A stretch of 54,410 nt of DNA from an uncultured Candidatus Poseidoniales archaeon (GTDB lineage Archaea > Thermoplasmatota > Poseidoniia > Poseidoniales > Thalassarchaeaceae): NCBI GenBank assembly GCA_902593945.1, contig CACJKA010000008.1, positions 1-54,410 on the forward strand. The letters are read 5' to 3'. Position numbers and translations under genes: made by a program. The notes beneath the pieces are model-generated. The model saw nothing but the letters and a program-made list of their open reading frames with translations, searched no databases and was not told the DNA's origin. Numbering within the stretch: position 1 is the stretch's first letter; every line of letters starts with the position of its first letter. Positions 1 through 54,410 of the stretch are shown here, piece after piece.

Positions 1-2
1 AA

Positions 3-284
3 TTACTTCGAGAAGTAGGAGTCGATATGATTACTTTAGGGCAATATCTTCAACCAAGCAATAAGCATCTCCCCATAGATAGATTCCCAGAACCAAAACA
101 ATTTGCAGAATGGGATAAAACTGCCAGAGATTTAGGATTTGAGGCAGTGGCAAGTGGACCTTTGGTAAGATCCTCATATAGAGCAGGACTGTTATTTGAA
201 GAAGCGGACGGAGCAGAGCCTGTAGTGACTAGAGAATCAACAGGATCTGCAGTTAGTTACCTAAATCCGATGAGGAATTTGTGA
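3..284 (+). CDS. lipA: Lipoyl synthase, C-terminal part (cut by window edge)
   Basis: LipA is a radical-SAM enzyme that inserts two sulfurs into protein-bound octanoyl groups to make lipoate. The frame is open from base 3, upstream of the first visible ATG at 27, and reads LLREVGVDMITLGQYLQPS, so only the last 93 residues lie in the window. The ITLGQYLQPS segment and the C-terminal GPLVRSSYRAG are LipA hallmarks; in the family the first serine of RSSY ligates the auxiliary iron-sulfur cluster. The radical-SAM cysteines are outside the window. It precedes a full 2-oxoacid dehydrogenase operon and lipB, the substrates and partner it serves. Confidence 0.93.
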   Translation, partial: LLREVGVDMITLGQYLQPSNKHLPIDRFPEPKQFAEWDKTARDLGFEAVASGPLVRSSYRAGLLFEEADGAEPVVTRESTGSAVSYLNPMRNL

Positions 285-329
285 TTCATGAAAGCCAACA
301 AATATGAGTAAAGAGATGGTGTTAGATAC

Positions 330-1568
330 ATGGTGAAGAAGGAGACGGAGTCAATACATGTCCCTGATGCACCTCATCGCCCCGGAGATAAACCGAAATT
401 TGAGCAATGGAGTTGGAAACCCGAAGATTTGAATCTACTAGAAATAGACTGTTCAGTGGAAGATGCAGAAAATCATGCAATAGGGTTGGTTAGAGTACTT
501 GATGACAATCATGAAGCAAAAGGACAATGGGACCCTAATCTTTCTTCTGATGAATTAATTATGGGCTTAGAACATATGCTTAGAATGAGAATATTTGATG
601 AAAGAATGATGAAGATGCAACGCACAGGTAAATTATCATTCTATATGCGATCATTTGGAGAAGAAGCAATTGCAATAGCTCAGACCATGGCTCTAAAGAA
701 TCAAGATTGGTTGTTCCCAACATACAGACAACCTGGTGCACAATTTGTCAGAGGAAGAGACATGGTTAGTATGATATGCCACTGCATTGGAAATGAAGAA
801 GACAATGTCAAGGGTAGACAAATGCCAGTTCATTACACATATAGGGAGGGGAGATATATTTCAGTCTCAAGTCCAGTAGGTACACAATTTAGTCAAGCGG
901 TCGGAGTAGCATTGGCATCAAAATACAAGCAACTTGATGAAGTGACAATAACTTGGATAGGAGATGGAGCAAGCGCCGAAGGAGATTATCATTATGCACT
1001 TAATTTCGCAAGTATCTTCAAAGCACCAGTGATACTAAACGTTGTGAATAATCAATGGGCAATTTCAACTCATTCAAATTTCGCCAGTAACAATCAAAAT
1101 TTTGCAATCAGAGGAATACCATATGGAATACCTAGTATCAGAGTTGATGGGAATGATTTTCTCGCCCTATATTCTGTAACTAAATGGGCTAGAGAAAGAG
1201 CTGCAAAAGATCTCGGGCCAACGCATATAGAGGTTCTAACATATAGAGCAGGAGCACATAGCAGTAGTGATGATCCATCTAGATATAGGCCAAAAGATTC
1301 GAATGATTTTTGGCCAGGGGGAGATCCTATTGAAAGGTTAAAGTTACATTTAATTCAAAAAAAGGATTGGTCGGAAAATATGCATCAAGAATTAGAAGAA
1401 AGAATTGATACTGAAGTAATGGATGCATACAAAGAGGCTGTCAAATTTGGAGATCTCGCCAATGGGCCTTACCCCTCATCAGATGCGATTTTTACAGAAG
1501 TATATGAGACTCCGCCATGGCATTTATTAGAGCAATGGGATGAAATGAAACGATGGAGGGATGAATAA
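330..1568 (+). CDS. bkdA1: Branched-chain-type 2-oxoacid dehydrogenase E1 alpha subunit
   Basis: Alpha subunit of the thiamine-diphosphate-dependent E1, which decarboxylates a 2-oxoacid and hands the acyl group to lipoyl-E2. The ThDP motif starts with GDGASAEGD at residues 211-219 and ends at NN 240-241. GRQMPVHY near 162-169 and the loop AHSSSDDPSRYR near residue 309 look like branched-chain E1alpha, where the loop contacts ThDP, rather than pyruvate E1alpha. The 412 residues are normal for the family. The gene overlaps E1beta by one base. Substrate (branched-chain 2-oxoacids versus pyruvate) is inferred from motifs and stays uncertain. Confidence 0.92.
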   Translation: MVKKETESIHVPDAPHRPGDKPKFEQWSWKPEDLNLLEIDCSVEDAENHAIGLVRVLDDNHEAKGQWDPNLSSDELIMGLEHMLRMRIFDERMMKMQRTGKLSFYMRSFGEEAIAIAQTMALKNQDWLFPTYRQPGAQFVRGRDMVSMICHCIGNEEDNVKGRQMPVHYTYREGRYISVSSPVGTQFSQAVGVALASKYKQLDEVTITWIGDGASAEGDYHYALNFASIFKAPVILNVVNNQWAISTHSNFASNNQNFAIRGIPYGIPSIRVDGNDFLALYSVTKWARERAAKDLGPTHIEVLTYRAGAHSSSDDPSRYRPKDSNDFWPGGDPIERLKLHLIQKKDWSENMHQELEERIDTEVMDAYKEAVKFGDLANGPYPSSDAIFTEVYETPPWHLLEQWDEMKRWRDE

Positions 1569-2578
1569 TGCCTAACATGAATATGGTTCAATCCGTAAAT
1601 AGTGCCCTAGATAATATGTTAGAAAGAGATTCCGAAATTGTAATCTTTGGAGAAGATGTTGGTTACTTCGGAGGAGTTTTTAGGACCTCTGATGGTCTGC
1701 AAGAAAAACATGGAAAACATCGTGTTTTTGATTCTCCGTTATCTGAAGGAGGAATTGCTGCTACTGCTTTTGGCATGGGAATTAATGGACTCAGACCCGT
1801 CGTAGAAATACAATTTGCAGATTATATATTTCCTGCTTATGACCAAATAGTGAATGAAATGGCCAAGGTTAGACATCGTTCAGGAGGGGAGTTCTGGTGC
1901 CCTGTAACAATAAGAACACCAGCTGGAGGAGGGATTAGAGGAGGGCATCATCACTCACAATCACCAGAAGCACAGTTCACACATACTCCAGGCTTGAAAG
2001 TAGTATATTGTTCCACACCATTCAATTCTAAGGGACTTCTAATTAGTGCTATTGAAGATAATGACCCAGTTATTTTCTTTGAACCTAAAAGGTGCTACAG
2101 AGGGCCATTCTATGGAGACCCTCATAATGTACCGACATGGAAAGAACACCCAGAAGCTGAAGTTCCTGAATCATATTACAAAATACCATTAGGAGAGGCA
2201 AGATTGGCAATGGAAGGAGAAAAATGTACTGTAATTGCTTGGGGAGCAATGGTACACGTAGCTGAACAAGCAATAAAAAATTCAGGAATAAGTTGTGATT
2301 TATTAGATTTGCAAACATTAGTACCTTGGGATAGAGATGCAGTGGTAAAATCAATTGAAAAAACAGGTAGGTGTGTAATTGTTCATGAAGCACCCAAAAC
2401 TAGTGGATTTGGAGCGGAAATGGTGGCTTCAATTCAAGAAAGATGTTTTTATCATTTAGAATGTCCAATAGAAAGAGTCACAGGATGGGATACGCCATTC
2501 CCACATACGACGGAATGGGATTATATGCCGAGTCCCTCTAGAATTGCTGAAGCAATACAAAAAACTCAGGAGGAATGA
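1568..2578 (+). CDS. bkdA2: Branched-chain-type 2-oxoacid dehydrogenase E1 beta subunit
   Basis: Beta subunit that completes the E1 heterotetramer; it supplies the other half of the ThDP pocket and the docking surface for E2. The N-terminal stretch GEDVGYFGGVFRTSDGL and the segment HHHSQSPEAQFTHTPGLKVV are closest to branched-chain E1beta proteins as I know them. At 336 residues it is full length. The ATG overlaps the E1alpha TAA by one base, and its own end overlaps the E2 start by four, so the subunits are likely translationally coupled. Confidence 0.92.
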   Translation: MPNMNMVQSVNSALDNMLERDSEIVIFGEDVGYFGGVFRTSDGLQEKHGKHRVFDSPLSEGGIAATAFGMGINGLRPVVEIQFADYIFPAYDQIVNEMAKVRHRSGGEFWCPVTIRTPAGGGIRGGHHHSQSPEAQFTHTPGLKVVYCSTPFNSKGLLISAIEDNDPVIFFEPKRCYRGPFYGDPHNVPTWKEHPEAEVPESYYKIPLGEARLAMEGEKCTVIAWGAMVHVAEQAIKNSGISCDLLDLQTLVPWDRDAVVKSIEKTGRCVIVHEAPKTSGFGAEMVASIQERCFYHLECPIERVTGWDTPFPHTTEWDYMPSPSRIAEAIQKTQEE

Positions 2579-3873
2579 ATATGGGAGATTATGTTTTCAA
2601 ATTACCAGATATAGGAGAAGGAGTAGTAGAAGGAGAAATCGTGTCATGGCACGTTAAAATTGGTGATACAATAGTCGAAGATGCACCAATAGTTGATGTA
2701 ATGACTGACAAAGCAACGGTTACCATTCCTTCACCAACTAGTGGAGTAGTAAAGGAATTGAGTGGGGAAGTAGGCGATATGATTGCGGTGGGTACCGCTT
2801 TGATAACTTTCACTGGAGGAGATAATATTGAGCCTGCTGCAGAAGAATCTGCTGAAACCAAAGCAGTTACTGAACCAGAAATTAAAGAAGTAGTGGAAAA
2901 AACTGTGGAAGAGGTAGTTGAGATTGTAGAGAAAAAGTCAACTCCCCCTATTAATGTACCAATTAAAGAATCAACTAAAACTGTAAAAAATAGTGCTAAT
3001 AGTAGAGTTCTAGCCAGCCCTGCAGTTAGAAGGAGGGCTAGAGAAGCAGAATTAGATCTTAAATTCGTATCAGGATCCGGACCTGCTGGAAGGATTAGAC
3101 ATGCTGACTTAGATGCTTACATAGCAGCGGGTGGAGCAGTTACAGGAGCTCCCCCGAAATCATATTCAACAAAAAGAACAGAAACCAATGAGATAAAAGT
3201 TGTAGGATTAAGAAGAAAAATTGCTGAACAAATGGTAAAATCAAAATTTTCTATACCTCACTTCTCATACTTTGAAGAAATCGATGTGACAGAATTAGAA
3301 AAGCTTAGGAAATTCTTAAATTCGACTAAAGATGAGAGTCAGCCAAAGTTGACCTATCTTCCATTCATCATGATGGCTTTGGCTAAAATAATGCCGAAAC
3401 ATCAAGAATGTAATGCACATTATGATGAAGAGAATAACATAGTAACTCAACATTCTGCAGTTCATCTTGGAATAGCCACTCAGACGGATAGAGGATTATT
3501 TGTACCTGTAGTAAAACATGTTGAAGCAATGGATATTTGGCAATCCGCTTCTGAGATGCAGAGAGTTTCCGGTTCAGCTAGAAATGGGACGGCTAGTCTA
3601 GAGGACTTGTCAGGCTCGACATTTACAATTACAAGTCTTGGCAGAGATGGTGGATTAGGAGCCACTCCAATTATAAATCATCCAGAAGTTAGTATTCTAG
3701 GAGTTCACAAAGCAAGGGAGATGCCTGTAGTCCAAGATGGTAAAATCGAGATCAGGAGAATAATGAATGTATCAAGTTCTTTCGATCATAGAATTGTAGA
3801 TGGCGCTAATGGAGCGGCCCTAATTCAATCATTAAAGAAATTATTAGAGCATCCCGCTCTAATTTTTATGTAG
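2575..3873 (+). CDS. bkdB: 2-oxoacid dehydrogenase E2 (dihydrolipoyl acyltransferase)
   Basis: Core acyltransferase that carries the acyl group from E1 to CoA on a swinging lipoyl arm. Three domains can be read: one lipoyl domain (about 1-80) with the modified lysine at 46 in DVMTDKATV; a charged flexible linker rich in E, V and K (about 85-140); a peripheral-subunit-binding domain (about 147-183, ASPAVRRRARE and GRIRHADL); and the catalytic domain ending in DHRIVDGANG, with His and Asp near 404 and 408. Two in-frame ATGs (2575 and 2581) are possible starts. LipA/LipB encoded in the same cluster would lipoylate Lys46. Confidence 0.93.
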   Translation: MNMGDYVFKLPDIGEGVVEGEIVSWHVKIGDTIVEDAPIVDVMTDKATVTIPSPTSGVVKELSGEVGDMIAVGTALITFTGGDNIEPAAEESAETKAVTEPEIKEVVEKTVEEVVEIVEKKSTPPINVPIKESTKTVKNSANSRVLASPAVRRRAREAELDLKFVSGSGPAGRIRHADLDAYIAAGGAVTGAPPKSYSTKRTETNEIKVVGLRRKIAEQMVKSKFSIPHFSYFEEIDVTELEKLRKFLNSTKDESQPKLTYLPFIMMALAKIMPKHQECNAHYDEENNIVTQHSAVHLGIATQTDRGLFVPVVKHVEAMDIWQSASEMQRVSGSARNGTASLEDLSGSTFTITSLGRDGGLGATPIINHPEVSILGVHKAREMPVVQDGKIEIRRIMNVSSSFDHRIVDGANGAALIQSLKKLLEHPALIFM

Positions 3874-3881
3874 GTGAAAAT

Positions 3882-5318
3882 ATGAGTGATAATCGTAAAT
3901 GTCAAGTTTTAGTTGTTGGAGCAGGGCCAGGAGGATATGTAGCAGCAATAAGATCTGCTCAATTGGGTCTTGATACAATAATTGTTGAGGGAGAAAAGGC
4001 TGGCGGAGTTTGTCTAAATGTTGGATGTATTCCAAGTAAGGCAATTATCCATGCAGCAGAAAGATATGAAGCATTGAATAAACATTCTTCAGAAGAAGGA
4101 CATATGGGAATTTCAGTATCTGGAAATCCAGAAATTGAAATGAAAGGTGTTGTAGAGTGGAAAGATGACATAGTTCAAAGATTAACTAAAGGTGTAGAGT
4201 CTTTGATTAAAAATGCGGGTGCAGAATTAATTAATGGATGGGCTACATTTTCTTCTTCGAAACAATGTACAGTAAAGACGGATGAGGGAGAAATAAATAT
4301 CGAAGCAGAGAATGTCATTATAGCAACAGGTTCTTCACATATTGATTTGCCTTTTATGCCGTGTGATGAAGAATTTGTTCTTTCTTCCACTGGAGCGTTG
4401 AGTTTGGAAAAACTCCCAAAGAAAGTTGCTATCGTTGGAGGAGGATATATCGGACTAGAATTAGGTTGCGCACTAACAAAGTTAGGTACAGAAGTGACTG
4501 TCGTTGAAGGAATGGATAGCATCCTAGGGATAATGGATAAAGAAATTAGAAGACCACTTGAGATATGGTTGAAGAAGAATAAGGTAACTGTGCATACCAA
4601 TGCTCTTGCAAGAGGATCGAAGATTAAAGGGAAAGGGGCATCAAGAAAAGTTGAGTTGATATTTGAAAAAGACTCAGAAGAACAAAAGATTACTGTGGAC
4701 AAGATTTTGGTTACTGTTGGAAGGAGCCCTAATTCAAAAGGATGGGGAGTTGAAAACATGGGAATAAGGATGGACGCATCTGGTAGATTTATCAGAATTG
4801 ATCGGCAATGTAGAACTTCGGCACCAGGAGTTTACGCAATTGGTGATGTCGCCGGTGAACCAATGCTTGCGCACAAGGCAAGTGCTCAAGGTGAAATGGT
4901 TGCAGAAATTATTTCTGGCGAAAAAAGAGAATTTGATAAAGTTGCAATTCCAGCAATTGTTTTCACAGAACCTGAAATTGTTTCGGTTGGTTTAACTCCT
5001 GATGAAGCAAAAGAAAAAGGTGAAGAAATTATCGTCGGTAAATTCCCTCTAGCGGCTAATGGAAGAGCTTTGACGATAGAGGCAGAGAAAAGTGCAGGTT
5101 TCATAAGAGTAACTGCAAGAAAAGATGACCATGTGATTTTGGGGATACAAGCTGTTGGAAGCCATGTAGCCGAGTTGCATGGAGAATTTATTCTAGCTCT
5201 TGAGATGGGTGCACAATTAGAGGACATCTCCGATACTGTTCACGCTCATCCAACTATGACAGAAGCATTTCATGAAAGCGTGTTGAAAACATTGGGTCAT
5301 GCAATACATACTTCCTGA
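3882..5318 (+). CDS. lpdA: Dihydrolipoamide dehydrogenase (E3)
   Basis: FAD enzyme that reoxidises dihydrolipoyl-E2 and reduces NAD. The FAD dinucleotide fold VVGAGPGG lies at about 11-18, the redox disulfide in GGVCLNVGCIPSK is Cys44/Cys49, a second nucleotide fold (VGGGYIGLELG) binds NAD, FAD contacts lie in YAIGDVAGEPMLAH, and the C-terminal HAHPTMTEAFHE carries the catalytic His-Glu pair. Length (478) is typical. It sits 8 bases after E2 with an AGGTGA ribosome-binding site, completing an E1-E2-E3 operon. Confidence 0.96.
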   Translation: MSDNRKCQVLVVGAGPGGYVAAIRSAQLGLDTIIVEGEKAGGVCLNVGCIPSKAIIHAAERYEALNKHSSEEGHMGISVSGNPEIEMKGVVEWKDDIVQRLTKGVESLIKNAGAELINGWATFSSSKQCTVKTDEGEINIEAENVIIATGSSHIDLPFMPCDEEFVLSSTGALSLEKLPKKVAIVGGGYIGLELGCALTKLGTEVTVVEGMDSILGIMDKEIRRPLEIWLKKNKVTVHTNALARGSKIKGKGASRKVELIFEKDSEEQKITVDKILVTVGRSPNSKGWGVENMGIRMDASGRFIRIDRQCRTSAPGVYAIGDVAGEPMLAHKASAQGEMVAEIISGEKREFDKVAIPAIVFTEPEIVSVGLTPDEAKEKGEEIIVGKFPLAANGRALTIEAEKSAGFIRVTARKDDHVILGIQAVGSHVAELHGEFILALEMGAQLEDISDTVHAHPTMTEAFHESVLKTLGHAIHTS

Positions 5319-5327
5319 GGTGATTAT

Positions 5328-5999
5328 TTGAAAAATATCCAAGTCCTGAGGGCTGGAATTGTTAAACATAGTAAAGTCTCAGAAATTATGCATGTTATGC
5401 AACAAAAAAGAATAAATGATGAGATTATTGATTCAATCATTCTTGTTGAACATCCTGAGATTGTCACAATTGGACCAAAAGCTAGTAGAGAAGGAGCAGT
5501 AGTTAGTGATGACTACGAGCAGACAATTGTCGATAGAGGAGGAGGGATTACTTGGCATGGTCCGGGACAACTTGTGGCCTACCCTATTGTCAAATGGGAA
5601 AAAGATGAGCAAAGTGTCAGAAAAATCATCAATAAAATAGAAGATTTAGTGATTAAAACTCTAAAGGATATTAATATTAATGGATATAGAGATCCAGCAA
5701 TGATGGGTGTATGGGTAGATGGGAAAAAAATATGTTCTATTGGACTTGCATTTCTACACTGGGTAAGCAGACATGGTTTGGCGTTAAACTATGCTACACC
5801 AGGAAACAGAATTGAGAACCTTGCTTGTTGTGGATTGGATGTAGGGACTACAACATCATTGGAAAAATTGGGATATAAGGAGAATAATAATCAACAGATA
5901 ACAAGAGAATTACTGGAAAATACTTTGATTTCAAATATTAAAGAGATTCTTAACAGAGAACCTATTGAAGAAGATTTAAATCTAGAGGATTTTTTATGA
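5328..5999 (+). CDS. lipB: Octanoyl-[carrier]:protein N-octanoyltransferase LipB
   Basis: LipB transfers octanoyl groups to the lipoyl-domain lysine, the step before LipA. Signatures: RGGGITWHGPGQLVAYP (70-86), the catalytic lysine in DGKKICSIG (about 134) and the acyl-accepting cysteine in ENLACCGLD (about 168), matching the Lys/Cys dyad of the family. The start is TTG at 5328, chosen because GAGGTGAT lies six bases upstream. Having LipA plus LipB, rather than an LplA ligase, means de novo lipoylation. The end overlaps the next gene in an ATGA. Confidence 0.95.
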   Translation: MKNIQVLRAGIVKHSKVSEIMHVMQQKRINDEIIDSIILVEHPEIVTIGPKASREGAVVSDDYEQTIVDRGGGITWHGPGQLVAYPIVKWEKDEQSVRKIINKIEDLVIKTLKDININGYRDPAMMGVWVDGKKICSIGLAFLHWVSRHGLALNYATPGNRIENLACCGLDVGTTTSLEKLGYKENNNQQITRELLENTLISNIKEILNREPIEEDLNLEDFL

Positions 6000-7192
6000 A
6001 GATACCTAATAAAAACCCTATGATTAGATTCTGGAATCTCGATGAAGAAACTATTTTCTTGAATCATGGCTCCTATGGAGCTACGCCGAAAATAGTCTTA
6101 GATGAGCAAAATCGATGGAGAAAAATTGTTGAAAAAGATCCAGTTAAGTTTTATGAGGATATTGCCCCTAAAGCGTTATTAGACGCTAGAAAAGCAATTG
6201 CAGATTTTGTTAAATGCGATTATGACGATTTGGCATTGATTGAAAATGCCACTTCAGGAGTAAACACCGTATTAAGGTCTCTAGATTTCAGTATAAATGA
6301 TGAGATATTAATTCCCAATCATGCATATCAGGCTTGTAGAAATACAGTTGATTATGTTGCTAAAAAGACTGGTGCTAAAGTTATTACTTGTGACATACCT
6401 TTTCCAATTGATAATGAACAAATAATAATTGAAAGGATAATGAATTGTGTTACAGAAAGAACAAAGTTAGCATTAATTGATACTGTCACTAGCCCAACTG
6501 GAATAAAAATGCCTTTTGAAGAATTAGTAAATTTGTTAGAAGAAAAAGGAGTGATGGTACTTCTTGATGCAGCACATGGAATAGGGATGATTCCTCTAAA
6601 TCTAGAAAAGATTGGAGCGTCATTTACAACTAGCAATTGCCATAAATGGCTGTGTGCACCTAAAGGTTCAGCGTTCTTACATGTTAGGAAAGACTTGCAA
6701 AAATCAATACACCCTCTAACTATTAGTCATGGGATGACTATCCCTTTAGATGGTACATCGAGATTTCGACATGAATTCGATTGGACTGGGACTAGAGATA
6801 TATCGGCATGGTGTGTAATTCCATTTGTAATTAGCGAAATCAGTAAAATGGTCGGAATGAAATGGGAGGAAATTATGGTGCATAATAATAACTTAGTAAT
6901 TGAGGCAAGAAAATATATTTGTAAAAAATTAGATATTATTCCTCCTTGCCCAGATGATATGCTATCAAGCATAGCAACAATAAAACTGAATTTTGAGGAC
7001 TTCACAAAACTTTCAATTCATGAACCAGATTCGATACACCTAGAGCTTCTAGAAGAATATAATATACAAGTTCCAGTATGGTATTGGCCGAACCCAGAAG
7101 GAAGATATATCCGTATTTCTGCACAGATATATAACCACTTAGATGAGTACAAATATTTAGCATCCGTATTGGAAAATGTCTGTAAAAATTAA
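5996..7192 (+). CDS. Class V aminotransferase, isopenicillin-N-epimerase-like
   Basis: PLP enzyme of the class V fold (cysteine desulfurase and epimerase relatives). FLNHGSYGATP near the N terminus, LDAAHGIG (PLP-contacting Asp about 191) and TSNCHKWLCAPKG with the Schiff-base lysine at about 217 are clear. The HKW context and the N-terminal NHGSYG favour the isopenicillin-N-epimerase-like branch over NifS/SufS, and no desulfurase cysteine loop was recognised. It overlaps lipB by four bases, so it is probably cotranscribed with the lipoylation genes. The real substrate is unknown; a role in amino-acid or sulfur metabolism is only a guess. Confidence 0.85.
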   Translation: MKIPNKNPMIRFWNLDEETIFLNHGSYGATPKIVLDEQNRWRKIVEKDPVKFYEDIAPKALLDARKAIADFVKCDYDDLALIENATSGVNTVLRSLDFSINDEILIPNHAYQACRNTVDYVAKKTGAKVITCDIPFPIDNEQIIIERIMNCVTERTKLALIDTVTSPTGIKMPFEELVNLLEEKGVMVLLDAAHGIGMIPLNLEKIGASFTTSNCHKWLCAPKGSAFLHVRKDLQKSIHPLTISHGMTIPLDGTSRFRHEFDWTGTRDISAWCVIPFVISEISKMVGMKWEEIMVHNNNLVIEARKYICKKLDIIPPCPDDMLSSIATIKLNFEDFTKLSIHEPDSIHLELLEEYNIQVPVWYWPNPEGRYIRISAQIYNHLDEYKYLASVLENVCKN

Positions 7193-7228
7193 GCAATACT
7201 TCAAGATGTCTAGTTCTCACGGGGTTTC

Positions 7229-7801
7229 ATGCCATCCGCTGTTGTGGCCCTAACAGGAGCCTCTGGTGCGCAATACGCAGTTCGTCTTGTGGAAGCACTT
7301 TCAGATGCTGCGTGGGAAGTAGATTTGATAGTTACAAAAACTGGTGCAATCAACCTACACCTTGAATGTGACATGGCGCCTGAAGATTTATCCAAAAACA
7401 AAGGAGTGACTTTGCACGATAACCACAATCTTGCTGCTAAACCAGCGTCTGGCTCTGCAAAATATGATGCATACATTATTTGCCCCAGTAGTGGAACCAC
7501 AATCGGAAAGATTGCTGCAGGTATATCTGATAACCTAGCAACAAGAAGTGCCCTTGTTGCCCTAAAAGAAAAGAGAAAGTTAATCTTAGTCCCTAGAGAA
7601 ACTCCTTTTGCCACTGCTCATCTAGAAGCAATGACAAAAATGTCAACATGGGGGGTAATTATACTCCCTGCTAGTCCCGGATTTTATCATAAACCGGAAA
7701 CTATTCGAGAGTTGATAGACTTTGTAGTGGCAAGAATTTTAGATCAACTGGACATTGAACATGAATTAAGTAAAAGATGGACTGGCGAAGAAGTCAGATA
7801 A
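7229..7801 (+). CDS. ubiX: UbiX-family flavin prenyltransferase
   Basis: Flavoprotein of the UbiX/Pad1 family, which prenylates FMN to make the cofactor of UbiD decarboxylases. Visible hallmarks are ALTGASGAQYAVRL at the N terminus (FMN phosphate binding), the central CPSSGTTIGKIAAGISDNL and the VPRETPF motif, all in the usual order; 190 residues is typical. No UbiD partner lies in the window. A phosphopantothenoylcysteine decarboxylase is less likely because VPRETPF is a UbiX marker. It ends ten bases from the convergent peroxiredoxin gene. Confidence 0.88.
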   Translation: MPSAVVALTGASGAQYAVRLVEALSDAAWEVDLIVTKTGAINLHLECDMAPEDLSKNKGVTLHDNHNLAAKPASGSAKYDAYIICPSSGTTIGKIAAGISDNLATRSALVALKEKRKLILVPRETPFATAHLEAMTKMSTWGVIILPASPGFYHKPETIRELIDFVVARILDQLDIEHELSKRWTGEEVR

Positions 7802-7811
7802 TCAAAATAAC

Positions 7812-8270
7812 CTAATTCTTACAGAAATCAACTATTTCTTGGTAATTAGGCTCTATGCCAGGATTCTCAGCGACCCAACAATAACCAATTCTTCCATCTT
7901 CATTAATGACAAATACTGATCTTTGGGCGGCTTTGTATTCTGGCATAACAAAATCAATCCCAACACCATAGGAATTTGTGGCATCCCTATGAACATCAGA
8001 AAGTAATGGAAAACCTATCGAGTTTCTTTTTGAGAATTCGTTATTAGAAAATATTGAATCGACACTGATTCCGAAAACTTCAGCCTCTAAATTATCAAAA
8101 TCATTCATGAAGTTAGTAAATGTACACATTTCAGTTGTACAAACACCAGTAAAGGCTGCGGGATAGAATGCTAAAACTACCTTATTTCCAATCGAGTCAC
8201 TCAAAGTAACCATATTTCTGTCATTCGCCATCAAAGTAAAGTCTGGTGCTGGGTCGCCTACTGATACCAT
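7812..8270 (-). CDS. Peroxiredoxin (AhpC/TSA family)
   Basis: Thiol peroxidase that reduces H2O2 and organic hydroperoxides. The active-site segment PAAFTGVCTTEMC gives the PxxxTxxC motif; the first cysteine is the peroxidatic one and a second lies five residues on. The rest follows the family (VGDPAPDFTL at the start, RSVFVINEDGRIGY near the end). I start at the ATG at 8270 because MVSVGDPAPDFTL is the normal family beginning; an ATG at 8294 would add MALSFRKC and cannot be excluded. A thioredoxin-like gene diverges from it and may be its reductant. Confidence 0.9.
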   Translation of the reverse strand: MVSVGDPAPDFTLMANDRNMVTLSDSIGNKVVLAFYPAAFTGVCTTEMCTFTNFMNDFDNLEAEVFGISVDSIFSNNEFSKRNSIGFPLLSDVHRDATNSYGVGIDFVMPEYKAAQRSVFVINEDGRIGYCWVAENPGIEPNYQEIVDFCKN

Positions 8271-8326
8271 ACACTTGCGGAAGGATAGAGCCATTCAAAG
8301 ATAACCATCGTCTGGAGTTAATTAAA

Positions 8327-8638
8327 ATGAACGAGATTGTATCAATTAATGACTGGAAAAAAGTTAATCAGATATCTAATTATTTGCTTTTAATAACAAA
8401 AGAATCTTGTGAGGATTGCAGAAAAGTTGAGGGATATCTAGAGATGAATAATAATAAAATAAAGGAATATAATGTTAAAAAAATAAATTTAGATAATATA
8501 GAATCTAAAAAATTGATAGGTTCTCTAAAATGGATAAAAACTGAAGTTGACTTTGTACCATTTTGGAGTTTAGTGGTTGATTCTAAAAGAATTAAATCAT
8601 TTAGAGGAGATATTGACCAAGTCAAAGAAAATCTATAA
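8327..8638 (+). CDS. Small thioredoxin-like protein with CxxC
   Basis: A 103-residue protein with a single thioredoxin-like domain. LLLITKESCEDCRKVEGYL has the beta strand, CEDC redox motif (Cys28/Cys31) and following helix of the fold. A cis-proline candidate sits in VDFVPFWSL, preceding the last strands. The start at 8327 (ATG) gives the natural thioredoxin length; the frame stays open upstream to 8246 but that part runs antisense through the peroxiredoxin start. CEDC differs from thioredoxin's CGPC, so its partner is unclear. It ends directly against the convergent argS stop (TAA then TTA). Confidence 0.75.
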   Translation: MNEIVSINDWKKVNQISNYLLLITKESCEDCRKVEGYLEMNNNKIKEYNVKKINLDNIESKKLIGSLKWIKTEVDFVPFWSLVVDSKRIKSFRGDIDQVKENL

Positions 8639-10366
8639 TTACATTTTTTCAGGTGTTTCAATCCCCAAAAGACCCAGTCCTGTCTTCAATGTTCTTGCTG
8701 TTAAATTACAAAGAGCTAATCTACTATTCATTGTTATTCTGTCTTCAGATACCAAAACCGGACAATTCTCATAAAATGAAGCGAAATCTTGTGCTAAATG
8801 ATGCAAGTAAACTGCTAAACGATGAGGACTATAACTACTAATTGTGTCATCTATTGATTCAGAAAATCCAATTAAAGATTTACATAGTGACATTTCAAAA
8901 TCATTTTCTACAATAATGTCTGAATCCAATGTTGATTCACGTGAAATAGAGGATTTACGGAAAATACTACAAATCCTAGCATGGGCATACTGAAGGTAAG
9001 GGGCAGTATTGCCCTCGAAAGAAAGCATTTTATCCCAATCAAAGATATAGTTTTTATTCCTATCAATAGATAAATCAGCATACTTTATTGCACCAATTCC
9101 TATCATTTTAGAAACTTCATTACGAACAGAAGCAGACATAGATGGATTCTTCTCAATTATCAAATTTTCAGCCCTAGTAACTGATTCTTCCAATAATTCC
9201 TTCAGAGTTATGGCTTTACCTTCCCGACTAGCTAATTTCTTACCATCTGAGCCCATTACCAGCCCAAATGGAACATGTACGGCTTTAATTTTATCATCCA
9301 TAAATCCCGCATCATTAGCTACCTGAAAAACCATAGAGAAATGTTGGGACTGCTCTGCACCGACGACATATAGCATCTCATCACATTCAATTGATTCAAC
9401 ACGATTTATGATACAAGCAAGATCAGTGGTGGCATAATTGAAACCCCCGTCTCCTTTACGAATAATAAGAGGGAGAGGTTCATTCTCACGATTAAACCAA
9501 CCATCTGGGAATACAACGAGAGCCCCCTCACTTTCAACAATTAAATTCTTAGATTCGAGACGCCTTACTACTTCAGGAAGTAAATCTTCGTAGATAGATT
9601 CTCCTGCTAAATTGTCATCATTAAGAAGAACGTCTAACATTATGTAAACTAAGTTAAAATGGATAAGCGAGTAATCAATTAAACTCTGCCAAAGATTGAT
9701 GGTTTCGGGATCCTTGGATTGAAGTTTGACGACTCTTTTTCTTGAACGGATAGCGAAATCATCAATATTATCAAATTTGTATCTTGCTTCTTTGTAAAAT
9801 GTTGAAAGATCGATCTCACCTACATCATTACTTTCACATTCAATAAAATGTTCTATTAACATACCAAAAGGAGTACCCCAATCGCCAATATGATTTTCAC
9901 CAATTACATTATGTCCCTTGAACAATAGAATTCTTGACAATGCATCGCCAATTACAGTAGAGCGAAGATGCCCGACATGCATTCTTTTCGCAATATTAGG
10001 GGATGAATAATCAATAACAATAGTTTTTTTGTCATCTAATTCTACTCCTAGCCTAGGATCAGAATTCATAATAGAAATTTTATTTGAAATCCAAGAATTA
10101 TTTGCCTTAAAATTAAGAAAGCCATTTATGACATTTATTTCTACAATCTCTGATAAATCTGAATCTATATTTTCTGCAATTTCAATCGCTATATCATTTG
10201 GAGATTTTCTTAGAATCTTAGAAAAGGAATGGCAAGGTAAAGTAACATCTCCATGCGTTTTATCTGTAGATGTTCCTAATGAATCTAGCCATTGATTTTC
10301 ATTTAACTCTAATTTTTGCATAGTAACTGATAGTTTTGGGACTATTTCGTTACGGAGTGCCCTCAT
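8639..10366 (-). CDS. argS: Arginyl-tRNA synthetase
   Basis: Class I synthetase charging tRNA-Arg. It has the N-terminal additional domain, SSPNIAKRMHVGHLRST (the HIGH motif as HVGH), the KMSKS equivalent in GKKLASREGK, and a C-terminal DALR anticodon-binding domain ending ETPEKM, as is common for ArgRS. Start: the frame opens at an ATG at 10384 inside prf1, but AGGTGG sits four bases before the ATG at 10366 and overlaps the prf1 stop, so I prefer 10366 (575 residues). Cotranscription with prf1 couples two translation genes. Confidence 0.96.
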   Translation of the reverse strand: MRALRNEIVPKLSVTMQKLELNENQWLDSLGTSTDKTHGDVTLPCHSFSKILRKSPNDIAIEIAENIDSDLSEIVEINVINGFLNFKANNSWISNKISIMNSDPRLGVELDDKKTIVIDYSSPNIAKRMHVGHLRSTVIGDALSRILLFKGHNVIGENHIGDWGTPFGMLIEHFIECESNDVGEIDLSTFYKEARYKFDNIDDFAIRSRKRVVKLQSKDPETINLWQSLIDYSLIHFNLVYIMLDVLLNDDNLAGESIYEDLLPEVVRRLESKNLIVESEGALVVFPDGWFNRENEPLPLIIRKGDGGFNYATTDLACIINRVESIECDEMLYVVGAEQSQHFSMVFQVANDAGFMDDKIKAVHVPFGLVMGSDGKKLASREGKAITLKELLEESVTRAENLIIEKNPSMSASVRNEVSKMIGIGAIKYADLSIDRNKNYIFDWDKMLSFEGNTAPYLQYAHARICSIFRKSSISRESTLDSDIIVENDFEMSLCKSLIGFSESIDDTISSYSPHRLAVYLHHLAQDFASFYENCPVLVSEDRITMNSRLALCNLTARTLKTGLGLLGIETPEKM

Positions 10367-10374
10367 TAAACCAC

Positions 10375-11622
10375 CTAACTCCATGCATATCTTAACATTG
10401 CCGCAATGCCACCAAAAGATGTACTCAAAGTAGAACCTTCTTCAGTATCCAATGACACTAAAATCACTTTAGCTGATGTATGAGATGCTAGTTCTGTTAA
10501 TTCATCAATTAAATCCATTGTCTTATCTGGGTCCTCTACTAAATTATCTGAACCACATTTTGGACAATCTGGTATTTCTGTCAAATTACTCTGTGTTTGG
10601 CTCCATTCATTCGAGCAAGATTTGCAAATCCATCCTACTCTACGTTTTCGTAAACCCTCGGAAAGCAATAATGTTGCTACCGCGCCTTGATCTAAGGCTG
10701 CTCTAACCATCATCTCACCATATGTGGCTTTAGGATGAGTTTGCATCACTTCTCTTAGAAAATTATCTACTAAACGTCTTTCAACATCTAATTCGATTTG
10801 ATCCATGAGCCCCCCTGCTCTTTGAATTAGTTCTCTTAATCCTGAGTCATTGGAATAACCGACATCAAAATGCGGCTCCCTAATTAACTTCTTAATTTCA
10901 TGGTGGAAATAATTATTTTTCACCACGAAATCTTTAGTGGCCCCTGGCCCTCCAATAATTATCCCTTTGAGATCGTCAAGCATTGGCAACCAATATGCAC
11001 ACGCCCTTTCAGCGGACTTCTTGAAAAAATTATGGGCTGCTTCTTCGATTAGTCTTTCGAATCTTTGAGCAGATTGACCCCCACGTCCGTGTTTAGATGG
11101 GACTTGGGAAGTAATATGTTCTTGGCAATGATGTCTTTTACCTGATGCTAAACCATAAGCCGACTCAGATCTATCGATAACAAAAAGGCCATAAGCAGTT
11201 TTATCGATTAACATATCTTCTAGTTGAGATGTTTCGAAAGAAGAATCACAACGATATCTGAATGAGGGGAAGGCTTCAGGAGGATCATCGACAACTACTG
11301 AGATTAGTCTGCTTTTATTGTTGCCAATAATTACATGACCCACGAACAAGGCAATTCCTCTTTCACCTGGATTCTTGTACCTACCTAGAGTAGAAACTGC
11401 TGATTCTATGGCATCAGTCACATGTTTTCTTGTAGATTTAGACTTAATATTGGCTGCTTGCCCTCCTTCTTGGATTAAGTGATGACGGACGTCAGATAAC
11501 ATCTTCTCAGGAGGTATAATTACTGTAACTAACTCAGTACCCATACCTCTCATCTTCGAAACTTCTTCGAGAGTCTTGCGCGCACGAAGTTTGCGTTTTT
11601 GCATCTCTAAGTCCTCGGACAT
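10375..11622 (-). CDS. prf1: Peptide chain release factor aRF1
   Basis: Archaeal release factor that reads all three stop codons and triggers peptide release. NIKS is at 58-61 (stop decoding) and GRGGQSAQRF contains the GGQ at 181-183 (peptidyl-tRNA hydrolysis); the third domain carries a small zinc ribbon CKSC...CPKC, and the 415 residues match the family. The intact GGQ distinguishes it from Pelota. It diverges from pyrH across 98 bases and is followed by argS. Confidence 0.97.
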   Translation of the reverse strand: MSEDLEMQKRKLRARKTLEEVSKMRGMGTELVTVIIPPEKMLSDVRHHLIQEGGQAANIKSKSTRKHVTDAIESAVSTLGRYKNPGERGIALFVGHVIIGNNKSRLISVVVDDPPEAFPSFRYRCDSSFETSQLEDMLIDKTAYGLFVIDRSESAYGLASGKRHHCQEHITSQVPSKHGRGGQSAQRFERLIEEAAHNFFKKSAERACAYWLPMLDDLKGIIIGGPGATKDFVVKNNYFHHEIKKLIREPHFDVGYSNDSGLRELIQRAGGLMDQIELDVERRLVDNFLREVMQTHPKATYGEMMVRAALDQGAVATLLLSEGLRKRRVGWICKSCSNEWSQTQSNLTEIPDCPKCGSDNLVEDPDKTMDLIDELTELASHTSAKVILVSLDTEEGSTLSTSFGGIAAMLRYAWS

Positions 11623-11720
11623 AGTCTACCCTCGTATATGGGCAAAGAGGCGGGCATTTCAACCCTTCATCCTCAACCTAGCCTAGACATTGATAGAGAA
11701 GTAGTGCCTCCGTATACCCG

Positions 11721-12434
11721 ATGACCATGATTGTGGTAGCAATTGGCGGTAGTTTATTGCGTCCAGAAGTAGAAGAAAAGCATGTATGGTTAAATGATTT
11801 AATCATGATTATCAGAGAACGAGTAGCAGCAGGAGATAGATTAGGATTAGTCATAGGAGGAGGTGCTCCTGCAAGAGAAGGGATATCATTAGCAAAACCA
11901 TTGATTGATGATGACTATCACTTAGATAAGATAGGTATAGCCGCAACTAGGCTAAATGCAACAATAATCAGAGAAGCTTTTACAGAGGCAGGTATTTCTG
12001 TTTCTGGAATTATACCAACAAGTGTTAATGAAGCAATACAATTACTCGAAGAAAGGCCTGTAGTGGTAATGGGAGGGACTGAACCGGGCCATACTACAGA
12101 TGCAGTAGCTATCAGACTAGCAATAGCAGTAAATGCAAGTAAGTGTATTATTGCCACCAATGTCGGGAAAGTTTTCAATGAAGACCCTAGAAAAAATCCA
12201 AATGCTAAATCATTTGACTTCCTTACCCATGATGAACTTCAACAAATTGTAGGACCCGCAGAACATAAAGAGGCTGGGAAATCTAGTGTAGTAGATCCTA
12301 TTGCAGTTTCCGAAGCAACCAAGGCTAATTTAGAACTCAATATAATTGATGGGCGAAAAATTGAGCGAATAAAACATACAATTCTAGGTTCAAATTTTGA
12401 TGGGACAAAAATTTCTTCGGAGATGAAAAAATGA
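11721..12434 (+). CDS. pyrH: UMP kinase (archaeal type)
   Basis: Amino-acid-kinase-fold enzyme making UDP from UMP. VVAIGGSLL at the start binds phosphate, GLVIGGGAPARE is the second glycine loop, and TNVGKVFNEDPRKNPNAK is the nucleotide-binding segment of PyrH proteins. Archaeal UMP kinases are usually 220-240 residues; this one has 237. Start: ATG at 11721, with another ATG two codons on. It overlaps the following zinc-ribbon gene by four bases. Pyrimidine synthesis is also represented by carAB further on. Confidence 0.92.
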   Translation: MTMIVVAIGGSLLRPEVEEKHVWLNDLIMIIRERVAAGDRLGLVIGGGAPAREGISLAKPLIDDDYHLDKIGIAATRLNATIIREAFTEAGISVSGIIPTSVNEAIQLLEERPVVVMGGTEPGHTTDAVAIRLAIAVNASKCIIATNVGKVFNEDPRKNPNAKSFDFLTHDELQQIVGPAEHKEAGKSSVVDPIAVSEATKANLELNIIDGRKIERIKHTILGSNFDGTKISSEMKK

Positions 12435-12739
12435 GTAGGGCGGAAAAAATTGCTAAAATGGCTACAACAACTGCTGGTCAAGCAAAACAAAATTCAGTTG
12501 CATCAAAAAAAAGAAAAAAAGCAAGGAAAGGGGTTTTATTCGAAGCACACAAACATTGTGTAGAATGTTCCATCCCAATACCATTAAGCAATGATTCTAT
12601 GATTTGTGATGATGAAAATTGTCGGATTAATCAAGAGAAAAAGGAAAAATCAAGAAAAAGGCTCTCCATTTTACTTTACGTAGGAGTTGGAATTTTTATT
12701 ATACCAATAGCAATACAACTCATAGGGGCGTTAACTTAA
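12431..12739 (+). CDS. Small zinc-ribbon membrane protein (DUF2116-like)
   Basis: A 102-residue protein with three parts: a Lys/Ser/Ala-rich basic N terminus (about 1-38), a zinc-ribbon knuckle HCVECSIPIP with a second CDDENC (about 46-66), and one C-terminal membrane helix (about 80-100). The Cys spacing with PIP after the first pair resembles the archaeal DUF2116 family, whose function is unknown. It overlaps pyrH in an ATGA and is probably cotranslated. The basic N terminus could bind RNA; that is a guess from composition. Confidence 0.7.
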   Translation: MSRAEKIAKMATTTAGQAKQNSVASKKRKKARKGVLFEAHKHCVECSIPIPLSNDSMICDDENCRINQEKKEKSRKRLSILLYVGVGIFIIPIAIQLIGALT

Positions 12740-12766
12740 ATTGAGAGATTTATACTAGTGATAATT

Positions 12767-13363
12767 ATGATGGTTAGGATACTCTCAATACTTCCCGGAG
12801 TTGTAGGAGTATTGTGTGTAGTTCTCCTACTAGGAAGCCTGACCGGAATTAGTCTCCCTGAAGAGAGAAGTGCAATCGACATGGTGCCTTGTGAATTTGA
12901 AGATCCTGAACTTTGTCTGATTGCAATGACAGGAGACAATATCTCTCCGCCATTGATTTTTGGGATACTAAATATCGATTTACAAATTACTTGGAGTGAA
13001 AGTGATGATGCCTGGTTTGCAGTTGTAGAAAGTGAGGCAGCAATTATCTGTCCTCCAGATGAAGAAACGTTACTAACTGACTGTACAGTAAAAGATGTTG
13101 AAGATTACATCATAGTTGGAGGTTCAGATGAAATTGACGGAGAAGTAAACTGGAATATTAAAACTGATGATTACAGAATAATATCTGGAGGCAGAGAAGG
13201 TGCAGATATAGGAGATCAACAAGTTCTGACGACAAATGTCGAAATAACTCTTAATTGGTTTGTGGAGCTAATGTTAGCATTAGTATCATTAACATTATTT
13301 CTAGGAGCAGGTGAAATGGCTTTCCCGATAAAGAAATTATTTCAGAAATTTAGAGAAAGTTGA
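12767..13363 (+). CDS. Unknown protein with two membrane helices and an external domain
   Basis: Not recognised. A hydrophobic helix at about 5-26 is followed by an acidic domain of about 130 residues with five cysteines (PCEFEDPELC, ICPPDE, DCTVKD) and a second helix at about 167-188 ending in a basic tail (KKLFQKF). This suggests an exported domain held by both ends in the membrane, with possible disulfides. Start unclear: GTG 12758, ATG 12767 or ATG 12770; none has a convincing ribosome-binding site. It follows the small zinc-ribbon membrane protein. Confidence 0.6.
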   Translation: MMVRILSILPGVVGVLCVVLLLGSLTGISLPEERSAIDMVPCEFEDPELCLIAMTGDNISPPLIFGILNIDLQITWSESDDAWFAVVESEAAIICPPDEETLLTDCTVKDVEDYIIVGGSDEIDGEVNWNIKTDDYRIISGGREGADIGDQQVLTTNVEITLNWFVELMLALVSLTLFLGAGEMAFPIKKLFQKFRES

Positions 13364-13412
13364 GTGAATTAAGCATCGAGTAATTGAATAACTTTGTTGA
13401 GTTCGGATAATC

Positions 13413-13529
13413 ATGAGTGAGAAATGCACTAACTGTGGGACCTACATTGACATTAGTGGATTGCAGAAATCTTACGGAGGATATGAGCTCTACTGCAAAA
13501 CCTGTGGCCATACTTGGCACATAAACTAA
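13413..13529 (+). CDS. 38-residue zinc-ribbon microprotein
   Basis: A very short frame (ATG 13413, TAA 13527-13529) with four cysteines as two knuckles, KCTNCG near the N terminus and YCKTCGHTWH near the C terminus, spaced 22 residues apart as in rubredoxin-like or ribosomal zinc ribbons. The regular CxxC...CxxC layout over such a short frame is unlikely by chance. Its stop shares four bases (CTAA) with the convergent NOG1-type gene. A stand-alone ribbon like this may bind nucleic acid or a protein partner; no function is assigned. Confidence 0.65.
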   Translation: MSEKCTNCGTYIDISGLQKSYGGYELYCKTCGHTWHIN

Positions 13530-14614
13530 TTATTCATTTCTCTTCGTTTTTCAATCTCATACTTAGTTCCCAAAGGCTCTAAAGAATTATCTTCGATATG
13601 CCATTTTTCAGGTAATATCAAGGGATTATTGATATTATCGGCTCCAATCATTTCGATTATTATATCTCTTAGTTCATCTATTCCTTCACCATTGATAGTT
13701 GAAATAAGGTGTTCAGCATTTTCAGGAATTTCTTTGAGAATATCTGATTTAGAATGAACTACAAGTATCGGCCTCTCGGTAACCAGCGATCTTATTTCAT
13801 CAAGAAGATTCAACTGCTCTTCCAACGAAGAACCACTAGATTCGCTGGCATCGATTAGTACTACCAAAATATCACCTATATTTTCTAATGCTGCAATTGC
13901 TTGCATCTCAATTAGATTTCTTTCATCCATGGGCCTATCCAGTAATCCAGGAGTATCTACCATTTGGTAGGATCTCCTTCTATGTAAGAAGTGTCCAAGG
14001 TGTAATTGTTTAGTAGTAAATGGATAGGCTGCCACTTCGGGTTCGCCAGAAGATAAGGCGCCAATTAAAGCTGATTTACCCACATTAGGGGAACCGGCAA
14101 CAACAATCACAGGCTCATCAGGATCTACAGATGGAAGTTTTCTCAAGATTTCTCTGGCTTCGCCAAGCCATAATATTTGAGGTGAAATTTGATGGACAAT
14201 CGAAGAAATTCTTCCATATGCATGCCTCCTTGCTTCATGAAAACTCTCAATATTTCTTAAACGAAGAATTTTTGATTCTGATTCTCCTGCGATTTTTCTA
14301 ACTCTTTCTGCAGCCCACTGAATAGCACCAAGACTTCTGCGATAATCATCGTTCCCAACAGCCGCATCTATCAAAGCTCTATCAAACTCAGATAATGCAT
14401 TGAGACTTGGCCATTTATCTACCCAATTTCTTAAAGTTGAATCTATAGTGTCCGAAGCAGATTGTATCATCCTAACCATTTGCTTTCTAACCCTATGATA
14501 TTTATCTGGATCTTCTACTAAATCTGACTGTTTGGATGCCTTACGGAACGCTTTATCGAGGATTTCTTGAGGATAAAGTACAGTTGGAATACTCCGCCAT
14601 TGTGGTATTGCCAT
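13526..14614 (-). CDS. NOG1-family GTP-binding protein
   Basis: P-loop GTPase of the OBG/NOG1 group, implicated in large ribosomal subunit assembly. An N-terminal helical domain (about 1-165) is followed by the G domain: G1 GSPNVGKSA at about 174-182, switch segment YPFTTKQLHLG, G3 DTPGLLDRP at about 220. The G4 motif reads HSKSD where NKxD is usual, so the guanine-contacting Asn/Thr is replaced by Ser while Lys and Asp remain. Length 362 is typical for archaeal NOG1. It ends overlapping the zinc-ribbon microprotein. Confidence 0.88.
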   Translation of the reverse strand: MAIPQWRSIPTVLYPQEILDKAFRKASKQSDLVEDPDKYHRVRKQMVRMIQSASDTIDSTLRNWVDKWPSLNALSEFDRALIDAAVGNDDYRRSLGAIQWAAERVRKIAGESESKILRLRNIESFHEARRHAYGRISSIVHQISPQILWLGEAREILRKLPSVDPDEPVIVVAGSPNVGKSALIGALSSGEPEVAAYPFTTKQLHLGHFLHRRRSYQMVDTPGLLDRPMDERNLIEMQAIAALENIGDILVVLIDASESSGSSLEEQLNLLDEIRSLVTERPILVVHSKSDILKEIPENAEHLISTINGEGIDELRDIIIEMIGADNINNPLILPEKWHIEDNSLEPLGTKYEIEKRREMNN

Positions 14615-14731
14615 GGTCTCACCCAGACCTAGCGCCTATACCATCCCACTTCAAATAAGCAGTCATTTGAGTTTTTTTAATCATAATCTTTGAACCCGTT
14701 GACTTTTCTATGACATAGTTGACCGGAGTGC

Positions 14732-15184
14732 ATGAGCGCTGAGAAGAGGGGCAGAGATATTGGCGATTTACCAGAATGGGCTACAAGAATTCATAGAGAT
14801 TACGGAGAACCAAAATTATCTGAACTTCAGGACATATTTTTAGGCCCATTAGTTGAAAGAAAATCCGGACTAAGAAAAGATGATTTAGTAGAAATTTTAC
14901 TCGATTCTAGAGCATTGCCTGAGAATTCAGAACCATATATCAGAGGGATGTTAGTGGGCACCTCAAGAAATGTTATCGAAATTTGGGATGAAAATGGAGA
15001 TTTTCGTTCAATTGCAAGGGACATCATTGTTCAACTTAGATTAATAACTCATCTCAGAAAACCATATATCGAAGACAAAGAACTTCTAACATTTGAAAAA
15101 GAAGAAATCAGACGCCGTTCTAATTTGCATGAAGAAGCAGAAAGACAAGTAGAAGGAAGAGACGATAATCACGTGTGGGACTAA
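14732..15184 (+). CDS. Unknown 150-residue soluble protein
   Basis: Not recognised. No membrane segment or signal peptide. The N terminus has GDLPEWATRIHRDYGEP, and the middle (about 73-110: GMLVGTSRNVIEIWDENG then IARDIIVQLRLI) alternates hydrophobic residues as a small beta barrel would, somewhat like an Sm or KOW-type fold. The C terminus is charged and probably helical. The start is supported by CCGGAG just upstream. It sits one base before the pterin dehydratase gene, so they are likely cotranscribed; that does not reveal a function. Confidence 0.65.
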   Translation: MSAEKRGRDIGDLPEWATRIHRDYGEPKLSELQDIFLGPLVERKSGLRKDDLVEILLDSRALPENSEPYIRGMLVGTSRNVIEIWDENGDFRSIARDIIVQLRLITHLRKPYIEDKELLTFEKEEIRRRSNLHEEAERQVEGRDDNHVWD

Positions 15185-15185
15185 A

Positions 15186-15524
15186 ATGAAAGAAGATAGA
15201 AACTTATCATCGAAAAATTGTGTGCCCTGTCAAGGTGGAATTCCTCCCTTGAGTGAAGGTGAGATGAAGAAATTGATTACTAATCTAAACACCAAATGGG
15301 AAATAATTGATAATCATCACTTACAAAGAGTATGGAAATTTAATGATTTCAAAAAAGCATTAGAATTTACTAACTTAGCTGGAGAAATATGTGAAGAACA
15401 AAATCATCATGCTGATTTCGAGTTAAGTTGGGGAAGAGTTCAAGTTAAGATTTTTACACATAAAATAGACGGTTTGGTTGAGTCCGATTTTATTCTTGCA
15501 GCAAAATTTGATTGTTTGGATTAG
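15186..15524 (+). CDS. phhB: Pterin-4a-carbinolamine dehydratase
   Basis: PCD/DCoH-fold protein that dehydrates 4a-hydroxytetrahydropterin, recycling the cofactor of aromatic amino-acid hydroxylases or acting in molybdopterin-related chemistry. Family motifs are visible: WKFNDFKKALEFTN, the catalytic EEQNHHADFELSWGRVQV with the two histidines, and FTHKIDGLVESDFILAAKFD at the C terminus. The CVPCQGGIPPL N terminus is also usual in bacterial and archaeal versions. No hydroxylase is nearby, so its substrate here is unknown. Confidence 0.92.
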   Translation: MKEDRNLSSKNCVPCQGGIPPLSEGEMKKLITNLNTKWEIIDNHHLQRVWKFNDFKKALEFTNLAGEICEEQNHHADFELSWGRVQVKIFTHKIDGLVESDFILAAKFDCLD

Positions 15525-15532
15525 GAATTTAT

Positions 15533-16105
15533 ATGAGTATTGTACAGAACCTTCTGAATAGTAGAAGAAGTATTTATCATTTCACAGAACAAAAAGTAAA
15601 ATCATCAGATTTAGAGATAGCTTTTGAGGCGGCAAGCAATGCACCTTGTCACAAACAAACTCATCCATGGAATTACTATGTTTTAGGTGATGAGACAAGA
15701 AAGAAAATTTTACCAGCTGTAATTTCTCTATCTAAAAATAAGGCTATAAATAACAAAGATGAAGAAAATACATCTTCTGTAAATAGAGCTATTTCTAAGA
15801 TTATGGATGTCCCAGTAATCATAGCCGTAACAACGAAACTTAGTCCTGAAGATTCTTTCAGAGAAGAGGAAGATTATGCGGCCACTGTTTGTTCTTTGCA
15901 TAATCTCGTTCTATCACTCTGGGATATGGGAATTGGGTCTCAATGGAGTACTGGAAGTATTACTAGGCATCCTTTGACATATACCGTGCTAGAGATAAAT
16001 AATGAATTAGAGAAAATAGTGGGTTTTCTGAAAGTAGGCTATCCAAAAAACATACCTGAAAAACAAAAAAAGAAGGTGTCTGAAATAAGAAAATTTCTAC
16101 CATAA
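15533..16105 (+). CDS. Nitroreductase-family FMN oxidoreductase
   Basis: NAD(P)H- and FMN-dependent oxidoreductase of the nitroreductase fold. The N-terminal LLNSRRSIYHFTEQKV carries the FMN-phosphate arginines, followed by ASNAPCHKQTHPWNYYVL and the central AATVCSLHNLVLSLWDMGIGSQWSTG, arranged as in the YdjA-like branch. I start at the ATG at 15533, eight bases after the upstream stop; the open frame before it overlaps the pterin dehydratase end. Physiological substrate unknown. It forms a short run of redox genes with the next reductase. Confidence 0.85.
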   Translation: MSIVQNLLNSRRSIYHFTEQKVKSSDLEIAFEAASNAPCHKQTHPWNYYVLGDETRKKILPAVISLSKNKAINNKDEENTSSVNRAISKIMDVPVIIAVTTKLSPEDSFREEEDYAATVCSLHNLVLSLWDMGIGSQWSTGSITRHPLTYTVLEINNELEKIVGFLKVGYPKNIPEKQKKKVSEIRKFLP

Positions 16106-16118
16106 ATGAGGTGATTAT

Positions 16119-17144
16119 GTGAAAAAAGTAGTTTATACTAAGATTGGGGGACCAGATACAATAGAAATAATTGACGAAGAATTAGGTAGACCAGAAGAAA
16201 ATCAAGTAAAAGTTAGAGTATATAGGGCAGGGATTAATTTTGCAGATTTAATGATGAGGCAAGGACTTTATGGAAGCAATCCGGATTTTCCATTCACTCC
16301 AGGATATGAAGTTTCAGGAATTATTACACAAATTGGAGAAAATATAGAAGATTTGACTATTGGAGAAAGAGTAATCGCTATGACGGGATTTGGTGGATAT
16401 GCAGAAGAGGTAATTGTTGATTCTAGTAGAATTATAAAGATTCCAGATAGTATGAGTTTTGATCAGGCTGCAGCAATGCCAGTTACATATGGAACTGCAT
16501 ATCATATGCTAGTATATTTAGGAGGGATTAAACAAGGAGATTCCATACTAATTCATCACGCTGCTGGAGGAGTTGGAACAGCCGCAGCACAAATTTGTAA
16601 ATCCTTTGGTGCGAAGTTAATGATTGGTACTGCTTCGAAATCAAAAAAAGAATTCGTAGAATCTTTGGGGATGTATTTTGTCGATAGAGATGAGGAAGAT
16701 TTCGTGAGAGTTTCTAAAGAACTTACAGATGGTAAAGGTGTTCATCAGGCTATAGATCCGGTAGCAGGTAAACATTTAATGAGATCTTACAAGTCATTGA
16801 GAAATGGTGGTAAACTACACTGTTTTGGAGCATCTTCTGCAGTTCCTAAAGAAAAAAGATCTATTATAGCAGCCTTGAGAATGTGGATAAACACTCCAAA
16901 ATTCAACCCAATGAAAATGATGAATTCAAACAAGGCGGTTTTTGGAGTACATATGGGAAGAATGGATGATGATAAAATATTCAAAAATCATCTTACTGAA
17001 TTAGCTGCACTACTGGAAAAAGGAGAAATAGACCCTATAATTGATTCTGTTTGGAAATTTGAAGAAGTTTCTAAAGCGCAAAAACATATGCATAATAGAA
17101 GAAATAGGGGTAAAGTTCTATTAGACTTTTCACCTAAAGAATAA
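16119..17144 (+). CDS. Zinc-free medium-chain reductase, VAT1/quinone-oxidoreductase-like
   Basis: NADPH-dependent medium-chain dehydrogenase/reductase. The N-terminal GroES-like domain is followed by the Rossmann glycine motif HHAAGGVGTAAAQICKS. There are no zinc-ligand cysteines. The C-terminal half (KLHCFGASSAV, then a long basic-hydrophobic loop and NKAVFGVHMGRM) resembles VAT1 proteins more than the classical Qor enzymes. The start is GTG at 16119, supported by GAGGTGAT six bases upstream; the nearby ATG at 16117 reads straight into TGA. Likely substrate is a quinone or enone. Confidence 0.87.
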   Translation: MKKVVYTKIGGPDTIEIIDEELGRPEENQVKVRVYRAGINFADLMMRQGLYGSNPDFPFTPGYEVSGIITQIGENIEDLTIGERVIAMTGFGGYAEEVIVDSSRIIKIPDSMSFDQAAAMPVTYGTAYHMLVYLGGIKQGDSILIHHAAGGVGTAAAQICKSFGAKLMIGTASKSKKEFVESLGMYFVDRDEEDFVRVSKELTDGKGVHQAIDPVAGKHLMRSYKSLRNGGKLHCFGASSAVPKEKRSIIAALRMWINTPKFNPMKMMNSNKAVFGVHMGRMDDDKIFKNHLTELAALLEKGEIDPIIDSVWKFEEVSKAQKHMHNRRNRGKVLLDFSPKE

Positions 17145-17181
17145 ATCAAGAATCAGCTACAATCTTGCCATTAAATCTCAA

Positions 17182-17199
17182 TCAATGGTTTGCCGACAT
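17182..17199 (-). repeat. Border motif copy 1 (ATGTCGGCAAA type)
   Basis: On the minus strand this reads ATGTCGGCAAACCATTGA, five bases after the aIF2-beta stop. It is one of four near-identical GC-rich segments in AT-rich gene borders, each an ATG followed within 5-7 codons by TGA. Meaning unknown. Confidence 0.35.
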
Positions 17200-17204
17200 A
17201 GTCT

Positions 17205-17615
17205 CTAAAGTTTGACTGGTCTGGTAGCGCCACAGGCTTGACATTTTAGTAAAGTGGTTCTTTCTTCTTTAATGAAACGAGTATCCGGTGCTCTACATTG
17301 TCCACACAAAATATAGGACTTCACATATGAGACAATCTTTTCTTTAATTCTCTTAGGAGGGACTCTTCCCTTGAACAAAACTCTAACTTGTTCTCTAGTA
17401 CCTGAGGTCCCAAGTTCATTAATCAAAAACTGATAAACATGATTTGCATCTCTATCCATTGCATCAACTATTGCAGAGAAATTTCTTAGAATAGTTTGAT
17501 TACCTTCAATCAATATCTCTGGTTCTGGCATTGTCCACCTAGATCTTTCACTAATATTCTTTGGAATACGCTCTCGTGCCCGTTCTAGCAATGATTCATA
17601 CTCGAAGTCAACCAT
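17205..17615 (-). CDS. eif2b: Translation initiation factor aIF2 subunit beta
   Basis: Beta subunit of the heterotrimeric factor that brings initiator Met-tRNA to the ribosome. The core contains FKGRVPPKRIKEKI and YVKSYILCGQC, followed by a C-terminal zinc ribbon CGQC...CQACGATRPV. I choose the ATG at 17615 (136 residues, starting MVDFEYESLLERARE) since aIF2-beta proteins normally begin with this helix and GGAAGG lies four bases upstream; a GTG at 17645 would add ten residues. The promoter region is shared with divergent dut. Confidence 0.94.
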   Translation of the reverse strand: MVDFEYESLLERARERIPKNISERSRWTMPEPEILIEGNQTILRNFSAIVDAMDRDANHVYQFLINELGTSGTREQVRVLFKGRVPPKRIKEKIVSYVKSYILCGQCRAPDTRFIKEERTTLLKCQACGATRPVKL

Positions 17616-17704
17616 TGACCTTCCGAGAAGACCACCCCTTTTCACCCCACCGACTGGGAAACTCTAGTGATAAGCGTAAAATGCTGCCTTACTTAGGGAA
17701 TATC

Positions 17705-18154
17705 ATGGATGAAGTGATCGAGGTTAAAGTTGCAAGAACACATAATGATGCCTTACTGCCAAGTAAAGGAAGTGTTCATGCTGCGGGATGGGATTTATAT
17801 TCGCTAGAAGATACAATCGTTAAGCGTAGAAGTAGCACAATGGTTAGGACAGGTTTACATGTAGCTATTCCTGAAGGATTCGAAGGTCAAGTGAGAGCAC
17901 GTTCATCCCTTGGAAAGAAAGGATTGATTCTACCTCATAGTATAGGGACAATTGACGCAGATTATAGAGGGGAACTTTTTGTATTAATGACATGGATAGG
18001 AGAAGGGGATTCATACCTCATACAAAAAAATGAGAGAATTGCGCAATTATTGATTACTCCAATCCCTAAATCTAAATTTATAGAAGTGGATATTGAGAAA
18101 CTAGGTGAAACCGAAAGAGGAGAAGGTGGTTTCGGTTCGACTGGAAGGTTTTAG
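17705..18154 (+). CDS. dut: dUTP diphosphatase (dUTPase)
   Basis: Trimeric dUTPase that hydrolyses dUTP to dUMP, keeping uracil out of DNA and supplying thymidylate synthesis. The five motifs occur in order: AGWDLYS, RARSSLGKKG, GTIDADYRGE with the catalytic Asp/Tyr, RIAQLL and the C-terminal glycine-rich GEGGFGSTGRF. Start at the ATG at 17705 gives 149 residues, the usual size; an ATG at 17681 would add eight residues. Confidence 0.94.
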   Translation: MDEVIEVKVARTHNDALLPSKGSVHAAGWDLYSLEDTIVKRRSSTMVRTGLHVAIPEGFEGQVRARSSLGKKGLILPHSIGTIDADYRGELFVLMTWIGEGDSYLIQKNERIAQLLITPIPKSKFIEVDIEKLGETERGEGGFGSTGRF

Positions 18155-18225
18155 GTAATGAATACCAATAAAATAGATAGTTTTCATCCGATGGCTTGAT
18201 ACAGGACGGTTTCTAGGAGTATTTA

Positions 18226-18819
18226 ATGCCACTTAGCGTAGATGAACTTCGAGCCAAAGTAAAACAACATCGTAGCAACGGTTTGAACACACAGCAGATA
18301 GCAGACGAGTTATCACTATCTCAAACTACAATTCAATGGTTATCAACTGAAGAGTACTCCAATAACACAACATCTGAGGATAGGCCAACTGACGTACAAG
18401 TAGGATGGAGGTCGGTGGCTGTGAAGGCAAGTAGGATCGAAGCAATTTCATATATTTTTGCAGATATAATAGAGGAAGAAATTGGAGATGAAATTGATGC
18501 CATAGTTGGAATTAGTATCAATGGAATACCATTCGCTCAAGCAATTGCTGGACAATTAGATTTGGATTTGGCAATAAGTCGTTCAATTAGTGAGGATGAG
18601 GGTGCTCATATTTCAGAAATATTTGCATCTGTATCAGGAAAACAAGTAGTTGTAGTAGATGATGTGGTTTCATCAGGAACAACTTTGAAAAAGACAATAA
18701 AGAATCTTAGGAATGCGGGAGCTGAAGTTAAGCTCTGTCTAGTTCTAGCAAATAAATCAGAGGCTAATGCACTTGAAGGAGTACCTCTCAGAGGTCTTGT
18801 AAGAGTAGTTACTGTATGA
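18226..18819 (+). CDS. gfcR: GfcR-like regulator (HTH plus orotate-phosphoribosyltransferase-like domain)
   Basis: An N-terminal helix-turn-helix (about 1-45, LNTQQIADELSLSQTTIQWL) is joined to a type I phosphoribosyltransferase fold with the PRPP-binding motif VVVVDDVVSSGTT (about 143-155). This architecture is known from haloarchaeal GfcR, an activator of sugar-degradation genes, and recalls bacterial PurR. It is therefore probably a transcription factor sensing a phosphoribosyl or nucleotide ligand rather than an OMP synthase. The lysyl-tRNA synthetase gene follows after nine bases. Confidence 0.85.
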   Translation: MPLSVDELRAKVKQHRSNGLNTQQIADELSLSQTTIQWLSTEEYSNNTTSEDRPTDVQVGWRSVAVKASRIEAISYIFADIIEEEIGDEIDAIVGISINGIPFAQAIAGQLDLDLAISRSISEDEGAHISEIFASVSGKQVVVVDDVVSSGTTLKKTIKNLRNAGAEVKLCLVLANKSEANALEGVPLRGLVRVVTV

Positions 18820-18828
18820 GGCAGGAAT

Positions 18829-20406
18829 ATGCATTGGGCAGATCATACCGCAATGCGGCTATCTGAGAAATATGATTCGCAGGTCATAGCATCAGGAATT
18901 ACTCCTTCAGGAGAGTTCCATATAGGTCATTTGAGAGAAATATTAACTGCTGAAATGATTCATAGAGCATGTCTTGACGCAGGTAAAAAGTCCGAATACA
19001 TCTTCATAGTTGATTCTATGGATCCTCTTAGAAGAGTTTATGATTTTCTTTCGGATGATTATGAAAAATACATAGGTTTCCCTCTGGCAAATATTCCTGC
19101 GCCAAACCCAGATGGGACGCCGAACTATAATGGAGAATCATACGCAATACACTTCCTAAATCCATTTCTAGATGCATTGAAAGAAATAGGAGTGATTCCA
19201 AAAGTAGTGATGAATCATGAAACATATGATAATGGTAAATTTGCAGAAAAAATTGACCTTGCTATAACAAATAGGAAGGAAATATCTGAGACCATAGAGA
19301 AGATTTCCGGAAGAGAATTGCCTGAGGGATGGTATCCCTACAACCCTGTTGGAAGCGACGGTAGTATGGATGGCGTGATTGTGACTGGTTATGAAAAACC
19401 ATATGTTTACTGGACTGATCGTAAAGGTGAAAATGGAAAATCTGATATTAGGAAAGCCGAAGGAAAAATGCCTTGGAGAGTTGATTGGGCCGCAAAATGG
19501 GGAGTTCATGGAATTACTTGTGAACCCGCTGGTAAAGACCACGGAGCAGCAGGAGGAAGTTTTGACACTGGAATCCCTATTTGTAGAATACTTGGAAGCG
19601 AACCACCAGGGAAAATGGTCTATGAGTGGATACAACTCAAAGGTTCAGGACCTATGTCAAGTTCAAGCGGTAATACAATAGGCCCTATAGAAGCCTTGGG
19701 CTTAGTTCCACCAGAAATATTGAGATATGTAATAGCAAGAACTAAAATTAAAAAGCATATTGATTTTGATACTGGGCCATCACTTTTTGAAACCGCTGAT
19801 GAATATGAAAGGTTAGTTTCTAATCCTCCAGAAGATAAAGAATTGAGTAAGAAGAAAAAGGTTGCAAGAGATACTGCACTTGGTGCATTAAGACTCAGTC
19901 AGGTTAAGAGAGGTGATAATGCTTCTTTATCAACTGCAGGAGTTTCATTTAGGCACCTTGCAATGCTAGCACAAATAAAATCTGATGATAAAGACATATG
20001 GGAATCACTGAATAGAAGCCAACATCTTGACGGAGAACCTAATCAGGTTCTAATAAATAGACTAGCAAGAATGAGAAACTGGATAGATAGTCGACATTTC
20101 CCCGAAGATGCAAGAATAAATATTCAAGAAATTATTAGTGAAGAAAATAAAGAGAAAATAAATAATCAGCAAGAAGAATTCCTAATTTTATTGTCTTCTA
20201 AATTAGAAAAAATTGAATGGAATGAAAAAGAAATTAGTGAAAGCATTAGATTAGTATCTTCAGAGATTAATATAAACAGAAGAGAGGCATATGTCGCACT
20301 CTATATTCTAATCCTAGGTTCCGAATATGGGCCTAGAATTGCTTCGATAATGGATGAAATTGGTAAAGAAACTACGCTTAATATACTTTCAAAATCCTTC
20401 CAATAA
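18829..20406 (+). CDS. lysK: Lysyl-tRNA synthetase, class I
   Basis: Class I LysRS charging tRNA-Lys, the form found in most Euryarchaeota. ASGITPSGEFHIGHLRE holds the HIGH motif at 31-34; the KMSKS equivalent is GPMSSSSGNTIG about 250 residues later. The C-terminal part is the helical anticodon-binding region. AGGAAT just upstream supports the ATG at 18829. Its last 18 bases overlap the convergent MutS2-like gene. Confidence 0.96.
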   Translation: MHWADHTAMRLSEKYDSQVIASGITPSGEFHIGHLREILTAEMIHRACLDAGKKSEYIFIVDSMDPLRRVYDFLSDDYEKYIGFPLANIPAPNPDGTPNYNGESYAIHFLNPFLDALKEIGVIPKVVMNHETYDNGKFAEKIDLAITNRKEISETIEKISGRELPEGWYPYNPVGSDGSMDGVIVTGYEKPYVYWTDRKGENGKSDIRKAEGKMPWRVDWAAKWGVHGITCEPAGKDHGAAGGSFDTGIPICRILGSEPPGKMVYEWIQLKGSGPMSSSSGNTIGPIEALGLVPPEILRYVIARTKIKKHIDFDTGPSLFETADEYERLVSNPPEDKELSKKKKVARDTALGALRLSQVKRGDNASLSTAGVSFRHLAMLAQIKSDDKDIWESLNRSQHLDGEPNQVLINRLARMRNWIDSRHFPEDARINIQEIISEENKEKINNQQEEFLILLSSKLEKIEWNEKEISESIRLVSSEININRREAYVALYILILGSEYGPRIASIMDEIGKETTLNILSKSFQ

Positions 20407-22407
20407 ATTAGTGAATATCTCCGAAGTAGGTCCTTGAGACCTAGAAGCGAGTCTTCTAACAATCAATTCAGGTGTAGATCTAGCAAGATGATTTCTTTTG
20501 GGAGTTCTATCAACAATCAAATCCATATTCTCATCTAGTCCCTGTGCCTCAATTCCATCAATTCTAACATCTCCACCCATTACTTCTGAGATTGAATTTC
20601 CTATATGAGTAACTAATAAGATATTTGTTTCATTATTATATTTCGAAGCTTTGAGTAGCCCCCCAAGTATCAATGATGCTGCGCCTGGCTCCGTTATTGC
20701 TTCTAATTCATCTGCCAGAATAATTTTTCTTTCACTAGATACCAATACATCTGCTAATTTCTTTAATGTTCTTTCCAAAGCCCCAGCAGATTGTGTACCA
20801 GAGACTTTAGCTAGAATGTGTAATTCATCGAGAAGCCCTACTTTTGCATGGGATGCAGGGACTGGGAGTCCGGAATGAGATAATAATATCAATGATGCAA
20901 GGGTTTCTAGAAGAGTTGTTTTCCCACCGGAGTTAGCGCCAGAAAGTAATGCAATTTTGTCTCTTTGTCTTTCAGGAGATACTTCGCCTATTCCATAGGT
21001 AACGGAATCAGGTTCACAACCTAATAGTAGATGACGACCATCTTTCATCCAGACTCCAGGGTTGTTAATGCACATCTCAGGCATAGTGCATCGATTAAAT
21101 ATACTCCATTGCCCTACACCTACCCACATATCTATTTCAATAAATTTAGAAATTGCTTTACGAGATTTTTTCATTATACTTACAGTTGATCTTGCAATAG
21201 TAACCTCTCCTTTACTTCTCTCTGATTTAATCGCTTTTTCTAATTCAGAATCAATTAATTCTAATGTGTCTCTATTTATTACACATGGATATTCACTTGA
21301 AAAAATATCATTTGGCAAAATTATATCTATATTCTCAAGAAACGAGGTTAGTTTTCTTCTGCCATCTTGCAATGCAAAATCAATAGTATCTGAAATGGTA
21401 CTTTTTAGTCTTCTTTCTAATCCTGAGATATCAGAATAATAGGAAAGAACTTCATCACCATCAAATGATAACTTAGATTGAGAGGTCCCAGAGACAATCG
21501 CATCATTTACAGATTCTTCTATTGTCTTCACTTGATTCCATAAATTATCACGTGTTTTTTCAAGATTCTCAAGATTTGTTGATTCATTATCTAAAGATTG
21601 TAATAATAATGCTAATTCTCCGAGTCCTTCTAGATGTTCTGAAATTTCTTGACCAATAAAATTTATTGGCCATACTTGGTCATATAAATCTACTAAAATA
21701 GATAAATTGTCTGAATTCATTTTTAGCCATTCTAGAGGGACCTCGGGAACTAAATCATATAATGAGCCGCTTGTTTCACCAATAATCCACCCCGAAGGTA
21801 ATTCTTCAGGACCCCCTTTTCCAATCCATGTTACTCTATTTAGACCCAGATAATCTTTCCAAGTCTCATCATTAGAACGTACTAATATTCTACATTTTTT
21901 TTCGATATGTTTTAGATTTTCTAATTCGATAGTATTTGGAACAACTATTACCCTGTCAATTCTAGATGTTGGTTCTTTGGTGTAACTTAAACCAGAAACA
22001 CATTTGCTCCATAACTCAAAAGATGATTGGCTCTCATTAATGAAGCGCATTGCATTTATTGACCAATTCCTCCTTGATTCAATCTCAACTATGCTATTAC
22101 GAGTTAAGGGTGTTAAAATAGAAAGTCTCTCTTTAGCAGCTTTAGTTATGACATAATCAGAAATACTAGTGATTAAATTTTTATGTAATCTTCTTCCTTC
22201 ATCGGTAGTAGTAATTTCACTAAAATTATTATTTGCTAAATTGATTAATTTTACTGCTCTTTGAGGAGAAATACCTTCAATTCCTGAAAGTGTACTAACA
22301 TCTCCATCCTTGATTACACGTTCTACATCAGCCAAAGAACCTATTTCAAATATCAATTTCTCAGCTAGAGAATCACCAACCCCCGGTATTTCTTTCAAAC
22401 TCAGCAT
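20389..22407 (-). CDS. MutS2-like DNA-binding ATPase with N-terminal HhH
   Basis: The C-terminal MutS ATPase domain shows Walker A GANSGGKTTLLETL (about 490), DELHILAKVSGTQSAGALERT, Walker B KIILADELEAITEPGAA and the H motif LVTHIG. The N terminus carries helix-hairpin-helix motifs (IPGVGDSLAEKL and LSGIEGISPQRAVKL), followed by a long helical clamp/lever region. There is no mismatch-recognition domain I and no Smr nuclease tail, so it belongs to the archaeal MutS2-like group, whose targets may be recombination intermediates or stalled ribosomes. It lies 64 bases downstream of carB on the same strand. Confidence 0.85.
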   Translation of the reverse strand: MLSLKEIPGVGDSLAEKLIFEIGSLADVERVIKDGDVSTLSGIEGISPQRAVKLINLANNNFSEITTTDEGRRLHKNLITSISDYVITKAAKERLSILTPLTRNSIVEIESRRNWSINAMRFINESQSSFELWSKCVSGLSYTKEPTSRIDRVIVVPNTIELENLKHIEKKCRILVRSNDETWKDYLGLNRVTWIGKGGPEELPSGWIIGETSGSLYDLVPEVPLEWLKMNSDNLSILVDLYDQVWPINFIGQEISEHLEGLGELALLLQSLDNESTNLENLEKTRDNLWNQVKTIEESVNDAIVSGTSQSKLSFDGDEVLSYYSDISGLERRLKSTISDTIDFALQDGRRKLTSFLENIDIILPNDIFSSEYPCVINRDTLELIDSELEKAIKSERSKGEVTIARSTVSIMKKSRKAISKFIEIDMWVGVGQWSIFNRCTMPEMCINNPGVWMKDGRHLLLGCEPDSVTYGIGEVSPERQRDKIALLSGANSGGKTTLLETLASLILLSHSGLPVPASHAKVGLLDELHILAKVSGTQSAGALERTLKKLADVLVSSERKIILADELEAITEPGAASLILGGLLKASKYNNETNILLVTHIGNSISEVMGGDVRIDGIEAQGLDENMDLIVDRTPKRNHLARSTPELIVRRLASRSQGPTSEIFTNLLEGF

Positions 22408-22471
22408 AATTTACTTCGATAATTCTAGGTAATTAAGGAAATCGCTATGCCTAACATAGATTAGTATAAAT

Positions 22472-25400
22472 CTACAGTGTACCGATATTCAGGAGCCTTG
22501 GTTCAGGTATGCCATCCATTGCTTCGGCTATTGCAAGTACTTCCATTCTTGCACCCGCCATAGTAGTAACAAATGGAATATTAAGTTCAACTGCTAGTCT
22601 TCTCATCATATTACCATCAAGAACCGCTCCTCCAGTATTTCTTGGAGTATTAATAATAAGTTGAATTTTACCCTGTCTCATTAAATCCAAGGCATCCGGA
22701 GTTAAACCTTCAGTAATTCTATAGCAGGTTTCGACTTGTAATCCACCTTTATCGCGAAGAACGCTGGCTGTACCTCTGGTTGCATATATCTTAAATCCTA
22801 ATTCAATTAATGACTTAGCCTGTTCTATAATTGAGTCTTTATCTGCATCTTTCACAGTAATGTAAACTCCTCCTTCTGTTGGGACCGGAGATTCAGTAGC
22901 TAATCGGGCTTTGAGATAAGCCGCAGATGCCCTTTCATGGCTTCCCATTACTTCCCCAGTAGATTTCATCTCAGGACCAGGAGCTGGATCAAGTCCTCTG
23001 AGTTTTATGAAGGGGAATACAGGTGCTTTAACACATACAGCATCATCCTGACGTTCGGGGATATTAAGGTCAGATAATTTTTCACCTAAAGCAACCATTG
23101 CTGCAATTCTAGCTAAAGGAACTCCTGTAGCCTTTGCTACGAATGGAAAGGTCCTTGAACCCCTAGGATTGACTTCGAGAACATATAATATATCACCTCT
23201 GATAGCAAATTGAATATTGTAACAACCTACTATTCCAAGTTCTATCCCAATTTTCCGAGTCCATTCATCAACTTGTTTCAAAACTTCATCAGATACATTT
23301 TGTGGAGGAATAAAACAAGTTGAATCTCCAGAATGAATACCTGCTTCCTCCAAATGTTCCATTATTGCTCCGACCAATACTTCTCTTCCATCTGAAACAG
23401 CATCGACATCGAGTTCTATTGCATTACCGAGATACTCATCTACTAACAAAGGCCTTTCTGGTGAAAGGAAAGCATCCTGCATATAAGATTCTAATTGGCG
23501 ATTCGAAGATAGTATTTCCATTCCTCTTCCGCCAAGAACATAAGATGGTCTGATAAGTACAGGATAACCAATTTCTCTAACAGATTCACGAACTTGATCA
23601 GGGTTGGAAGCAGTCATTCCATTTGGCATTCTCAGATTATTTCTTTTAGCGAATGCCTCAAATCTTTCTCTATCACTAGCTTCATCTACTGCTTCTGGAG
23701 TGGTACCCTCCATAATAATATCAAGACCCATGGATGACAAATGAGGCAAATTATTTGATAATGGCAAAGCAAGATTGATTGCGGTCTGTCCACCGAATTG
23801 TAACAAAATTCCATGTGCATCTTCACGAAGTAAAATCTCACTTACTGATTCCAATGTTAGTGGATCGAAGTAAAGTCTGTCACTAGTATCGAAATCAGTT
23901 GAGACTGTTTCAGGATTATTATTTATTATTATAGCTTCATGTCCTAAATCTTGTATGGCACCAACTGCATGTACACATCCATAATCAAATTCTATCCCTT
24001 GTCCAATACGAATAGGCCCTGAGCCAATAACCACTATCCTTTTCTTCTTATTAAGATTAAGATTTGGAACATAGTCCACACCTATTGATTTGGTACCACA
24101 CTCATAAGTTGTGTAATAATATGGAGTGACTGCAGCAAATTCAGCAGCACATGAGTCGACCATCCTAAATCTCGGATGAATACTTAGCTCGTGTCTACGA
24201 GAAGTAACTGCAAATTCATCTTTACCTTTTGATAATTGTTTGAATCCACTGGTTGGGAAACCAGAAAGGGCGTCCGCTATATGTAAATCAGTAAAGCCAC
24301 AACCTTTCCAATAACGCATCTCTTCAGGTTGTATTTCTGATGGAGTCATTCCCAATTCACCGGCTGCTCTGATTTCTGTTTCTACAGCGGCCATCTTCTC
24401 AAATCGGTGTAAAAACCAACGAGTGACCCCTCCTGTTAAATCTCGTACATCTTCAATAGAATACCCTCTTCTAAATGCTTCAAAAAGGGCGCTCATTCTT
24501 CGGTCAGTAGGTACTCTCAACCAATCAACTAACATTGCCTCAGGTAATGGCTGTGAAGCTCTTTCGTCCATTGTCTCTCCTCCCGATGCGTCTGCCAATG
24601 TGAGAGGTCTGGGATGTGGTTGCCCATATTCTAAACTCGCCCAAGCTTTTAGGAAAGCCTCTTCAAAGCATCGACCTATCGCCATAACTTCGCCAGTAGA
24701 TTTCATGGAAGTCCCAATTGTCCTATCTGCAGTTCTAAATTTATCAAAAGGCCAACGAGGAATCTTCACTACACAATAATCTAAAGTTGGTTCAAAGGCA
24801 GCAGTAGTTCCTTCACCAGTTATAGGATTTGGAAGTTCATCAAGAGTATACCCTACTGCAATCAAAGCGGCCATCCTAGCAATAGGATAACCAGTTGCTT
24901 TAGAGGCTAAAGCGGAAGAACGTGAAACCCTTGGATTTACTTCAATTACACGGTACTCTCCATTATTTTGATCTACTGCAAACTGAACATTACAGCCCCC
25001 TTTAATATTCAATCTTCGAATCAATTTTAATGCAGCATTTCTCAATTTCTGATGGTCTCTATCTGAAAGTGTCTGCTGTGGCGCAACAACTACTGATTCT
25101 CCGGTATGAACGCCCATTGGATCTAAGTTTTCCATTGTACATACAATAATCGCATTATCAGCATCGTCTCTCATCACTTCATATTCGTGTTCTTGCCATC
25201 CTAGAATACTAACTTCAATCAATACTTGGCCAATTGCAGAATGTAAAATCCCTTGACTAGCTATTTCTACCAACTCTCCCATGTTGAATGCGGTACCTCC
25301 ACCTAATCCTCCTAACGTAAAAGCAGGCCTGATTAGAAGAGGAAATACACCCAATGTATTTGCCGCCTCAATAACTTCTTCAATAGAGTCGCATGCAATT

Positions 25401-25837
25401 GCTTTACAAACCGGGAGATCAATCTCTTCACATACTTTCTTGAATAAATCTCTATCTTCAGCTTCATCTATAGATGCTAAATTACAGCCAATTAACTCAA
25501 CTCCTAACTCATCTAAAGAACCATCATGAGCTAACGCCATGGCGATATTCAAGGCAGTTTGTCCCCCCATCCCAGCAAGTATCGCATCAGGTTTTTCTAT
25601 TTCCAAAATACGCTTTACTACCTCAGGCAATAATGGTTCGATGTATATTCTATCAGCCATCTCTGGATCATTTTGAATTGTAGCAGGATTTGAATTTATT
25701 AAAATGACCTCATACCCATCATCCCTTAGAGCCCTACAAGCCTGAGATCCCGAGAAATCAAACTCTGCAGCTTGACCAATTCTGATAGGGCCGCTTCCAA
25801 GAATAACAATTCTTTCTAAATCGTCTCTTCGAGGCAC
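22472..25837 (-). CDS. carB: Carbamoyl-phosphate synthase large subunit
   Basis: Synthetase subunit that uses two ATP, bicarbonate and ammonia to make carbamoyl phosphate for pyrimidines and arginine. It has two homologous halves, each opening with a VIGSGPIRIGQ-type loop (I/V-LGSGPIRIGQAAEFD near residue 13 and VVIGSGPIRIGQGIEFD near 610) and each with an ATP-grasp region ending in EVNPRVSRSS or EVNPRGSRTF. The C-terminal regulatory MGS-like domain (about 985 onward) is intact. Length 1121 is slightly above the usual 1070. The start is GTG at 25837, overlapping the carA TAG by one base, with GAGGTGAT upstream. Confidence 0.97.
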   Translation of the reverse strand: MPRRDDLERIVILGSGPIRIGQAAEFDFSGSQACRALRDDGYEVILINSNPATIQNDPEMADRIYIEPLLPEVVKRILEIEKPDAILAGMGGQTALNIAMALAHDGSLDELGVELIGCNLASIDEAEDRDLFKKVCEEIDLPVCKAIACDSIEEVIEAANTLGVFPLLIRPAFTLGGLGGGTAFNMGELVEIASQGILHSAIGQVLIEVSILGWQEHEYEVMRDDADNAIIVCTMENLDPMGVHTGESVVVAPQQTLSDRDHQKLRNAALKLIRRLNIKGGCNVQFAVDQNNGEYRVIEVNPRVSRSSALASKATGYPIARMAALIAVGYTLDELPNPITGEGTTAAFEPTLDYCVVKIPRWPFDKFRTADRTIGTSMKSTGEVMAIGRCFEEAFLKAWASLEYGQPHPRPLTLADASGGETMDERASQPLPEAMLVDWLRVPTDRRMSALFEAFRRGYSIEDVRDLTGGVTRWFLHRFEKMAAVETEIRAAGELGMTPSEIQPEEMRYWKGCGFTDLHIADALSGFPTSGFKQLSKGKDEFAVTSRRHELSIHPRFRMVDSCAAEFAAVTPYYYTTYECGTKSIGVDYVPNLNLNKKKRIVVIGSGPIRIGQGIEFDYGCVHAVGAIQDLGHEAIIINNNPETVSTDFDTSDRLYFDPLTLESVSEILLREDAHGILLQFGGQTAINLALPLSNNLPHLSSMGLDIIMEGTTPEAVDEASDRERFEAFAKRNNLRMPNGMTASNPDQVRESVREIGYPVLIRPSYVLGGRGMEILSSNRQLESYMQDAFLSPERPLLVDEYLGNAIELDVDAVSDGREVLVGAIMEHLEEAGIHSGDSTCFIPPQNVSDEVLKQVDEWTRKIGIELGIVGCYNIQFAIRGDILYVLEVNPRGSRTFPFVAKATGVPLARIAAMVALGEKLSDLNIPERQDDAVCVKAPVFPFIKLRGLDPAPGPEMKSTGEVMGSHERASAAYLKARLATESPVPTEGGVYITVKDADKDSIIEQAKSLIELGFKIYATRGTASVLRDKGGLQVETCYRITEGLTPDALDLMRQGKIQLIINTPRNTGGAVLDGNMMRRLAVELNIPFVTTMAGARMEVLAIAEAMDGIPEPRLLNIGTL

Positions 25838-27201
25838 TAATTATCACCTCTAAGCACTCTAGCAATTTTATTTGTTGGAATCTTTTTATTTACAATTTCT
25901 GAGAACCTGTCGAATAATGGAGCCGCATCTAATGGACCAGGACGAGCTTCTGGATGAAATTGTACAGTAAATGAGGATTTGCCAACTAAATCTAACCCTT
26001 CAACAGTGCCATCATTAGCATTGATATATCTAACTTTGAAGTCTGCACCGAGAACATTTGTGCCTTTTTCTGAACAGGCGCCACTAGGATGAGGTGCAAG
26101 CATTCCTTTTTCAGGATCTTCAACAGCAAAACCATGATTCTGGCTAGTGATGTAAACTCTCTTACTTTCTAAATCCATTACTGGCTGATTGGCCCCTCTA
26201 TGACCATACCTTAGTTTGTAGGTTCTAAGACCTGCTGCTAACCCCATTAATTGGTGACCTAGGCATATACCCATTACTGGGAAATCCGCTCTAACAGCCG
26301 AAGCCAATGTTTCCCTTGCTATTGTAGCAGATCCAGGATGGGCCGGATCTCCAGGGCCGTTGGATGAAAAAAAAGCGTCGGGAGACCATTGTTCAATAAT
26401 TTGATCGAAATTCATATGTGCAGGGCACCAAACCACTTCAAATCGAGTACATAATTCTCTTAGAATATTAAATTTGATGCCACAATCTATTGCAGCTAGT
26501 CGAGGAAGAGGATTGCCATCTATGTCTACGGCACCTTCATTCAATATTGTTGATTCGGAACAAGTTACCTCTGCAACTAAATCCGAAAGATCAGGCGGTG
26601 AAAGATTTTCCAATATTTCATATAATTCCTGCTCCTTTTCCATAGGGCCAAATACACATAATACTGTACCGTGTTCTCTGACCCTCCTTGTCAATGCTCT
26701 AGTGTCAATTCCTTCTATCCCTGGAACTCCATGAGACAATAAGAATTCATGTACGCTACCAATTGAGTCACGGTGATCTGGAATTTTCATCAACTCCCTA
26801 CAAACAACCCCTCTAGGCCAAATCGATGAAGACTCAGAGCCGCAAGCGTGAATGCCATAATTCCCTAGAAGTGGCCAAGTAAATGTCAGAACTTGCCCTG
26901 CGAACGAAGGATCAGTTAGGCTTTCTTGGTAGCCACACATTCCAGTAGTGAATACTAACTCACCCATAGCAATAGTTTCTGCACCAAATAACTGGCCTTT
27001 GAAACGAGTTCCATCTGCTAATATCAAGATTCCAGGCTCTAGACTAGAAGGTTGTAATTTTTTACAATCGATAAGAATGTCAGCAGCATCAATAAATGTT
27101 GGCGGTTCTTTGACACCTAAAATATCAGCACCGGGAGTGAATCCTCTACCCAGTGTCGACCCCGACATCATCAATACTGCAGGAACACGATTATTAATCA
27201 T
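25837..27201 (-). CDS. carA: Carbamoyl-phosphate synthase small subunit (glutaminase)
   Basis: Class I glutamine amidotransferase that feeds ammonia to CarB. The catalytic cysteine lies in MGICLGHQLMG, the His-Glu pair in VQFHPEARPGP, and RYGHRGANQPV and SQNHGFAV are conserved CarA segments. Normal CarA sequence begins only at about residue 57 (LILADGTRFKGQLFG); with the ATG at 27201 the protein has about 55 extra residues. A TTG at 27027 would give the standard length, so the true start is open. No clear ribosome-binding site precedes 27201. Confidence 0.94.
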   Translation of the reverse strand: MINNRVPAVLMMSGSTLGRGFTPGADILGVKEPPTFIDAADILIDCKKLQPSSLEPGILILADGTRFKGQLFGAETIAMGELVFTTGMCGYQESLTDPSFAGQVLTFTWPLLGNYGIHACGSESSSIWPRGVVCRELMKIPDHRDSIGSVHEFLLSHGVPGIEGIDTRALTRRVREHGTVLCVFGPMEKEQELYEILENLSPPDLSDLVAEVTCSESTILNEGAVDIDGNPLPRLAAIDCGIKFNILRELCTRFEVVWCPAHMNFDQIIEQWSPDAFFSSNGPGDPAHPGSATIARETLASAVRADFPVMGICLGHQLMGLAAGLRTYKLRYGHRGANQPVMDLESKRVYITSQNHGFAVEDPEKGMLAPHPSGACSEKGTNVLGADFKVRYINANDGTVEGLDLVGKSSFTVQFHPEARPGPLDAAPLFDRFSEIVNKKIPTNKIARVLRGDN

Positions 27202-27236
27202 TGACTACAAGAAATCAGATTTCATTTACAAACTAG

Positions 27237-27803
27237 TTATTCTTCTTCAGAAATAATCACTTGTTTTCTTAGACCGTTTGGTATGACTTTGATCTCACCA
27301 CCGGAAAAATGTTTTTCTTCATCAATGTTACCAATCAAAGATTCAAGAAATATTGCTAATGCAGACACCTCAGAATGAGGCTGATTGCCAACCGAGATAT
27401 TGTGACTTGCCAAACGATAGACTTCTCCAGGAACTTTAGTACCACCCACTACAACAACCATTGGTCTAGATAAATCAATTTTAGGCAATTCATCTTTCCA
27501 AGTTTCTCCATACATAGTTAGATGAACAATTGTACCGGGTTTACCATCTCCTGAATTCTTTGAGAATCTACGTAAAAATCTTAGAGGTTTGGGCTCATAG
27601 GAACATTTGAAACTGCCTCCAAATCTTTTGGCAACTGACATCCAAGTTTCTAAAGCCGATGGATCTTCTTCACCTGCTAAATGTATCTCATCAGCTCCAA
27701 ATGCTCTAGCAGTTAAACCCAAATGTGAGGTTATTCGTTTATCTCTATCGCGTCTATGGCCTAATCTTAAGACACTAACATGAGGGGTTTTGTCACCGTT
27801 CAC
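27237..27803 (-). CDS. trm56: tRNA (cytidine(56)-2'-O)-methyltransferase Trm56
   Basis: SPOUT-fold methyltransferase specific to archaea that methylates C56 in the T-loop of tRNA. The N terminus VSVLRLGHRRDRDKRITSH is the family signature; VVVVGGTKVPGEVYRLA and NISVGNQPHSEVSALAIFL form the knotted SAM-binding region. The start is GTG at 27803, five bases after the preceding gene. At 188 residues it has the family length. Confidence 0.92.
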   Translation of the reverse strand: MNGDKTPHVSVLRLGHRRDRDKRITSHLGLTARAFGADEIHLAGEEDPSALETWMSVAKRFGGSFKCSYEPKPLRFLRRFSKNSGDGKPGTIVHLTMYGETWKDELPKIDLSRPMVVVVGGTKVPGEVYRLASHNISVGNQPHSEVSALAIFLESLIGNIDEEKHFSGGEIKVIPNGLRKQVIISEEE

Positions 27804-27808
27804 ATAAC

Positions 27809-28480
27809 CTATGCGAGAGGAACTTCTTCATCAGTATGACCCTCGTTAATATTTTGTTCATTTGATGAGAAAATATCTATATCATTTGATAATAACCAAG
27901 TTCTGACCCATTGAAGTAGTAATGCCTCAAAGAAGAATCTTGTTGCAAAATGTAGCAACAAGGCAAGTAATGAGAGTCTGCCACTAGCAAAAAGGGCGTT
28001 TTGTATATCCATTTCACCAGTACCTAATAATAAATTACCAAATGGCTCCAAAATGTAAAAAGCACCAAGAATAACTAAAATACCCGCCAAATTAGATAAT
28101 ACTGCATTGCCTCTTTCCCTTCCAATTGACATTACTAGAGTCGCAAGTAAAGCTATACTTGGAACAATTAAACTTAGTTCTGCGAATTCGAAACCACCTA
28201 GTTGAGAAATTGGTATAGTCGAATCACCTAATCTATCTGCTCCCTTCTCCACCGATATCCACCAAAGAAGAATAGCCATTATGAGCATAGCTCCAGAAAT
28301 TCTCCCCCTCTGGAATATCATATCTCTAATGTGATGTCTATCTTGAGGCTGGAGTCGCTGTATTATTGATTCCATCATCTCTAATGATGATTGATTCGTA
28401 GAATCATCTTTTTGAGTGTCAGAAATGGATGAATTGACAGTCGGTAAACTATCATTAAGTGCATCGTCCCCTATAACCAT
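27809..28480 (-). CDS. Unknown integral membrane protein
   Basis: Not recognised. A polar, Ser/Asp-rich N terminus (about 1-55) precedes four probable membrane helices (about 62-78, 98-118, 127-147 and 165-190), and the C terminus is again polar and acidic. The N terminus contains an amphipathic IIQRLQPQDRHHIRDMIF. It starts the leftward run with trm56 and carAB and diverges from folP over 55 bases. Confidence 0.65.
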   Translation of the reverse strand: MVIGDDALNDSLPTVNSSISDTQKDDSTNQSSLEMMESIIQRLQPQDRHHIRDMIFQRGRISGAMLIMAILLWWISVEKGADRLGDSTIPISQLGGFEFAELSLIVPSIALLATLVMSIGRERGNAVLSNLAGILVILGAFYILEPFGNLLLGTGEMDIQNALFASGRLSLLALLLHFATRFFFEALLLQWVRTWLLSNDIDIFSSNEQNINEGHTDEEVPLA

Positions 28481-28535
28481 CGTTGGATTGCCACTACATC
28501 ACATCATAAAGGATTGGTAGAATCGAGGTGTCAAC

Positions 28536-29375
28536 ATGCCTGACTGGAGACCCTTGATAGTTCGCCGAGAAGATGGTTTTCCAAGGATAATGGGTGTACT
28601 AAATATCACTCCAGACTCTTTTTTTGAAGATTCGAGAACAAATAATATATCTGAAACAATTAAGATTGCAGACTCAATGATTCAAAATGGAGCAGATTGG
28701 TTAGATATTGGGGGGGAATCAACTAGACCCGGCGCAAATCCTGTTAGTGAAGAAGAGGAAATATCTAGAGTAATTCCAGTTATTCGGGAATTAAGAAAGA
28801 AATTTCCTAGAATAGGGATTTCTATCGACACTAGAAGAGCTAAAGTGGCAGAACTATCTTTGAAAGAAGGAGCTGATATGATAAATGATATTTCAGCACT
28901 TGGTGATAAAAATATGTTAACTGTGATAAAGGAAAGTGATTGTTATATTTGTCTAATGCATATGAGAGGTTTGCCAGAAAATATGCAAAATAATCCTCAA
29001 TATGATGATGTAGTAATAGAAGTAAGAGAAATATTGGATAAAAAGGTAAACCTACTTTTAGACGAAGGGGTTAATCCTAATAGAATAATTGTCGACCCAG
29101 GAATTGGATTCGGGAAATCTTTAGATCACAATCTATCTTTACTAAAATCAGGTAGAGAAATAGTTCCAATGAGAAAGGTTGGACTTATGTGGGGAGTAAG
29201 TAGAAAAAGTATGTTTTCAGAATTATTGGGGAGAATGGACACTAGAGATCGATTAGCGGGAACTCTTGGAATAGCTGCAATGTCGAAATCTAAAGCCGTA
29301 GATGTCATCAGAGTCCATGATGTCGCAGAACATATGGACTTGTTTCGTGCGATGTCCGCTATGGAGGATTTCTAA
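28536..29375 (+). CDS. folP: Dihydropteroate synthase
   Basis: TIM-barrel enzyme joining a pterin diphosphate to p-aminobenzoate (or a related arylamine). The signatures are present: MGVLNITPDSFF near residue 20, DIGGESTRPGA near 57, the DTRRA strand, INDISAL, MHMRGLP, VDPGIGFGK and SRKSMF with the Ser-Arg-Lys of the active site, and the C-terminal IRVHDV. Length 279 is typical. It is followed by the TraB-family gene with a one-base overlap. The product could be a folate or methanopterin precursor; bacterial-like motifs favour folate. Confidence 0.94.
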   Translation: MPDWRPLIVRREDGFPRIMGVLNITPDSFFEDSRTNNISETIKIADSMIQNGADWLDIGGESTRPGANPVSEEEEISRVIPVIRELRKKFPRIGISIDTRRAKVAELSLKEGADMINDISALGDKNMLTVIKESDCYICLMHMRGLPENMQNNPQYDDVVIEVREILDKKVNLLLDEGVNPNRIIVDPGIGFGKSLDHNLSLLKSGREIVPMRKVGLMWGVSRKSMFSELLGRMDTRDRLAGTLGIAAMSKSKAVDVIRVHDVAEHMDLFRAMSAMEDF

Positions 29376-30541
29376 TGCCTAACGATACTAAGAATATTGT
29401 AGATATAGATGAAAATCTTCGATTATTAGGGACTGCCCATGTGAGTAAAACTTCAGTAAATCTTGTAAGAGAACAAATTAAAGAATTTAATCCTGATGTG
29501 GTCGCAGTAGAACTATGTGAATCAAGATTAGCCGCATTAAAGAAACCAGAAGGAATTGATAATGAAGACCTTCTAAAAATCATTAGTGAAGGAAGATCAG
29601 CGATGATTATTCTTCAATCTGCATTGTCAGTTCAACAAAGAAAAATGGGTATTAATTCCGGAGAAAAACCGGGGGCAGAATTATTGGAAGCAGTTAATCT
29701 AGCCGATGAATTAGCAATACCTGTTGAATTAATTGATAGAGATGTAGTGATTACTCTAAGAAGAGCATGGCGTAAAATGGGTTTTAGAGAGAAGATCAAG
29801 GTAATTACTTCATTATTAGACGAGGATGATGATGATGATTTTGATTTGGAAGAATTACTAAATGACAGCGATTTGCTTAGTAGTATGATGGAGGATGTAT
29901 ACAAGATTGCACCTAATGCAGGCCATGTTCTAATAGATGAAAGAGATTTATTCTTGAGTGGACGAATACAACAAATACGTGGAAAGGGGAAAATTTTAGC
30001 CGTTGTAGGAGCAGGTCATATTTCAGGTATCCAGGAATGCCTAAAGAAACCTGCAATAGAAACAACATCTAAACTATCTGAACTTAGAAAGCAACCTAAG
30101 AAACCTAAGTGGCCTACATATCTTATGTTAGCAATCCCAATTTTCCTAATCTCGGCAGTCTTGTGGAGTGGGATAAAGGGAGATTTCAATACAATTTGGG
30201 ACTCAGCGTTAATATGGTTGGCATTAAATTCAGCGCTTACTGGATTGGGCATTTTAATCGCGAGAGGGCATCCCTTGTCTATAATCGCGGGAGCATTGGC
30301 ATCACCGATAACTTCACTAAATCCAAGTTTAGCAGCAGGATGGTTCGCAGGATATACTCAGTTGAAAGTTAATCCGCCAACCGGGAAAGATGCATCCGAT
30401 TTTCTTGAGTTCACTAGTTTCTATAGTATGTTCTTCAAGAATAAAGTAGGGCGAGTAATTATGGTTACTTCGTTGGGAAATCTTGGTTCAACGGCTGGAA
30501 CATTTTTGGCTGCTGGATTGATATCTAATGGTTTAATATGA
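29375..30541 (+). CDS. TraB/PrgY-family membrane protein
   Basis: The soluble N-terminal TraB domain begins LRLLGTAHVSKTSVNLV and continues VVAVELCESRLAAL, with later VLIDERDLFLSGRIQ and VVGAGHISGI motifs; these GTAHVS, E, R and GxGH elements are the conserved, probably metal-binding positions of the TraB/Tiki group, proposed to be proteases. A stretch of acidic residues (DEDDDDDFDLEE) sits near 150-160. The C-terminal 150 residues hold about four membrane helices. Its natural target in archaea is not known. Confidence 0.88.
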   Translation: MPNDTKNIVDIDENLRLLGTAHVSKTSVNLVREQIKEFNPDVVAVELCESRLAALKKPEGIDNEDLLKIISEGRSAMIILQSALSVQQRKMGINSGEKPGAELLEAVNLADELAIPVELIDRDVVITLRRAWRKMGFREKIKVITSLLDEDDDDDFDLEELLNDSDLLSSMMEDVYKIAPNAGHVLIDERDLFLSGRIQQIRGKGKILAVVGAGHISGIQECLKKPAIETTSKLSELRKQPKKPKWPTYLMLAIPIFLISAVLWSGIKGDFNTIWDSALIWLALNSALTGLGILIARGHPLSIIAGALASPITSLNPSLAAGWFAGYTQLKVNPPTGKDASDFLEFTSFYSMFFKNKVGRVIMVTSLGNLGSTAGTFLAAGLISNGLI

Positions 30542-30557
30542 AAAAAAAGGTGTAGAA

Positions 30558-31535
30558 ATGGAAAGGAATTTTGGTATTTTCTGTGCCTTGATAATCAGCA
30601 TACTTGCATATACCGGTAATATGTTCTTTAATGATTTTAGCATTAATATCGGCGCTAGTACTTTGGCCTTAATACTAGGAGCGATATTAGCAAACTTCAC
30701 ACCTAATCTAGAAAAAGGAGGGAAATGGATGATTAAACTAGTAATGCCTATAGCAATAATTCTCCTTGGTTTTGGTTTACATTTAACATCATTCTTTAAA
30801 CCTGAAATAGGATATCTAGGCCTATTTGTAGTTTTAATAACTGCAATTACTAGTTTCATGATATGCTATTTTATTGGAAGATATATGAAATTAGATCTAG
30901 AAACCTGTATAGCGCTAGGCACTGGGGGTGCAATTTGTGGAAATAGTGCAGTAATAGCTGTATCTCCGAGCCTAAAATTAAAAGAGGAAAAAGTAGGGGT
31001 AATACTTGCAATAATTAATTTATTAGGTTTGATTACATTTTTCACGATTCCAGTTCTATCAAAAATTCTGAATTTGCCCGAAGAACAAGGAGGAATTTGG
31101 GCAGGTTCTGTGATTCATGCTGTACCTCAAGCAATTGCAGCAGGAGAAACCATAGGGCCCGAAGCAATGGTTATAGCTACAACAATAAAACTATCAAGAG
31201 TATCATTATTAGTCATCATAGTACCATTGTGTGCTATTATAGCAAATAATAAAACAAAGACAAAAGGGCAGAAATTTGAGATTGGGAGAATACCATATTT
31301 CGTTCCTGGTTTTGTCTTAACTGCGATTCTATCGACATGGGTAATTCCTGTCGAGTTAGCCGATAATATGGCATCCATAGGCAAATTATTGTTGCTTCCT
31401 TTACTCGCATCTGTTGGGTTTTTCATAAATAAAGAAAGTATGAGGAATGCTGGAGGGCCGATACTATTAGTAGGAATAATGGCAACGATTTGTATGTTAA
31501 TAAGTAGTTATTTAACTATAATAATACTTTCATAA
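30558..31535 (+). CDS. YeiH/UPF0324-family putative anion exporter
   Basis: Integral membrane protein with about ten predicted helices. The repeated helix-breaking motifs include LGTGGAICGNSAVIAVSP (about 118-136) and GSVIHAVPQAIAAGE, which identify the UPF0324/YeiH family, annotated as putative sulfate exporters. The start at 30558 (ATG) follows a GGTGTAG segment. The neighbouring permease is of the TauE/SafE sulfite/sulfonate type, so the pair may handle sulfur oxyanions; this is inference. Confidence 0.87.
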   Translation: MERNFGIFCALIISILAYTGNMFFNDFSINIGASTLALILGAILANFTPNLEKGGKWMIKLVMPIAIILLGFGLHLTSFFKPEIGYLGLFVVLITAITSFMICYFIGRYMKLDLETCIALGTGGAICGNSAVIAVSPSLKLKEEKVGVILAIINLLGLITFFTIPVLSKILNLPEEQGGIWAGSVIHAVPQAIAAGETIGPEAMVIATTIKLSRVSLLVIIVPLCAIIANNKTKTKGQKFEIGRIPYFVPGFVLTAILSTWVIPVELADNMASIGKLLLLPLLASVGFFINKESMRNAGGPILLVGIMATICMLISSYLTIIILS

Positions 31536-31555
31536 ATACGAAAAGAGGAGATTTT

Positions 31556-32363
31556 ATGGAACCAAATACAATCTTAGCATTGATTCTAATTTTTTCTACT
31601 GCTATTATTTTCTCACCATTAGGATTAGGGGGGGGGGATCATTTTCATGCCTGTATTACATTACATAATGGATTGGGAAATAAAGACTGCAATTCTAGGT
31701 TCTTTAATTTTAGTCTGGTCTGTAGCTCTAGGGAGTCAATTTGCTCACAATAAAGGAGGATATGGAGATATTGAAATCGCTAAAAGAGGTATGATTTTTG
31801 GAGTGCCAGGGGCCATATTTGGAGCGATATTAGGTTTTTTATTAATTGAACATATTAGCGACATTACAATAAAAATCATTGCACTAGTTATTGTTTCATG
31901 GATCTGCTATAAAGCAGCATTACGAATGTCATCTAAAGAAGATATTACTGGAGAAGCGATAGGTGAAATGAATGAGAAATATTGGCTAACTGGAATCTTC
32001 TTCGGAGGTATGTCTTCAGGACTCCTGGGTATTGGAGGAGGAGGTATATTCGTTACTATGAATAGAAATTACGGCGGACTAAGCAGTAAATCATCTGCAG
32101 GAACTGCATTTATGCTAGCAGTAATGGTTGTTCCGACCGCTATAATTTCCCATATAATAATTGATGGGACTTTGAGTACTCTAATTGAAGGAGCAACAAT
32201 AATTGGAGCAATTGTACCATTATTGGTGATGACTCTATCATTTACAGGCGCCAAATATGCAATAAAATACTTACCAGTCAAAGTAATTACCAGTCTCTTT
32301 ATACTAATCATTAGTATTAGTATGATCAAATATATTCAAGAAATTCTGGCAATGATATTCTAA
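31556..32363 (+). pseudogene. TauE/SafE-family permease, frame broken at a run of ten G
   Basis: The 5' part (from ATG 31556, after GAGGAG) encodes membrane helix 1 ending FSPLGLGGG, then shifts frame at G10 (31628-31637). With nine G it would read on as GLGGGIIFMPVLHYIMDW and give one protein of about 268 residues, a normal TauE/SafE length with its signature GGMSSGLLGIGGGGIFV. As written, the first frame stops at 31753, while an internal ATG at 31647 begins a 238-residue frame lacking helix 1. Possible causes are sequencing error, slippage-based switching, or a recent mutation. The end shares CTAA with the thiolase stop. Confidence 0.8.
31628..31637 (+). repeat. G10 homopolymer inside the TauE/SafE gene
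   Basis: Ten consecutive G within an otherwise AT-rich sequence, exactly at the codons for the conserved LGGG of TauE/SafE permeases. Loss of one G or gain of two restores the frame. Such tracts are prone both to replication slippage and to sequencing error. Confidence 0.9.
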
Positions 32364-33583
32364 ATTGACTCGATAATCATTGCAATCCCTTGACCACCAC
32401 CAATACATGCGGTTGCAACACCATACTTGCCTCCACATCTCTTCAATTCATGAGCCAAAGTCAGTACTAATCTAGTCCCTGTGGCTGCAAGAGGATGCCC
32501 TAACCCAACTGCTCCTCCATTAACATTCACTTTTTCGATATCTAATCCTAAGTCTTTGATGCAAGCAACTGCTTGGCCAGCAAATGCTTCATTAATCTCC
32601 CATCGATCAATATCTTCGATACTTAGGCCCGCCTTTTCTAGAGCCAAACGGCTGCTTGGAACAGGCCCATACGCCATTATTGCTGGTTCCAAACCCACAA
32701 TCCCCCAAGAAACAATTCTGGCTAAAGGAGAATCGCCATCCAAAGAAGCCCTAGATGCAGATTTAATTACAACTGCAGCTGCACCATCAACAACTCCACT
32801 AGCATTACCTGCAGTAACTAGACTATCTGGACCGAAGGCTGTTCTTAATTCCGATAAAGATTCGGGAGTTGAGTTAAGTACAACATGATCCTCATCTTTG
32901 TATGTAATTTCTCCTACAGATACTATCTCTTGGCCCCAAATACCATTCTCTATTGAGGAGGCAGTCCTTGTATGTGAAAGTGCAGCAAATTCATCGGTTT
33001 CTTTTCTTGTAATCCCTTTTCTTCGACATATCTCGTCTGAAGTCTGGGCCATAAAAGAACCACACATCCCATCTAATAAATTTGTAAATAAGTAATCTTC
33101 CATATCTTTTTCTAAAACTGTGCCTTGTTTTGGTGGCCTAGCTAATTTGTATGTATCTCTCATTCCACGAAGAACATGAGGGGATTGAGAAAGATTTTCC
33201 ATACCCCCTGAGACCACAATTGATGCTTCTCCAAGCATTATCATCTGTGCACCAGTTACAATGGATTGAACTCCTGAGCCACAGATTCTTGATAGAGTTA
33301 GCATTGGAACTTCTTGAGGTATTCCCGCACCTAGACCTGCATGCCTAGCGCCGAATATTGCTTGATCACATGTTTGTAATGCATAACCCATTACTACATG
33401 ATCTACATCTTCAGGAGATGTTCCAGTTTTCTCAAGAGCACCTTTTATTGCTATTTCTCCTAATTTTAAGGCGCTTGTGTCCTTCAACAGGCCACCAGGG
33501 AGACCGTCTCCTCTTTTACCGCCTTGCCATTCACAAAACGGTGTTCTAGCACCACCAACAATCACTACATCTTCAACGGCCAT
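32360..33583 (-). CDS. Acetyl-CoA C-acyltransferase (thiolase)
   Basis: Thiolase catalysing reversible condensation or cleavage of acyl-CoA. The nucleophilic cysteine is Cys101 in LSRICGSGVQS; NVNGGAVGLGHPLAATG supplies the active-site histidine and ATACIGGGQG the second cysteine. Length (407) is standard. It could serve beta-oxidation or acetoacetyl-CoA synthesis for the mevalonate pathway; no HMG-CoA synthase or DUF35 partner lies next to it, which leans toward a bacterial-type degradative thiolase. Confidence 0.93.
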   Translation of the reverse strand: MAVEDVVIVGGARTPFCEWQGGKRGDGLPGGLLKDTSALKLGEIAIKGALEKTGTSPEDVDHVVMGYALQTCDQAIFGARHAGLGAGIPQEVPMLTLSRICGSGVQSIVTGAQMIMLGEASIVVSGGMENLSQSPHVLRGMRDTYKLARPPKQGTVLEKDMEDYLFTNLLDGMCGSFMAQTSDEICRRKGITRKETDEFAALSHTRTASSIENGIWGQEIVSVGEITYKDEDHVVLNSTPESLSELRTAFGPDSLVTAGNASGVVDGAAAVVIKSASRASLDGDSPLARIVSWGIVGLEPAIMAYGPVPSSRLALEKAGLSIEDIDRWEINEAFAGQAVACIKDLGLDIEKVNVNGGAVGLGHPLAATGTRLVLTLAHELKRCGGKYGVATACIGGGQGIAMIIESI

Positions 33584-33638
33584 GATAGTCCGAGATGTAA
33601 GTCATTCATGAGGGTGACTATCAAGTTAGGACAGTCTC

Positions 33639-35045
33639 TCATTCGTTAGTATTGTCTTCTGACAACGTTCCAAGATAGTCAGGTAGATCTACACCCGCCA
33701 TCTTGGCAACATCATGAATTGGAGGTAAACTTTGTACTAAGCTACTTACAAAGTTGCTTGTAGCAGAAGAACCGTCAGTGTTGCTACCGCCGTCCCAAAC
33801 AGTTACCTTGTCAATCTTCATATTACGAATTGCCTCAACTTGTGCAGCAACCATGCTTTCAATCTTCTCGACCATTAGTAGAGTAGCAGCTGCTTTGGTA
33901 TCTCCACCTGCACTCTTAACTAAACCAGCGTAACCAGATGCCTTAGCATCCAATACTTTCTGGATACCAGCAGCTTCCGCTTCATATCTTGCAAGAATTG
34001 CATCGGCGTCTCCTCGAGCAATACGGCGAAGACGTTCCGCTTCTGCCTCGGCAGATATCTCAATCTGTTGTTTCTGAATTTGTTCACGGACAATCTCGCT
34101 TGCTTGTAATCTTGCTTCTTCTTCTTTGAAGAATGCGCGCTGAATTTCTGCTTCTGCTTCTGCTGCAGCGACTGCTGCACGTTGTTTAGCAGCAGCTTCA
34201 ATCTCTGCCAAATCCGCATCAGAATTTTTCACTATTGCAGTTGCAGCGTTCTCGCCAGAAACTGCTAATGCCTCTTGGTTACCAACATATACACGCTGAT
34301 CCGCTTCTGCAGTCTTACGTCCTTTTTCTGCCTCCGCTAGGTTTTCAGCAACTTCAATCTCACGCACTCTGTTTGCTTTAGCAGCACCAACTGCTCCATC
34401 TCTCTCAGCATTTGCAACGTCAATACGTGCATTCTCAACTGCAGTTGAAGCAGCCTTCTTACCAATGCTCTCGATATAATCAGACTCATCAGTAATATCT
34501 ACCAGATTAACGTTAATCAGATAAATACCAATCTTTTGTAATTCTGTGTCTACATTAGTTCTAGTCATCTCAAGGAATGTATCTCTATCTTGATTAATCT
34601 GTTCAATTGTCAAAGATGCTACGGTCAAACGAAGTTGTCCAAAGATAATCTCTTTGGCCATCTCTTCAATTTGCTGAGGAGATAATTGTAATAACCTCTC
34701 AGCAGCATTTGCCATAATCGCTTTCTCGGTACTGATACCTACAGTGAAAGTACTTGGAACGTTGATTCTAATATTCTGCATAGAAAGTGCATTTCTCAAA
34801 TCTATGTTGATTGTGATTGGGGTTAACGATAGGAAAGAATAATCCTGAATTAACGGCCAAACTAATGTAGCACCACCATGGATCGTCCTAGAAGCTCTAC
34901 CTCCTGATGTTCGACCATAAACTACCATAATCTTGTCAGGAGGACACCTCTTATACCTCTGTGCAAAGAAGATTGTTGTTGCTACCAAAACTAAAACTAT
35001 AGCGAAAATCATTATTGTTGCGTAGGGGGATCCGTCGTCTGCCAT
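33639..35045 (-). CDS. Flotillin-family membrane scaffold protein
   Basis: An N-terminal membrane helix (about 8-27) is followed by a PHB/SPFH domain (about 30-200, with KCPPDKIMVVYGR-like RCPPDKIMVVYG) and a long Ala/Glu/Arg-rich coiled coil (about 200-400, many AEAE and EAE repeats), the layout of flotillin and YqiK. Such proteins oligomerise at the cytoplasmic face and organise membrane microdomains. The NfeD-like partner gene lies just upstream on the same strand, the usual pairing. Confidence 0.92.
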   Translation of the reverse strand: MADDGSPYATIMIFAIVLVLVATTIFFAQRYKRCPPDKIMVVYGRTSGGRASRTIHGGATLVWPLIQDYSFLSLTPITINIDLRNALSMQNIRINVPSTFTVGISTEKAIMANAAERLLQLSPQQIEEMAKEIIFGQLRLTVASLTIEQINQDRDTFLEMTRTNVDTELQKIGIYLINVNLVDITDESDYIESIGKKAASTAVENARIDVANAERDGAVGAAKANRVREIEVAENLAEAEKGRKTAEADQRVYVGNQEALAVSGENAATAIVKNSDADLAEIEAAAKQRAAVAAAEAEAEIQRAFFKEEEARLQASEIVREQIQKQQIEISAEAEAERLRRIARGDADAILARYEAEAAGIQKVLDAKASGYAGLVKSAGGDTKAAATLLMVEKIESMVAAQVEAIRNMKIDKVTVWDGGSNTDGSSATSNFVSSLVQSLPPIHDVAKMAGVDLPDYLGTLSEDNTNE

Positions 35046-35079
35046 TATCTCAACTCATACCTAATGAACGACTACTAGG

Positions 35080-35100
35080 TCAAGAAGTCTTTGCCGACAT
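35080..35100 (-). repeat. Border motif copy 2
   Basis: Minus strand reads ATGTCGGCAAAGACT followed by TCTTGA, an ATG-to-TGA mini-frame of six sense codons, between the NfeD-like gene and flotillin and about 20 bases after the T-rich TATA-like CTTTTATTTC. Shares its first twelve bases, apart from one or two positions, with three other copies. Confidence 0.35.
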
Positions 35101-35123
35101 CTTCTGAAATAAAAGTTAAAAAA

Positions 35124-35726
35124 TTATTTTCTTTTGACTATTAATGTAGATGAAACTACATCGATGACTTCTGCAAAATCGCCAGTAGCCATTGGCTGGC
35201 CATCGTCAGTTTTAGCGTTATAAGTTCTCATTGCGCTACCAGATTCAACCTGTATCTGGCCTACTCCTCCTTCTGGAATTCTAAGATAGATTGTACCTAC
35301 TGAACCTATTGCATCATCCATATCTATTGTACCATCAGATTGGAGTGCTACGAATAGTTGGAATAATTTTCCAGTACCATACATTGATCCAAAACCTGTA
35401 ATCGAGCCAACTACAATTGCAAGTGAGGTTTGATTAGAATTGCCATCTAAAACCCATAAACCCGCTAAACCGAAAAACATCATGAATGCCATAATTCCTT
35501 GGAATGTAAGTGCCTTGAACGATGCATCTGCACCCATCGCATCGAAGTCTGTACCAAATAATCCATCAAATACATCTGCTGTAATACCTCCAATCATAAT
35601 TAATGCGAACCATAGTAAGAAAAGAATTCCCCCCAATACTGCAGAAGAGGCGAAGATTAACTCTAATCCGCCGCCTCCTTCATAACCAACAAGTGAAAGT
35701 AAATCAAAGTCCGCGAGAGATGCCAT
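35124..35726 (-). CDS. NfeD/YuaF-like membrane protein
   Basis: Three or four membrane helices (about 25-47, 78-98, 105-125 from the chosen start) are followed by a C-terminal OB-like domain (about 135-200: GSVGTIYLRIPEGGVGQIQV, DFAEVIDVVSSTLIVKR), as in the short NfeD proteins YuaF and YqiJ that accompany flotillins. Start uncertain: ATG 35726 is used; an in-frame GTG at 35756 would add ten residues (MKCKINLEPF) but lies on the only AGAGGTG sequence. Confidence 0.8.
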   Translation of the reverse strand: MASLADFDLLSLVGYEGGGGLELIFASSAVLGGILFLLWFALIMIGGITADVFDGLFGTDFDAMGADASFKALTFQGIMAFMMFFGLAGLWVLDGNSNQTSLAIVVGSITGFGSMYGTGKLFQLFVALQSDGTIDMDDAIGSVGTIYLRIPEGGVGQIQVESGSAMRTYNAKTDDGQPMATGDFAEVIDVVSSTLIVKRK

Positions 35727-35752
35727 GAATGGTTCTAGGTTAATCTTGCATT

Positions 35753-35770
35753 TCACCTCTTCGGCGACAT
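35753..35770 (-). repeat. Border motif copy 3
   Basis: Minus strand reads ATGTCGCCGAAGAGGTGA, five codons between ATG and TGA, just upstream of the NfeD-like gene. Weaker match to the other copies (CGCCGAAG for CGGCAAAG). It overlaps the candidate ribosome-binding site AGAGGTG. Confidence 0.3.
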
Positions 35771-35786
35771 TATGATAAATTCAATG

Positions 35787-36035
35787 CTATTTACGCTGTT
35801 TTATCACGGCCAGATATTTTTCAAGATTTATTATTGGTCCAACAGAAAGTCCTGTGATTATTGCTGAAAATATTAGATTATCAAATAAATCGTAAATGAA
35901 AAGGAAGAGAATTGCTAAAATCAAAGGAATTAAAAAACGACGAAGGAATAAATGGTAACCCCCCAATAATTCAAATGCAGGATTCTCTATCGCTTCATCT
36001 AATAATTCTGGAAAGCCTTTCTTTCCGTCTGACAT
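35787..36035 (-). CDS. Unknown 82-residue membrane protein
   Basis: Not recognised. The N-terminal third is polar with an amphipathic ELLDEAIENPAFELL; two hydrophobic helices follow (about 35-52 and 54-71), and it ends in basic VIKQRK. The ATG at 36035 is chosen because AGGTG lies six bases upstream; a GTG at 36044 would add three residues. It lies between another small membrane gene and the NfeD-like and flotillin genes on the same strand, so a role in the same membrane assembly is possible. Confidence 0.7.
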   Translation of the reverse strand: MSDGKKGFPELLDEAIENPAFELLGGYHLFLRRFLIPLILAILFLFIYDLFDNLIFSAIITGLSVGPIINLEKYLAVIKQRK

Positions 36036-36056
36036 CTGTTGCACCTAATTGATTTG

Positions 36057-36392
36057 TTAACCAAGATTTGCTAACCAAACAATCATACCAATAACTGTCA
36101 AACCAACAGGAACTACATACCATATCACTTTGGTAACTACTGTATTAGCGTCTTCAAATTGTAATTCGCCGTTTTCATCCCTAATTAGATTGGTTTTTTC
36201 TAATTTAGAGTATGCCCCATCAAACTCTTTCTGGTGTTTGGATAAGAAAATAAGGAAATATATGGCCATAACAATTGTCCCACCTCCGGTACCTTGTAGT
36301 AAAACCGCCAAGAATTCTAAAGCTATTGAGTTTCCAATCAATATCTGAGCGAGTCCAAGCATAACCAAAATCAATGAGTCAATTCGTGCCAT
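36057..36392 (-). CDS. Unknown 111-residue membrane protein
   Basis: Not recognised. Two hydrophobic helices in the first half (about 5-31 and 37-50), a charged loop of about 30 residues (KHQKEFDGAYSKLEKTNLIR) and a third helix (about 88-107). A TATA-like TTTTATATTA lies about 28 bases before the ATG, consistent with a leaderless transcript starting here, which would make it the first gene of the flotillin run. The next gene starts 21 bases after its stop. Confidence 0.65.
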   Translation of the reverse strand: MARIDSLILVMLGLAQILIGNSIALEFLAVLLQGTGGGTIVMAIYFLIFLSKHQKEFDGAYSKLEKTNLIRDENGELQFEDANTVVTKVIWYVVPVGLTVIGMIVWLANLG

Positions 36393-36420
36393 ATGATTAA
36401 AGCGGAGAGGTAATATAAAA

Positions 36421-36438
36421 TCAATCCTTTGCCGGCAT
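36421..36438 (-). repeat. Border motif copy 4
   Basis: Minus strand reads ATGCCGGCAAAGGATTGA, a four-codon mini-frame after the ATG, in the gap between the thioesterase stop and the 111-residue membrane protein, directly upstream of a TATA-like element. Confidence 0.35.
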
Positions 36439-36451
36439 AATTACGATTATC

Positions 36452-36889
36452 CTACTTCATACTACTTGGTTTTGATTCCCAAATTGCCCATGTACCTTTA
36501 GCAGTAGCAATGATTTTTCCATCTTGATTGGAAAGTATTCCATCACAGTGAGCCAGATTCCTACCACGGCGTAATACTTTGCCTTCAGCGACTAAAACAT
36601 CACCAACATATGCAGCATTAAGAAAAGAAATATCTAATTGTGCAGTTGCACACCATTCTTCTTTCTTTATTATTGAAACTAGAGCACCCCCAAGAGCGCT
36701 ATCTAACATTGTTGAATGGAGTCCCCCATGTGCAACTCCACCTGCATTCAAATGATCAGATGAAACTTGACATGTGACAGCACAAGCGCCATCTCCAAAG
36801 TGCTTACCTGTGACTCCTAATGAATCGCATACACCTGATAATTTCATCGAGGGGATATAATTCTCATTACCATAAGTTTCTTCAGTCAT
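36452..36889 (-). CDS. PaaI-type hotdog thioesterase
   Basis: Single hotdog-fold acyl-CoA thioesterase domain. HLNAGGVAHGGLHSTMLDSALGGAL carries the conserved HGG and the catalytic acidic position of the PaaI branch, and the C-terminal strands (FLNAAYVGDVLVAEGKVLRRG) follow the family. Length 145 is typical. It overlaps the ABC exporter end by eight bases. Its acyl substrate is unknown; the nearby thiolase suggests CoA-ester metabolism. Confidence 0.88.
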   Translation of the reverse strand: MTEETYGNENYIPSMKLSGVCDSLGVTGKHFGDGACAVTCQVSSDHLNAGGVAHGGLHSTMLDSALGGALVSIIKKEEWCATAQLDISFLNAAYVGDVLVAEGKVLRRGRNLAHCDGILSNQDGKIIATAKGTWAIWESKPSSMK

Positions 36890-38654
36890 TTTCTACCTCT
36901 CCTGTTTGAACTGCCCATAATCTAGAATAGATGCCATTATTTTTTATTAATTCATCATGAGTTCCTGCCTCTGAGATTGATCCTGAATCCAATACAATTA
37001 TCCTATCTGCATTTCTTATTGTAGATAACCGATGGGCGATAATTAATGTAGTCCTATCAACAGAGATTTTTTCAATCGAACGCTGTAAAGCCGCTTCAGT
37101 TTCGTTGTCTACATTACTAGTAGCTTCGTCGAGTATTAGAATAGGGGCATCCTTCAGAACCGCTCTAGCAATTGCTAACCTCTGTCTTTGTCCGCCTGAG
37201 AGTTTATGCCCATCTTCTCCAATGTTAGTATCCATGCCTTCGGGCAACTCTGAAATGAAAACTGATGCTTCGGCAATTCTAGCGGCATTGAGAATCTCTT
37301 CCTCACTAGAATTAGGTTTCCCATAAGCAATATTCTCCCTTACAGTACCTGGAAAAAGTGTTGTGTTTTGAGAAACTAAAGCAATTGAACCTCTCAATGA
37401 GTTCAGTGTCAAACCTTTAATATCCTTATCATCAATCTCTATTTGCCCCGACAAGGGGTCGTGAAATCTCATCAATAAACGGATTAGGGTTGTCTTTCCA
37501 GATCCTGTTGAGCCGACTAATCCGACAGTTTTTCCAGACTCAATATTGAAGGTTATATCATCAAGAACGGTTTCTCGCTCAGGATAGGTGAATTTAATAT
37601 TATTAAACACAATATTTCCTTGAATATTTTCTAATTCTTCATTACCTTCAACAATACCTATCTCAGTATCTACTAGATCTAAAACACGAGTTGTTGATGC
37701 CATTGCTCTTTGATATAAATCAAAAGTTTGCCCTAATCTAGTTAAGGGCCAAAGAAGTCTCTGTGTAATGAATACGATAATTGCATATGCTCCTACATCA
37801 AGTTCGCCATCTAATGCCATCCAACCACCTACAAGCATATTTGCGGTGAATGCAAATAAAATTGCCATTCTAATCAAAGGAACAAACGAAGCAGAAAGAC
37901 GAATTGCATCTCTGTTAGCATTTCTATATGACTGAGATGCTGAATTGACTCTATCGGATTCTCTATCTTCTGCAGTAAACGACTTGATAGTAGTGATACC
38001 CTGCAGATTGTTATTCAACAAAGAATTTAATTCACCTACTTCCTCCCTTACTTTCTTATATCTAACTCCTATCCTTCTTTGGAAAATAAATGAGCCAATC
38101 ACAATGATTGGAACAGGTATTACTGCTAATAATGCGACTTCAGGGGCTAAAATGAACATTATACCCCCGACTACTGTAATTGTTGTTGCAAGTTGTAATA
38201 GATCGTTAGCTCCTTGATCGAGAAACCTTTCAAGTTGATTAACATCATCATTTAGTATAGACATCAGTCCACCAGTTGATTGCTCGGAAAACCATTGCAT
38301 TTCCAGATTCTGTATATGATTATAAGTATCAATTCTTAATTCATGTTGAGCGGTTTGTGCAAGATTTCTCCATAGAATACCCCACCAGTACTCGAATAAA
38401 GATTCTAAAACCCAAATTACTACTGTTATCCCGACTAAAATCAGGAACTGTTCATTAGGATCTGGATATCCATAATTTGCCAAGAATGATTCTTCGCGCT
38501 GTACTACAACATCAATTGCCATACCAATAAGTATTGGAGGTGCTAAATCCCAGAATTTGTTTAAGATTGAACATAGAGAAGCTAATAAAACAGTAAATTG
38601 ATGATGTTTGAGGTGCGATATTAGGCGCCTCAAAGGGTGTCGCCTTTCACTCAT
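36882..38654 (-). CDS. ABC exporter (fused membrane and ATPase domains)
   Basis: Half-size type IV ABC exporter. Six membrane helices fill about 1-310; the ATPase half shows Walker A GSTGSGKTT, Q-loop LVSQNTTLFPG, signature LSGGQRQRLAIARAV, Walker B ILILDEATSNVD and switch IIAHRLST. It resembles MsbA, LmrA and BmrA-type lipid or drug exporters and would act as a dimer. The thioesterase gene begins within its last codons. The cargo cannot be read from the sequence; lipid is suggested by the flotillin context. Confidence 0.93.
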   Translation of the reverse strand: MSERRHPLRRLISHLKHHQFTVLLASLCSILNKFWDLAPPILIGMAIDVVVQREESFLANYGYPDPNEQFLILVGITVVIWVLESLFEYWWGILWRNLAQTAQHELRIDTYNHIQNLEMQWFSEQSTGGLMSILNDDVNQLERFLDQGANDLLQLATTITVVGGIMFILAPEVALLAVIPVPIIVIGSFIFQRRIGVRYKKVREEVGELNSLLNNNLQGITTIKSFTAEDRESDRVNSASQSYRNANRDAIRLSASFVPLIRMAILFAFTANMLVGGWMALDGELDVGAYAIIVFITQRLLWPLTRLGQTFDLYQRAMASTTRVLDLVDTEIGIVEGNEELENIQGNIVFNNIKFTYPERETVLDDITFNIESGKTVGLVGSTGSGKTTLIRLLMRFHDPLSGQIEIDDKDIKGLTLNSLRGSIALVSQNTTLFPGTVRENIAYGKPNSSEEEILNAARIAEASVFISELPEGMDTNIGEDGHKLSGGQRQRLAIARAVLKDAPILILDEATSNVDNETEAALQRSIEKISVDRTTLIIAHRLSTIRNADRIIVLDSGSISEAGTHDELIKNNGIYSRLWAVQTGEVEND

Positions 38655-38705
38655 ATCTACTCGTTAATTACATGAGGTTTGAATGTGACCCTGTAGATAT
38701 TTAGA

Positions 38706-39785
38706 TTACAACAAATCATCAGTCCATCTATCTGCCCATATATCAAATACAGAAATAGTAACATCGACAGTTGAATTTGTCCTTATATTGTAAAAGTCAC
38801 CACCCGAGACTAAGTCGTCTAAATCTACATCCATCCAATAGAATTCCCACCAAGTCCCATCATCTAATGAGATATTAGTTAGTATATCACCAAAATTCAT
38901 TTGTGCTAGAGAATTAGAATTATTAAGAGAACCAATTCTAGCATGAAACTCAAGTTCTGATGGTTCGACTTCGGAAATTCCTCCACTTATTGTACTACTC
39001 CAAATCTTAATATCATCATATAAAATAGAATTATTTACAGGAATGAACTGAACGGCTGTTCTCGGTAAATTCTCTTGTAAAGATATTGAAGCCGAATCAC
39101 CAGTCACCACGGATAAAGAAAAATCTGAACCTTTGCCGTCATAAATTTCGATTCCTGTAATCATTGGTGGCGCTCCTATCAATTCAAGAATGATAGTATG
39201 CGTACCATTTGTGCCAGTTGCTACTTGCTGTAATGACAATAGATCTCCAGTTATCTGCCATTCAATGTCATCAAATGCTGTTGAGTCAAAACTGAAAGGA
39301 GGCCAAAGGCCATCAGGATCTTCTGAAGCAAGTCTTGCAATCTCATAAAATGGGTCCTCATATTCAGGTAATGCATCACGTCCCTCAAACCAGACATTCC
39401 CCACCCTAACGTTTGTAATTCCAGAACCTTCGATAACTTCGGTATCAACTGCTGCATTAGCAATATTATATCTCAAGGCTATAGAACTAAGATTTGCTGA
39501 TTCATCTTTACCAACGCTCCAATCTATTGAAACAACTTCATTCTGGATTTCAATTTGAGAAGATGTTTCTATTCTAAGTTTATCAAAATCATCGGCTAAC
39601 TTAAGGACATTGAATGAATCAGGAAGAGATAGAATTGCATTCAAAGATTCTGAAGAAAGAGGGAAACAGTCATCTTCGGGGCAATCTGTAAGAGGTACTT
39701 CTAAGCAACCTGAGAGGCTGCAAGAAACTAAAATTAATCCAACTAATAGGGCCCTCACGAATAAGTCGGGAAGTTTATCAGTCAA
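38706..39785 (-). CDS. Unknown secreted lipoprotein
   Basis: The N terminus is a lipoprotein signal: a hydrophobic stretch (about 10-22) ending SCSLSGC with the lipobox cysteine at 27, followed by a Cys/Asp-rich spacer. The mature 330 residues are acidic, Ser/Asn/Thr-rich and beta-rich with no recognised domain. The start is probably the TTG at 39785, but a GTG nine codons on would still leave a signal peptide. It precedes the ABC exporter by 51 bases on the same strand. Function unknown. Confidence 0.7.
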   Translation of the reverse strand: MTDKLPDLFVRALLVGLILVSCSLSGCLEVPLTDCPEDDCFPLSSESLNAILSLPDSFNVLKLADDFDKLRIETSSQIEIQNEVVSIDWSVGKDESANLSSIALRYNIANAAVDTEVIEGSGITNVRVGNVWFEGRDALPEYEDPFYEIARLASEDPDGLWPPFSFDSTAFDDIEWQITGDLLSLQQVATGTNGTHTIILELIGAPPMITGIEIYDGKGSDFSLSVVTGDSASISLQENLPRTAVQFIPVNNSILYDDIKIWSSTISGGISEVEPSELEFHARIGSLNNSNSLAQMNFGDILTNISLDDGTWWEFYWMDVDLDDLVSGGDFYNIRTNSTVDVTISVFDIWADRWTDDLL

Positions 39786-39882
39786 GAGATTATTGAATCT
39801 TTGATGTTAAAATTCTCGATTACAGCAGCGTTGTTGCTATATGCGATGTCCATTGAGAGGCAATCAAGAAGGGGGCGTTAGG

Positions 39883-40776
39883 GTGTCACAGAATATTCTA
39901 GTCGTGTATAAGAAAAACTTCGAAGACGTCCATGATGAAGCATTGGAGATTGTGAAGAATACTCTAGATGGAATAAGCAATAATATTGAGATTATGGTGA
40001 ACTACTCAGCAAGAGAGAAGGTTAGTCGTGAAGATTTCATTGGACGAGATTTAGTTGTAGTATTAGGAGGAGACGGTACTCTAACTTCGATTGCTCATTC
40101 AGTAGATGAGAATACACCTGTAATGGGTGTAAATAGTCATCCAAGAGATACAGATAACGATGGTTCATACGGATTCTACATGGGCAGTGATCCAATTAAT
40201 TTTAGAGAAGATATCCTAAAAGCTCTTTCCAATGAGGCAATTGTTAACATATTACCTAGATTACAGGCAGAAATATCTACAACTAGTGGGAATGTAATTC
40301 GTTCGGATCCAGCATTAAATGATTTATTACTTGCAAATACTCATCAATATCAACCATCGAAGTATAAATTGCAAAGAAAAGAAGATGGAAAAAACTCAGA
40401 AATTAATTGCGTTCAATATTCTTCGGGATGTTTATTTTCAACATTCCTAGGTCAAGGCGCTTGGTATAGGCACATCAACAATATTGAGGGGACTACTTTT
40501 CCTGAAAATGAAATAGATAACCATTATTTATTTGTTTCAAGAGATCTTCCTCGAAATGATAGGAGAGATGACGGGACATATTGGGCATGGACAAACCAAC
40601 CTACTATTTTCACTAGCGACATGCATAGAGGATATGTTGTGGCAGATGGATGGGATGAAACTCATTTTACACGCGGTGCAACTATCTCAGTAAGTCTAAA
40701 TGGACCTACTCTAAAATTACTAACTTTTAGAAATACAATTTATGATCGTGTTTCTTATTGGATTAAAACCAATTAA
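39883..40776 (+). CDS. NAD kinase, atypical (NADK2-like)
   Basis: Phosphorylates NAD to [20 protein letters not shown] contains the GGDGT motif; LNDLLLAN replaces the common NE motif, and [15 protein letters not shown] corresponds to the SSGLLISTPTGSTAW strand. [20 protein letters not shown] and the overall divergence recall the mitochondrial NADK2 branch more than typical archaeal NadK. I start at the GTG at 39883, after AAGGGGGC; an ATG at 39841 would add 14 residues with no ribosome-binding site. The TAA overlaps the convergent transporter stop. Confidence 0.8.
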
Positions 40777-41516
40777 AGTATCTGTTCAAGGAATAGTTTT
40801 GTCCTTTCATGCTCAGGATTATCAAAGAATACATCTGGAGTATTCTCTTCAATTAACATGCCTTCATCGAATAGAATAACTCGATCTGCAACTTCCTTAG
40901 CGAACCCCATCTCGTGAGTCACTACAATCATAGTAACATCTTCTCTTGCTAAATCAATCATCACATCGAGAACTTCTTTGATCATTTCAGGATCTAAAGC
41001 AGAAGTTGGCTCATCGAATAACATAATTTTCGGATCCATTGCTAATGCTCTAGCAATAGCAACACGTTGCTGCTGACCACCAGAAAGTTCACTAGGATAT
41101 TTGTAGGCTTGCTCAGGTATTCCTACGCGCTCTAGTAACTCCAGAGCCTTTTCTTCTGCCTCTCGCTTAGATGCGCCTTTAACTTTCATAGGAGCTAATG
41201 TAATATTCTCCATTATAGTCAAATGAGGGAATAAATTGAATTGCTGGAATACAAATCCAACTTCTGCTCTAACTTTCTTAAGATCTGCAACAGTAGTATC
41301 GTCATCGATATTAATCCCATCAATAGATACTGTTCCTGCGCTATGAGGTTGTAATCTATTCAAGGTTCTAATGAATGTTGATTTACCTGAACCAGATGGT
41401 CCAAGGACCACAATAATTTCACCTCTCGCCACCTTCATATCAATTCCCTTTAGCGCCCAAAAATCACCAAAATTAACTTTTACACCTTTAGTTTCTATAA
41501 TCACTTCTTCACTCAT
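40773..41516 (-). CDS. aapP: Amino-acid ABC importer, ATP-binding subunit
   Basis: ATPase of a polar amino-acid uptake (PAAT) importer. Walker [11 protein letters not shown]-loop [12 protein letters not shown], signature [17 protein letters not shown], Walker [15 protein letters not shown] and the switch histidine in VTHEMGF are all intact; [12 protein letters not shown] is characteristic of GlnQ/AapP/HisP. Length 247 is normal. It is last in the four-gene set and overlaps the second permease by four bases. Confidence 0.95.
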
Positions 41517-43039
41517 GCTACTTCTCCTCCTCCTTCGTTTGTTAGACCTAATCCTTTCTCAATCCTCATTGAGATTCTAGAAAGGTAGAATGCGAATATC
41601 CAGAAAACCAATGCTGTTACATACAATGGCTCAAGGAAGTCCCCTAGGTAACCAGGAGATGTATTTGGTAAATCTTTAGCTAACTTGAAGAAATCTAAAA
41701 TATTAATGATGAATAGTAAAGTTGTATCTTTCCAAAGACCAATGAATACACTGACTATTGATGGCAGAGTAGTCCGTACTGCATTTGGTAATTCGACCTG
41801 TAGTTTAGTTTGCATTGGAGATAGACCTAGTGCTAATGCTGCTTCTTTTTGGCCACTGTCTACTGCTTGTAATCCACCTCGTAAAACTTCAGCAATATAA
41901 CATCCACCAAACAGACCAAAAATTAGTAACATACGCATGATATCTTCTAGATCCATGAATGGATCAATAATATCTGGAAGTAAGAAAACAGCAAAATAAA
42001 GCCAGCAAATCAATGGCCCTGACCGAACTGTCTCAATCAATGCAACTGAAGGATACTTGAAGAATGGTAATTCACTTTGTCTCCCGAATGCTAGAACTAC
42101 CCCCACACCAAAACCAAGAACACAGCCAGCAGTTGCTACAATTAAGTTGACGAAGATACCTCCCCATTGAGATGCTTCAACACCCCCACATCGAGTCAAT
42201 TGGATATTTTCTGAAGAAGAGATTCCAAAGACATCAGCGCATAACTCTTGAACTACCTCGGGGGGATTCATTATGAATACTGCAAAGAAGAATACGAAGA
42301 CAGAACTTAATGCCAAATATGATCTTAGCTTATTTGCTTTATATTCTTCATTTATGGAACAATAATAATATGATATTCCAAATGTGATATAAGATAATAT
42401 TGTCGCACCAATCAACTTCATAACAGGTTCATCAGAGTTGTAATTAATTGCCGTAGGATTCCAAGCGATATATGTTAAAATACCACAAAACACCGTGAAT
42501 GGAATTAGAAACTTATACGGTTTGTCGCCAGTGGTTCCGTATGCGGCAGATATGATTGCAAAGGTTAGGTAAAGAACGGACCATAATCTCCAACTTTGAT
42601 TAGGTAAATATGACTGAGTCAAGCTCTCTGTCATTAATTGCCCCACAATAACAAGAACACGGTTTGCCCAAACTACTTCCCAATCTGCATCAATTAATGC
42701 GAAATGCCCAAAACCACTGACTACAAGATAAATTATCCATGAACTTATGATGCCAAGTAAAGCAGTGCTTAGGTTTTTCCTAAAAGTTAATTTTAGGATT
42801 GAAGCAGTAGTCATATATACTGCCAAGAAAGTGGCCAAGAAAACTGAAATAGCAAAAATTATTACTTTGATTGAAATCCCTTCGTCCATTATAATATTAG
42901 CAAAAGCCCAGTAAGAGGAAATCCAAGAAATACCTATTGCAATATATGAAAAGGTGCTATTATTACTCCCCTGTGCCCAAGGAGAACTAGATTTGCCAAT
43001 AATCGACTCCTCTATTTCAAGTATTTTTCCTTCAATCAT
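41513..43039 (-). CDS. aapM: Amino-acid ABC importer permease 2 (AapM-like), enlarged
   Basis: Membrane subunit of a PAAT importer. The C-terminal ~220 residues hold the transport domain with [17 protein letters not shown] and the EAA loop [21 protein letters not shown], which docks on the ATPase. Upstream are about seven additional hydrophobic helices; AapM proteins also have extra N-terminal helices but are usually near 380-400 residues, against 508 here. Overlaps both neighbours by four bases. Confidence 0.9.
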
Positions 43040-45258
43040 ATTTTCACACTCGTTACTCTGGCATTAAACCAATTCATTACAGCAGAAATCATTAGACTTC
43101 CAAACTGATAGGTTACTAGGAGGAGAAGGAATAAAGGAATTAATTTGCCAACATTATTGGCCATAACTAAGAATTGATAGAATATATCATTATACGCAAC
43201 GATAATAGCCAAACTAGAATTTTTCCATACATTCATGAATTGATTATTCAGCAATGGAATCATACTCCTAAGAGCTTGGGGTAGAATAACCAACCTTAAT
43301 CTTTGGAATGGACTTAGTCCAAGTGAAATAGCAGCCTCTACTTGCCCTCTTGGCAATGCCTGAATACTACCGCGAACAATTTCGGCAACTACTGATGCAG
43401 TAAATAGTGTTAGACCAAGTATCATGGCTGTAAATGCAGGCGTGATCTCAAATCCTTTTCCTTCTGCGAAGCGCCACGAACCTGAGGAAGTAAGTGAAGG
43501 TTTGAGTAACTCTGGATGAGAAAATCCAGCTGAAATCGCAATACCTATTGCTACGGCAATTGATATTGTCCAAATTGTAAACGACCTGCGCAATCCCTTT
43601 TCGGAATCATCAATAACCATCTCATTGATTCCAGAATCATCAACATTAGTGAAAACTAATAGAGAGTAGATTAAAATTAATACCCCAATAATACAGCTTA
43701 GACCGCCTGAAGCGGAAGTGAAGAATGGGTATGACATTACTGCGAAAACTATAATCGAAGTTAATACTAATAAATCTGAAACAAGTGGTTCAACCTTCCA
43801 TCCTAGAACATGAAATGGCCTCTGAATTAGATTTCTCTTAGAATCATCGACTTTTCGAGGTTCTACTCTTGACATTTGACGCATTATTATTTTGACTAGA
43901 CCAAGAAGCATCAAAGCGATGAATATTCTAGAGTGTTCGGCTACAGTGGTGAACCATATTCCTTGATTACTATAATAAATAAGGCCGAAAATCTCTTTTT
44001 CTTCTGAAAACAGTGGGAGTTTGTGTCCCATCTGAGTAGCTATCAGGAAAAGAAGAACTGCTAAAGGAAGATTTCGGAATATCTCTACATAAGCCGTTGC
44101 TAATGTCGATGCTAGTTTGTTCGATGATAATCTTGTAACTCCTACAATAATTCCCAAAATTGTACATAAAAATATACTTAGAAGAGTGACTCGAGCGGAG
44201 TTAATAATGGCAGCCTTATAGAAAAGCCACCTAGAGTCTGAACCAGTAAATACTTCAAATGGCCATGTATTTACTTTGAATGTATTTCCCTGAGCCATGA
44301 AATCATAGGCCAATTCCCACCTATTTCTCATTACAGTGTCTGGATGATTTAGTAGGAATAAGAATCGTAATAATAGATACAATAGTAAAGGCAAAAATAC
44401 CATAAATACAATAGCTGCACTTCGATGTTGTTGAACTGAAGGTTTGAATTGTTCTTGAGATAAATTTATCGACCAGTAAGTGACATTAATCAGAAGAAAA
44501 AGAGAAAGAATAGGAATTAAGTTATCTGATAACATAGGTATCATAGAAATATTAAAGACTAAAATCGCAAATAATATTATTGAAAATATCGATATATATT
44601 CACTAATATGTGTTTGAAAAGATCTGTAATCATTAATGAAATCCTTACTAAAAATGTTAGCAATATTATTTTGAATTAATAAAAATGAGGTTAAAACTGA
44701 GCCCCCGATCAGGAAAAACATTATCCCACTAGTTGATAAATCCAACATTGGAACTAAGGAGTAAGATAGAATAAACATTATCATTGCAAATAATGATGAA
44801 TAAAATCCTCTAAATAAGAATCCAATAAATAGGCCGCAAAATAATCCAAGTGAAGACCCTTTCAAAAGTGCAGTAAAAATTGCAAGAACAGAATAAGAAC
44901 CATTTTCAAAAATACTCAGAAGACCAAAAAGTCCAATCCAAAAATACATATTTAGAAAAATATCATACTTTGACTTATCAGAATGACTAACATTGCTAGA
45001 AGAGTGGAAGAGATTCGAAAATTCATTTTGAACCAGCAAAAAAGAAATTAATAGAAATCCACCTACTAGTAAAATTAAACTTTCAATAGAATAGTATGCA
45101 ATGTTCTGCTGTACTCCTCCGAATGTCAAATCGCGAGACATTTGTGTAACATAATCTACAGAGTAGGTTAGGAACTTATTAGCATAAAACCAAAAAAATA
45201 TGACCCCGATTATTAAAAAATAATTATAACGGCGGGGGTCTAAAAAAGAATAATTCAA
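43036..45258 (-). CDS. aapQ: Amino-acid ABC importer permease 1 (AapQ-like), very large
   Basis: Partner permease. Conserved transport segments are RVTLLSIFLCTILGIIVG, YVEIFRNLPLAVLLFLI and the C-terminal EAA loop EAAISLGLSPFQRLRLVILP. At 740 residues it is nearly twice the usual ~400: about eight extra helices occupy residues 10-300 and a further hydrophobic insert separates the two parts of the transport domain. The start is TTG at 45258, chosen because GGTGAT lies five bases upstream. It follows a hairpin behind the binding-protein gene. Confidence 0.9.
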   Translation of the reverse strand: MNYSFLDPRRYNYFLIIGVIFFWFYANKFLTYSVDYVTQMSRDLTFGGVQQNIAYYSIESLILLVGGFLLISFLLVQNEFSNLFHSSSNVSHSDKSKYDIFLNMYFWIGLFGLLSIFENGSYSVLAIFTALLKGSSLGLFCGLFIGFLFRGFYSSLFAMIMFILSYSLVPMLDLSTSGIMFFLIGGSVLTSFLLIQNNIANIFSKDFINDYRSFQTHISEYISIFSIILFAILVFNISMIPMLSDNLIPILSLFLLINVTYWSINLSQEQFKPSVQQHRSAAIVFMVFLPLLLYLLLRFLFLLNHPDTVMRNRWELAYDFMAQGNTFKVNTWPFEVFTGSDSRWLFYKAAIINSARVTLLSIFLCTILGIIVGVTRLSSNKLASTLATAYVEIFRNLPLAVLLFLIATQMGHKLPLFSEEKEIFGLIYYSNQGIWFTTVAEHSRIFIALMLLGLVKIIMRQMSRVEPRKVDDSKRNLIQRPFHVLGWKVEPLVSDLLVLTSIIVFAVMSYPFFTSASGGLSCIIGVLILIYSLLVFTNVDDSGINEMVIDDSEKGLRRSFTIWTISIAVAIGIAISAGFSHPELLKPSLTSSGSWRFAEGKGFEITPAFTAMILGLTLFTASVVAEIVRGSIQALPRGQVEAAISLGLSPFQRLRLVILPQALRSMIPLLNNQFMNVWKNSSLAIIVAYNDIFYQFLVMANNVGKLIPLFLLLLVTYQFGSLMISAVMNWFNARVTSVKI

Positions 45259-45284
45259 AATATCACCGAATAAAAAAATGTAGA

Positions 45285-45314
45285 CCTCTGGAGGAGTTTC
45301 CCCCCCCCCAGAGG
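45285..45314 (-). terminator. Hairpin with G10 run and T-tract between binding-protein and permease genes
   Basis: On the minus strand CCTCTGG (45314-45308) pairs with CCAGAGG (45291-45285); inner G and C residues can extend the stem, and a run of ten G forms one arm. It is followed by ATTTTTTTA (45279-45271). The site is 37 bases after the binding-protein stop, so it is a likely partial terminator or 3'-end stabiliser. Confidence 0.65.
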
Positions 45315-45350
45315 TTTTCGTAATTCCGTCTGTGTTATTCAGTTACCTGA

Positions 45351-46550
45351 TTAACGCATTGGAGGTGCGAACTGAAGTCCACCCTCTGAAACGAGAGCGT
45401 TAGCAGTTCCTGATCTTGAAATCAAGCATCCAGTCATAGCATCTGAACCACTTGTTCCATCATATGTACCGTCACAGAATGCGTCGTCATATGCTTCACC
45501 GTAGTTACCAGATGCAGCTAGTACTGCTTGCATCCATGTACCTGCTACAGGGTTATCAGTTGTACCTAGACCTAGGTCGGATGTTAGTAACCTGCACATT
45601 CCTGGGTCAATAGTGTTTCCTTCTGCTGTTAGAGCACAAGCAGATGCTGCCATATCAGCAGCGTTAGCTGCAGTTACGCCCATTTCTTCAGCAGTAACCA
45701 TTCCATACCATACCCATGCAACAACGTCCTTGAAATCAGAATCGCCGTCACGTGTAGCAGCCCCTAGAGGCTCCTTGGATAGAAGTTCAGAAGCGATCCA
45801 TGTGCCGCCTTCGATAGAACCATCATTGTCTAATGCCCACTTCTTAGCAACCATAGCAGACATGTCACCAGTGAATGCATCGCACTCGCCAGAAATCAAC
45901 TTGTCAGTTGCTTCAGCAGCATCTGCTGTACCTATTGAGTTAAAGCTAATGTCACGGGATGAGAACCAATCAACCATGTTTCCTTCAGTAGTTGTACCTA
46001 CACCCACACAGATGTTTGCACCATCTAATCCAGATGCTGAGTTACCTGCCTCAGCAGCACCGAAAGCATCTTCACGGACCAAAATACCTTGTCCGTCGAA
46101 GAAGTTCATACCTGCGAAATCAGCGTTTAAATCTGCGTCACGGCTTGTTGTCCAAGTTGTGGTACGGATTAGAACGTCGATTGTTCCAGATGATAGTTTG
46201 TCGAATCTATCCGAGCCTGAAGCAGGGATGTATTCAACACCAGTATCTGGATCAAGGCCAATAGCAGCAGCAACAGCTCTACAGTAAGCAATATCTAGAC
46301 CAGAGCGAACTCCGCTTGTAGCATCCAAGTAACCCATTCCATATTGGGACTCCTTAACGCCACATTTCATGGAACCGCGTTCCACAATTGTGTCTAGAGT
46401 ACTTACAGGTGTTGTATCTGCAACTCCCTGTGCGTATCCTTCATCATAGCTAGCATCTACGTCATCTTGTGTGACGTCAGATCCAGCACAGCCCGCAAGG
46501 GCTGCAGTCATCATTAACAGCATCATAGTTGTAGCGAGTAAACTTCGCAT
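45351..46550 (-). CDS. aapJ: Amino-acid ABC importer substrate-binding lipoprotein (AapJ-like)
   Basis: Extracellular binding protein that delivers amino acids to the permeases. From the ATG at 46550 the signal MRSLLATTMMLLMMTAALAG ends at a lipobox cysteine (AGC), followed by an acidic linker. The mature part has SMKCGVKESQYGMGYLD and RTTTWTTSRDADLNADFAG, typical of the general L-amino-acid (AapJ) group. The start at 46550 is preferred over 46607 since it gives a canonical signal peptide, has GAAGG upstream and sits about 26 bases from a TATA box. Codons are less AT-rich than neighbours, suggesting high expression. Confidence 0.93.
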   Translation of the reverse strand: MRSLLATTMMLLMMTAALAGCAGSDVTQDDVDASYDEGYAQGVADTTPVSTLDTIVERGSMKCGVKESQYGMGYLDATSGVRSGLDIAYCRAVAAAIGLDPDTGVEYIPASGSDRFDKLSSGTIDVLIRTTTWTTSRDADLNADFAGMNFFDGQGILVREDAFGAAEAGNSASGLDGANICVGVGTTTEGNMVDWFSSRDISFNSIGTADAAEATDKLISGECDAFTGDMSAMVAKKWALDNDGSIEGGTWIASELLSKEPLGAATRDGDSDFKDVVAWVWYGMVTAEEMGVTAANAADMAASACALTAEGNTIDPGMCRLLTSDLGLGTTDNPVAGTWMQAVLAASGNYGEAYDDAFCDGTYDGTSGSDAMTGCLISRSGTANALVSEGGLQFAPPMR

Positions 46551-46570
46551 GTGCCTTCTAGAACATATAG

Positions 46571-46580
46571 TAAATATATA
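46571..46580 (-). promoter_or_regulatory. TATA box of the binding-protein gene
   Basis: Minus strand reads TATATATTTA, centred about 26 bases before the ATG at 46550. The spacing implies a transcript that begins at or within a few bases of the start codon. Confidence 0.6.
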
Positions 46581-46586
46581 CTTTCG

Positions 46587-46596
46587 CACATATGTG
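46587..46596. promoter_or_regulatory. Palindrome CACATATGTG, possible operator
   Basis: A perfect ten-base palindrome lies six bases upstream of the TATA box of the binding-protein gene, at the position where archaeal regulators act next to the TFB site. The regulator is unknown. Confidence 0.35.
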
Positions 46597-46782
46597 AATA
46601 AAAACACTGTTTTGAATTGTTAACAAAAAAATAAGCTTCTTCGAGTAATTCTGGTCATATATCAAAAATTAACATTGATAAAAATTGTTACTAAAATTAA
46701 TAATATGAAAGATATGGAGGTTGAAAAAAAACAAAGCTATCGCCGATTATCATAAATTAAAATTGAAAGAAAGGTTGGAAAG

Positions 46783-46806
46783 AGTAGGATGCCGAAGCAT
46801 CCTACT
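46783..46806 (-). terminator. UUCG-capped hairpin behind 16S rRNA
   Basis: On the minus strand a perfect ten-base stem, AGTAGGATGC and GCATCCTACT, closes a TTCG loop with a C-G closing pair, a very stable tetraloop. It starts 24 bases past the 16S 3' end and is followed by pyrimidine-rich CTTTCCAACCTTTCTTTC and T-runs. A terminator or a 3' processing signal is likely. Confidence 0.75.
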
Positions 46807-46829
46807 CCCCCCGGTTTTCCGAGTTTCTT

Positions 46830-48301
<1,472 letters not shown>

Positions 48302-48410
48302 TCTTGTGAAATCACAGTATCCTATCGAAGTCTTGTGGTTGCAATTTGCTGTCACTTTGTTATTGAATTGGCGCAGAAACACATTTCCTTATTTGAATGT
48401 GAAATATCTG
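48302..48410 (-). other. 16S rRNA leader, proximal part
   Basis: About 110 bases directly before the 16S 5' end. A hairpin with CACATT/AATGTG and outer CAGA/TCTG arms can form at its upstream end. I found no long stretch complementary to the 3' trailer, so the usual bulge-helix-bulge processing stem is not evident by eye. Confidence 0.5.
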
Positions 48411-48617
48411 CTTACTTGCACCCCTATTATCGGGGTCAAGTCGTTATTGTGGTTAACCTCCATAACCATGAACTAGGTTCATGGCCGCACTTCCTCGGCA
48501 CACGCTTGACCTGATAGAAGACCTCATCGCACTAAGTGCTCAATCTCCAACGCCAGCCAAACGTAGCAAGTCGCCGACCGGCAAGGGGTATTTCAATATG
48601 CCCTACTAACAAGTAAG
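48411..48617 (-). ncRNA. Folded RNA domain at the 5' end of the 16S transcript
   Basis: A stretch of about 207 bases, distinctly richer in GC than the flanking spacer, closed by an eight-base helix: CTTACTTG (48617-48610) with CAAGTAAG (48418-48411). Inside are perfect hairpins CCATGAAC-loop-GTTCATGG (48484-48466), GCACTTAGTGC (48539-48529), CCCC/GGGG (48435-48421) and a long-range GGTCAAG with CTTGACC. A TATA-like box lies 26 bases upstream of the first helix strand. No coding frame. It lacks the conserved blocks of RNase P RNA, SRP RNA or 5S rRNA, so it may be an independent RNA or a structured pre-rRNA leader. Confidence 0.55.
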
Positions 48618-48639
48618 GGTATTGGGCCGCAGTACATCG

Positions 48640-48646
48640 ATTATAC
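48640..48646 (-). promoter_or_regulatory. TATA-like element of the 16S transcript
   Basis: Minus strand GTATAAT, preceded by AATT. It lies about 26 bases before the first strand of the leader helix at 48617, the normal archaeal TATA-to-start distance. Confidence 0.5.
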
Positions 48647-48663
48647 AATTGCAATAGAGTTAG

Positions 48664-48701
48664 GAAAATAAAATAAAAACATACCTAAATATGATAAAAA
48701 A
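48664..48701 (-). terminator. T-rich tracts after secY
   Basis: After the secY stop the minus strand shows TTTTTT (48701-48696) and GTTTTTATTTTATTTTC (48680-48664), preceded only by a weak ATCC/GGAT stem. Poly-T tracts alone terminate archaeal transcription, so this may end the ribosomal-protein operon before the 16S promoter. The T-rich block could instead belong to that promoter. Confidence 0.4.
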
Positions 48702-48729
48702 TTATCCAAATTAATACGGATTTTTTTCC

Positions 48730-50652
48730 TTAATCTGCGCCAAAGAACTCTCTAAGAACAGGGTGCATTTCCATCGCTTGTTCTTTCTGAATTTGCTCAT
48801 AAGTTCTTAGAATAATACCCACTGCTAGTAGTAAACCAGTTCCTGTAGCATTCCCTACAGTACCTAGTAGATCTGCTCCAGCAGCAAGTAAACCTACGAA
48901 TGCCCCAGAGAAAAGAGTTACAGGTGGGATATATCTTTCTAAGATACGTTCCAATACGACTGGGTTCTTTCTAAATCCAGGTATCTGCATCCCAGTTCTC
49001 TCAATCTGCTTAGCAACATCTTTGGCACCCATATTTGTTGTTTCAATCCAGAACTTAGCGAATACTGTAGAACCAGCTGTCATTACGAAAACGTATACTA
49101 CTACGTGTACCATTAGTTGCCCCAAACTATGCCCATATGCATCTCCAGTCTGATTCAATAATGGCAAGAACCAATCTCCAACTCCGTTAACCATAGAGGA
49201 ATACCAAGCGAAACCATCGGACGGAGTTGTTGCACCAACTTCGTACGAACCAAACCAGTGGGCTCTACTCCAAGCTCCGTTACGTCCAAGAATAGGTACT
49301 GTTGACAATACAGGATGGCTCCAGAATAATAATGTGAACATATTGATATTAGCTAGCAAAGCAGCCATTAGAATTACTGGAATGTTACTCGCGTAAACAA
49401 GACGTATTGGATATTGCCCACGATGACCGCGAACTTTTCCATGAGTTAATGGCAATTCTAACTTACTTGATTCGGCGTAAGCAACTACCAAGAAAACTAT
49501 GATCGAAGAAACTAGAGCCGCTATGGGGTTTGCATGATTCAATAAAATTAATTCGAAACCATTTTCTGAAACTAATTGAGAATTCGTAGCCGTCCGTAAG
49601 GTATAGAAAATCATAGGCAACGTACCTGAGGGAGGGTTCTGGAATGACAAAGGAGAGCCTGCAGTTACCGGCAATGGCGACAATGTTCCTACGAAAGTTG
49701 ATTGAGCAACCCCGGCAGCAATAAACAAAGAAATACCACTGCCAATACCCCACTTACTGACTAACTCATCGAGTAAGAATACAAGATATGAGCCCACGAA
49801 TAATTGTGCTACAATTATCGTGTTGGCCCAACCAATACCAAAGTCTAGAATTAAAGTCTCTGAAGGATCTAAGAATCCATAAACTTGAGGTATTGACTCA
49901 ATCGGAATCATAATCAGAACCAATAATTTTTGAATACCTTGATACAACTGCTTGTCGCTGGAGTTCTGTAAATCTAGCTGTATGATCTTCGCTCCTGCGA
50001 AAAGTTGCATTATAATTGAACCAGTAACAATGGGTCCAATTCCCAGATGCATGATTGAACCGGATGCACCGGCCATAATTGCTCTAAATGATGAGAATAT
50101 ATCTAATGTTGAATCTGAAAGGCCGTAGATCATTACATTTGTCATCATGAAGTAAATGATTAGCACAAGAGTGGTGGTCCATAATTTCTGATTGAAACGT
50201 ACGTGACCTTCTGGTTTTGTGATACTAGGATAAACATCTACGAACCTACTGAGACCATACAAACGACTGCTTTCTGAACCGGAGTACAAAAGACAAACTA
50301 AAGACATAGCAATAGCAACACCAAGAAGTGCTACCCCTACTAATAGGAATCCTACTGCTGCCTTATCTACCCAGCCCCAATATGCTAGTCCTATTACAGA
50401 AGTTAGCCATATACCAGGTTTGAGTATACGTCCTAAATACGGAATATCTCTGATATTATCAGGTAAATCAGTCATTGCACACCACATGATATATGCAACA
50501 TATGGTATCGAAACTAAGAACATTCGAAGTGCTCTCATTTGTTCATCAGGATTTCCATCCAGAAGATCATCGCGGAGCCAGTAGAACAACATACCCCAAT
50601 ATATTGCACCCATTATTGCTGTTCCAATAACATTAGGTTTTCTGTCTACCAT
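48730..50652 (-). CDS. secY: Preprotein translocase subunit SecY with extra N-terminal membrane domain
   Basis: Central channel of the Sec translocon. The SecY core starts at about residue 137 with RFVDVYPSITKPEGHVRFNQ and continues through ten helices, including GIGPIVTGSIIMQLFAG and GIGSGISLFIAAGV. Upstream lie about 135 residues with four more hydrophobic helices (roughly 10-28, 46-62, 83-97, 101-127 counted from the GTG at 50661), absent from SecY proteins as I know them. The ATG at 50652 is preferred since AAGGAGTG precedes it; the GTG at 50661 would add MNL. It follows uL15 by 24 bases at the end of the spc operon. Confidence 0.93.
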   Translation of the reverse strand: MVDRKPNVIGTAIMGAIYWGMLFYWLRDDLLDGNPDEQMRALRMFLVSIPYVAYIMWCAMTDLPDNIRDIPYLGRILKPGIWLTSVIGLAYWGWVDKAAVGFLLVGVALLGVAIAMSLVCLLYSGSESSRLYGLSRFVDVYPSITKPEGHVRFNQKLWTTTLVLIIYFMMTNVMIYGLSDSTLDIFSSFRAIMAGASGSIMHLGIGPIVTGSIIMQLFAGAKIIQLDLQNSSDKQLYQGIQKLLVLIMIPIESIPQVYGFLDPSETLILDFGIGWANTIIVAQLFVGSYLVFLLDELVSKWGIGSGISLFIAAGVAQSTFVGTLSPLPVTAGSPLSFQNPPSGTLPMIFYTLRTATNSQLVSENGFELILLNHANPIAALVSSIIVFLVVAYAESSKLELPLTHGKVRGHRGQYPIRLVYASNIPVILMAALLANINMFTLLFWSHPVLSTVPILGRNGAWSRAHWFGSYEVGATTPSDGFAWYSSMVNGVGDWFLPLLNQTGDAYGHSLGQLMVHVVVYVFVMTAGSTVFAKFWIETTNMGAKDVAKQIERTGMQIPGFRKNPVVLERILERYIPPVTLFSGAFVGLLAAGADLLGTVGNATGTGLLLAVGIILRTYEQIQKEQAMEMHPVLREFFGAD

Positions 50653-50676
50653 TAGATTCACTCCTTGATTCTAAGA

Positions 50677-51093
50677 TTATTCTTCTTCCCATTCATCGTC
50701 GTTGTCAGCAAGGTTTACTGAACCACCCGCAGCTTCAACTTTCTTTATAGCAAGAGAACTTGCTTCATTAACTGTAATACTGAGTGCCTTGTTTATCTTA
50801 CCTTTACCGAGTAACTTATCGAAACCAAGATCTGTTAAATTAATACTCTTACCATCTGCCATTTCTTCAACTTGCTGAAGATTAATTGAAACATTTACAA
50901 CTCTTAAACTTGGGTCTCTATTGAATCCGTGCATACCCCAATGACCTGGCATATACTTAATTCGAGTCATAACACGATGTTTGTTAATTCCAGCATTACC
51001 GCGACCTCCACGCTTACCTGCGCCTCGACCTGCTTTCTTTCCACGACCATGATAGCGTGAGCGACCACGGAATTTATTTGTTCTAGATACCAT
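50677..51093 (-). CDS. rpl15: Large-subunit ribosomal protein uL15
   Basis: The N terminus is the glycine/arginine-rich tail of L15 (RGRSRYHGRGKKAGRGAG), followed by the archaeal segment KYMPGHWGMHGFNRD and a globular C-terminal domain (LLGKGKINKALSITV, AIKKVEAAGGSV). Length 138. The acidic end DNDDEWEEE is a little unusual. GAGGTGA overlapping the uL30 stop serves as ribosome-binding site. Confidence 0.96.
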   Translation of the reverse strand: MVSRTNKFRGRSRYHGRGKKAGRGAGKRGGRGNAGINKHRVMTRIKYMPGHWGMHGFNRDPSLRVVNVSINLQQVEEMADGKSINLTDLGFDKLLGKGKINKALSITVNEASSLAIKKVEAAGGSVNLADNDDEWEEE

Positions 51094-51104
51094 ATTTATT
51101 CACC

Positions 51105-51575
51105 TCAGAGCATTCTCCCTGCAAGATCAGAAATCGCTTCACCTCTGAAACCTAAAGCTCCACCAACAGTGTATGATCTTTTGATTCCACCCCATCCCTT
51201 GCTTCCGCGTGGTGGATGTAATCTAAAAATCGGCTTTAATCCTTCAACATCTTTCATAGTGGCTTCACCAGCGGCCATAGCCTTAGAAAAAGCGGCTACT
51301 GTTTTGTACTTACTAGATGCTTTGATTGTGGCATCGTCAACAGGCTTATCTCCGACCATTCTGCCTCTTTCTTTTAGCAATGTCTCGATGGTTTCTGCAT
51401 CTACCTCGCCCCAAGTAATATAATCCTTGGATTTCTTTAACATTCCAAGATATGTGACATTTTCAGGCACCAGTGTAGCATGATTGACACGTGTCAAATT
51501 AAGCATCATCATAGTATCTTTGATTTTCTTTGTGACTCCTCGATCACTTCTAGCTCTAATTACAAGATAAGTCAT
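51105..51575 (-). CDS. rpl30: Large-subunit ribosomal protein uL30
   Basis: Archaeal long form of L30 (156 residues). YLVIRARSDRGVTKKIKDTMMMLNLTRVNHATLV is the L30 ferredoxin-like core; the remaining ~100 residues are the archaeal/eukaryotic extension, with FRLHPPRGSKGWGGIKRSY near the end. The start overlaps the uS5 stop in an ATGA. Confidence 0.95.
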   Translation of the reverse strand: MTYLVIRARSDRGVTKKIKDTMMMLNLTRVNHATLVPENVTYLGMLKKSKDYITWGEVDAETIETLLKERGRMVGDKPVDDATIKASSKYKTVAAFSKAMAAGEATMKDVEGLKPIFRLHPPRGSKGWGGIKRSYTVGGALGFRGEAISDLAGRML

Positions 51576-52336
51576 TGCATTTTCCTCCCTTTAGTGATGT
51601 TTAACCTCTCGCGGTCACCATCTGTAATTTTAGTTCTATTCAACTCTACAAGAGCATTGAAAGTTGCTCTTGCGAAGTTAATGGTAGTACGAGTTTGACC
51701 CGCAGATCTAGCCCACACGTCAGTAATACCTGCTAATGTGAGTACTCTTCTACCGTAGTCACCAATGACAAGCCCCTTACCTGCAGGAGCTGGCATAAGA
51801 GTAATTCTTGTTGAACCTGAACGCCCTGTAACTTTGAATGGAACCGAATTACCCGGACCTTCGGATGATTCCCATGAACCATTGCCCCTCATAACCGGAA
51901 TTAGGTTTAATTTGGCTTTATCAATAGCCTTACGAATTGCACTGGAAACTTCCTTTCCTTTACATACTGCAAGACCAACATATCCATCACTATTTCCGAC
52001 AACACATAACACATTGAATCTTACACGACGACCTGAGTCAGTCATTCTTTGAATCATATTTACTCCAAGAACATCATCTGTCAAATCAGGAAGTAAAGCA
52101 TCAACTATCTCTACTTCTCTAATTGGGTAGCCTGAATCTACAGCTTGTTCGTAAGTCGTAACTTCGCCATTCATAACCATGTGACCCAATCTTGTACGAG
52201 GAACCCAGCTTCTTAATCCAGCAAGCGGATCAGGGCCTCTTCGACCTCTAGTATCGCTAGATTCGGATGGTGGCGCTAATGCTGCAGCAAGACCAGGAGC
52301 TAGTTGAATAACCTCATTATTTTCTTCATCACTCAT
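51572..52336 (-). CDS. rps5: Small-subunit ribosomal protein uS5
   Basis: The double-stranded-RNA-binding S5 N-terminal domain contains RRVRFNVLCVVGNSDGYVGLAVCKGKEV, and the C-terminal domain contains ITLMPAPAGKGLVIGDYGRRVLTLAGI and DVWARSAGQTRTTINFARATF. At 254 residues it is slightly longer than most archaeal S5 because of an Ala/Pro/Ser-rich N terminus. Its stop and the uL30 start overlap. Confidence 0.96.
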   Translation of the reverse strand: MSDEENNEVIQLAPGLAAALAPPSESSDTRGRRGPDPLAGLRSWVPRTRLGHMVMNGEVTTYEQAVDSGYPIREVEIVDALLPDLTDDVLGVNMIQRMTDSGRRVRFNVLCVVGNSDGYVGLAVCKGKEVSSAIRKAIDKAKLNLIPVMRGNGSWESSEGPGNSVPFKVTGRSGSTRITLMPAPAGKGLVIGDYGRRVLTLAGITDVWARSAGQTRTTINFARATFNALVELNRTKITDGDRERLNITKGRKMQ

Positions 52337-52338
52337 AT

Positions 52339-52848
52339 CTATGCCTCCTCTATCGCTTTAATTGATTTCTTAACTTTATCACCCATGGAATCATCAATAT
52401 GCATTCCATTGATTCGATCGTCATCAGGGAAGACTTCTTCACCATGAGGAATTTCTAATCCTGCATCGACCATTCCTCTCAATGCAGCAAATACTCTACT
52501 ACCCTTTGAGGATGCAGATAGTCCAATATCAAGTATAGCACTATCATGGCCAGATGACATAGCATTCTTTGCTAGAGCGTAACCAGCAAGATAACTCGCT
52601 GGTACTGATTTTCTTGATGCATCATTTGGCCATGAATACTTATCGACTAAGGTTTTACCACTTACTGATGCTAAAACAATATCTCCATCAGGATTAAATT
52701 CGACTAATTGACAAGTTGTTTGAGTATTTGATATCCTTACTACTGCTCTTGGAGTTTCTCCTCTAAGAAGTTTCATTCTCCTTCTATAATCAGTCTCTCC
52801 TTCTCGACGTCTCTTGAATCTTAATCTCTGATTCTTACCGTGTGCCAT
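52339..52848 (-). CDS. rpl18: Large-subunit ribosomal protein uL18
   Basis: Binds 5S rRNA in the central protuberance. RFKRRREGETDYRRRMKLL and AVVRISNTQTTCQLVEF are the archaeal L18 N-terminal block; AGYALAKNAM and ILDIGLSASSKGSRVFAALRGMVDAGL follow in family order. Length 169. It overlaps eL19 by one base. Confidence 0.95.
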   Translation of the reverse strand: MAHGKNQRLRFKRRREGETDYRRRMKLLRGETPRAVVRISNTQTTCQLVEFNPDGDIVLASVSGKTLVDKYSWPNDASRKSVPASYLAGYALAKNAMSSGHDSAILDIGLSASSKGSRVFAALRGMVDAGLEIPHGEEVFPDDDRINGMHIDDSMGDKVKKSIKAIEEA

Positions 52849-53324
52849 TATTCATCGCCTCCAATTTTTATACCATCCAGTCCCATGTTGGTACGCATAT
52901 GAGCAACGGAACGGTATGAGCCTCCCTTTGCCTTTCGATAGTAGTATCTGTATTCACTAGGAGTCAAAGTTTCATCACCCCTCATATCTTTGAGAACTCT
53001 ACGTTGAGCACGAATTAAACGCATCCAGCGATTTTTCTTTGGATCTCTAGAGTTCCTTGTACCCTTCCTAGAACCAGGTCCTTTTCGGCGACCTTTTGCT
53101 TTTTGTGCAGCAACATTTCTTGCTCTGCCACGGCTAGTTCCCTTAATTGGTCTAGCTTTGATTAGTCCCTCCTCAATTAATTGACGAATATCTGCTTTCT
53201 GAACTGCCGTACTAACTTCATCGAGATAGTCTGGATTAATCCATACACGATGAACTCCGACTTCTCTCCCTTCCTTCTTAGAAAGTATCTGTGCAGCCAT
53301 TCTTTTCTGATTAGAAATAATCAT
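52848..53324 (-). CDS. rpl19e: Large-subunit ribosomal protein eL19
   Basis: Archaeal/eukaryotic L19e. RMAAQILSKKEGREVGVHRVWINPDYLDEV is the conserved start; a highly basic middle (GTSRGRARNVAAQKAKGRRK) and MRLIRAQRRVLKDMRGDETLTPSEYR follow. Length 158. AAAGGTGAT precedes the ATG, within the end of eL32. Confidence 0.96.
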   Translation of the reverse strand: MIISNQKRMAAQILSKKEGREVGVHRVWINPDYLDEVSTAVQKADIRQLIEEGLIKARPIKGTSRGRARNVAAQKAKGRRKGPGSRKGTRNSRDPKKNRWMRLIRAQRRVLKDMRGDETLTPSEYRYYYRKAKGGSYRSVAHMRTNMGLDGIKIGGDE

Positions 53325-53977
53325 TGAATATCACCTTTCCTAGTTATTTTCCGGCGATTAAGGACACGGAGGCCTAAATCATCAGCACGATCGTGAATCC
53401 TAGCTCTCTTCCTGTTACCGACACTTGCGCCTACACGAATTGCTTGGCGTTCAGGATCGAGACCATCCAAGTCACTTGGCTGATTTACAAGAACATCCTC
53501 AAAACCTGACGGGTGGAGTCCTCTAACTGCAGATATCTTACCATATCCAACTCTTGCCATTGGAGTACGATATTTCATATTCAATCTCTGTTTAGATTGC
53601 ATACCTTTTGGTTTTCTCCAACCAGTTCTTGAAAGACGATAATATCTGTACCATTCTTGACGACGGAACTTAGGTTGTTTTTTCATTTGAGCGGCTCTAG
53701 TTGCGAGTTGTGCTTTTGTTTCTTCATCCAAAACTGGTTTTTGCCGAGCGGTGTGAATATCATCCCAATCATCTTCATCAAAGAAGTCATCTTCTTCATC
53801 AAATGTGTCTTCGAAATCTTCTACTTCATCTTCAGCCGAAGCCTCGACAGGTGATTCTACAGGAGTATCATTTTCGCTAAGTCTTTCTATTAATGCGCTT
53901 TTATTGCCAGAAACTGGTAGGTTTGCTTCCCTAAGTAATTCCTTTAATTGCGCAACAGTCATGTTTTCGTATTCCAT
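53321..53977 (-). CDS. rpl32e: Large-subunit ribosomal protein eL32 with N-terminal SAP domain
   Basis: The C-terminal ~120 residues are L32e (KFRRQEWYRYYRLSRTGWRK, HPSGFEDVLVNQP, AIRVGASVGNRKR). The N terminus (about 5-35: MTVAQLKELLREANLPVSGN followed by KSALIERLSE) matches the SAP helix-extended-loop-helix motif of nucleic-acid-binding proteins, joined by a strongly acidic linker (about 45-73, rich in D and E). The fusion makes it 218 residues, compared with roughly 130 for the plain protein. It overlaps eL19 by four bases and follows uL6. Confidence 0.93.
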   Translation of the reverse strand: MEYENMTVAQLKELLREANLPVSGNKSALIERLSENDTPVESPVEASAEDEVEDFEDTFDEEDDFFDEDDWDDIHTARQKPVLDEETKAQLATRAAQMKKQPKFRRQEWYRYYRLSRTGWRKPKGMQSKQRLNMKYRTPMARVGYGKISAVRGLHPSGFEDVLVNQPSDLDGLDPERQAIRVGASVGNRKRARIHDRADDLGLRVLNRRKITRKGDIQ

Positions 53978-53989
53978 ACTATTACCTCC

Positions 53990-54410
53990 TTATACTCCCT
54001 TTGAAACTATGTATATGCCATCTTGGAATACACGCCTGTCTCTCTTTTTAATTGCACAGCATCTCTCAATATTTGCTGCGGTTTGACCTACTTTTTCTCT
54101 ATCTGAGCCTTTTACCAAGATATCAGTCTTATTTTCAACTCTAACTTCAACTTCCCCAGGTGACCAAGGTAGTTTTGCTACACGAGGAACTTTTTCCCCG
54201 AAAAGATTGTTTACGGTTAATTTGTTTCCTTGAACCTTGATAGTCATTGGAAAGTGAGAATATACAGCTTGAAGACGATATTCAAAACCAGTGTCGACAC
54301 CCTTTACCATGTTGTTCAAGTGAGCATTCCATGTCCCTGCTAGCGCCCTCTCAGAACGTCTTGGAAGATCGCAAAATACTTCTAAACCTCCATCGACTTG
54401 TTTGATATCC
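53990..54410 (-). CDS. rpl6: Large-subunit ribosomal protein uL6, N terminus cut by window edge
   Basis: The frame stays open to the window end, reading upstream of the first possible start as DIKQVDGGLEVFCDLP and ALAGTWNAHL, so about 140 C-terminal residues are visible. NNMVKGVDTGFEYRLQAVYS and SHFPMTIKV are conserved archaeal L6 segments, with VEVRVENKTDILVKGSDREKVG in the second domain. It lies upstream of eL32, the normal spc order. Confidence 0.95.
   Translation of the reverse strand, partial: DIKQVDGGLEVFCDLPRRSERALAGTWNAHLNNMVKGVDTGFEYRLQAVYSHFPMTIKVQGNKLTVNNLFGEKVPRVAKLPWSPGEVEVRVENKTDILVKGSDREKVGQTAANIERCCAIKKRDRRVFQDGIYIVSKGV

Follow-up and report, generated by a model that had tools for sequence, protein, structure and literature searches.

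Few membrane channels are conserved in every cell as SecY is, and its plan of ten helices is regarded as fixed. Among its partner subunits, E. coli SecE is an example with an extra N-terminal transmembrane (TM) hairpin. The Poseidoniales, whose SecY is the subject of this report, are very abundant and are the commonest archaea of the surface ocean. The gain of TM hairpins has been noted for some SecE and for bacterial YidC, and it has been proposed that SecY and YidC themselves arose, at their deep origin, by hairpin additions (PMC8675477). These hairpins of some SecE and of bacterial YidC are the nearest precedent for what is described here; in some bacterial SecE, too, a translocon subunit has gained a TM hairpin outside its essential core, although a different subunit is concerned and the likeness drawn is one of architecture.

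The closest described proteins are archaeal SecY/Sec61-alpha, of which the M. jannaschii (1RHZ) and P. furiosus (3MP7) proteins align over most of their length with residues 132-640 of the protein studied here. The plug, the ten TMs, and the C-terminal motif are common to both, and Poseidoniales also have SecE and Sec61-beta genes; unlike in known SecY structures, however, there are 131 residues ahead of the aligned region, and none of the 28 matched PDB sequences aligned with them. The secY of MGII has been described as highly conserved and located beside the ribosomal operon, in a passage that does not mention its N terminus (PMC6741140). In the open-access journal literature searched, we found no description of extra helices on archaeal SecY.

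The secY gene and its four-helix extension

The window, i.e., the whole stretch of 54,410 nt that was analysed, belongs, as a single contig, to a 65%-complete Poseidoniales genome of 1.2 Mb, and its relatives that carry names are Euryarchaeota MAGs, Ca. Poseidoniales, Poseidoniaceae, and Thalassarchaeaceae, including the MG-II chromosome CM001443. The secY gene occupies 48730-50652 on the minus strand (640 amino acids plus stop, with the ATG at 50652) and is single-copy, giving one match in this genome. Its identity rests on Pfam and NCBIfam matches. As had been claimed in a preliminary description of this DNA, the start is preceded by a good ribosome-binding site, AAGGAGT (50660-50666, minus strand), located 7 nt 5' of the ATG, and purine-rich ribosome-binding sites also precede the equivalent ATG in most of the relatives inspected. 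The context is that of a ribosomal-protein operon, secY following a uL15 (L15)-like open reading frame (50677-51093, minus strand) assigned from its translation by eye and from the usual archaeal gene order. Immediately 3' of secY lies a full-length archaeal 16S rRNA gene (46830-48301, minus strand).

By every curated test the protein is classed as SecY, and the novelty lies in the attached domain. The preliminary description placed the beginning of canonical SecY near residue 137, and curated profiles bear this out: the ordinary archaeal core, with ten TMs and plug, comprises residues 135-640 (48733-50250, minus strand) in profile and PDB sequence alignments. Pfam assigns Plug_translocon to residues 165-198 and SecY to residues 199-618, with scores of 227.6 bits for PF00344 (cut-off 32.2) and 42.2 for PF10559, and the NCBIfam archaeal SecY model NF006341 (337.8, cut-off 300) begins to match at residue 134, its profile position 7. 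SecY/Sec61-alpha is a family of ten helices only, and this protein departs from that description by four more at its N terminus; these are additions to the family core, and membership of the family is kept.

In an AlphaFold2 model of the extension alone, built from an alignment of 45 family sequences, residues 1-134 form four membrane helices (8-32, 35-60, 73-95, and 97-122), in agreement with the four hydrophobic segments first noticed there. All of the following features are on the minus strand. TM1 (residues 8-26, the model helix continuing to about 32) is encoded at 50575-50631 and TM2 (residues 35-60) at 50473-50550. The TM2-TM3 loop (residues 61-72; 50437-50472), predicted from its charge bias to be cytosolic, carries a conserved DLPE...P.xG motif, and P64, G74, and K78, in this loop and at the start of TM3, are invariant. 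TM3 (residues 73-95; 50368-50436) is weakly hydrophobic by Kyte-Doolittle analysis in the window's protein, yet it is a clear helix in the AlphaFold2 model from which its limits were taken. TM4 (residues 97-122; 50287-50364) has a glycine face (G101/G106/G111) and is followed by a cytosolic junction, YSGSESSRLYGL, and the SecY N-terminal peripheral helix (residues 123-140; 50233-50286), a stretch shared with a two-helix form of the extension (SYxGExSKLYGL) that is described below. Across Poseidoniales the invariant residues of the extension are Y18, W25, A41, P64, G74, K78, V105, G111, G125, and S129-R130-L131, together with Y132.

The model of the extension is a four-helix bundle with a mean pLDDT of 88.5 and a pTM of 0.80. 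In a full-length model the extension helices retained a pLDDT of about 70-89, while the mean over the SecY core was 48.6, because the submitted alignment was too uniform; that model thus does not place the bundle against the channel, and a Foldseek search with it matched Sec61 alone, via the core. Topology prediction, which the preliminary description had recommended, put the N terminus in the cytosol: net charges are +1.4 for the N terminus, -2.4 for loop 1, +0.7 for loop 2, and -1.3 for loop 3, and the positive-inside rule applied to them predicts an N-in protein. Because the added helices are even in number, the orientation of SecY itself would be unchanged. The bundle resembles nothing in the collections searched. 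Residues 1-134 matched no Pfam or NCBIfam family, profile searches of the PDB and Pfam returned only weak matches to unrelated membrane proteins, and Foldseek found nothing in the PDB with a matching fold, the best E value being 0.98 and no TM-score exceeding 0.31.

Conservation, selection, and origin

In 194 Poseidoniales genomes, the open frames that hold full-length SecY matches are about 612-721 codons long. A single frame is shorter (558 codons, in G121); it begins near a contig edge, and the extension of that genome was found separately. When the extension was the sole query, 224 of the 293 genomes of the class gave a match, all of the matches listed being from Poseidoniales; many of the genomes with no match are incomplete or are missing secY altogether. 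The preliminary description regarded the extension as a lineage-specific addition, a claim that would fail if homologs lacked it. We saw no complete SecY without the extension in the Poseidoniales genomes searched, and the four-helix form is universal among the complete proteins. One Poseidoniales secY copy (L257:3001-4920, PBWO01000011.1) has a single in-frame stop codon; since contig PBWO01000037.1 of the same assembly, RS814, carries another secY that is intact, the broken copy may be an error or a contaminant. The dN/dS of the extension is 0.03-0.19, mostly 0.03-0.07, as compared to about 0.002-0.012 for the SecY core. These values indicate that the extension is under purifying selection, while evolving roughly ten times faster than the core.

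SecY of bacteria and of other archaea begins near residue 134, and some internal ATG codons are present in TM4, so one could suppose that the start codon has been misassigned and that the upstream frame is separate or non-coding. The chance of this is next to negligible. The frame is unbroken in all complete copies and purifying selection is seen throughout it, findings on which we reject misassignment; moreover, the ribosome-binding site lies at the upstream ATG, and no conserved start codon was present at the core boundary among the relatives inspected.

The preliminary description also proposed aligning SecY of Poseidoniales, MGIII, and Thermoplasmata, and our survey of SecY N termini in the phylum Thermoplasmatota found three states: none of the extra helices (N termini of 10-20 residues), two (about 65-93 residues), and four (about 134 residues), the number added always being even. 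Many families of the phylum have SecY without extra helices. The two-helix form is found in f3, the other family of the same class (sister order) and, as the other order of that class, probably MGIII, and also in families f6, f11, f20, f24, f27, f33, f35, f43, f46, f47, and f52. Its sequences share the pattern M(AE)EEIPRN...[TM]..[TM]..SYxGExSKLYGL, and it resembles the four-helix form in its place, its junction, its predicted N-in orientation, and its TM hairpin, but it has two helices in about 65-93 amino acids as compared to four in 134 in Poseidoniales. The four-helix state is real, but it is no isolated oddity; with two-helix relatives in the sister order and in other Thermoplasmatota, it is the end of a series. 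Another SecY of the phylum (L099, G214:C75) has a 696-codon frame in which the PF00344 match is split in two places, which looks like a large insertion inside the channel domain. Scans of viral contigs found no SecY.

In a tree of the SecY core, the four-helix proteins are monophyletic with a support of 100; their stem is long (0.95), and they are placed beside two-helix f3 with a support of only 80. The distribution of the two-helix form needs seven changes on this tree, and a single clade of all carriers of two or four helices was rejected (AU p 7e-8), so that the distribution calls for several gains, several losses, or transfer. The common junction favours a common source of the hairpins. 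By hhalign, whose pairwise values are not calibrated like those of database searches, TM3-TM4 plus junction matched the two-helix hairpin with a probability of 93.5, which fell to 15-38 without the junction, the motif of which thus gives most of the signal; TM1-TM2, which would be homologous to the hairpin had they arisen by its duplication, resembled it weakly (39-46). Because it is TM3-TM4 with the junction that matches the two-helix hairpin, TM1-TM2 is probably the later addition. With relatives that carry two extra helices or none, the SecY channel seems to have been enlarged stepwise.

Such a history may be neutral. SecY could have acquired one hairpin by fusion early in Thermoplasmatota and another in Poseidoniales, both harmless and hard to remove, as would be consistent with the roughly tenfold faster evolution of the extension, with the presence of two helices or none in related lineages, and with the hairpin gains in some SecE and bacterial YidC (PMC8675477). 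This is the main rival of the accessory role that we propose below, but we consider it less likely, as the extension is kept in every complete Poseidoniales SecY seen, its dN/dS is well below 1, and it has invariant residues in loop 2 and TM4.

Position, partners, and possible role

We propose, at about even confidence, that the extension is a structural or docking accessory, a scaffold or lipid contact, that lies at the edge of SecY and not at the lateral gate. The bundle would fold autonomously and be fused to the ten-helix channel via the cytosolic N-terminal helix of SecY. In the mammalian ribosome-Sec61 complex, the loop right after that helix touches uL24 and helix 24 of the 28S rRNA; this loop is also conserved in archaeal SecY (PMC11186639). 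Because the tether runs through the N-terminal helix, ahead of the ribosome-contacting loop, the bundle probably sits next to TM1, within SecY's N-terminal half, and we infer that it would pack near TM1 and the Sec61-beta/hinge side. The core itself offers a weak hint of contact away from the lateral gate: at 19 core sites Poseidoniales have a fixed residue that differs from that of other sequences, and of these sites none is in TM2, TM3, TM7, or TM8 and several are in the N-terminal helix, TM1, TM5, TM6, TM10, and loop 6/7 (e.g., W159T at the start of TM1, which is W in 98% of other sequences and T in Poseidoniales), a pattern that comes from a small sample, was noticed after the fact, and uses helix limits taken from the poor full-length model. 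So placed, the bundle may stabilise the translocon and its lipid surroundings, offer a docking surface for another factor, or both, and would not itself be a protein-conducting groove. Against this accessory reading, so fast-evolving an extension could be mostly dispensable.

Among the roles suggested in the preliminary description was that of an insertase helper, which at the lateral gate would be a fused domain that receives or chaperones nascent membrane helices, as YidC, PAT, or TMCO1 assemblies do next to Sec61. Its attachment near the ribosome-contacting N-terminal loop (PMC11186639) is suggestive, as is the finding of no clear SecDF across the phylum, and members of the Oxa1/YidC/TMCO1 superfamily are likewise membrane domains of few helices that work beside SecY. 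However, the cytosolic helical hairpin of that superfamily is missing from the AlphaFold2 model of the extension, the extension gave no PF01956 match, and TM1, TM2, and TM4 are essentially without charged residues and have no charged or strongly polar groove, so an Oxa1-type groove is unlikely. The gate helices carry no lineage-specific substitutions, and an Oxa1-family insertase (PF01956) is already present in 59 of 60 genomes. We therefore regard the insertase-helper reading as quite improbable. The lack of a clear SecDF holds whatever the state of SecY; the PF02355 matches, open frames of about 740-1290 codons scattered over lineages, included one that was read and is RND/MMPL-like (L312), and a link between the extension and SecDF loss was rejected because there was no correlation with these scattered matches.

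The Oxa1/TMCO1-family insertase of Poseidoniales has at its end a basic tail and a zinc-ribbon-like CPxC...CxVCxxEW (L306, G000:C19:3732-4142, minus strand, and L307-L310; open frames of about 316-360 codons). A sister-order copy (L311, 227) lacks the zinc-ribbon tail. Whereas this gene adjoins secY in many Thermoplasmatota outside Poseidoniales, the two are not neighbours within Poseidoniales. Under the accessory reading, this insertase, which also bears a Poseidoniales tail, would be the first candidate docking partner. A bolder version makes the bundle a novel, lineage-specific translocon subunit built into SecY, added hairpin by hairpin and working with the Oxa1-family insertase, which would have gained its tail independently, in a fused archaeal counterpart of the eukaryotic multipass translocon; it is conceivable, and we give it little weight.

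An extension of this kind could alternatively take the place of an existing subunit, and SecG/SecE-like support was among the roles first suggested for it. Sec61-beta is divergent in Poseidoniia, its membrane helix being much changed and its cytosolic motif kept; its matches have E values of 1e-3 to 1e-7 in the class as compared to 1e-8 to 1e-17 elsewhere in the phylum, and in five genomes, including the window's own 65%-complete one, it was below detection (E<=0.001). Nevertheless, both Poseidoniales families have Sec61-beta, which where readable keeps one TM and the cytosolic motif AGLIRYFDEE, it is normal in two-helix lineages outside the class, and SecE is encoded by the window's own genome. 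Nor does the extension look like Sec61-beta/SecG, as it gave no PF03911 match and does not have the AGLxRYF motif plus one TM that identifies that subunit. The idea that a tethered hairpin has replaced Sec61-beta/SecG or SecE is thus largely refuted and very improbable, and we rejected it because both genes persist; with SecE and Sec61-beta still encoded, the extension adds to the SecYE-beta complex. In the sister order f3 (L167-L171, L177), the usual single TM of Sec61-beta is followed by another hydrophobic segment.

The extension points to a translocon component that is missing from curated families and from the literature found. Annotation and the modelling of archaeal translocons are both affected, as profile searches begin only at residue 134, so that the domain goes without a name. 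To the hairpin additions from which SecY and YidC are proposed to have originated (PMC8675477), the states of zero, two, and four helices in Thermoplasmatota add a comparable series of hairpin additions to SecY.
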